From the IMG/VR virus record IMGVR_UViG_3300030116_006445, positions 1 through 30,408 of that record: 30,408 nucleotides of DNA; one strand, written 5' to 3'. The translations under genes were made by a program, and so were the position numbers. This DNA comes from a virus. The notes below the pieces were generated by a model that saw only the letters and a program-made list of their open reading frames with translations, was not told the origin of the DNA and did not search any database. This document shows positions 1-30,408 of the stretch, one piece after another; positions within the stretch are counted from its first letter, which is position 1; every line of letters begins with the position of its first letter.

Positions 1-359
1 AGTTTATTAGCTTTTGATTTTAAGTCTTTTATTAAGTCTGCTTTTTTAGTATCAACATCATAAACATTTTTTACTTCTCCTGTTTTTTTACCTTCTTCAT
101 CTACCACTTCATAAGTCGCAGAAAAATCAATATCGGTTACTTTGCGAGTAAAGACTTTGTTTTTTTTATCCCATTCAATACCTCCTATATTTTGAGTTTG
201 TGGATTATATGCAGGCTCAACTACATCATAAAAACCCTCTGACTCTAATGTTTTTGTATCTGCATTTCTGAAATTTATGTGATGCCCCTTTTTACCATTC
301 CAAGTTTCAGGCAATTGAGGATACGTTGTGATGTTTCCATCGATTTGTCTTGCTTTCAT
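1..359 (-). CDS. Tail protein, N-terminal part (runs off window)
   Basis: An open frame starts with ATG at 359 and stays open to the left edge (119 codons plus 2 bases). The protein begins MKARQIDGNITTYPQLPETW, continues with a 'HINFRNAD' segment, an 'EGFYDVV' motif and 'GGIEWDKKNKVFTRKV', and then becomes lysine-rich (DTKKADLIKDLKSKANK). This layout is that of small phage tail or fibre-associated proteins (DUF4376-like), in which a short N-terminal domain is followed by a helix and a DWY-type motif. It begins 3 bases after the stop of the preceding tail gene and is cotranscribed with it. The fragment at 30268-30408 looks like the missing C-terminus of the same gene. The tail assignment rests on family resemblance and context. 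Confidence 0.75.
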   Translation of the reverse strand, partial: MKARQIDGNITTYPQLPETWNGKKGHHINFRNADTKTLESEGFYDVVEPAYNPQTQNIGGIEWDKKNKVFTRKVTDIDFSATYEVVDEEGKKTGEVKNVYDVDTKKADLIKDLKSKANK

Positions 360-361
360 AT

Positions 362-1084
362 TTAAGGTGTTGTATCTACTTCAATAGTATTGATTGAATA
401 ATTAACAATAGCGGCTCCATCTGTATCATCTACACATACAACCTGAATTACATTTTTTTTACTTGTATCTAAAGACGTGCTCCCTACTTTATTGATCGTA
501 GTGGTTGAAAAATCAAAAGCCAAAGTGATTGCCGCACTCGACAAATCAGAGCCATTTAAAACAATATCAATTACTTGACCAAGTTTCAATCCATTGATTG
601 TAAGCGTAGCAGTAGCGATATTTCCTGTAAGAAGGAAAGTAGTTGCACTTGCAGCATTCAACGTTTGACTCCCCGTTGTACTGCTAGATGTTTTAGCTGT
701 ATATCTTCCCTCTAGCATAGCGTGTTCCACCGCATCATTTGCTATTGTTACAGCTCCAGTATTTGCCATTGTAACATCACCACTTAGAGCCGCAGCTGTA
801 AATCCTGTGCCATCTCCAATAAGAATCTGCTGATCAGTTACTGCTTTTGCACTTAGCGTACCACTTGAATTTGCATCTCTCACAATTACAGTGTTAGCAG
901 CCGCATCAGATATCGTAGTTAATGGAACTCGAAAAGTAGTTCCTGAAATATCCTGTGTATCTGCTGTGTATGTGATTCCATAAAGATCAGCAAACATCTT
1001 TCGTGTATTTATAAAAGCCGATCTTAGCGTTTGCCCCGTATTATCATTGGGATCTGTTCCTACATTTAAATTAAAACTTGCCAT
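362..1084 (-). CDS. Tail/fibre-type structural protein
   Basis: A 240-residue protein rich in Ser, Thr, Ala, Gly and Asn, without Cys in its first 200 residues and without enzymatic motifs. Residues 1-30 (MASFNLNVGTDPNDNTGQTL, then RSAFINTRKMF) resemble the N-terminal attachment segment of phage fibre or structural proteins. Around residues 90-120 is the phrase LSGDVTMANTGAVTIANDAV, a hallmark of repeat regions in phage tail fibres. The rest is predicted beta-rich. It lies in the distal part of the head operon, after the head-tail adaptor and before the partial tail gene, so it is probably a virion surface or tail-tip component. The exact role cannot be told from sequence. Confidence 0.7.
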   Translation of the reverse strand: MASFNLNVGTDPNDNTGQTLRSAFINTRKMFADLYGITYTADTQDISGTTFRVPLTTISDAAANTVIVRDANSSGTLSAKAVTDQQILIGDGTGFTAAALSGDVTMANTGAVTIANDAVEHAMLEGRYTAKTSSSTTGSQTLNAASATTFLLTGNIATATLTINGLKLGQVIDIVLNGSDLSSAAITLAFDFSTTTINKVGSTSLDTSKKNVIQVVCVDDTDGAAIVNYSINTIEVDTTP

Positions 1085-1086
1085 CT

Positions 1087-1245
1087 TTATATAGTGTCTA
1101 TTGTTACGTTGTTATTATCTATTAATATATCTGTTCTATCTAATCCAATTTTACTGCAAATCGGATAGACATGCCCCCATCCTTCGCTGCGATTATTATC
1201 GCCAAACCATGATTCACAATAAATACTTCCAAATCCAGCACTCAT
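1087..1245 (-). CDS. Small conserved-looking phage protein, 52 aa
   Basis: This short gene starts with ATG at 1245, sharing an ATGA stop/start overlap with the upstream adaptor gene, and stops with TAA two bases before the ATG of the next gene. The peptide reads MSAGFGSIYCESWFGDNNRS and continues with EGWGHVYPIC and a C-terminal 'DILIDNNNVTIDTI'. It is rich in Gly, Trp and Cys at the N-terminus, which is not expected of random AT-rich sequence. Translational coupling and perfect packing between two virion genes support a real gene. Function unknown; a small head-tail or tail accessory protein is a guess from position. Confidence 0.7.
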   Translation of the reverse strand: MSAGFGSIYCESWFGDNNRSEGWGHVYPICSKIGLDRTDILIDNNNVTIDTI

Positions 1246-1763
1246 AATACCCAATCAATAGTGTATGATTCATGCAACGGACTCACATCTTCATTTGAGT
1301 TACTAAACCACTCAGGAAATTTAGATGCAGCATTGAAAGCCATGTGATCCAGGAATCTTTGTGTGTAACTTTGAGCTCTATCTCTTTCAACCTGGATTAA
1401 ATCCTTTAACTCCTCAGAGGAAACATCCCCTGCATTCTCTGATGTATGTTTAAACACACCTTTATTGCTTACAGTTACACTTGCAGTTTTTAAAAACTCA
1501 TGTATCGTAAGATGTATCAATATTGGCTTAACAAAATCATCAAGTAAATTTTTATAATCAGCAGGAAATGTTGTTCCTGAATTGATCAATGCAGTGATAT
1601 CGCTTGAAAATTTATTATATAAATCTGTGCCAATAATTTCTCTTAAATATTGTGTTTGAGCTAAATGTAAAGCTGGAATTATTTTATCACTGTCAATATT
1701 TCCATCTAACATAGTTGATTTTCTTACAATATCATCTTTACTACAAAATAAAACATCTGCCAT
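1242..1763 (-). CDS. Head-tail adaptor-like protein (DUF6712-like)
   Basis: A 173-residue, largely helical protein. The segment IIPALHLAQTQYLREIIGTD (about residues 29-48), followed by 'LYNKF' and later 'LLDDFVKPILIHLTIHEFL', matches my recollection of the DUF6712 family of Bacteroidota phages and prophages, whose fold and placement resemble gp6-type head-tail connectors. It follows the portal gene with a 3-base gap, a typical place for an adaptor that plugs the portal ring and receives the tail. The C-terminus (DWVL) overlaps the next start by four bases. Connector function is inferred from family resemblance and context. Confidence 0.7.
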   Translation of the reverse strand: MADVLFCSKDDIVRKSTMLDGNIDSDKIIPALHLAQTQYLREIIGTDLYNKFSSDITALINSGTTFPADYKNLLDDFVKPILIHLTIHEFLKTASVTVSNKGVFKHTSENAGDVSSEELKDLIQVERDRAQSYTQRFLDHMAFNAASKFPEWFSNSNEDVSPLHESYTIDWVL

Positions 1764-1766
1764 TTT

Positions 1767-3530
1767 CTATCTTTTAAAATTCGGATGATGACCTCGATCA
1801 GCTCTTTCAATCATTTTTTCACTCACAATCGCAGGCTCCATTTTTTTACTTGGAGCTTTTATACCCTCCTCAGCTATTTTAGACCTATATATCAGCCTTT
1901 TTTTAGCTTTTGGATTATTAGGATCAATCTTTTCATTATCCTTCAATAGATACGTCTTTCTGAGGAAATAATGATGGCAATTCACACCACCTTTAAATTT
2001 AAATAAATTATAAGGCTGTTTTTTATGCCTGAATTCTTTATTTCCATTGAAAGGTCGATCCAAATCTTCTTTTCTGTAAACTCTTGCAAGCTTTACCATT
2101 GCCCTACAAAAATCCCTAGAATTATTTTTTACCGAAAGAGGAGCATATTGATATCTCACCAAATACTTATCACCTTTTTTAGTTTCACCATCTAAAGAGC
2201 TTTTTTGATATCCCTTGCCTTTTGGAGCAGTAGCTAATTTTAGCTGACTATCATACTCATCCTCCAATTCGTAATCTACTTTTCTCTCATCAACTAGATC
2301 ATATTCTTGTAAAATTGAATCTTCTTTTTCACCTACCCTCTCCAAATGCTTTAAAATCTCCTCTGCCTCTCTTAAACTAAGATTATCAGATGATAATTCC
2401 TCACCAGTTTCCTCCTCTCTTTTCTCTTTAGTTGCAACCTGACTCGTATCAACGAACTCAATCGGAGTAAGCGTTTTAAAATATAAATCAAGAGCAATTT
2501 TATTGACCGATAAAATATCTTCAATCGCATCCAATATCATTTCCTGATAAGGATTTATTACTACATTCTCAAAAAGATTGTGAGCTGCTTCAATTTCATC
2601 TTTATTATTACCCAATGAAGATCCAGTATCTCTGACACCAATCAAGAGCGGACTCGTAATCCTATTAGCTAATAATAATTTCCTAGAGCACTCCTCAGCA
2701 ATATAGGAATATACATCTGCTGCATCGCTAACAGATATATCCTCGATCGTTGTTTTATTCTCAGGTGAATCCGAAAATGATATTATTACTTTTTCCCCAT
2801 TGACTCCAGTGAGCTTATTCATCACCTCATTTTTTATCATCAATTTTTTCTCCTCAGTAGGTACGCCATTTGAAAATGACACCAGCTTTGTCCCTGAAAA
2901 CGAATGACTCACCTCATTTACTAAATACTCCGAGATGTCGCATTCAAGTTTTGAATAATTTAATGCCGAGCTCCAATCAGGCGGACTATAATAGTGCATT
3001 CCAGGAATGAATCTTCTTATGATATATATTTCATTTGGGGAATTCGATCCAAAAACAGGTATCCTAGTTAATTCATCCTCATGCTCATAATCTTTCCATT
3101 TTGGATGATAGTAATAAGCATTAATTTTACCAGTTTTTTTATCGCTTTTTTCAGCCCTTAAAGTTTCTCGATTAAAATGAGTTACAGAAACAATTTTTTT
3201 GTTCTTGTATGTAACTTGAAAAGCAGCCTCTCCCAATAATTTAAGATCCAAACAAACTTTTTTTATACAAGATTTTTTAAATAAATTTTTAAAAGCTAAA
3301 AAATCATCCGCTCTATTTTCTACATTGTGAGCCGATATTCCCTTTCCATAAATTTGATTTGCAATTCCAGTAATTATTGAGCTTGTTGTTGCACTATTCA
3401 AATAAGCATCAATTAATTCCTGATAATAATTATTGTCCTCACCAAAAGATATAAAATCCTGTTGCGGATCTTCCACAATCTCAGGCGTTTGATACGCTGC
3501 TAAATTTACAATTTCAAACTCACTATTCAT
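1767..3530 (-). CDS. Portal protein with Cys/His-rich C-terminal extension
   Basis: A 587-residue protein whose first ~360 residues have portal layout: N-terminal 'FISFGEDNNYYQELIDAY', 'IITGIANQIYGKGI' (52-65), a beta region with 'LKLLGEAAFQVTYKNKKI', 'HYYSPPDWSSALNY' (179-192), then long helices with 'LANRITSPLLIGVRD' (287-301) and 'NPYQEMILDAIEDIL'. The portal forms the dodecameric ring through which DNA enters and leaves. Residues ~365-425 are a charged linker; residues ~455-530 form an extra module with SRDFCRAMVKLARVY, 'YNLFKFKGGVNCHHYF' and paired Cys/His, reminiscent of MuF-type or protease-associated C-terminal domains. It lies downstream of the capsid gene rather than beside the terminase, which is unusual. 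Overlaps the preceding gene by 8 bases. Confidence 0.88.
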   Translation of the reverse strand: MNSEFEIVNLAAYQTPEIVEDPQQDFISFGEDNNYYQELIDAYLNSATTSSIITGIANQIYGKGISAHNVENRADDFLAFKNLFKKSCIKKVCLDLKLLGEAAFQVTYKNKKIVSVTHFNRETLRAEKSDKKTGKINAYYYHPKWKDYEHEDELTRIPVFGSNSPNEIYIIRRFIPGMHYYSPPDWSSALNYSKLECDISEYLVNEVSHSFSGTKLVSFSNGVPTEEKKLMIKNEVMNKLTGVNGEKVIISFSDSPENKTTIEDISVSDAADVYSYIAEECSRKLLLANRITSPLLIGVRDTGSSLGNNKDEIEAAHNLFENVVINPYQEMILDAIEDILSVNKIALDLYFKTLTPIEFVDTSQVATKEKREEETGEELSSDNLSLREAEEILKHLERVGEKEDSILQEYDLVDERKVDYELEDEYDSQLKLATAPKGKGYQKSSLDGETKKGDKYLVRYQYAPLSVKNNSRDFCRAMVKLARVYRKEDLDRPFNGNKEFRHKKQPYNLFKFKGGVNCHHYFLRKTYLLKDNEKIDPNNPKAKKRLIYRSKIAEEGIKAPSKKMEPAIVSEKMIERADRGHHPNFKR

Positions 3531-3888
3531 ATATCAGATAATCATTTGCCCCCGTTGTGTTCGTGGTATAAATACTAGTATTAATTGAATAATTAGCAGC
3601 AGTTTGATTCGTACCAAAGATTCTATCACGATATAACACCTCGTTATTAGTTGTATTAGTAATCTCTAAAGAGTACATCTGATCTTTTGTACTATCCAAA
3701 CCTAAATTTGCTGTATGAGTAAAATAATAATCAACCTCAGTAAATGCACTTACTGTTTGATTATAAACCTCTGTGTTTTGCCCTTCATTTTCCACCTTGA
3801 CTCTAAATATATTACCCCCCGAAGGTACGTAATTTTTCGGGATGATTTGTATTGTATGACTAGAGGATGTGCGATCTAATACAATCAT
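3523..3888 (-). CDS. Small beta-rich virion protein, 121 aa
   Basis: The protein begins MIVLDRTSSSHTIQIIPKNY and alternates hydrophobic and polar residues throughout, with 'FRVKVENEG', 'YYFTHTANLGL', 'YSLEITNTTNNEVLYRDRIF' and a Thr/Asn-rich C-terminus, suggesting an Ig-like or jelly-roll sandwich. There are no Cys residues and no catalytic motifs. It sits between a 54-codon gene (four-base ATGA overlap) and the portal gene (8-base overlap), so it belongs to the head-tail structural operon. Similar small beta proteins occur beside portal or tail genes in flavobacterial phages; the exact role is not visible. Confidence 0.7.
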   Translation of the reverse strand: MIVLDRTSSSHTIQIIPKNYVPSGGNIFRVKVENEGQNTEVYNQTVSAFTEVDYYFTHTANLGLDSTKDQMYSLEITNTTNNEVLYRDRIFGTNQTAANYSINTSIYTTNTTGANDYLIYE

Positions 3889-4049
3889 TTCGATTGATAT
3901 ATTGCACCTGGAGTTTTAACCCTTCCGCTTTTTATCAAAGCTTTTATTGCATCCTCACCTAATTCATTCTCTAGAGATGCCATACTGATATCAATCCATT
4001 CCTCTGAATCAAAATTTTTCTTGATATATTTTTTTGTTTCTTTTGCCAT
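3885..4049 (-). CDS. Small hypothetical protein, 54 aa
   Basis: ATG at 4049, stop TGA at 3885-3887 overlapping the next ATG by four bases. The peptide is MAKETKKYIKKNFDSEEWID followed by ISMASLENELGEDAIKALI and KSGRVKTPGAIYQSK. It is charged and probably helical, with a C-terminal 'GAIYQSK' tail. The tight ATGA coupling and a protein-like composition support it as a gene. It is transcribed with the capsid, tail-tube-like and portal genes. No family recognised. Confidence 0.65.
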   Translation of the reverse strand: MAKETKKYIKKNFDSEEWIDISMASLENELGEDAIKALIKSGRVKTPGAIYQSK

Positions 4050-4074
4050 AATTATAAAATCTTTATGCTTTGAA

Positions 4075-4099
4075 GGGGGCAGCCCTTATGCTAACCCCC
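4075..4099 (-). other. GC-rich stem-loop in the head operon
   Basis: On the minus strand GGGGG pairs with CCCCC and the inner part extends with A-T, G-C and C-G pairs around an ATAAGG loop, giving about nine pairs with one bulge. It lies just after the tail-tube-like gene. No T-run follows (TTCAAAGC instead), so it is a poor intrinsic terminator; a transcript-processing or RNA-stabilising hairpin is more likely. Confidence 0.5.
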
Positions 4100-4120
4100 A
4101 AGCCAAAACACACAATTCAT

Positions 4121-4675
4121 TTAGGAGTTAGTTCCTACTGTGATCGTTTCAGTTACACCTGATAAACCAGCAACAGGATTAGTTGAAGTTCCGCCCGATA
4201 TAAATAAAGGCGGCTCTCTCTCCTCCGATGTAAATTCCATGACATAGCCAGTGAGATCATTGAATCCACCGCCCGTCTGTAATGTTGCCGAAGTAAGCTC
4301 ATTTCCATTTCTCATCCCAAGCATAAAGAAATTTAAATTTCTGTCCTCTACAATAATTTGAGGTCTAGCAAATGAAATTATTTTAAGCTCAGTATTCTGC
4401 TCCTTTGTTAACTTCGGCAAAGTAAGCGATAAAACAGTGGAAAAACTACTCGTTCCAGTGTCCCTGCTTACATTTGCAGTAGTTGTCATCGTGTTTGCAC
4501 TATTTTTTAAATCATATTGAAAAAAAGTAGCTGTTCCCGATGCATTTGTAATTTGATCCGTTGCATCAATTGTAAAGCTGCTTAAGACACCGAACTTGGT
4601 AAGCCAAACTCTTACAATACCTCCAACTTGATCCTTGCAGTTCGTAGCATAGCCACGAGATATATTGCACGCCAT
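4121..4675 (-). CDS. Probable tail tube / major structural protein
   Basis: A 184-residue protein beginning MACNISRGYATNCKDQVGGI, then 'VRVWLTKFGVLSSFTID'. This opening (Cys, short spacer, C-x-D-x-VGG, then an aromatic strand) is typical of a Bacteroidota phage and prophage structural family that I associate with tail tubes. The middle has 'TFFQYDLKNSANTM', 'LSLTLPKLTKEQNTEL' and 'IIVEDRNLNFFMLGMRNG', and the C-terminus ends in a Gly/Thr-rich tail (SGVTETITVGTNS), as in virion proteins. It directly follows the major capsid gene and is bracketed by stem-loops at 4675-4697 and 4075-4099. A capsid accessory role is the main alternative. Confidence 0.6.
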   Translation of the reverse strand: MACNISRGYATNCKDQVGGIVRVWLTKFGVLSSFTIDATDQITNASGTATFFQYDLKNSANTMTTTANVSRDTGTSSFSTVLSLTLPKLTKEQNTELKIISFARPQIIVEDRNLNFFMLGMRNGNELTSATLQTGGGFNDLTGYVMEFTSEEREPPLFISGGTSTNPVAGLSGVTETITVGTNS

Positions 4676-4697
4676 TTCTATATCGTTTTTATAGAAA
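4675..4697 (-). promoter_or_regulatory. Stem-loop covering a start codon
   Basis: On the minus strand TTTCTATA and TATAGAAA form a perfect 8-bp stem around a 7-base loop (AAAACGA). The last A of the 3' arm is the A of the ATG of the tail-tube-like gene. An AT-only stem is weak, but it would sequester the translation start in the short space after the capsid gene, so it may tune the ratio of the two products. Confidence 0.45.
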
Positions 4698-4716
4698 GCA
4701 TTTCAGCTCTCAATTA

Positions 4717-5646
4717 TTATGAATATAAAACAGTTTCTGCCCCTATACCAATTTGAACTCCTAGTGATCCTCTTAAAATTACTCTTGCATTTTGAGATCC
4801 ATCGATTGAACTCATATCAATTATTGATGCCTCTGCATTTTCAGAAAATAGGCTTGATCCTACTATAAAATTTGATTTTAATCCAGCCATCATCTTACTG
4901 CTTGTCATTCCAGGAGCATGAATTAATTTAATTCCATCAAAAAACAAATCCTGCCCATTATACCAAGTATTTCCTTGATTATCAAGACCAGCAGCTCCTT
5001 TTCCTGATGCTCCAAATCCTCCTAGGGCACGTATGTATTTTTGATAAATTGCGGTAGGCACAAAAATAAATAAATCGTCTTTCGAATACACAGCTGACGG
5101 TATAGCGTCCACCACCTTACCAAGTTCAGTAGTAACTGTATCTGCGGTTACCGAGCTTGCACTTACATCAATTACAGTAGAATCCGCTGCTGCCAATGCC
5201 TCCCATCCGTTAAATGGAATATCAGTTGATGAAGTTGAATTCGTCCAAATTGCTGATTCAACAGCTGCTGCTGTTTTTTGAACTACATGCTCCAAAATAA
5301 ACTCACCAAAAGTTCTTGGAAGTCCAGCTTTCACCCCTCTCATTTGTAAAGATTCCCATGAAGAACGGAAATTTTTTGTACAAACAGTAAGATTTACTTG
5401 AAACTCAGTAGGTTCTAAAACCACCTCAGTTGTTGTAAGCTCGCCAGTTGCATTAAAATCACAGCTTGCTGGTTTAATTAAATTTGCATCAGATGTGATC
5501 AATTGGATCACTTCTTTAAATTGGATATTATCTCTAATATCAACCGCATTTTGAGTCATTGTTTTGTTAGTTAACAAAGCAGCTCGGAGATAATTTGCGG
5601 CATTTTTACCCGTAAAGGTTGAAGTTATGTTATGTATTGTTGCCAT
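4717..5646 (-). CDS. Major capsid protein (HK97-fold type)
   Basis: A 309-residue protein. The N-terminal ~20 residues (MATIHNITSTFTGKNAANYL) are followed by 'RAALLTNKTMTQNAVDIRDN' and 'FKEVIQLITSDANLIKPASC', the opening of the Bacteroidota phage capsid family. The centre contains 'TFGEFILEHVVQKTAAAVES', which fits the spine helix of an HK97 fold, then 'DDLFIFVPTAIYQKYIRALG' and 'WYNGQDLFFDGIKLIHAPGM', typical of the P- and A-domains. The C-terminus 'VILRGSLGVQIGIGAETVLYS' is also usual. It forms the icosahedral shell. Protease, scaffold and decoration genes lie immediately upstream, as expected for a head cassette. No cleavage site can be assigned confidently. Confidence 0.88.
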   Translation of the reverse strand: MATIHNITSTFTGKNAANYLRAALLTNKTMTQNAVDIRDNIQFKEVIQLITSDANLIKPASCDFNATGELTTTEVVLEPTEFQVNLTVCTKNFRSSWESLQMRGVKAGLPRTFGEFILEHVVQKTAAAVESAIWTNSTSSTDIPFNGWEALAAADSTVIDVSASSVTADTVTTELGKVVDAIPSAVYSKDDLFIFVPTAIYQKYIRALGGFGASGKGAAGLDNQGNTWYNGQDLFFDGIKLIHAPGMTSSKMMAGLKSNFIVGSSLFSENAEASIIDMSSIDGSQNARVILRGSLGVQIGIGAETVLYS

Positions 5647-5663
5647 TACTTTTTAATTTATTA

Positions 5664-6071
5664 TTATGCTAAAGTTATTGAACTGCTTGCAGATCCGACT
5701 CCTGATAAAAACCAGTTAGATCCATCACAGTGTAATTCTACAAAATCGCCAGGCTTTTCAGCTCCATTTGCGAAAGTTATTGTTGTTTCATTCTCACCCA
5801 AAACAGATGCTCCGTTTACAATAACAGTACCTTGGATTTTTGCACCACCTCCAGTAACTGTCATGTCAGTTGTTGCAAATGCCTGACCGATGATAAATTT
5901 AAAATTTAAACCTGCTCTCAGATCAGGTAGTGTTACTGCAAATCCTGCTGATGCAGTAAGGAAAAATACTTTTCCAGTGTCATTGAATTTCAGAGTTGTA
6001 GCCGCAGCTAACGTTTCTGTTTTATCAAAAATTCTTTTTTCGCCATTACTGACGTTGATTGTTGTTGCCAT
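5664..6071 (-). CDS. Probable capsid decoration / structural protein
   Basis: A 135-residue beta-rich protein without Cys except near the C-terminus. It opens with MATTINVSNGEKRIFDKTET, then 'FFLTASAGFAVTLPDLRAGLNF' style strands, and ends with PGDFVELHCDGSNWFLSGVG, a phrase often found at the end of phage fibre or head-fibre domains. It is encoded between scaffold and major capsid, the usual place for a capsid-stabilising or decorating protein. No enzymatic motif is present. Decoration function is inferred from position; an alternative is a head fibre. Confidence 0.65.
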   Translation of the reverse strand: MATTINVSNGEKRIFDKTETLAAATTLKFNDTGKVFFLTASAGFAVTLPDLRAGLNFKFIIGQAFATTDMTVTGGGAKIQGTVIVNGASVLGENETTITFANGAEKPGDFVELHCDGSNWFLSGVGSASSSITLA

Positions 6072-6073
6072 TA

Positions 6074-6661
6074 TTATTTATTATAAATTATTGATCTTAT
6101 TAAATCTAACTGTGAATTGGAAGATGAATAGCCACCAAATTTTTGTGATGCTAATTTTTCAGGTGCATGAGAAATCGGTTTGACCTCCTCCGCACTCATT
6201 TCAACTTCGGAAACATCTTCGGACATTTCTTTTTTATCCTCTTTTTCCTTGTTTTTGTGATCCATAGCGGAAACCATTTTTTTGATATCATCGATATCCT
6301 TTTTGATTTCAGCTAGCTCCTCTTTTGTAGCATAGTGCTCTTTCATTTCTTTTTCTTCTTTTTCCTCCTCTGCCTCGACATTTTCTGCCTCAACTGATTC
6401 TGCCTCGACTTTTTCCATTGATGCGATTACACCTTCCTCCTCGACTTTAAGTTTTTCGCCTGACTCAAGCGTGTACTCTCCAACTGGGAGCGGTATAGAA
6501 TCGCTGTCCTCGTTTTTGATAAAAACTTTAGCCCCTTCAGAAAATTGATCCGCCTCAATTTCAGTGCCATTCTCTAGCTTCATAACAGCTAGTTTTACAT
6601 CCTCGGATAATTCCATTCCGAGAACTCCTCTGATTTGATTAAGTAATTCTGTGGATTTCAT
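6074..6661 (-). CDS. Head scaffolding-like protein
   Basis: A 195-residue, strongly acidic protein. Residues ~1-80 form a small ordered domain (MKSTELLNQIRGVLGMELSE, 'PVGEYTLESGEKLKVEEEG'), residues ~85-150 are a Glu/Lys-rich heptad-like coiled coil (VEAESVEAENVEAEEEKEEK, 'KEELAEIKKDIDDIKKMVS'), and the C-terminus contains 'FGGYSSSNSQLDLIRSIIYNK'. High charge, a coiled coil and a short conserved-looking tail are properties of scaffolding proteins that template capsid assembly and are then lost. It is the first gene after the candidate phage promoter at 6689-6714 and is followed by decoration and capsid genes. Confidence 0.72.
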   Translation of the reverse strand: MKSTELLNQIRGVLGMELSEDVKLAVMKLENGTEIEADQFSEGAKVFIKNEDSDSIPLPVGEYTLESGEKLKVEEEGVIASMEKVEAESVEAENVEAEEEKEEKEMKEHYATKEELAEIKKDIDDIKKMVSAMDHKNKEKEDKKEMSEDVSEVEMSAEEVKPISHAPEKLASQKFGGYSSSNSQLDLIRSIIYNK

Positions 6662-6688
6662 AATTTAAATTAAGTTATTATAATATAT

Positions 6689-6714
6689 AAACGTAAAACA
6701 TATCTCAAGTCGGT
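6689..6714 (-). promoter_or_regulatory. Candidate phage promoter, copy A
   Basis: Minus-strand ACCGA-CT-TGAG-N9-ACGTTT, followed by an AT-rich stretch (ATATATTATAAT) and, 28 bases on, the scaffold ATG. The same words at identical spacing occur at 17168-17193, before the tail-assembly chaperone. A 20-base spacing of ACCGA to ACGTTT and a CGT-containing downstream element resemble an extracytoplasmic-type sigma promoter. An overlapping sigma70-like TTGAGA/TATTAT reading is also possible. Confidence 0.5.
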
Positions 6715-6717
6715 CAT

Positions 6718-6861
6718 CTAAACCGATCCAATCCCTTGGGCATGTAATTCACCAGTGCAACAATCGGGATGATATGTTTTTTTATCTTTACATAAACACC
6801 CTCTGCGACCACCTTTTGGAGATGTTCTCGATACAGTAATTTTTTTCCTTTTTTTTCTCAT
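6718..6861 (-). CDS. Cys-rich small phage protein, 47 aa
   Basis: Starts at 6861 with an ATGA overlap onto the protease gene and stops at 6718. The sequence is MRKKRKKITVSRTSPKGGRR, then GCLCKDKKTYHPDCCTG and ELHAQGIGSV. A basic N-terminus, the C-x-C and CC pairs, and the final 'AQGIG' form a pattern I recall from tiny proteins encoded beside capsid proteases in Bacteroidota phages. The cysteines could bind a metal ion. Its stop lies just upstream of candidate promoter A, so it closes the tail-protease transcription unit. Function unknown. Confidence 0.75.
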   Translation of the reverse strand: MRKKRKKITVSRTSPKGGRRGCLCKDKKTYHPDCCTGELHAQGIGSV

Positions 6862-8441
6862 TTTTTTGGAGATTTCGGATGCTTAGATGGCAAAAGATCA
6901 AAATCACCAGTGTATTTTGGATTCTGCGGTCTGCCATTTCTAACTAAATACAAATAAGCATTTACTCTCGCCTGTGCCCAAGCAGTTGGAGATTTTATCT
7001 TCGGACTGTGGGATGTATTAAATGCACCTAAACCCCTTTGAAATACTGATTTAAGTTGACCAACTGTAGTTCCATACCCGAGCTTTTTTTTGTATCTCTC
7101 ATTGAAATCATCTGCTTTTTTTTGTAACACCGCCAAATCCTTTTGAGATACCTTTGCTCCCCTTGATGTAGATGCATCACCTTTCGCTGTTCCCTTTCCT
7201 TTCGGAGATGGATTCGGAGTACCTGATTTCGGAGCTTTTGGACTTTTTCTTATACCACCCCTCGGTCCAATTTCAGCCAATTCCTCCGCATCCATTTTTA
7301 CGCATTTATGCTTTTTATAATCTTTCTTATAACCTGGAGGACATTTATATTTTTTTTGTAAATTATGTTCCTCGCATGCCATATACCAAGTTTTTCCCTC
7401 AAAATCGTGGGTGTGAAATCCATCACATCCAATATCCTGAGCAGCTTTTTCAGCCATCTCTTGACTGGAATAAGCTAATCTATCATCTATTATTGCAAGC
7501 GTATCACTAATTATTTTTGATTCTAATTCGATCTCTCCAATTTCTTTTAATTTACTTTCGCTCCATTGCTTAGCTGATAAGCCACCCCATAAAAGATATG
7601 ATATAGTTCCACATGCCTTTGAATCATTTGGATCGTAATATTCCTCAGCTCTCGATAAAAATGAGTACATTCTTTTGATCGTATTTACTGAAATTTTATC
7701 CCCAGCTGCTAATTGCTGAGCTCTCAATTTTCCGATCTGAGTAGCACATTTATTTTCAACTTTTTCATTCAAATCAATCCCCTTTTGAGCATTATTTCTC
7801 ACACCTTTTGGATAATCATTATAACTTTCTAAAGTGATTTTTTCGCCCGAAAGTAAACTCACAATCTGATTGATCATTTCATCAGCCTCCTCAATTTCTA
7901 CTTTGCTTAATTCTTTTAATGATTTTTCTTTTGATTTCATCATTCGATCAGACATAAAAGCCTCAATACTAAAACCTTTAATTTTGCCTGTTTTTACATA
8001 GTCATTCCAAATTTTATCATTATCGACTTTCATTGAAATCATCCACGATCCGATTGGCACTTGTAATCCATAATGCCTAGACTTATCTTTTTCACTTTCG
8101 ACTATCCAAGATTCTACAACTGTTAATCCCTCAACATCTAAATCATGCTCCAAAGTAGCTTTGGATTGATTTCCATTTTTAAAAAACATCTGAGATGCTT
8201 TTCGGACTGTATCTTTATTAAAAAATATGTAATAATCCTCCTCCTTACTTTTTCGAAAGATCGGTTTATTAGGAACTAAAGCTGCTCCGATTAGCAATTT
8301 TTTTTCTTTATCTTGTTCAGCGAATTTATATTCCTGATTTTTTAATGCGATGAAATCTTCTTCAATCGCCCCGTTTTCCACTACTGAGATGGCAGTTATT
8401 CCCTGATCATCTTCATCTAAAATTAATTCTACTATTTTCAT
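6858..8441 (-). CDS. XkdF-like prohead protease with three extra modules
   Basis: A 527-residue multidomain protein. Residues ~1-170 are an XkdF-like serine protease (peptidase S78_2 type): 'LLIGAALVPNKPIFRK', His99 in ATLEHDLDVEG and Ser158 in 'KIKGFSIEAF' are the probable catalytic residues that process the scaffold or capsid. Residues ~205-300 carry 'YPKGVRNNAQKGIDLNEKV', 'CATQIGKLRAQQLAAGDKIS' and 'CGTISYLLWGG', a module often attached to phage head proteases. Residues ~330-383 are Cys/His-rich (IGCDGFHTHDFEGKTWYMAC, 'CPPGY', 'HKCVKM'). Residues ~391-527 begin GPRGGIRKSPKAPKSGTPNP and include 'FNTSHSPKIKSP' and 'DFDLLPSKHP', a domain I recall from marine phages and giant viruses. It directly follows the tape-measure gene, an unusual neighbour. 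Confidence 0.82.
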   Translation of the reverse strand: MKIVELILDEDDQGITAISVVENGAIEEDFIALKNQEYKFAEQDKEKKLLIGAALVPNKPIFRKSKEEDYYIFFNKDTVRKASQMFFKNGNQSKATLEHDLDVEGLTVVESWIVESEKDKSRHYGLQVPIGSWMISMKVDNDKIWNDYVKTGKIKGFSIEAFMSDRMMKSKEKSLKELSKVEIEEADEMINQIVSLLSGEKITLESYNDYPKGVRNNAQKGIDLNEKVENKCATQIGKLRAQQLAAGDKISVNTIKRMYSFLSRAEEYYDPNDSKACGTISYLLWGGLSAKQWSESKLKEIGEIELESKIISDTLAIIDDRLAYSSQEMAEKAAQDIGCDGFHTHDFEGKTWYMACEEHNLQKKYKCPPGYKKDYKKHKCVKMDAEELAEIGPRGGIRKSPKAPKSGTPNPSPKGKGTAKGDASTSRGAKVSQKDLAVLQKKADDFNERYKKKLGYGTTVGQLKSVFQRGLGAFNTSHSPKIKSPTAWAQARVNAYLYLVRNGRPQNPKYTGDFDLLPSKHPKSPKK

Positions 8442-8443
8442 AA

Positions 8444-10186
8444 TTATCCTATTGATGCTTGTTCAACTATATTTCTATCTAAAGCCTGTGCATTTGTAAC
8501 ATCATTGCTCACCACAAATGCCTTGACTGGTTTTTCCTCATTTTCTCCTAGTGCAACTGCAAGCTGATTTTCAGGTGCAGATCCAACCACGTTAAATGCA
8601 GGTGGAGAGCTCTGTTGCACATTTGGAGCAGGAGCACTTCCCCCTCCGCCACCACCACCACCACCGATTGTTGGAGTAGATTTTATTGCAGATATATTTT
8701 TTGCTGTGAATGCTGCTGCAATCCCTGCTTGTATAAATGGATATGGAGGAAAAAATGCAGTGATCGGACTATTCTGTGCGGTTTTAAATGCATTTATCGT
8801 AGCCTCAACGCCTGAAATTGTTGCTTGAGCTATTGCAGCTGCCTTTCCTATTGCAGATCCTTCCCCTGCTAATTGGACTATCCTTCCCAGCGTAGCCTTA
8901 TCCTGTGCCTTTGCCTGTTCTTCAAGCATTTTTTGCCTAGCCTTATCTTGATCCTCAGCTGTTTTTTTAATAGCTCTTGCATTTTTATCTAAAGCAATCA
9001 ATTTTTGCTCAGATTGAAATTTGAAATCTTCAAATGCTTGCTCCGCATCTATCCTCGCCTGAGTTCCAATTTTGTAATTTTCAATTTGATTGAATAATCT
9101 TTCGCCTTCAATTTCCTGCTCCTCTAAAGCAATCATTCGCAATTGCTCTATTCTATCAGATTCATTTTGAATTAGCTCTGCATTTGCATTTTTACTATCA
9201 AATAATCTACGATTAATAGACTCCGCCTCAGTAGCATCTCGATCAATTAATTCCTGCCTCAATGCCTCCTCATTAATTCTTTGCTCAGATAAAAATCCAT
9301 TTATATTTTCCTCAACATCCGCACGATTTCTACGAGCCTCCACCAATGCAGTTTGTAATTCAATATTACTTTTATCAATTTCTAAATTTGCCTGTGCTTT
9401 TCGGACTATTTCATCAGCATTTTTTAGCTGCTCAGTTTGCTGATCTAACAAAATATCTTTTAACCTTTCATTTGCAGCAATTCTATCTTCAATCGATAAT
9501 CTCAAATCATCTCTGATCTGCCTTTCATCCTCTGCTGCTTTTTGATTTTGGAATTGCAATAAATCATTGGTTGCCAAAAGTAATTCTGACTTTGAATTCA
9601 ATTCAGTAATTTCTTGAGCAGCTCTTAATGTTTCACTCGCATAATTACCAACGCTTTTAGTAATTTTTTCTAAGCTTTTATCTGTGCCTGTATAAACATC
9701 AATGACTTCGATTCCAGCTTGTTTTATAGTTTCAAAAGCTCCTGAAAAATTCCCTTCAATTAATTTAGAAAATGATTCACCTACCAATCCAAAAACTTGC
9801 ATCAATTCATTGAATCTATTGATTACACCCTGGATCACTGAATCTTTAAGCTCCGTAAATGTAGGAATAGAAAAATCACTTACAAATCCTACAAGATCAT
9901 TAAAAACAATTTTCAAGCTATTCATTGCAGTACTCAAAGTATCTACAACTGTTTGATTGCTCAAAAATAATTCTGTTAATTTTTCAAATATAACAGCACC
10001 TGCTTTGAACAATCCTCCAGTGAGAATTGCACCTATTCCTGAGAGAGCTTTTCCTATGCCACTGATCCCCTTGGATGTTTGCTTAGATTCTTTATTTATA
10101 TCTTTAACACCCTCCTCAATCTGCTGTAATTTTTTATTAAGATCAGCAAATTTAGCCTCTAATTCTACAACTATTTTTTCCGCCAT
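8444..10186 (-). CDS. Tail tape-measure protein
   Basis: A 580-residue protein, mostly alpha-helical and Gln/Glu/Lys-rich. Residues 1-40 form a coiled coil (EKIVVELEAKFADLNKKLQQ), residues ~43-70 are a hydrophobic Gly-rich segment (ISGIGKALSGIGAILTGGLF), residues ~180-430 are long heptad-containing helices, residues ~440-500 are another Ala/Gly-rich hydrophobic segment (IGKAAAIAQATISGVEATIN), and near residue 510 is a run of nine glycines. This is the layout of a tape measure, which sets tail length and occupies the tube lumen. From the usual relation of about 0.15 nm per residue the tail would be roughly 85-90 nm long. It is followed after 2 bases by the protease gene. Confidence 0.82.
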   Translation of the reverse strand: MAEKIVVELEAKFADLNKKLQQIEEGVKDINKESKQTSKGISGIGKALSGIGAILTGGLFKAGAVIFEKLTELFLSNQTVVDTLSTAMNSLKIVFNDLVGFVSDFSIPTFTELKDSVIQGVINRFNELMQVFGLVGESFSKLIEGNFSGAFETIKQAGIEVIDVYTGTDKSLEKITKSVGNYASETLRAAQEITELNSKSELLLATNDLLQFQNQKAAEDERQIRDDLRLSIEDRIAANERLKDILLDQQTEQLKNADEIVRKAQANLEIDKSNIELQTALVEARRNRADVEENINGFLSEQRINEEALRQELIDRDATEAESINRRLFDSKNANAELIQNESDRIEQLRMIALEEQEIEGERLFNQIENYKIGTQARIDAEQAFEDFKFQSEQKLIALDKNARAIKKTAEDQDKARQKMLEEQAKAQDKATLGRIVQLAGEGSAIGKAAAIAQATISGVEATINAFKTAQNSPITAFFPPYPFIQAGIAAAFTAKNISAIKSTPTIGGGGGGGGGSAPAPNVQQSSPPAFNVVGSAPENQLAVALGENEEKPVKAFVVSNDVTNAQALDRNIVEQASIG

Positions 10187-10326
10187 TTTTTCAAACTTGT
10201 AATTTTAACCACTTCACTCCAGCTTTTTGGAATCTTATTTTTTCCTAAAGCAATATTAATCTGATCCCCTTTCAATTTATTTTCTTTTGCTATTTGCAAA
10301 AGATCAATTACATCCTTTATTATCAT
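10171..10326 (-). CDS. Small basic hypothetical protein, 51 aa
   Basis: ATG at 10326 with a four-base ATGA overlap onto the upstream tail gene; its TAG lies 16 bases inside the tape-measure gene. The peptide is MIIKDVIDLLQIAKENKLKG, then DQINIALGKNKIPKSWSEVV and KITSLKKWRKK. A helix followed by a strongly basic C-terminus suggests a folded small protein. Coupling on both sides supports it. It is placed between a tail protein and the tape measure, so a tail assembly accessory role is plausible but unproven. Confidence 0.68.
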   Translation of the reverse strand: MIIKDVIDLLQIAKENKLKGDQINIALGKNKIPKSWSEVVKITSLKKWRKK

Positions 10327-12557
10327 ATCAAAGGTCTTGTATTATCAATTCTTACTAATTCACTATCTATCGTGACAAATTCCTGAGTAATATTTTCTGC
10401 TATCTCATCTTGATCCTCAACAAAAATCACATCAGATATTACATTTATAAGCTCCAAACTACTCAATCCAGTTTCAAAATTAGTTGTAATTGTATTTATT
10501 TTATATGTATTTGTAAAAATCACAATTATATCCTGCAATTTTAGATCTGATATTACTGAAATCGGAAGATATGCTTTTACTTTTGTGAGCCTTCGATCTA
10601 GCTTGAAAGTATCAACGATATAAGTTTTATAATATGTTTCAAACAAAGTGTTTTTAAAAGCTTTTGCTAAATACTCACCCCTTTCAGAATTGAAATGCAA
10701 GCTTGGAGATTGCAAAGTTGTATCAGTTGGATCAACCTGATTTGATGGAATGTAATAATTAGTTTTCGTGGTTTTTGTAGATGTATCAATTTGAATCGAT
10801 ATCTCAGTTCCACTAGTAACCTTATGAGCATAAAAAAGCAAAGGTTTACCCACTACGCTTGACTGATCTAGATCCACACTCCATCCCCATTGAATTGTCG
10901 TAGCTGTTCCACCAGTTACATTAAACAACCTTTCAAATTTCATGTGCTCAAAAGGCAATTCAATCGAATAACTCCCCTGACCTAAATCCTCCTCACTTCC
11001 ATCATCATTTACCACTGGACTTTTAAAGTGTAATGTTCCCCAAATATCATTTTCTTTTTCGTGATGAGATGCAGCAAAAAATGTTTCTTGACCTTTAAAA
11101 CCTAAATTAATTTGATTATAAGGCATTATCGCATTTACTTCGGATGATTTTTTATCTAAATGCTTAGTAATATCATGACTCTTAGTAGAACTCGCATAAA
11201 AATTATCAAGTGTTTGCACCTTTATATATTTTCCTGTCTGAGCCACCCCATTATCAGTATCCAATTTCTGAGCTGTTAGATTAAACATCTGAAAAAGACC
11301 AGTCAGAAAATCAATTACTTTAATTTCAGGAATCTCCCTGGATGCATTAAAATTCCCTGCTGTGGATGATGTAGCCGATCCAGTTGCTTTAAAAGCCAAA
11401 GTCCTTTTACCCCCAAACGTTCTACTGACCACCTCTATAACCTCTATTTCTAGAGTAAACGTAGCTGCCTGAGTTGCTGCTGTTTCAAAATGAAAAGTGT
11501 ATAATTTATTATCATTTGGCAATTCCATCTCTTGAATCACGCTGCTATCCGCTGATCCTGTGATTTCAGCTGAACTAAAAAATTCAATATCATTATGCCT
11601 TATTATGAGAGTATAAACAGATGAATCCCCAGTTGTTACTCTAACATGCAGCACTCTCTTTACTGTTTTAGTGCTTTTAATTACTCTATTTCGAAAGCCT
11701 AAATGACTCTGCCCTGCAAACTCGTTATTTGATACTCTTATGAATTGAAAATCACTAAAATTTTTGATTGTTAATTCTTTTCTTTGATTATCTGCATCCT
11801 CTATGATATTACCCTTTCTGCGATGCATCCACATATACAAATTATAAAATGAGGAATTTGTTTTTGAAAAAAAATCTGTGCTAAATTTAAAACCATATTG
11901 ATCCTCAATTGCTCTGACAATATAATAAACACGAATAGCAGGTTTCAATTGCTCAAATTTTACACCCTTTACATTTGATCCAACGTGAAGATTGCCCGAT
12001 CCAGCTGTATCATCTCCGCTATTATAAATCAATCTTTCTGTGTGTGTAATTAAAGGAGTAAGAATAACATCAGTAAATGATTCGCCCATCCTCAAAACAT
12101 TGATGGGAGTTTCCATCATATTAATTATGCTTGTAGATGTGTAATCAATATCTATATTTTTAAGATGAACTAGAGCATCTAGCTTATCCTCACCTACTAA
12201 ATCCTTCAATTGAATTGTATCACCGAAAAAAGTAACCCTGTAATTTTCAGGCTTATTATTTTTCATTTGGACACCTTCCAACTTTATCTGCCCTTTTTTA
12301 AAAGGCTTGTAATTCAGATGTAATATCGAATCCTGTTTTTTTCTGCCATCGAATCCTAAAATATTAAAATTATAAAAATGCTTAAATATTTTATTATTAG
12401 TTTTTGATGCAGGAACATTAAAAGTCTGAGTGAAATCAACAAAAACCTTTTTTATATCTCTGAGATTTTGAATTGACTGAGTAAGACTTATAGATTCGTT
12501 ATCGTGTAAATCAACTTGCTCATCATTAACATAAAGCTGCAATCCCTGTGTTTGCAT
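10323..12557 (-). CDS. Large tail protein (distal tail / baseplate-like)
   Basis: A 744-residue protein that starts MQTQGLQLYVNDEQVDLHDN, followed by 'ESISLTQSIQNLRDIKKVF' and 'DFTQTFNVPASKTNNKIFKH'. This opening, with 'L..N...VDL.D' and the 'F.VPAS..NN.IF' motif, is characteristic of a family of large tail proteins in Bacteroidota phages and prophages. The rest is mixed alpha/beta with several jelly-roll-like stretches and a C-terminal 'VKAYLPISVISDLKLQDIIV' region. It lies between two other tail genes and just before the tape measure. It may be the hub or tail-tip protein that contacts the host. No lytic domain is seen. Confidence 0.7.
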   Translation of the reverse strand: MQTQGLQLYVNDEQVDLHDNESISLTQSIQNLRDIKKVFVDFTQTFNVPASKTNNKIFKHFYNFNILGFDGRKKQDSILHLNYKPFKKGQIKLEGVQMKNNKPENYRVTFFGDTIQLKDLVGEDKLDALVHLKNIDIDYTSTSIINMMETPINVLRMGESFTDVILTPLITHTERLIYNSGDDTAGSGNLHVGSNVKGVKFEQLKPAIRVYYIVRAIEDQYGFKFSTDFFSKTNSSFYNLYMWMHRRKGNIIEDADNQRKELTIKNFSDFQFIRVSNNEFAGQSHLGFRNRVIKSTKTVKRVLHVRVTTGDSSVYTLIIRHNDIEFFSSAEITGSADSSVIQEMELPNDNKLYTFHFETAATQAATFTLEIEVIEVVSRTFGGKRTLAFKATGSATSSTAGNFNASREIPEIKVIDFLTGLFQMFNLTAQKLDTDNGVAQTGKYIKVQTLDNFYASSTKSHDITKHLDKKSSEVNAIMPYNQINLGFKGQETFFAASHHEKENDIWGTLHFKSPVVNDDGSEEDLGQGSYSIELPFEHMKFERLFNVTGGTATTIQWGWSVDLDQSSVVGKPLLFYAHKVTSGTEISIQIDTSTKTTKTNYYIPSNQVDPTDTTLQSPSLHFNSERGEYLAKAFKNTLFETYYKTYIVDTFKLDRRLTKVKAYLPISVISDLKLQDIIVIFTNTYKINTITTNFETGLSSLELINVISDVIFVEDQDEIAENITQEFVTIDSELVRIDNTRPLI

Positions 12558-13552
12558 TATCTCACATTATTAATTTTATTGAAAGCAAATTCTATATCAA
12601 TAGTATAATTAATTAATCTATCATTTAAAGTTGTTTTTTGCACAAATGACTTTGATTTTACGATCACAGGCAAAGTTTTGCTATCCATCCTTATATAAAC
12701 ATTTTCCGAAAGAAACAGCTCCTCAATTGCACTAGTAAAATTTTCAACGATAAATCCTGTATTTACTTTCAGATTTGATTTCGCATTTGTGTTGTATCTC
12801 TGCTCTTGACCTTCATAAGTATTGTAGGTGATTGTAGATTCATTGACTGTATTGACTTTATATCTTTCATCGCTTACATCAAACGTTTCAACACTCTTTT
12901 TAAACACCCATAAATCCTGGTAAGCTCCATGTTTATTTACAAATGTTATTTTTAACGGAGTAAATTTAGGCTCGCACACATTATTCACAGTTATCGTTTT
13001 GACCACTGTTGTATCATCAGTGCCATATATAACCACATCATCAGTTGTATTTGCTGGAACAGTAATATATTGAATTTTTTGATTTGAATTCCCTGAATCT
13101 GTTACCTGAGTAGTGGTTGATCCAATTACATATTTACCCACACCCTCTGCAAATATTGGAATCTTTCCAGCAGTATCATCAGGCAAATAAATATTATCAG
13201 TAGTCAAAAGACAATTTAGATTATTTTGTGGATTGATTGCATCTTCAAAATACCCATATCCATCAAAAGCCAGGAAATTCTGTGTTGTAGTTCCCCCGCT
13301 GCTGAAAGTTAAATTTGTTTCACTATCGATTAAATCAGATATTACAGTTACCCATTTTGTAGTGGATGTATAATCATTATTAAATGAATGAGTAATGTAA
13401 TCCCTTACCAGTTCTCCGATCTCAAATACTACATTATCCTCACTAGATAATTTTTCTTTCTGAATCGTATATCTAAGATCATTTGTAGCATCGTAACTCC
13501 CCGAAGTTCCGCTGTAAATATAAATTTGTATTTCTGCTCTTAATAGTGCCAT
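12557..13552 (-). CDS. Tail protein, 331 aa
   Basis: The best start is ATG at 13552 (MALLRAEIQIYIYSGTSGSY): it lies 2 bases after the stop of the upstream gene, while the longer frame to 13600 would add an atypical hydrophobic leader overlapping that gene. The protein continues with 'DLRYTIQKEKLSSEDNVVFE', 'IGELVRDYITHSFNNDY', a beta-rich middle and 'EPKFTPLKITFVNKHGAYQD' with 'LWVFKKSVETFDV'. This pairing with the 744-residue protein (TAATG overlap) is usual in Bacteroidota phage tails. It is probably a distal-tail or baseplate component; no catalytic motif is visible. Confidence 0.7.
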   Translation of the reverse strand: MALLRAEIQIYIYSGTSGSYDATNDLRYTIQKEKLSSEDNVVFEIGELVRDYITHSFNNDYTSTTKWVTVISDLIDSETNLTFSSGGTTTQNFLAFDGYGYFEDAINPQNNLNCLLTTDNIYLPDDTAGKIPIFAEGVGKYVIGSTTTQVTDSGNSNQKIQYITVPANTTDDVVIYGTDDTTVVKTITVNNVCEPKFTPLKITFVNKHGAYQDLWVFKKSVETFDVSDERYKVNTVNESTITYNTYEGQEQRYNTNAKSNLKVNTGFIVENFTSAIEELFLSENVYIRMDSKTLPVIVKSKSFVQKTTLNDRLINYTIDIEFAFNKINNVR

Positions 13553-13554
13553 AA

Positions 13555-15156
13555 TTAAGTAAATAAAGGATAATCCCCTGTGTAAGTTGCCGATCCGCAA
13601 ACGACTTGCTCAATCCTTTGCACGATTCCATCATTATCAATTTTTGCCATAAAAGCTACATTATCATTCGATCCCACCACTGTTCCCTCAGAATTAGAAA
13701 ATCCGTAAAACAGATTTAACCCCTGGAAAGGCAATGTGCCCTGAGATATCTGTGCTCCGATATGATCATCAGGATTAGTTGAATTTACAGATGATGTAAC
13801 TCTCACATTTGTTTCATAAAAAAATATTCCATCTTGATTGCAAACTGCAAGAGTAGAGGTAAATCCCTGTGATAAAAATACTGTAAATGCACCAACAGAT
13901 ACAGTTTCAGGAAACGACTGCTGCTTTACACTAGACACACAGGGCACATCAGTTGCACCTGCCGAGTATGCAACGCCACCGATATTTGCTGTAAAATTAC
14001 TTGCTAAATCTACAAAATACGTTACACTCCGAGTTATCTCAGATCCGCTTTTATTTTCAGCATATCCCACCGCTGACGTTGAATCAAAATGAGAAAAAGT
14101 AGCTGCTGAGGATGGACTTATTGTTGGAATAGCTACAGTTCCATCAGGCAACACCCTTTTATCTAATATCATAGCACAAGTGAAAACTCTTGTATCTGTC
14201 GCCTTTTGCACTACTGTATAATAACAAACTAAAGGACTCGATGCAGTATTTGTGAAACCATTTGGAATAATCCATTTAACTCTCACAAATACATTACGAT
14301 CTGATCCTGTTGAATTTGTCGGAAATATAGGACTCGTAGGAGAGCTTAAAACAGTGTATGTTTCGCTTGGGCTTATTGAATTTAAATTAAAAGCTACCTC
14401 CTGCGGCACTAATCCAGTTAAAAAAGAATTATAGTGTAGTACTCCATTTGCCTCTATTTCAGGTCCAGTTAAATCCACACCAGTTTCATTTGCTGATGCA
14501 TCAGTTACACACGCTAGAGCATTTGTACACGCTGCTGCGATTGTGAATGAATTTGATGCAACTCGACATTGATCAGCTGCATTTTGTGCTGCCACTACAA
14601 AAGCATTTTGAGTACAATTTGATGATCCTATCGTGATCGTTAATGTGCTCCCTGATATTGATCCTCTTATTGAATTATTTTGACCTTGTGTTAAAAGATA
14701 ATTATTTATCGATGCACCCCCTGCTGAGAAATAATCATTTAAATTCACAGTGATTGTTCCACTCTGATTTGTAAGACTTGGAATAGTACCTGAAAATGTT
14801 GGACAATTAGATCCGCCAGTTGCAACCGCCTTCACTGGTTGATTGGTAGTTACAGTACATTGAATTGTATTTGTGCCTGTGCCTGAATTAGTATAACCCG
14901 AAGGAATCAAAATTGTGTAAGTTACAGATCTTGATATCACTGAGCTAGTTGTATTTTCAGCAAATTTTGTATCTGATCTGCCTGTAATTTTACCATTCTG
15001 CAAAACAGGCTCAGTAATTAACCCATAAGCATCAACCTGAAAATTTTGGGGATTTGCCATGAATTTATTTCCAGTACATGCAAAAGTTCCTAAACTCTCA
15101 GTGGGTGCTGTAAAGCTTAAATAATAAGGTGATCTAGCATTTATTTTTGTGCTCAT
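13555..15156 (-). CDS. Tail surface protein with Ig-like repeats
   Basis: A 533-residue Ser/Thr/Asn-rich, beta-dominated protein. Two internal units resemble each other: one with FACTGNKF, 'SSVISRSVTYTILIPSGYTN' and 'IQCTVT', and one near residues 325-410 with FTCAMILD, 'GSEITRSVTYFVDLASNFTA' and 'VPCVSS'. A third unit starts at LACVTDASANETGVDLTGPE. Each unit carries Cys near both ends, so disulfides or Ig-like sandwiches are likely. The C-terminal ~110 residues (from SVGAFTVFLSQGFTSTLAVC) look like a separate domain. Located between the tail-completion and distal-tail genes, it is probably displayed on the tail, perhaps for adhesion. Confidence 0.65.
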   Translation of the reverse strand: MSTKINARSPYYLSFTAPTESLGTFACTGNKFMANPQNFQVDAYGLITEPVLQNGKITGRSDTKFAENTTSSVISRSVTYTILIPSGYTNSGTGTNTIQCTVTTNQPVKAVATGGSNCPTFSGTIPSLTNQSGTITVNLNDYFSAGGASINNYLLTQGQNNSIRGSISGSTLTITIGSSNCTQNAFVVAAQNAADQCRVASNSFTIAAACTNALACVTDASANETGVDLTGPEIEANGVLHYNSFLTGLVPQEVAFNLNSISPSETYTVLSSPTSPIFPTNSTGSDRNVFVRVKWIIPNGFTNTASSPLVCYYTVVQKATDTRVFTCAMILDKRVLPDGTVAIPTISPSSAATFSHFDSTSAVGYAENKSGSEITRSVTYFVDLASNFTANIGGVAYSAGATDVPCVSSVKQQSFPETVSVGAFTVFLSQGFTSTLAVCNQDGIFFYETNVRVTSSVNSTNPDDHIGAQISQGTLPFQGLNLFYGFSNSEGTVVGSNDNVAFMAKIDNDGIVQRIEQVVCGSATYTGDYPLFT

Positions 15157-15701
15157 TTTTTTGTAGTAAATTCTTTAAATTTTTTCTTAATATCTAAACC
15201 GAAAGCCTTATTTAATTCATCAGGGAGATTTCTATATTCCTCATCAAAAGATCTCGAAAAGAAAAATTTACCTGGAATCCCTTTATTCCATATTTTCCGA
15301 ATAATAAGAAAGGCAGTTGAATCATAACTCAAAAATTTTCCATCTTTTGATCTAAATTGAAATCCTTTATTCCTAACATATTTTTTAATGCCCTGTGTTA
15401 ATCCCTCTTTTGGTCCTGTTCCACTTCCAAACTTATAAATCGATTTGACTTTACGATTCATTCCCGATACCCCTTGATCAACAAATTTTGCATAATTTAT
15501 ATCCATCATAAAGGGAAATTTTACACTTATAGAATTCTCAAAAACATCGACCTTTCCATTGATTGATTTGTATAATTTTCCAGGCGTAGATCTATATTTT
15601 TGAAATTTGTATTTTCTTAGAAATCTTTTTTTGGATTTCCTTACAACTTCATCCTTAAAATTTTCAAGGATCTCCCTTGTATTACTTAGATCTCTTAACA
15701 T
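15153..15701 (-). CDS. Tail-completion / gp10-like neck protein
   Basis: A basic 182-residue protein. It starts MLRDLSNTREILENFKDEVV and has a long basic helix (RKSKKRFLRKYKFQKYR), then 'LYKSINGKVDVFENSISVKF' and 'DINYAKFVDQGVSGMNRK'. The 'YAKFVDQGV' motif followed by C-terminal 'FFFSRSF' and an amphipathic helix is the layout of HK97 gp10-like tail-completion proteins, which join the tail to the head connector. It overlaps its neighbours by 7 and 4 bases. Its position beside the probable tail terminator supports the call. Confidence 0.65.
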   Translation of the reverse strand: MLRDLSNTREILENFKDEVVRKSKKRFLRKYKFQKYRSTPGKLYKSINGKVDVFENSISVKFPFMMDINYAKFVDQGVSGMNRKVKSIYKFGSGTGPKEGLTQGIKKYVRNKGFQFRSKDGKFLSYDSTAFLIIRKIWNKGIPGKFFFSRSFDEEYRNLPDELNKAFGLDIKKKFKEFTTKK

Positions 15702-16150
15702 TTTGTCATATCATTTTTCATATTGATTGTAAAATCAATTGAGATGCCTCCCAAATTATTCTCAAATCTTTCTACAAAAGGCTCAGCAGAAAATGATCCT
15801 TCCAACTCATAATCTTTATTTAATGAATCTGTCCTAGCAATCATAGCTTGCAACCTCGCTGCAATATTTAGCATATTATTTAAAACATCCAATTCATTAT
15901 TATTTCCACGAATATCATCCGATACTGTATTTTTCGAAAAATCAATTATATCCATGAGCAATATACTCACATTGATTCCGATCCTTCTTGTTTGAATATC
16001 CATTGACTCAATGATCATGTGAGCCAGGGGAAATATTGTGATCTTTTTTAGATCTACATCATCAATTCCTCCGTAAGTAACTTTATTGATAAATGGCTCA
16101 GCAATCAAAGTGCTTTGTACATCATCGATGATCTTAAAAAAATTATTCAT
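15695..16150 (-). CDS. Tail terminator-like protein
   Basis: A 151-residue protein with 'KVTYGGIDDVDLKKITIFPL' (residues ~23-42), 'AHMIIESMDIQTRRIGINVS', 'LLMDIIDFSKNTVSDDIRGN', 'NNELDVLNNMLNIAARLQAM' and C-terminal 'AEPFVERFENNLGGISIDFT'. This sequence of motifs belongs to a family common in Bacteroidota phages and prophages, encoded beside gp10-like proteins; its alpha/beta pattern fits a tail terminator that caps the tube. It overlaps the upstream 93-residue gene by four bases. Terminator function is inferred from the family's usual place and fold. Confidence 0.65.
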   Translation of the reverse strand: MNNFFKIIDDVQSTLIAEPFINKVTYGGIDDVDLKKITIFPLAHMIIESMDIQTRRIGINVSILLMDIIDFSKNTVSDDIRGNNNELDVLNNMLNIAARLQAMIARTDSLNKDYELEGSFSAEPFVERFENNLGGISIDFTINMKNDMTKC

Positions 16151-16428
16151 AATGTTTTTACAAATATTGGTGTTAACAACTCATTCTCCTCCATTTTAAG
16201 CTGTGCAAAATCTTCAAGCCAATCAAGAGCCTCATCAAAAGTAACATCATTATCGCTTTTCATTATGCAATCAATGCCTTTCCAAAAATCATAAATTGCA
16301 ACTTTAGGATTTGAACAAGTTACTCCAATCAGTGCATCATCAAATCCATCTGATAAAACAATCTCCTCGCTATCATCTAAAAAATTCCTCTCATAAAGAG
16401 AATCAATAATTTTTGTTTTGTCTTGCAT
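16147..16428 (-). CDS. Small acidic marine-phage type protein, 93 aa
   Basis: MQDKTKIIDSLYERNFLDDS is followed by 'IVLSDGFDDALIGVTCSNPK', 'AIYDFWKGIDCIMKSDNDVT', 'FDEALDWLEDF' and 'ENELLTPIFVKTL'. The combination 'DGFDDALIG', 'AIYD...CI..' and 'EALDWLEDF...TPIFV' is familiar from a small protein widespread in marine phages and of unknown function. Its first 26 bases are also read in another frame as the end of the frameshifted chaperone, so translation of the two may be coupled. No enzymatic motif recognised. Confidence 0.7.
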   Translation of the reverse strand: MQDKTKIIDSLYERNFLDDSEEIVLSDGFDDALIGVTCSNPKVAIYDFWKGIDCIMKSDNDVTFDEALDWLEDFAQLKMEENELLTPIFVKTL

Positions 16429-16618
16429 TTTTTATCATTTGCTTTTCCAAATCATTTTTTTCTTTTTCAAAAGCCAGCCATGTTAAACACTGATTGATAT
16501 TTAATTTTTCAACTTTTTCAATTTCACTTATTTGACCTTTGCAAAGACTCCATAAGGATTGAAACCATCCCCATTTTTCTGAAAATCCTGCATTTGCATC
16601 ATAAGATCTTGACTCCTC
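16403..16618 (-). CDS. -1 frame extension of the tail chaperone (gpGT-like)
   Basis: This open frame has no ATG before its conserved-looking core; its only internal ATG lies near the C-terminus. It is reached from the 209-residue protein by a -1 shift at 16618-16624. After the slip it encodes 71 residues: EESRSYDANAGFSEKWGWFQ, then SLWSLCKGQISEIEKVEKLN, INQCLTWLAFEKEKNDLEKQ and MIKNARQNKNY. 'KWGW..SL..L' and 'CLTWLAFEKEK.DLE' are protein-like motifs that I recall at the end of similar phage proteins. The fusion would be 251 residues, the counterpart of lambda gpGT, in which the T domain recruits the tail tube. It ends inside the start of the next gene. Confidence 0.75.
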   Translation of the reverse strand, partial: EESRSYDANAGFSEKWGWFQSLWSLCKGQISEIEKVEKLNINQCLTWLAFEKEKNDLEKQMIKNARQNKNY

Positions 16619-17157
16619 TTTTTTCGAGAATAGCGAAGGATAACTTTCAAAAGTTCTTTTCTTAAATTGTAAAAAAAAAACACTGATCCAAAAGCAGCAT
16701 CAAGCGGCATTTTTTTCATAGTATCATCAATATTTCCATCGTAATCCTCAATCAAATATGATCCTCTGAATTTTTCTTTTACTGGTCTATACAATACCCT
16801 CATTGCTTTATGCATTGTTTGCCAATCAGCAAAATAAGTATCTGCATCTACATACTCACCAAAAGTCATTTCACTCAGCTGAGGATGGAATCCATATTCT
16901 TTGCCATTGATTTTGAATATATTGATCAATCTTGGCTTTTCATCAAACATTTTGGATAATTTACTTATCACATTCTTGATTGATGAATATTTAATTTTAT
17001 CGACATCCTGCAAAGGAATGCCGCAAAATATCTCAACCATTTTTTTATACATAAAATCCTGATTGGATTCCTTCACATTTATTTTCGAAAATTTTTGATA
17101 TTGACCTAAATTGATCTCACTTAATTTCGTAGGCACAATAATTTTTTGACTTCTCAT
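16528..17157 (-). CDS. Tail-assembly chaperone, zero-frame product (gpG-like)
   Basis: A 209-residue protein: MRSQKIIVPTKLSEINLGQY, 'MVEIFCGIPLQDVDKIKYSS', 'GKEYGFHPQLSEMTFGEYVD', 'HKAMRVLYRPVKEKF' and 'MKKMPLDAAFGSVFFFYNL'. This order of motifs is that of a chaperone-like family of marine and Bacteroidota phages ('LSEI.LGQYQKF', 'FGEYVD.DTY', 'MPLD...GS.FFFYNL'). The zero-frame tail (SQDLMMQMQDFQKNGDGFNP) is low in conservation signals, while the -1 frame carries recognisable motifs, so two products are expected. It is the first gene after candidate promoter B, with the ATG only 10 bases past the ACGTTT box. It would bind the tape measure during tail assembly. Confidence 0.75.
   Translation of the reverse strand: MRSQKIIVPTKLSEINLGQYQKFSKINVKESNQDFMYKKMVEIFCGIPLQDVDKIKYSSIKNVISKLSKMFDEKPRLINIFKINGKEYGFHPQLSEMTFGEYVDADTYFADWQTMHKAMRVLYRPVKEKFRGSYLIEDYDGNIDDTMKKMPLDAAFGSVFFFYNLRKELLKVILRYSRKKRSQDLMMQMQDFQKNGDGFNPYGVFAKVK
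16618..16624 (-). promoter_or_regulatory. -1 ribosomal frameshift site A AAA AAG
   Basis: In the zero frame of the chaperone, codons 178-180 read CGA AAA AAG, giving the classic slippery heptamer A AAA AAG known from dnaX. Slipping back one base leads into a frame that stays open for 71 codons to 16403. The -1 frame is already open about 90 bases upstream, where a run of ten T (16671-16680) offers a second possible slip site. No convincing pseudoknot was assigned by eye. Confidence 0.72.
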
Positions 17158-17167
17158 AATATATATA

Positions 17168-17193
17168 AAACGTATTTACATGCTCACATCGGT
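17168..17193 (-). promoter_or_regulatory. Candidate phage promoter, copy B
   Basis: Minus-strand ACCGA-TG-TGAG-N9-ACGTTT in the 44-base gap between the large terminase and the chaperone. Box words and spacing are identical to copy A at 6689-6714, though the bases between them differ, as expected for a regulatory site. The ATG follows ACGTTT by 10 bases, so the transcript would be nearly leaderless. Confidence 0.5.
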
Positions 17194-17201
17194 CTAGCTT
17201 T

Positions 17202-18389
17202 TTACAAAATATGATATTCCCCTTGATACGGATTTGATAATTGAAAACCAATCGCATACCTCATAGCATCGATGCAATGACAAAAAGCATCTATCGGAGT
17301 CTGACTTTTTTTCTCTAGCCAAACATACTTTTTTAATTCACTAATTAAATTTTTACTTTCAGGATCAACAATAATCTGATAATCTTGCATCATGCTGATT
17401 CCAAAATTTACTGATCCCTGACCTTTGATTGATGATTTTATATTTGATGTTTTTGACAATTCTAAAATCAGCCTTTTTTCTGCCGAATCCCCAATGATTA
17501 AATTATCTCCAGCAAATCGCTTGTTCAGCTTTGCAATTTCTGATGTAACGAGATTTGATTTATAAAAACATTCTTTTGCATAAATTATTTTTCTCTTTTT
17601 ATCAATAGACGTTTGCACCAAAGTTGTAGGATCATTCATTCCATAATCTTGACCAAACACAGATTTTGATACCTCTTTAAATTCACCCTCAATCCAATTT
17701 TGAAATACTGCCCCTGACAATTTGCCAACTTCTCCCAATCCATAAACTTGATACCAATTTTTAAAAAATTCATTCCCCTGATCTGCTTTAGCTTTTGCTT
17801 TTTTTATTTCTTTTATTGCAGCAGCAGGAGCTAAATATTTTCCAAACCCCTCTGATTCTTTATCTACATTCAAACTATCTTTATAAGTAAGAACGATCCA
17901 ATCTGTATCGGGATCATCTTTTAATTCAGTATGTGCCCAAAATTCAGCAGTAGGATTGAAATCTAGAATTATAAAATCATTCGTTCGAGTAGCCAATTGC
18001 AAATATGTTTCATAACTCAAAGCATTTGCCTCATTACAAAAAAGAATATCTCTCCTTGCACCTCTCAATTTAGATTCAACATCAACGGAAAAAAATTCCA
18101 ACGTAGATCCATTATCAAACTGATATTTCATTGTGGATTTATTAAATTGATTTGGATAAAATTGATTTACCGATTCCATGATTTTCAACCAATCTTTCAT
18201 CGCTCCCCTTCTCAAATGTGGAATCGTCTCAGAAACAATTGAGCAATCCTTTTTTACAGTCATTAAATACACACTCAGATAAGCCAAGATTGAGAACGTC
18301 TTAGATGCACTTGTTCCCCCTTGTACTACCCTGATCCTTTTTTTTAGATCACGAATCTTCTCTAGTGCCCTTGTAAATTGGAACATCAA
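17202..18389 (-). CDS. terL: Terminase large subunit
   Basis: A 395-residue DNA-packaging motor protein. The ATPase domain has Walker A GGTSASKT (24-31) after 'RIRVVQ', Walker B ILFCNE (115-120) with catalytic Glu120, and a coupling region 'IILDFNPTAEFW' (140-151). The C-terminal RNase H-like nuclease has Asp248 in 'FGQDYGMNDPTTLV', Asp301 in 'LIIGDSAEKRLI' and Asp374 in 'DAFCHCIDAMRYAIG'. It translocates DNA into the prohead and cuts it. It overlaps the small-subunit gene by 41 bases. At 395 residues it is slightly short for the family but all key motifs are present. Promoter B follows its stop, so packaging and tail genes may be separately controlled. Confidence 0.93.
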   Translation of the reverse strand: MMFQFTRALEKIRDLKKRIRVVQGGTSASKTFSILAYLSVYLMTVKKDCSIVSETIPHLRRGAMKDWLKIMESVNQFYPNQFNKSTMKYQFDNGSTLEFFSVDVESKLRGARRDILFCNEANALSYETYLQLATRTNDFIILDFNPTAEFWAHTELKDDPDTDWIVLTYKDSLNVDKESEGFGKYLAPAAAIKEIKKAKAKADQGNEFFKNWYQVYGLGEVGKLSGAVFQNWIEGEFKEVSKSVFGQDYGMNDPTTLVQTSIDKKRKIIYAKECFYKSNLVTSEIAKLNKRFAGDNLIIGDSAEKRLILELSKTSNIKSSIKGQGSVNFGISMMQDYQIIVDPESKNLISELKKYVWLEKKSQTPIDAFCHCIDAMRYAIGFQLSNPYQGEYHIL

Positions 18390-18687
18390 AAAACGGAAAT
18401 TCTTTTGGACTTATATCAATTTGCTCTTTTGCCTGCCCATACCCTGAATCAAGTAAGGCTTTGTATGCATTTACATCGCCATTTCGCATTTTTTTAATCA
18501 ATGCCAGCGTTCCAATATCTTCTTGACTCAACATCTCCTCCTTGCTAGATATTGGATTTACAATTTTGCTTTTAGTGGATAACCATTTTCTCGCAATCGT
18601 AGATCTGTTTTTTGAGCCTTTTGGTCTACCACTTGGATTTCCTGATTGACCTTTTGCCCAACTCTTTAAATTCTCTTTATTTGCCAT
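18349..18687 (-). CDS. Terminase small subunit-like (DUF5681 motif)
   Basis: A 112-residue protein with an N-terminal motif WAKGQSGNPSGRPKGSKNRS (residues 10-29), diagnostic of the DUF5681 family that is typically encoded immediately before large terminases. A helical region follows (SKEEMLSQEDIGTLALIKKM, 'NAYKALLDSGYG') and the C-terminus is 'FFDVPIYKGTREDS'. It would recognise phage DNA and load it onto the motor. Its end overlaps terL by 41 bases, allowing translational coupling. Confidence 0.82.
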   Translation of the reverse strand: MANKENLKSWAKGQSGNPSGRPKGSKNRSTIARKWLSTKSKIVNPISSKEEMLSQEDIGTLALIKKMRNGDVNAYKALLDSGYGQAKEQIDISPKEFPFFDVPIYKGTREDS

Positions 18688-18688
18688 T

Positions 18689-18979
18689 TTAAAATCTATA
18701 AAAAACTGTTAATTCCTCATTTCTAATTTTTCTAACCGAGTATAAATATCTCTGATCTCCTTTTTCCAAGATAAAACAATTTGGATTATCTGAATGATTT
18801 AAAAAACCCCCTAGAGGAGTTCTTACAACCCCAAACCTTTTTTTAAATACATGAGTAATTCCAATACAAACTCCAGGATCTATTTCATTTATACAAAATA
18901 ATCCTAATCCATGTATTTTGCTTTTTTGAATTGTAAGCATATCAGGTAATGGTCTGTAATTATTTCGATAATCTCTCAC
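18689..18979 (-). CDS. Compact SET-domain protein
   Basis: A 96-residue protein with SET-domain motifs: 'IHGLGLFCINEIDPGVCIG' (22-40) corresponds to the first SET strands, 'NHSDNPNC' (61-68) is the SAM and active-site motif, and 'RKIRNEELTVFY' (83-94) is the C-terminal motif that normally reads EELT-Y. SET proteins methylate lysines on proteins using S-adenosylmethionine. Only the core is present, without pre-SET or post-SET parts. The frame opens with GTG at 18979; an internal ATG at residue 14 (MLTIQKSKIHG) is an alternative start. It lies between a glycosyltransferase and the terminase. The target is unknown: host polymerase, ribosomal protein or a virion protein are all conceivable. Confidence 0.8.
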   Translation of the reverse strand: MRDYRNNYRPLPDMLTIQKSKIHGLGLFCINEIDPGVCIGITHVFKKRFGVVRTPLGGFLNHSDNPNCFILEKGDQRYLYSVRKIRNEELTVFYRF

Positions 18980-18997
18980 TGTTTTTTCACTGTTTTT

Positions 18998-19735
18998 TTA
19001 AAAATTCAATTTGATTGTAAATTCATTTTTTCTTTTTTTTACTTGACTGATCATAGATGGATATAATTTTATGAGATCTTTTATTGCTTTTTTTTCTATC
19101 GCCACAGTTCTATAATCCTTACAGCCTCCATCTTTTTTCCAATGATTATTCTCCCAATATAAATATCTAATTCCTAAAAGACCTCCTTTTTCCTTTATGT
19201 GCCTTAGACATAATTCATAATCTTCTTTTACGGGAAAGCTCTCATCGAAAAGATATTCTCCATCATTTATGATTCCCATGCAACTCCCCAAAGCGTAAGT
19301 TTTAAATACTATCGGTTTATAACAATAGTATGATTTTGTGGAGCTCTCTGTTTTTAATCCCCAAATTTTATAACCTAACTGATTACACAAATCAAAATTT
19401 TTTTCAAATTCATCAATCCAAAAATTCTCATCATTTATACGATTATGCTCAACATTATTTTTTTTTACATCAATCCATCCTGCTTTGATCACATCATCAT
19501 CTAACATTACAACCTTCTCATCCTTGCAATTTTTTAGTATCCAATTTCTAGTTTTAGTAATCCCTTGGATTTTTTTTGGAATGCCAACGATATTTTCAAC
19601 GTAATTTTGATATTGATGCACTTCACTCTCAGGAACAAAAAATGTACTTTTGGATATTAGCTTATCAGTTGTTGTAGATCCAGCTCTGCTTTTACTGGGA
19701 ACTGCTATGATCATAAATTCTTTTTTTAAATTCAT
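18998..19735 (-). CDS. GT-A glycosyltransferase, TET-associated (TAGT) type
   Basis: A 245-residue protein beginning MNLKKEFMIIAVPSKSRAGS; a start at the second Met (19714) is equally plausible since family members begin near 'IAVPSKGRAG'. The fold is GT-A: 'FFVPESEVHQYQ' (32-43), 'GITKTRNWILKNC' (58-70), the metal-binding 'VVMLDDDV' (75-82, DDD at 79-81) and a later 'VKEDYELCLRHI' acidic motif. Phage enzymes of this type are linked to glycosylation of modified bases in DNA, often beside TET/JBP dioxygenases, but none is visible here. It overlaps the ParB-like gene by 44 bases, which suggests coordinated expression. DNA as substrate is inference; a protein or surface sugar is possible. Confidence 0.75.
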   Translation of the reverse strand: MNLKKEFMIIAVPSKSRAGSTTTDKLISKSTFFVPESEVHQYQNYVENIVGIPKKIQGITKTRNWILKNCKDEKVVMLDDDVIKAGWIDVKKNNVEHNRINDENFWIDEFEKNFDLCNQLGYKIWGLKTESSTKSYYCYKPIVFKTYALGSCMGIINDGEYLFDESFPVKEDYELCLRHIKEKGGLLGIRYLYWENNHWKKDGGCKDYRTVAIEKKAIKDLIKLYPSMISQVKKRKNEFTIKLNF

Positions 19736-20312
19736 TCCAATAGATTACTCTTTCCAATCCTGGTTTCTCAAAAGCACTCCCCTTTTTATAGCCTCCCCTA
19801 GCTACCATCTTTAATTTCAATGTTTCTTTAAGATCTTCCCACTCGACTGAATTAGGATCTGCCATGATCAATATATATTCTTTGGGAGGATCTAATTGAA
19901 CAGATTGAGTAATTTCAATTTCCTCATCATCATCAAGTAAATCGATTTTTTTATCGAAATCAAATTCATAACCCCAATCTTTTAATTCATCTTGATCCCA
20001 TTCATTCGCTAAAATATCATGATTCCACTCCCCGAATCTGACATTATCTTTAATGATAAACTCTTTTTGCTTTTCCTCTGACCATTGAGCAATATCAATC
20101 CAAACTTCTTTCATTCCTGCCTCTCTCGCAGCTCTCAATCTCATATTACCTCCCAAGCAATATAATTGCTCATTTACAACTATTGGTCTTTTTTCCATCA
20201 TTTCGGGAAAATCTTTCAATGACCTGACCAAATCTCTAAATTTTTCATCTTTGATCACTCTTGGATTATCGGGATGAATTCTTACTTTATTGATCTTAAC
20301 CAGCTTTTTCAT
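19692..20312 (-). CDS. ParB-like domain protein
   Basis: A 206-residue protein. Residues ~1-95 form a ParB/sulfiredoxin-type domain: 'KINKVRIHPDNPRVIKDEKF', 'DLVRSLKDFPEMMEKRPIVV' and 'LGGNMRLRAAREAGMKEVWI' (53-72), with the GGN-x-R phosphate-binding motif. 'IIKDNVRFGEWNHDILANEW' follows, a phrase usual in phage ParB-like proteins next to modification enzymes. The acidic linker (DLLDDDEEIEI) leads to a C-terminal domain (YILIMADPNSVEWEDLKETL) of unknown role. No helix-turn-helix of plasmid-type ParB is seen, so segregation is unlikely; nuclease, nucleotide-phosphate chemistry or DNA binding in base modification are possible. It overlaps genes on both sides. Confidence 0.8.
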   Translation of the reverse strand: MKKLVKINKVRIHPDNPRVIKDEKFRDLVRSLKDFPEMMEKRPIVVNEQLYCLGGNMRLRAAREAGMKEVWIDIAQWSEEKQKEFIIKDNVRFGEWNHDILANEWDQDELKDWGYEFDFDKKIDLLDDDEEIEITQSVQLDPPKEYILIMADPNSVEWEDLKETLKLKMVARGGYKKGSAFEKPGLERVIYWNEFKKRIYDHSSSQ

Positions 20313-20688
20313 ACTCTTTGACTTTCATTCTTAATTCCTCTAGTATTTTGTATCTTTTTGTGCTATCAAGCTGAGATAAATAAGTTACAGGCTTTGCATC
20401 TGCTGGATTTACTCGATTATAAATATAGATTATCATATCTCTATCCTCAAAGGAATTTATTTTTTTGCCATTATAAGATTCAAAAAAATCTAAGAGCCAT
20501 TCAAATTCTGATGGTTTTAAAAACCCTTTCGAAGGCATCCATTCATTTAAAGCTTTTTTTCTGCCACCGCAGCCACAATCTTTTTTTGTAACCTCAGAAA
20601 CCTTATCTACAACCTTTTTTATACCCGTAGGCTCTGTAATATACTTTTCAATTTTATCTCCAAGTCCTCTAGTCTTTCCAGTACTCAT
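20296..20688 (-). CDS. CGCG-motif phage protein, 130 aa
   Basis: MSTGKTRGLGDKIEKYITEP is followed by 'TGIKKVVDKVSEVTKKDCGC' and 'GGRKKALNEWMP'. The arrangement 'GLGD.I.K....TGIK..V......DCGC..RK..LN' is one I recognise from many marine and Bacteroidota phages, usually encoded close to terminase genes; its function is not known to me. The C-terminal half is helical and charged (EWLLDFFESYNGKKINSFED). Cys residues in DCGCGG could bind metal. It overlaps the sigma-like gene by 20 bases and the ParB-like gene by 17. Confidence 0.72.
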   Translation of the reverse strand: MSTGKTRGLGDKIEKYITEPTGIKKVVDKVSEVTKKDCGCGGRKKALNEWMPSKGFLKPSEFEWLLDFFESYNGKKINSFEDRDMIIYIYNRVNPADAKPVTYLSQLDSTKRYKILEELRMKVKEYEKAG

Positions 20689-21241
20689 TTTGATATTTAT
20701 CTTTAATTTTAATTTTACATCTTTTCACTGTTCTATATATAGTCGATATCGAAAGCCTTGTTTTTTTGCTCATCGTAGTTTTATTCATTCTAAATTCATA
20801 TCTATAAAGCTCAAAAACTTTTTGATCAAACCAGTAAAATGTTTTCACAAAATCATCGATTTGCTCTTGAAGTGATTTCTTTTCAATTATTATTTCATTT
20901 GGATCTTCAATCATTTTTTCCTTATCTTTTTTTGAAAGAGATGCATAATCGAATCTCACATATTTTTTCTCCTTTCTTAAAAAATCAATATACATATTTT
21001 TAGCAACTGTATAAATCAAACTCATTTTTCCTGAAATATAACGATCGACAAATTTTATAATTTTATCAGGATCATTTTCAATTTTTTCCATTTCATTATG
21101 TATTTTGAGGAAAAGATCATGAGTAATATCTTCATGAAATTTTGTTTTTTTTTGAAAATAATGATCCTCTATATTATTCACCAAATTTTTTATTTGATCA
21201 TATTTACTGTAAATAATTTTTATAGCCTGATTCTTATCCAT
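20669..21241 (-). CDS. Sigma-70 family-like factor
   Basis: A 190-residue protein with two-domain sigma layout. 'DITHDLFLKIHNEMEKI' (38-54) corresponds to region 2.1 and 'SLIYTVAKNMYIDFLRKEKK' (74-93) closely follows the region 2.2-2.3 consensus. After a spacer, 'FYWFDQKVFELYRYEFRMNK' (135-154) and 'TRLSISTIYRTVKRCKIKIK' (161-180) form a region 4 helix-turn-helix. It would redirect host RNA polymerase. It is encoded after the early terminators and before the packaging genes, the right place for a late-gene regulator, and the repeated motif at 6689-6714 and 17168-17193 is a candidate target. Its stop overlaps the next gene by 20 bases. Confidence 0.78.
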   Translation of the reverse strand: MDKNQAIKIIYSKYDQIKNLVNNIEDHYFQKKTKFHEDITHDLFLKIHNEMEKIENDPDKIIKFVDRYISGKMSLIYTVAKNMYIDFLRKEKKYVRFDYASLSKKDKEKMIEDPNEIIIEKKSLQEQIDDFVKTFYWFDQKVFELYRYEFRMNKTTMSKKTRLSISTIYRTVKRCKIKIKDKYQNEYWKD

Positions 21242-21626
21242 TTTTAGATTTATATTTTTGGATTACATCTATTAAGAACTGCTTATCCCATTTATATCTC
21301 ATTCTTTTCAAAACATCAGCAGTAAGCTTTAGAGCTTCAAATCTTTCATTACCGATGCGATCAATAATATTTCGACTATATTCAATCAATGCTCCATGTA
21401 AAAAGTAATTACATTGCACACATTGCCCATGCACATTGTCCTCATTAAACCTCAATCCTGGGTGTTTCCCAGCTGAATAAAAATGACCAGCCTGCAATGT
21501 TGTAAATCTTCCGCAGCTTATGCAACATTTATCCTTATCTCTTTCTCTTATGTATTTATGAAAGTGCTTAGCAGCAATTTTTTTCAACTGAGGAACTGAT
21601 TTTTTAAGATAAATATTGACTCGCAA
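21234..21626 (-). CDS. ninG: NinG/Rap-like recombination nuclease
   Basis: A 130-residue protein of the NinG (Rap) family, which in lambda acts on Holliday junctions and branched DNA. Residues 14-40 read KKIAAKHFHKYIRERDKDKC, then 'CISCGRFTTLQAGHFYSAGK', 'LRFNEDNVHGQCVQCNYFLH'; the paired C-x2-C motifs (CISC and CVQC) and the 'GHF' between them match the family's HNH-like zinc fold. The frame starts at a TTG (21624-21626), since no ATG precedes the conserved part. It comes directly after two terminators, and its stop overlaps the sigma-like gene by 8 bases. It probably resolves replication intermediates before packaging. Confidence 0.9.
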   Translation of the reverse strand: MRVNIYLKKSVPQLKKIAAKHFHKYIRERDKDKCCISCGRFTTLQAGHFYSAGKHPGLRFNEDNVHGQCVQCNYFLHGALIEYSRNIIDRIGNERFEALKLTADVLKRMRYKWDKQFLIDVIQKYKSKNG

Positions 21627-21650
21627 TTACTTTGATTTTTTTCGAAGTTA

Positions 21651-21680
21651 CAAAAAAAAAGGCAACACCACTGTTGCCCT
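21651..21680 (-). terminator. Intrinsic terminator, second of tandem pair
   Basis: On the minus strand a GGCAAC/GTTGCC stem with a six-base loop (AGTGGT) is followed directly by nine T. A strong Rho-independent terminator located 25 bases before the NinG start. Confidence 0.9.
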
Positions 21681-21700
21681 TTCATGCTTGGATCTAATCA

Positions 21701-21750
21701 CAAAAGAAAACCCCCGCAAAATTAATTAAGACTATGGAGAGCAGCGGGGG
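21701..21750 (-). terminator. Intrinsic terminator, first of tandem pair
   Basis: On the minus strand CCCCCGC and GCGGGGG pair around a 26-base AT-rich loop and are followed by TTTTCTTTTG. It lies 36 bases after the SSB-like gene. With the next hairpin it closes the early operon. The long loop contains TGCTCTCCATAG, which might belong to a structured leader, but termination is the simplest reading. Confidence 0.8.
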
Positions 21751-21786
21751 TAAACCAAACAAAAATTAACCAATAAAAAAAATATT

Positions 21787-22092
21787 CTAAAAGGGCAGAT
21801 CGCCCTCAATTTCGTCTAATTTAATTAAATTTACGTTATTAAAAAATTTTCCAGGATCTTTCTTGCTTTCTCTGCTGGATATTTCTACCGAAAGAATATA
21901 ATCTTTTCCCTCAATAGCATCTCTTAAAATATTACTATACATCCCAGCACCTTCAATGTAAAACATTTCATCGTATTCCGAGCTCTCTCCTTTTAACCTA
22001 AATAAAGCAGGCTGAATCTCAAACTTCCCATCAGCACCAACTTTTTTTAATTCTAAAATTTTATGCAATTTACCTTCTAATTGAAACCTCAT
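21787..22092 (-). CDS. SSB-like OB-fold protein (DUF3127-like)
   Basis: A 101-residue protein: MRFQLEGKLHKILELKKVGA, 'FEIQPALFRLKGESSEYDEM', 'FYIEGAGMYSNILRDAIEGK', 'YILSVEISSRESKKDPGKFF', 'NNVNLIKLDEIEGDLPF'. The strand order and the 'V.I.SRE...G..F..V....L' pattern resemble DUF3127/OB-fold proteins, and the acidic C-terminus ending EGDLPF mimics the protein-interaction tip of bacterial SSB (DDDIPF). It would coat single-stranded DNA and recruit host replication or repair proteins through the tip. It is the last gene of the early operon, with an ATGA overlap onto the upstream gene. Confidence 0.78.
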   Translation of the reverse strand: MRFQLEGKLHKILELKKVGADGKFEIQPALFRLKGESSEYDEMFYIEGAGMYSNILRDAIEGKDYILSVEISSRESKKDPGKFFNNVNLIKLDEIEGDLPF

Positions 22093-22529
22093 AATTGTCT
22101 TGCTAATTCTTGTTTTTGATTTACATATTTTCTTACAACGCTCATAATTTTTGGAGGAGTAATTGAATATTTAAAATCATCAGATTCCCCACCCACTATC
22201 TTATTAAAAATTACTCCTAAATCAACTAATTTAAGATAATAAAATTCATTTGATAATTGATTGACTAAAAATTCTACTTGATTATTGGATAATTGATTTT
22301 CTAATTTCAAGCCGAGCATATCATTCATATTTTTAAAATATATTTTTAGAGTAGCTTTGAGCACTTTATAACCCTGATCCTTTTTCAAAGACACTAAAGA
22401 CATGCTTTTAGTTTTAATCGCCTTTCTTACATCAGTAACCCCATACGTATTTTGAACTAATTTTGATAGCTCTAATTTACTTGAAGGATTCTCGGATGTA
22501 ATCATCTGTAATTCTGCTTTGTTTTTCAT
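22089..22529 (-). CDS. Replisome-type phage protein, 146 aa
   Basis: A helical protein: MKNKAELQMITSENPSSKLE, 'LVQNTYGVTDVRKAIKTKSM', 'YKVLKATLKIYFKNMNDMLG', 'NQVEFLVNQLSNEFYYLKLV', 'DLGVIFNKIVGGESDDFKYS', 'PPKIMSVVRKYVNQKQELA'. The stretch 'LSNEFYYLKLVDLGVIFNKI.GG' with the following 'I....I..V...Y...R' is shared, as far as I recall, with DUF6633-like proteins of Bacteroidota mobile elements that sit with DUF1376-type replication genes. A helicase-loader role is plausible but unproven. It overlaps the upstream replication gene by 53 bases; an internal Met (22505) is an alternative start. Confidence 0.6.
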   Translation of the reverse strand: MKNKAELQMITSENPSSKLELSKLVQNTYGVTDVRKAIKTKSMSLVSLKKDQGYKVLKATLKIYFKNMNDMLGLKLENQLSNNQVEFLVNQLSNEFYYLKLVDLGVIFNKIVGGESDDFKYSITPPKIMSVVRKYVNQKQELARQL

Positions 22530-23157
22530 AAATTTGTGTGTTTAAATTAATTTCATCATTCCAGGATTTATTGTTCAAATAAGTAGCTGGATGCTTTCTA
22601 TATTTTTTATCAGGTGTTGCATTGACATAAATTTGCACTGCCTCAAATATCTTCAATTTTTCTTTGATTTTTATCTGTTTCCATAATTTTTCTGCTTTTA
22701 CTTTTCCGACCTTGTAATCATATAAATTCCAAAAATCTTCGAAAGTAGGGAAAATTTCAACTTCATTTATATTTATATCTTCATTTTCATTTTCATTTTC
22801 CATATGTTTAACATATGATTTACTAGTCTTTTTCTTATGATTATCAAGTGATTTTTTTACTTTTTTTACCTTTCCTAGCCTATTATTTCTCCTAGATTCA
22901 CTGAATTTTTTTCTTTTAATCATCTCATCTTCGAGCCTGGGATTGTAAAACAACCCCTCAGCATCTTTCTGAAATTTATCAAAAACAATTTTATCGTACT
23001 CTTTACAGATATTAAGCATCTCCTCTTTTGATAATCTGCCTTTTTGATGCTGACAACATAAAAGCCGCACATATTTACCCACTTGCTCATCGCTCATGAA
23101 ATAAGATCCTGTAAGAAAATCAGATGAATAAAATAAGAAAGCTGGATCTTTACTCAT
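22477..23157 (-). CDS. DUF1376-type phage replication protein
   Basis: The start at 23157 (MSKDPAFLFYSSDFLTGSYF) is chosen because DUF1376 proteins begin at this motif; the longer frame to 23211 overlaps the previous gene and lacks family resemblance. 'MSDEQVGKYVRLLCCQHQKG' and 'EEMLNICKEYDKIVFDKF' complete the winged-helix-like DUF1376 domain (1-~75). A lysine-rich linker follows, then NENENEDININEV encoded by a hexanucleotide repeat (near 22780-22800), and a C-terminal region with 'FWNLYDYKVGKVKAEKLWKQ' and 'KHPATYLNNKSWNDE', usual in phage replication initiators or helicase loaders. It probably starts phage DNA replication with host helicase. Confidence 0.78.
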   Translation of the reverse strand: MSKDPAFLFYSSDFLTGSYFMSDEQVGKYVRLLCCQHQKGRLSKEEMLNICKEYDKIVFDKFQKDAEGLFYNPRLEDEMIKRKKFSESRRNNRLGKVKKVKKSLDNHKKKTSKSYVKHMENENENEDININEVEIFPTFEDFWNLYDYKVGKVKAEKLWKQIKIKEKLKIFEAVQIYVNATPDKKYRKHPATYLNNKSWNDEINLNTQIYEKQSRITDDYIRESFK

Positions 23158-23659
23158 ACTTTTCAACAATTTGCCTTTTTTGGAAAGATTCTTGCATTGA
23201 AATAGCATCATAATACTCTTTCCTGACTGACTCTGATGAATTATTGATAATATTCAACAATTTCCAATAATAACGATCATCAACTGATTCAGAATCAATT
23301 GATCTAAATCTTAGAAAAAGGAAATCAGCAAGCTTTTTGAAATGTTTTTCATTCGAATAATATGCATCGAATTGATTAATATGATGCTTTACAGTAGCAT
23401 GATCACGATTTAAGTAATTACCAATAAGAGCCAAGGTTATCAAACTATGCCTTTTCTTAACGTATTTACAAAATATCCTTCGTAAATCGACAATATTTTT
23501 TTTCCTAGATTCAGATTTAACATCGATATTGAATTCATCATTTATTGTATTATCTAAACCCTCCATGAAATAAATATATTCCTTTACTTTCGGACAAGGC
23601 TTCCTGGAATTAAAATCCTTCCCCCTTAGTCGATAATTTTCTAAATCATTGATTCTCAT
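23150..23659 (-). CDS. DnaA domain IV-like protein
   Basis: A 169-residue protein. Residues ~52-95 resemble the DNA-binding domain IV of DnaA: 'NIVDLRRIFCKYVKKRHSLI' gives the first helices and 'LALIGNYLNRDHATVKHHIN' (77-96) matches the DnaA signature (IG..L..RDH-S/T-TV.H). The Walker ATPase of DnaA is absent. The remaining C-terminal half is helical and charged. It could recognise a DnaA-box-like origin and bring the DUF1376 protein to it, or compete with host DnaA. It overlaps its neighbours by 14 and 8 bases. Confidence 0.75.
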   Translation of the reverse strand: MRINDLENYRLRGKDFNSRKPCPKVKEYIYFMEGLDNTINDEFNIDVKSESRKKNIVDLRRIFCKYVKKRHSLITLALIGNYLNRDHATVKHHINQFDAYYSNEKHFKKLADFLFLRFRSIDSESVDDRYYWKLLNIINNSSESVRKEYYDAISMQESFQKRQIVEKYE

Positions 23660-24164
23660 CTTTTTTTTCTAAAATTAAAGAATCAGATCTAAATTTCAAA
23701 ACTCCAAGATGCTTGATCTCCCCATCTGAATCAATCCAGCAGGGAATCATATTATCATCCTTAATCAATTGAGTATTTTTATCTATCCCATCAATTGCAG
23801 CTTTATGCTTTGATTTCAAATCAGCTAATTCCTTTTCTTTCTGTAAAACATCAGGACAATTGGAAAAATCATAATACTTTGCTCCATTTCTTTTGCTGAG
23901 CTTATATTTACCAAATGTAAAATCATTTTCAATTAACTCATCATGAGTGAGAGATTTATGTTTTTTTAAACCTTCATCAATCCTTTTTTGAAATGCTTTA
24001 TAAACTAAGCTGACAAAAGCAGCTGAGAATCTTCCGATTTCAACTCCTTCATCCATAATATCAAAAAATGTGTTTGTTGTAGCCAATTTTATCATTACAT
24101 CATTCTCAGGCAATTTATCTTCGATCGGCTTATCGAATTTAGGATATTTTTTTTGTGAATTCAT
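23646..24164 (-). CDS. Hypothetical early protein, 172 aa
   Basis: The start is ATG at 24164 (MNSQKKYPKFDKPIEDKLPE); the frame can be extended six bases to a TTG, which is less likely. Features: 'IKLATTNTFFDIMDEGVEIG', 'RFSAAFVSLVYKAFQKRIDE', a Lys/Glu-rich middle, 'KYYDFSNCPDVLQKEKELAD' and a helix. The C-terminus has 'CWIDSDGEIKHLGVLKFRSD'. No family recognised with confidence. It is in the early operon, between an 78-residue protein and the DnaA-like protein, and may take part in replication or host takeover. Confidence 0.7.
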   Translation of the reverse strand: MNSQKKYPKFDKPIEDKLPENDVMIKLATTNTFFDIMDEGVEIGRFSAAFVSLVYKAFQKRIDEGLKKHKSLTHDELIENDFTFGKYKLSKRNGAKYYDFSNCPDVLQKEKELADLKSKHKAAIDGIDKNTQLIKDDNMIPCWIDSDGEIKHLGVLKFRSDSLILEKKDENQ

Positions 24165-24375
24165 TTTCAATTTCTTTTAATTTATTTAAAACTATATTAG
24201 ACTCATTAATAATTTCAGATTTGTGGATTGAATCATTTTCAATCACATCAATAATATATTTCATTTGTGAAATACAGAATGCTACTCTTTCATAATTATC
24301 GAAATTTTGATCCTTGACCTCTAAATATTTATCTCGATAATAATCATCGTACGGATTAATTATTTTTTGCGACAT
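24139..24375 (-). CDS. Hypothetical early protein, 78 aa
   Basis: ATG at 24375 (MSQKIINPYDDYYRDKYLEV) is preferred over the TTG six bases upstream. The rest is acidic and helical: 'NFDNYERVAFCISQMKYIID', 'VIENDSIHKSEIINESNIVL', 'NKLKEIENEFTKKIS'. It overlaps the upstream gene by 20 bases and the downstream gene by 26, as expected in this compact operon. No recognised domain. Confidence 0.65.
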   Translation of the reverse strand: MSQKIINPYDDYYRDKYLEVKDQNFDNYERVAFCISQMKYIIDVIENDSIHKSEIINESNIVLNKLKEIENEFTKKIS

Positions 24376-24622
24376 TTTCAATCATTTTTTCTTTAAATAA
24401 TTCAGTATTTATATTGATCATATTTTCATGGATGCAGCATGGATGATCAAGATCTAATCCATAACCAATAAAACCATCCTCACCCTTTTCATTTTTTGCT
24501 GGAATCGGCACTCTTACATGATCCTTTATCAGATAAATAAAATATGCCCACATTTCAGGAGTAGAATCTCTCCAAAAATCTATTACTTTGTGATATTTAT
24601 TTTGATTTTTTTTAGCTGCCAT
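24356..24622 (-). CDS. Hypothetical early protein, 88 aa
   Basis: The likely start is ATG at 24622 (MAAKKNQNKYHKVIDFWRDS), overlapping the previous gene by 11 bases; the frame extends to 24694 but the extra residues are read over a real gene. It continues 'TPEMWAYFIYLIKDHVRVPI', 'AKNEKGEDGFIGYGLDLDHP' and 'CCIHENMININTELFKEKMI'. The 'GYGLDLDHP' motif with Cys-Cys-x-His is distinctive and could be a metal or catalytic site, but I know no family for it. Part of the early operon. Confidence 0.65.
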   Translation of the reverse strand: MAAKKNQNKYHKVIDFWRDSTPEMWAYFIYLIKDHVRVPIPAKNEKGEDGFIGYGLDLDHPCCIHENMININTELFKEKMIENVAKNN

Positions 24623-24989
24623 TTCTCTTATCTTTAATATAATCAAACATTTTTTCACTCCATAAAAGCATATCATCAAGCTTAATTTTTTCATGACAAA
24701 CTAGATCCTTTGCATACGATAAGCACATAGTATCGTAAGGAATTGCATTGCTTTTTCCATTTGAAAAAGATTTGGGAGTATATTCAAATTTTATTTGATT
24801 ATATCCAGCTTTGTTTTTTACCATAGAATAGCTTACTAGCTCTCCTATATTTTTTTTATTTGATTCGGATTTATGACTTGCACTTCCGACATCTCCATTT
24901 TCAAATTCGTACTCGAATCGATAAAATGTTTCTCCGTTTTTTTCCCAAGTACCATCGCCCTGAGCTTTTACTATTTTACTTTCTTTCAT
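24612..24989 (-). CDS. OB-fold-like early protein, 125 aa
   Basis: MKESKIVKAQGDGTWEKNGE, 'TFYRFEYEFENGDVGSASHK', 'SESNKKNIGELVSYSMVKNK', 'AGYNQIKFEYTPKSFSNGK': the alternation of strands in residues 1-70, with 'G.G.W....FY.FE.EF.NGD.G' and 'IG..V.Y', is that of small OB-fold nucleic-acid-binding proteins encoded in early operons of flavobacterial phages. The C-terminal ~45 residues are helical (YDTMCLSYAKDLVCHEKIKL). It follows the terminator at 25018-25040. Nucleic-acid binding is inferred from the fold pattern only. Confidence 0.65.
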   Translation of the reverse strand: MKESKIVKAQGDGTWEKNGETFYRFEYEFENGDVGSASHKSESNKKNIGELVSYSMVKNKAGYNQIKFEYTPKSFSNGKSNAIPYDTMCLSYAKDLVCHEKIKLDDMLLWSEKMFDYIKDKRNGS

Positions 24990-25017
24990 GTGTTTTGATT
25001 TAAATTAATAATTAACT

Positions 25018-25040
25018 AAAAAGGGGGTGTTTCCACCCCC
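25018..25040 (-). terminator. Intrinsic terminator / attenuator inside early operon
   Basis: On the minus strand GGGGGTG and CACCCCC form a perfect 7-bp stem with a GAAA tetraloop, followed by TTTTT. It lies 7 bases after the second early gene and about 30 bases before the next one, so it would limit expression of the downstream replication genes unless read through. Confidence 0.88.
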
Positions 25041-25047
25041 CTCTATT

Positions 25048-25191
25048 TTATTTTTTATCTGAAAACATTTCTTTCATTAATTCCATCATTCCATTAAATT
25101 CATCATTAATGCCATCTTTTTCATATTCATCAAGTTGAGAATATTTTTTCCCGTAAATATCGTAAGCCAATTCGTTTTTAATCTTTTTCAT
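25048..25191 (-). CDS. Small acidic early protein, 47 aa
   Basis: ATG at 25191 overlaps the upstream stop as ATGA; TAA at 25048. Sequence: MKKIKNELAYDIYGKKYSQL, DEYEKDGINDEFNGMMELMK, EMFSDKK. Acidic, probably helical, no known motif. It is the second gene from the early promoter and is followed immediately by an intrinsic terminator, so it should be strongly expressed on infection, a position often taken by host-takeover or anti-defence peptides. Function unknown. Confidence 0.7.
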   Translation of the reverse strand: MKKIKNELAYDIYGKKYSQLDEYEKDGINDEFNGMMELMKEMFSDKK

Positions 25192-25385
25192 AATTTTATT
25201 TTATCAAGTTGGTTATATATTTCATTTAATGAAATTTCAATTTCAGATGAGGTCAAACTGGTATGCATAATTTTAAGTGTAATTATTTTAGCCATACATT
25301 TACCTATTTGACTTGCTCTTTCCATTCTCGGATCTAAAACAGATTGATTAATCTTAATTGTTTGAGATTCAGTAGTATTGTTCAT
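25188..25385 (-). CDS. First early gene, hypothetical 65 aa
   Basis: MNNTTESQTIKINQSVLDPR is followed by 'MERASQIGKCMAKIITLKIM' and 'SSEIEISLNEIYNQLDKIKL'. It is small, helical and has no recognised motif. Its ATG lies about 30 bases downstream of the TATATTTG box of the host-type promoter, so it is the first product of the early operon. Early expression suggests a role in host takeover or regulation, but nothing in the sequence shows which. Confidence 0.7.
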   Translation of the reverse strand: MNNTTESQTIKINQSVLDPRMERASQIGKCMAKIITLKIMHTSLTSSEIEISLNEIYNQLDKIKL

Positions 25386-25396
25386 TTTGTTAATTT

Positions 25397-25417
25397 TTGT
25401 TAATAATTATTCAACAA
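25397..25417 (-). promoter_or_regulatory. Palindrome over the early transcription start
   Basis: Minus-strand TTGTTG-AATAATTATT-AACAA: the core AATAATTATT is a perfect palindrome and the flanks TTGTT/AACAA extend it with one bulged base. It overlaps the end of the -7 box and the expected start point, the position of an operator. No repressor gene is recognised in the window. Confidence 0.4.
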
Positions 25418-25444
25418 ATATATAAAACTTTTCAACAAAACAAA
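25415..25444 (-). promoter_or_regulatory. Bacteroidota-type early promoter
   Basis: Minus-strand TTTG (25441-25444), 18 bases of spacer and TATATTTG (25415-25422) match the Bacteroidota housekeeping consensus TTTG-N17-23-TAnnTTTG exactly. It sits in the 76-base gap between the phosphoesterase and the first early gene. Confidence 0.82.
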
Positions 25445-25461
25445 AAAAAGATAAAAAAATT

Positions 25462-26178
25462 TTAGAGCTGCATAAGAATATTGATTGGAGTCTCCCCCCC
25501 ATCAATTACAATTCCGCATCCAAGAGCTTGACGTTTAAAGTTTTTAGCGTAAGCGACTGCATAAGATTTTATATCGATACCGCATCCAATCTGCATTCCA
25601 AAAACTCTGAATTTTTTTCCTACATACCACATCACCCCTGCATCAGTGTGATGATGACCGCAAACCGAGGAAAGCATATTTTGCCGAGCTTTCATAAAAG
25701 CTTTTGATCCTTCTCCATGCTCATATAAAACCCCATCATATTCAATTGATTCAACCCAATTCCAGTTTTTTGTGCCTAAAACATCATTATATCCTTTGAT
25801 CCATTTGCTTGGAACTCCAGCAGTAAACATTTTTCTTGCATGCATACGATCATGATTGCCAACACAAACATCAGCATCAGGAAAAGCATGATACCAATCT
25901 TTAATCTGATTTATAGCTAAATTAAGCTCATCTCCAGCACTCATACCATCAGGATCGTGCTCATGATAACTCCATCCATGAGAATCAATTAAATCACCTA
26001 TAAATATCACTTGATTTAAATTCCATTTTTGATATGTATCGATGCAAAAATGTAAGTAATCGGGATGTGTAAAAGGAGCATGTAAATCTCCTATGATTAA
26101 AATTCTGCGATCTTCTTTTGTGAAATAATTATATGCAGCTAATTTATTTCCTGATAACCTCGGTCTGTGTGAACTCAT
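25462..26178 (-). CDS. Calcineurin-like metallophosphoesterase
   Basis: A 238-residue enzyme with all core motifs of the family: 'ILIIGDLHAPF' (Asp31, His33), 'VIFIGDLIDSHGW' (Asp62), 'VCVGNHDRMH' (GNHD 107-110), and 'VCGHHHTDAG' (GHHH 174-177), followed by 'FGMQIGCGID'. These bind two metal ions and hydrolyse phosphoesters; substrates can be nucleotides, nucleic acids or proteins. The N-terminal ~20 residues (MSSHRPRLSGNKLAAYNYFT) are a short basic extension. Phage homologues are common and their substrate is rarely known. It starts with an ATGA overlap onto the holin-like gene, so it is expressed with the lysis genes. Confidence 0.88.
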   Translation of the reverse strand: MSSHRPRLSGNKLAAYNYFTKEDRRILIIGDLHAPFTHPDYLHFCIDTYQKWNLNQVIFIGDLIDSHGWSYHEHDPDGMSAGDELNLAINQIKDWYHAFPDADVCVGNHDRMHARKMFTAGVPSKWIKGYNDVLGTKNWNWVESIEYDGVLYEHGEGSKAFMKARQNMLSSVCGHHHTDAGVMWYVGKKFRVFGMQIGCGIDIKSYAVAYAKNFKRQALGCGIVIDGGETPINILMQL

Positions 26179-26588
26179 TTATGCATTTTATTTCCAAATA
26201 CTTTTTCACTTGATCTCCCCCCAAAATATGCTAGAAAAACGATTTTAAGCAGTTCTGCGACAGTTTCAAGCTCTCCTAGACCATAACACCACCCCAATAT
26301 AAAAGCTATCGTTAAAAACGCTAAGGTTAAAGGTCTTACATTTTGACTGAGCCATGATCCTGATCTTGCATCCGCAACCCATCTTCGAGTAATCCCATCA
26401 AATTCATGAATCTCTTTATCTAATTCTTTGAGAGCAATCTGTTTATCAGCCTCACTAAGCTCCGATCCCCCGATGATGCTACGAATGACACCGCTCGCAG
26501 GGGTACTATCAAGCAAGCTACCAATAACGCCAGGAATTTTCGAAAATAAAAATTTGCCAACTTTTGTGTCTTTTAATTTTTTACTCAT
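26175..26588 (-). CDS. Holin-like membrane protein
   Basis: A 137-residue protein. Residues ~10-40 are an amphipathic Gly/Ser-rich segment (FLFSKIPGVIGSLLDSTPAS), ~42-75 charged helices, and 'WLSQNVRPLTLAFLTIAFIL' plus 'TVAELLKIVFLAYFGGRSSE' (about 79-126) form two transmembrane helices. The 'RPLT..FLT' and 'YFGGRS.EK' phrases are usual in a holin family of phages (3TM-holin type). It lies directly after the endolysin region and ends in ATGA with the phosphoesterase. It would permit the endolysin to reach the cell wall. Confidence 0.75.
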   Translation of the reverse strand: MSKKLKDTKVGKFLFSKIPGVIGSLLDSTPASGVIRSIIGGSELSEADKQIALKELDKEIHEFDGITRRWVADARSGSWLSQNVRPLTLAFLTIAFILGWCYGLGELETVAELLKIVFLAYFGGRSSEKVFGNKMHK

Positions 26589-26671
26589 TTTTTTGCAGGC
26601 TTATTCCGACCTTTTTTCTGTGCTCTTGTACAATGAGAGTATTTGCCCCTCCTATTTAACGACTTGCCCAT
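26585..26671 (-). CDS. Very small basic peptide, 28 aa
   Basis: ATG at 26671 and TGA at 26585, sharing ATGA with the holin-like gene. The peptide is MGKSLNRRGKYSHCTRAQ followed by KKGRNKPAKK: 11 basic residues in 28. It fills the gap between endolysin and holin. Coupling and packing support translation; the size limits confidence. It might be a nucleic-acid-binding or membrane-active peptide. Confidence 0.5.
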   Translation of the reverse strand: MGKSLNRRGKYSHCTRAQKKGRNKPAKK

Positions 26672-26695
26672 ATATCAAGCGTATTTCCCACAGTA

Positions 26696-27058
26696 TTAGT
26701 AAGTCCACATGACATTTTGAGCTTTTGCCTCATCATTATCAGCATGTACAAACGAGTTGCTGACACCGAGTCTAGTGAATCCAGCCTCAATAAGCGATCT
26801 AACAATAACGAATCTCTCTCTTGAATTACTCGCTGCCACATCAACCGCTTTTCCAATGCAATGAGAGCTTCCCTCTTTTCCTCCGACTGCTTGATTTCTC
26901 TCGATACTTCTCCAGCCGCTATTGATTCTAAACGGGACACTGCCTGAAATCCTGCGAGCCTCATCGAGCATGAGCAGCAACTCAGGATCCATGTAGCTAC
27001 CACTACCAGGCACATCAGGGGAATCAAATTCCTCAAGTTTAAAATATTTTAATTCCAT
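26696..27058 (-). CDS. Peptidase M15 endolysin
   Basis: A 120-residue enzyme of the M15 type (M15_3-like D-Ala-D-Ala or L,D/D,D-peptidase). MELKYFKLEEFDSPDVPGSG is the usual N-terminus; 'FRINSGWRSIERNQAVGGKE' (43-62) carries the substrate Arg; 'SSHCIGKAVDV' gives zinc ligands His66 and Asp73; 'FVHAD' gives His105. It cuts peptide bridges in murein at lysis. The length fits a single catalytic domain without a wall-binding module, as usual for phages of Gram-negative hosts. It overlaps the preceding small membrane gene by 20 bases. Confidence 0.88.
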   Translation of the reverse strand: MELKYFKLEEFDSPDVPGSGSYMDPELLLMLDEARRISGSVPFRINSGWRSIERNQAVGGKEGSSHCIGKAVDVAASNSRERFVIVRSLIEAGFTRLGVSNSFVHADNDEAKAQNVMWTY

Positions 27059-27173
27059 AAATCAATAAATAAAAAAATATAATTGCTATAAGTAATACAG
27101 TTAGTTGAACTGTAAGATCTTTTTCATCCCACCACACTATAAATTTATCTTTCAATTCTTTTAAATATTTCAT
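27039..27173 (-). CDS. Single-TM small protein, 44 aa
   Basis: ATG at 27173 (ATGA with the upstream gene), TAA at 27039. MKYLKELKDKFIVWWDEKDL is followed by one clear transmembrane helix, TVQLTVLLIAIIFFYLLIYG, and IKIF. It belongs to the lysis region and may be a holin partner, pinholin-like protein or small spanin component. Not recognised as a member of a family. Confidence 0.68.
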   Translation of the reverse strand: MKYLKELKDKFIVWWDEKDLTVQLTVLLIAIIFFYLLIYGIKIF

Positions 27174-27583
27174 TGTTTTTCTTTTTCACATTTATTTTTA
27201 CAACCGCATTTGCCACTTTTACAATCATCATAATTCAATGTGTTATTCAGCAGCAATCGATCTATTGTATCATCTTGAAGTTTTATGACCATACTTTCCA
27301 GCATATCTTTTGATGATACTAGCATTTCAATTTTTGTTTCAAGAGATTGTATTGTTTTTTTAGCCTCTTGCAACTCGTTTGGTCGAGTTCCAGTTATCGT
27401 TGATATGATCATTGCTAGACTTGCCGCCAGCATTCCCACTAGCGTAGTAAGTAGATCTCTGTTAGTTTGCGGTATCTCGTATTGAGTAAGATAAGCCATA
27501 ATTCCGACAATCATTCCAAAGATCAAAAGACTGCCAAAAAAGTGACGAATATCACGAGCTACTCCATTTGTTGGTATCTTCAT
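27170..27583 (-). CDS. Membrane protein with Cys-rich tail, 137 aa
   Basis: MKIPTNGVARDIRHFFGSLL is followed by a first transmembrane helix ('FGMIVGIMAYLTQYEI', about 22-37) and a second ('TLVGMLAASLAMIISTITGT', about 47-66). Then a coiled coil (NELQEAKKTIQSLETKIEML, 'DMLESMVIKLQDD') and a Cys/Lys-rich end (DDCKSGKCGCKNKCEKEKQ). The two-helix, coiled-coil arrangement suggests a holin or inner-membrane spanin role. Upstream and downstream genes share ATGA overlaps. The terminal C-x3-C-x-C-x3-C cluster might bind metal. Confidence 0.68.
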   Translation of the reverse strand: MKIPTNGVARDIRHFFGSLLIFGMIVGIMAYLTQYEIPQTNRDLLTTLVGMLAASLAMIISTITGTRPNELQEAKKTIQSLETKIEMLVSSKDMLESMVIKLQDDTIDRLLLNNTLNYDDCKSGKCGCKNKCEKEKQ

Positions 27584-27693
27584 TTCTCGTAAGGTTTTGA
27601 GATTGGTCTATAATAAGATGCAATACGTTCCTTGATACGATTCATTCTGATTCCTTGTATTTGATTTTGCCGAAATGATATACCAAAAAACAT
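27580..27693 (-). CDS. Very small basic protein, 37 aa
   Basis: ATG at 27693, TGA at 27580 sharing ATGA with the membrane protein. Sequence MFFGISFRQNQIQGIRMNRI then KERIASYYRPISKPYEK. Basic, without transmembrane segment. It fits exactly between two small genes of the lysis region, which supports translation. Function unknown. Confidence 0.52.
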   Translation of the reverse strand: MFFGISFRQNQIQGIRMNRIKERIASYYRPISKPYEK

Positions 27694-27696
27694 ATT

Positions 27697-27852
27697 TTAT
27701 TTTTTTAAAGCCTTATAGATTTGAATAACAGTAAAGGTAAGCGTTGCACCCATTACAAGCATTTGAAGTACAGAATTAATATCACTTAGACTAAAAGCCA
27801 AAGCAAATATGTTTGCCGAGTAAAGTCCAAATATTTTCATTGAATCATCCAT
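27697..27852 (-). CDS. Small membrane protein, 51 aa
   Basis: ATG at 27852, TAA at 27697. MDDSMKIFGLYSANIFALAF, SLSDINSVLQMLVMGATLTF, TVIQIYKALKK: two short hydrophobic segments and a basic end. It follows the large fibre gene with a short overlap at its stop (27854-27857 also contains an unusable ATG) and opens the lysis region. Its properties fit a small holin; no family recognised. Confidence 0.65.
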   Translation of the reverse strand: MDDSMKIFGLYSANIFALAFSLSDINSVLQMLVMGATLTFTVIQIYKALKK

Positions 27853-27853
27853 A

Positions 27854-30268
27854 TCATATAATTGCCATATATAAGTACGTTAAAGGTGATGCACCATTTA
27901 TATTAGAGTTGTTGCCTTTAAGAGTAAACCCATCACTATCAAAACTTATATTTATATCACTTGCACTAAAATCTCCATCATTCAAATTCCAAAATAAACA
28001 AGTGTCTGTTTGAGGTGCATTAGTTGTATCTCTCCTATTATCATACACCATCCAATGCCCTGTTCCTGAATTTGATATTTTCTTTATCATTAGAAAACTT
28101 GGCTTAAATCCAACACCTGTAATTTGGTTTGTACTTGAATTATTCCCAACATAGGTGGCAATTTTTGAATATCCTGATACGCTATGAAAACAATAAGCTA
28201 TCATTGTACCTGAATTATTAAATGAAAGTGAACTTCCAACTGTAAAAATTGAACTTGTTGGTTCTGTATTATCAAAAGCGGTTGATGAATTTGATTCAAT
28301 AGCATTATCATTTAAAACTAAAAATTTATCTGCTGTTATATCCTCTGCATATACACCCCAATTATTTGTCCTTGTTCTTGCTTTCATAAGTATTAGTTCA
28401 GGTTTAGCACTAAGTCCGTGTCCAATAGTTGCACCTGTTCCATTACCTGTCCAAGATACTATACTAAATCCAGCAGCAGTATTTGCACTTACAGAACTTG
28501 CAATACTTCCATTACCATTTGAAACAGCCGCACCTCCACCTTTCCAAACCCAGCCAACATACCCACCTGTTGTGCCGCCATAAGTGCCGCCAGGTGCTCC
28601 GTTAAAACCATATAAACCATTTGAATCATCTGTTACAAAGAATCCATTTTCTTCAAATGATGTTAAAGTAAAATTTGGATAATTTTGTTCTGTATTAGTC
28701 GCATTTGAATTAATAGGTTTGCTTACACCCCTTACGCTATCAATTAAAGAATGGTTGCCCGTTGCATTTCTATTTTTTACCCAAACTAATCCACCATCTG
28801 TTTCTAAGTCCATACCTACATTAGAAATATATTGTGTTCCACCATTTCCAATATACGATACAGTTTTAAAATTACTTGTATCTGTTTCAGGTTTTTCGTT
28901 GTAAAGACTTGTTACATTTGCATCACTTAGTTGAGCATTATAAAAGCGAACTTGATCAATAAAACCATCTGTTTCTCCACCATTATTTGCAGTAACTCCC
29001 CATGAGCCTATTGCAAATGCTTGTGCAGCACTACCTAAACTTCTTGAAGAAGTAAAAGTAGTTTTACTATTATCTAAATAAACCGCACCGCTTGTTCCAT
29101 TTAATGTTACAACAAAATGCGTCCACTTGTTATATTTTCCTACATAAGAAACAACATCATTAGCATGATAACCTGAATCTCCATCATTTACAGAAATTAT
29201 TACCCTGTCTGATGCATCAACTTGTGCGGAGAAAGTTATTGAAGAGTTAGCACCATTTGTATCTCCATCTGCTAAAAACAGTTGTCTTGTTCCGTTGTCA
29301 TTTAAATTTAACCATAATGAAACACTAAAACTTGTTCCTGACCTTGTAAAACCTGTATTTATAATCCCTGTATCATTAAAGAAAGCAGATTGATTATACT
29401 TTCCAAATCTATATTGAACATTTGTATCACTCCCTGTATTGCCACTTACTTCATCTTTTGCAGAGTTATCCATTTTTAAATAAGCAGCATTTGTTGTTCC
29501 TGATGGGAAATTTACTGTATCAGTTGTAGATGTATGGACACAGGCTGTTTCTCCGTTTCCACTATTATATAAAGTTGCAACTTGTGTTGGTGTTATTTTT
29601 GCAGAAAAAAATCTTGCTTGGTCTATTGTGCCATCAAGCGTAAAAGTTCCACCAACGCCTCTAAAACTACCAAACTGACCAGCAAAAGAACTTGTGTCAG
29701 CAGCACCGCCAACTTTTGTTCCTGTTCCACCATTTGAAGTTGAGCCATTTAGATAAAAGTTTCTTGTTGTTCCATCAAATACAATTACTATATGCACCCA
29801 TTGATTTATAGATATATTTGTACTTGACTCAATTAATAAATCATTTGTACTATCACCACCTGTTGTATTGTGCCTTTCTTGATACCTTACAGTTCCACTT
29901 GAATTTATATTTATTGTTGTATATTGTGAATTTTGCGATTGGTTACCTATATAAATAATAGTATCAGTTCCACTTGTAGGAAGTGCAATAAGTTTCATCC
30001 AAAATGAAAATGCTCTATCTCCACTTGCACCTAAACCAACAGGCAACCCAATTTCAGAACTACTACCATTAAACCTCGCACCATTTACAGTCTTTCCTGA
30101 AACTCCAAACTCAATATTAGTGGGAGTAGCATTATAGCTTCCACTTGCATCACTTGCATCATAATCCATTGAGTATAATGCCTTACCACTTGAATCTCCA
30201 AATATATCAGTAGTTTCAGTAGTACAAACTTCACCGCCTGTGTTAATTAATCTTTTTCCTAAAGCCAT
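27854..30268 (-). CDS. Tail fibre/adhesin with two LamG domains
   Basis: An 804-residue Gly/Ser/Thr/Asn-rich protein. Two concanavalin A/LamG-like domains can be seen: ~25-240 (from GKALYSMDYDASDASGSYNA, with 'ARFNGSSSEIGLP', 'WVHIVIVFDGTTRNFYLNG' and 'DGTIDQARFFSAKITPTQVA') and ~245-465 ('AAYLKMDNSAKDEVSGNTGS', 'WTHFVVTLNGTSGAVYLD', 'DGFIDQVRFYNAQLSDANVT'), each ending in the usual 'ID..R.....L....V..LYN'. The last ~335 residues carry 'GGLVWVKNRNATGNHSLIDS', 'GFSIVSWTGNGTGATIGHGL' and 'PELILMKAR', a DUF7483-like domain common in marine phage fibres. It probably binds host glycans and determines adsorption. It starts with a TAATG overlap onto the preceding gene. Confidence 0.85.
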   Translation of the reverse strand: MALGKRLINTGGEVCTTETTDIFGDSSGKALYSMDYDASDASGSYNATPTNIEFGVSGKTVNGARFNGSSSEIGLPVGLGASGDRAFSFWMKLIALPTSGTDTIIYIGNQSQNSQYTTININSSGTVRYQERHNTTGGDSTNDLLIESSTNISINQWVHIVIVFDGTTRNFYLNGSTSNGGTGTKVGGAADTSSFAGQFGSFRGVGGTFTLDGTIDQARFFSAKITPTQVATLYNSGNGETACVHTSTTDTVNFPSGTTNAAYLKMDNSAKDEVSGNTGSDTNVQYRFGKYNQSAFFNDTGIINTGFTRSGTSFSVSLWLNLNDNGTRQLFLADGDTNGANSSITFSAQVDASDRVIISVNDGDSGYHANDVVSYVGKYNKWTHFVVTLNGTSGAVYLDNSKTTFTSSRSLGSAAQAFAIGSWGVTANNGGETDGFIDQVRFYNAQLSDANVTSLYNEKPETDTSNFKTVSYIGNGGTQYISNVGMDLETDGGLVWVKNRNATGNHSLIDSVRGVSKPINSNATNTEQNYPNFTLTSFEENGFFVTDDSNGLYGFNGAPGGTYGGTTGGYVGWVWKGGGAAVSNGNGSIASSVSANTAAGFSIVSWTGNGTGATIGHGLSAKPELILMKARTRTNNWGVYAEDITADKFLVLNDNAIESNSSTAFDNTEPTSSIFTVGSSLSFNNSGTMIAYCFHSVSGYSKIATYVGNNSSTNQITGVGFKPSFLMIKKISNSGTGHWMVYDNRRDTTNAPQTDTCLFWNLNDGDFSASDINISFDSDGFTLKGNNSNINGASPLTYLYMAII

Positions 30269-30408
30269 TAGTTAAGTTTTACAGGGAAAAAAGTAGTATC
30301 ATAACTTAAAAGAGTTTCATATTTCTTTTTAGCATTTACCTCTTTTTTCTTTTTATCATACTCTGATAATATTTTTGCTCTTTCTTCTTTTACATCATCA
30401 TCAATAGC
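30268..30408 (-). CDS. C-terminal fragment of a tail gene (runs off window)
   Basis: Open from the right edge to TAA at 30268-30270; the visible 46 residues are AIDDDVKEERAKILSEYDKK, KKEVNAKKKYETLLSYDTTF and FPVKLN, a charged helix and a short hydrophobic tail. It resembles the end of small tail proteins in which '(G)-x-AIP-x-DV' follows a DWY motif, and fits as the missing end of the partial gene at 1-359. Its stop overlaps the start of the LamG fibre gene, so the two are coupled. Confidence 0.68.
   Translation of the reverse strand, partial: AIDDDVKEERAKILSEYDKKKKEVNAKKKYETLLSYDTTFFPVKLN

Follow-up and report, generated by a model that had tools for sequence, protein, structure and literature searches.

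A conserved run of nine or ten T's as the putative slip site of a candidate tail-chaperone gene in Bacteroidota siphoviruses

Frameshifting in tail chaperones is known as a ribosomal event. In phage lambda, gpG and gpGT are a short product and a −1 fusion, the shift that separates them falls towards the end of G, and the tape measure gene follows directly (PMC5009743). In Thermus thermophilus dnaX and in the 9A/9T genes of IS elements, two products are made by polymerase slippage at a coding run of nine A or T whose length is conserved among homologues (PMC1088944, PMC5009743). A 9A or 9T run which is conserved in all homologues has been interpreted as pointing to purposeful transcriptional slippage (PMC1088944). 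Bacterial RNA polymerase maintains a hybrid of 9–10 bp and slips efficiently on nine A or T (PMC5009743); E. coli RNA polymerase favours poly(T), and at the active runs which were measured insertions outnumbered deletions about threefold (PMC6260861). We found no earlier report of transcriptional slippage in tail chaperones in the open-licence literature, which misses most subscription journals.

We examined a gene on a viral contig from IMG/VR (record IMGVR_UViG_3300030116_006445), the whole 30,408 nucleotides of which were analysed and are referred to as the window. The gene (17157–16403, minus strand) is probably a siphovirus tail chaperone of Bacteroidota, from which two products would be made through RNA polymerase slippage at a run of ten T's (Table 1). 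Its −1 frame is open from 16699 to 16406, bounded upstream by TGA at 16702–16700 and downstream by its own stop, and codes for EKWGW and QCLTWLAFEKEK; past the slip it runs for 228 nt without ATG, GTG or TTG. A shift at either the T10 run or an A AAA AAG heptamer further downstream predicts a fusion of 251 aa, which shares residues 1–162 with the 0-frame product. An earlier note on this DNA had described the 209-aa product ending at 16528, a −1 frame without a usable start, a run of ten T's as a possible slip site, the 251-aa fusion and the placement right after terL, and each of these was recovered; the gpG/gpGT-like logic which it proposed for a Bacteroidota-type phage is supported by the 0/−1 relation of the two overlapping frames. 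The open −1 frame and its EKWGW motif also stand, with the opening moved from about 16710 to 16699.

Table 1 Position of the gene, its parts and two neighbouring genes in the window, with the evidence for each.
Feature	Position	Strand	Evidence
0-frame ORF, short product of 209 aa	16528..17157	-	phrog_32199, E 1.5e-20; AF2 model, pLDDT 88.7
T10 run, putative slip site, with in-phase T TTT TTT at 16678-16672	16671..16680	-	T9/T10 in 238/238 distinct contexts, 329 loci
-1-frame extension, 89 codons, from TTA at 16672 to stop TGA at 16405-16403	16403..16672	-	kept in all relatives; phrog_38404, E 1.4e-4
Overlap, putatively read in both frames after the slip	16528..16672	-	substitution pattern and synonymous resampling in relatives
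A AAA AAG heptamer, rejected slip site	16618..16624	-	not conserved; chance-level frequency in the window
terL, immediately upstream	17202..18389	-	PHROG terminase large subunit matches
Candidate tape measure protein, 580 aa, weak assignment	8444..10186	-	phrog_21537 (virion structural protein), E 1.8e-19; position

We compared the gene to its relatives. The first 168 relatives to be scanned were 80 IMG/VR matches to the fusion, a further 80 retrieved by an alignment search, six bacterial genome loci and two cultured Nonlabens phages, P12024L and P12024S. Two further scans and two Flavobacteriaceae genomes brought the total to 329 loci, representing 238 distinct contexts. Every one of the 329 loci showed the 0/−1 relation between the frames, and each distinct context had a run of T9 or T10, with T9 in most relatives; the cultured Nonlabens phages and the two Flavobacteriaceae genomes carried the same T run. 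None of the 329 loci had fused frames, a run shorter than T9 or a run longer than T10. A start codon between the slip and KWGW was lacking in 228 of the 238 contexts, indicating that the −1 frame there is read only by recoding. Fusion of the two frames in homologues and loss of the −1 motifs in relatives had been named beforehand as observations that would speak against the arrangement; no close relative was fused and the −1 motifs were conserved. This conservation indicates that the two overlapping frames are real, are widely kept in relatives and form an unannotated recoded phage gene.

Past the slip the 0 frame continues for 47 codons in the window, for 53–76 codons in most relatives and for 25 codons in the Nonlabens phages, so that the short form has a C-terminal tail of its own. 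Substitutions in the overlap at 0-frame positions 1, 2 and 3 numbered 824, 1435 and 1371, unlike those in the single-frame upstream part (1148, 697 and 2906) and unlike those at −1 positions 1, 2 and 3 of the −1-only part (534, 273 and 1023). The openness of the 0 frame was also tested by resampling synonymous codons of the −1 frame in 36 diverse members, and in 33 of these the 0 frame was open for longer than expected (P < 0.05; median P = 0.0055). For the window alone, openness of the 0 frame past the slip was not informative by the same resampling (P = 1.0). By these two measures the overlap is dual-coding, both frames being constrained past the slip in relatives. The AF2 model of the short product places the slip point inside a long helix (residues 152–195); the −1 domain modelled alone gave a poor model (pLDDT 63.7) and was left out of the fold search.

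We also examined how the T run varies between members. It begins at codon position 1, 2 or 3 and its length is always at least 9: loss of the 3′ T goes together with a 5′ TTT codon (TTT TTT TTT CTG), and loss of 5′ T's with a longer 3′ side (GGT TTT TTT TTG; AGT TTT TTT TTT CAT). Such register shifts losing a T at one end are few, with two lineages on each side, and a pairwise sign or tree test on them cannot reach significance; the product of the state frequencies is about 2e−4, which is rough arithmetic that assumes independence. Exchange of TTT for TTC in the A-site codon would be silent in both frames in 187 of the 238 contexts, and 21% of upstream Phe codons are TTC, yet in none of the 238 contexts was the run broken below 9 by a silent TTC. 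Other conserved Phe codons on the same tree underwent 39, 28, 8, 23 and 26 TTT/TTC changes, the P-site Phe codon underwent none, and the A-site Phe codon underwent one, at the end of a T10 and with the run left unbroken. In other ORFs of these loci we counted 343 T runs of length 6, 47 of length 7, 7 of length 8 and 2 of length 9, so that runs of nine or more are all but absent there. Both T9 cases were terminators where an ORF start had been misplaced, and most of the other T9 runs came after hairpins a short way upstream of the gene. A conserved RNA structure was sought both upstream and downstream by pseudoknot-free folding and none was found (mean folding z about 0.15 in 36 diverse members; z = 1.3 and −0.2 in the window), and an Rfam search of the region gave no match.

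Leaving the slip site aside, we also counted long A runs in the 238 distinct loci. None of ten or more A was present, with 46 expected, and those of nine or more A numbered 33, with 118 expected. Such runs are thus strongly avoided in these phages, as is expected if long runs cause slippage. A stop in the +1 frame 0–3 codons after the T run, found in 238/238 contexts, was considered as a trap for deletion transcripts and rejected, since 99% of sequences with the same coding have one too.

The earlier note had placed the slip at the A AAA AAG heptamer and listed the T run second. The heptamer is a strong motif and is present in the correct phase (16624–16618, X_XXY_YYZ). However, an in-phase A AAA AAG was found in none of the first 168 relatives, including the nearest one, so that the alignment of homologues which the note had proposed as a check bears out both frames and not the heptamer. 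The motif is also common on this AT-rich strand: AAAAAAG occurs 40 times on the minus strand of the window, against 42 times for the pattern read backwards. Between the T run and the heptamer, the −1 frame codes for LQFKKRTFESYPSLFS, in which the family consensus L-x-F-[KR]-x-R...Y..LF is retained. In L089, the nearest relative (62% identity across the tree columns), the A-rich place reads GCC AAA AAA ATG, with no in-phase heptamer, and the −1 frame from the T run to that place shares FKKRT and YP.LFS with the window. As conserved −1 residues lie upstream of A AAA AAG, the shift must precede it, at the T run. The T TTT TTT inside T9/T10 is the only in-phase heptamer common to all 168 relatives, and the junction F161-F162-L163-F165 is invariant in the protein alignment. 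On this pattern of conservation the slip site is the T10 run (16680–16671); A AAA AAG was rejected on its lack of conservation and its chance-level frequency, and a ribosomal −1 frameshift there is very improbable. Homopolymer runs are prone to both sequencing error and phase variation of the DNA, either of which would mean that a true or alternative genome has the frames fused. The uniform 0/−1 relation and T9/T10 run, without one fused frame among loci from cultured phages, genomes and many metagenomes, are a strong argument against both, and with the two frames also constrained past the slip in relatives we regard this explanation as extremely unlikely.

The T run itself could be read by either machine. 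Ribosomal −1 frameshifting at U UUU UUU within it, in the style of lambda gpG/gpGT and with no stimulator, is possible, if doubtful. On this view the T9 is kept for the sake of the heptamer and of the residues that flank it: an in-phase U UUU UUU is part of any T9, T TTT TTT is present in all loci, flanking V/I/L and Y/W codons provide extra T's in most members, and lambda-type shifts need no stimulator (PMC5009743). E. coli ribosomes, however, slip on the tetramer U_UUC no less readily than on U_UUU, and they shift efficiently at the heptamer U_UUU_UUC (PMC4066793). A ribosomal site should then tolerate TTC, whereas in no member is the run shortened by an A-site TTC, a change that is mostly silent and on which E. 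coli ribosomes slip; the ends of the run move as well, and its length stays at 9 or more. The slipping preferences of E. coli serve here as a guide and may not apply in Bacteroidota. The feature which appears to be selected is an unbroken homopolymer of at least 9 T, present in all homologues (238/238 contexts) and intact where a break would be silent, and this points to transcriptional slippage. The near absence of T9 runs from other ORFs and the lack of an RNA-structure signal in pseudoknot-free folding fit the same reading. Judging from these sequences, we put the chance that transcriptional slippage is the main mechanism somewhat above even, and the "programmed −1 frameshift" of the earlier note is doubtful in its ribosomal sense.

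Under transcriptional slippage, RNA polymerase would slip on the T10 run and add a U (or make an equivalent +1 mod 3 change) in some transcripts, an inserted U being the change required to reach the −1 frame. Normal translation of the altered transcripts would give the 251-aa fusion, with its last 89 residues from the −1 frame, and unaltered transcripts would give the 209-aa short form in the 0 frame. By analogy with lambda gpG/gpGT, the short form may coat the tape measure protein and the fusion may recruit tail-tube subunits. That it is the polymerase which slips, and that the product acts as a chaperone, are both inferences. There is perhaps an even chance that a large lineage of Bacteroidota siphoviruses sets its tail-chaperone ratio in this way, by RNA polymerase stuttering on T9–T10, with a short form that has its own dual-coded C-terminal tail of about 50–60 codons.

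We compared the products to protein families and structures to assign a function. The 0-frame product falls in phrog_32199 and the −1 domain in phrog_38404, neither of which has an annotated function. No significant family was found in Pfam or NCBIfam, and no credible match in the PDB by fold search or by profile search of PDB sequences. The best fold matches in BFVD were uncharacterised phage proteins, and the only named matches near the top were tail assembly (chaperone) proteins, which were weak (E = 0.036 and 0.08). In the window the gene comes directly after terL, with the candidate tape measure gene several genes downstream, and in Cellulophaga phage phi46:1 the order is terL, the gene, small genes, structural genes and tape measure. 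The phi46:1 gene product, gp16, precedes two structural proteins confirmed by MS/MS and the tape measure protein; it has no note of MS/MS detection in virions, though its neighbours have one. From its position, the weak fold matches and the gpG/gpGT-like logic, the product is likely a tail chaperone, and the pattern agrees with a tail chaperone, a function which we infer, in both single-frame and recoded forms. Some other role in morphogenesis, with the recoding still real, would fit the lack of a strong match to any proven tail chaperone and a gene which follows terL and is not adjacent to the tape measure gene. We consider such a role unlikely, as a two-product logic is typical of tail chaperones, the named fold matches are to tail assembly proteins and the late-operon position in phi46:1 lies upstream of the structural genes and the tape measure.

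Several further observations were made in these genomes. Flavobacterium phage 6H gp10, a fold match, was considered as a T-run relative and set aside, as its frames do not have the T-run arrangement. In 6H (L333), about 300 unannotated bases (10048–10351, minus strand) follow gp10, which is 191 aa long and precedes the tape measure gene; they contain a −1 frame of about 110 open codons that is cut by a stop immediately following T TTT TTC, possibly reflecting recoding of another kind or an error in the sequence. Many relatives (e.g. L111, L166 and L263) have a hairpin followed by T9, resembling an intrinsic terminator, about 500–570 bases upstream of the slip. Its place just upstream of the gene suggests that the gene often starts a new transcription unit; in the window, the 44 bases between terL and the gene have no such T run. 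Elsewhere in the window, two minus-strand ORFs at 26656–27036 and 26696–27058 (126 and 120 aa) lie in different frames and overlap over nearly their whole length, and the second of these resembles, by eye only, a peptidase M15-type endolysin.

If transcriptional slippage is the mechanism, the ratio of the two products would be set at the level of the mRNA, and RNA sequencing could measure it directly. The T run also offers a simple marker with which to find and correct this gene, which current annotation splits, truncates or misses, among several hundred viral contigs as well as cultured phages, and the long dual-coding overlap would be a clean case for the study of overlapping genes in DNA phages.

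Compared with known systems, the locus is like lambda gpG/gpGT (PMC5009743) in having a short product and a −1 fusion with a shared N-terminus, no visible stimulator and a tail morphogenesis context. Two overlapping frames which would give such a pair, known here from sequence alone, were present at 329/329 loci. It differs from lambda in that the shift occurs at an invariant T9–T10 run with the 0 frame continuing well beyond it, in that the gene stands after terL and several genes before the tape measure, in that the mechanism is probably transcriptional and in that the overlap is dual-coding. The gene is gpG/gpGT-like in its working; we do not claim membership of that family, as the fold matches are weak and the gene differs from G both in where it is located and in how far along the ORF the shift falls. 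With T. thermophilus dnaX and the IS-element genes it shares a conserved coding run of at least nine, here T9/T10 and in the late operon of a DNA phage, where slippage is putative. Direct homologues in both phrog_32199 and phrog_38404 are ORFs 40–41 of Nonlabens phage P12024L (JQ823123) and ORFs 38–39 of P12024S (JQ823122), which have CTT TTT TTT TAT and 0/−1 frames right after terL; they differ in their shorter 0 frame past the slip and were annotated as two hypothetical proteins each, so that the recoding was missed. In both phages the annotated second ORF (P12024L ORF 41, L081 6525–6692; P12024S ORF 39, L082 6537–6704) is the 3′ part of the −1 frame, read from an internal ATG, and belongs as a recoded product with ORF 40 and ORF 38, respectively. 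Phage phi46:1 gp16 and a Galbibacter prophage ORF likewise follow terL and have a C-terminal domain related to the −1 domain, but are encoded in a single reading frame with no T run. Three such single-frame relatives were located after terL, in Galbibacter (L175, G002:C14:126500-130500, minus strand), in phi46:1 (L334, 8836–9366) and in Elizabethkingia phage TCUEAP1 (L335, 2164–2706); without T runs, these are the in-frame counterparts of the recoded gene.
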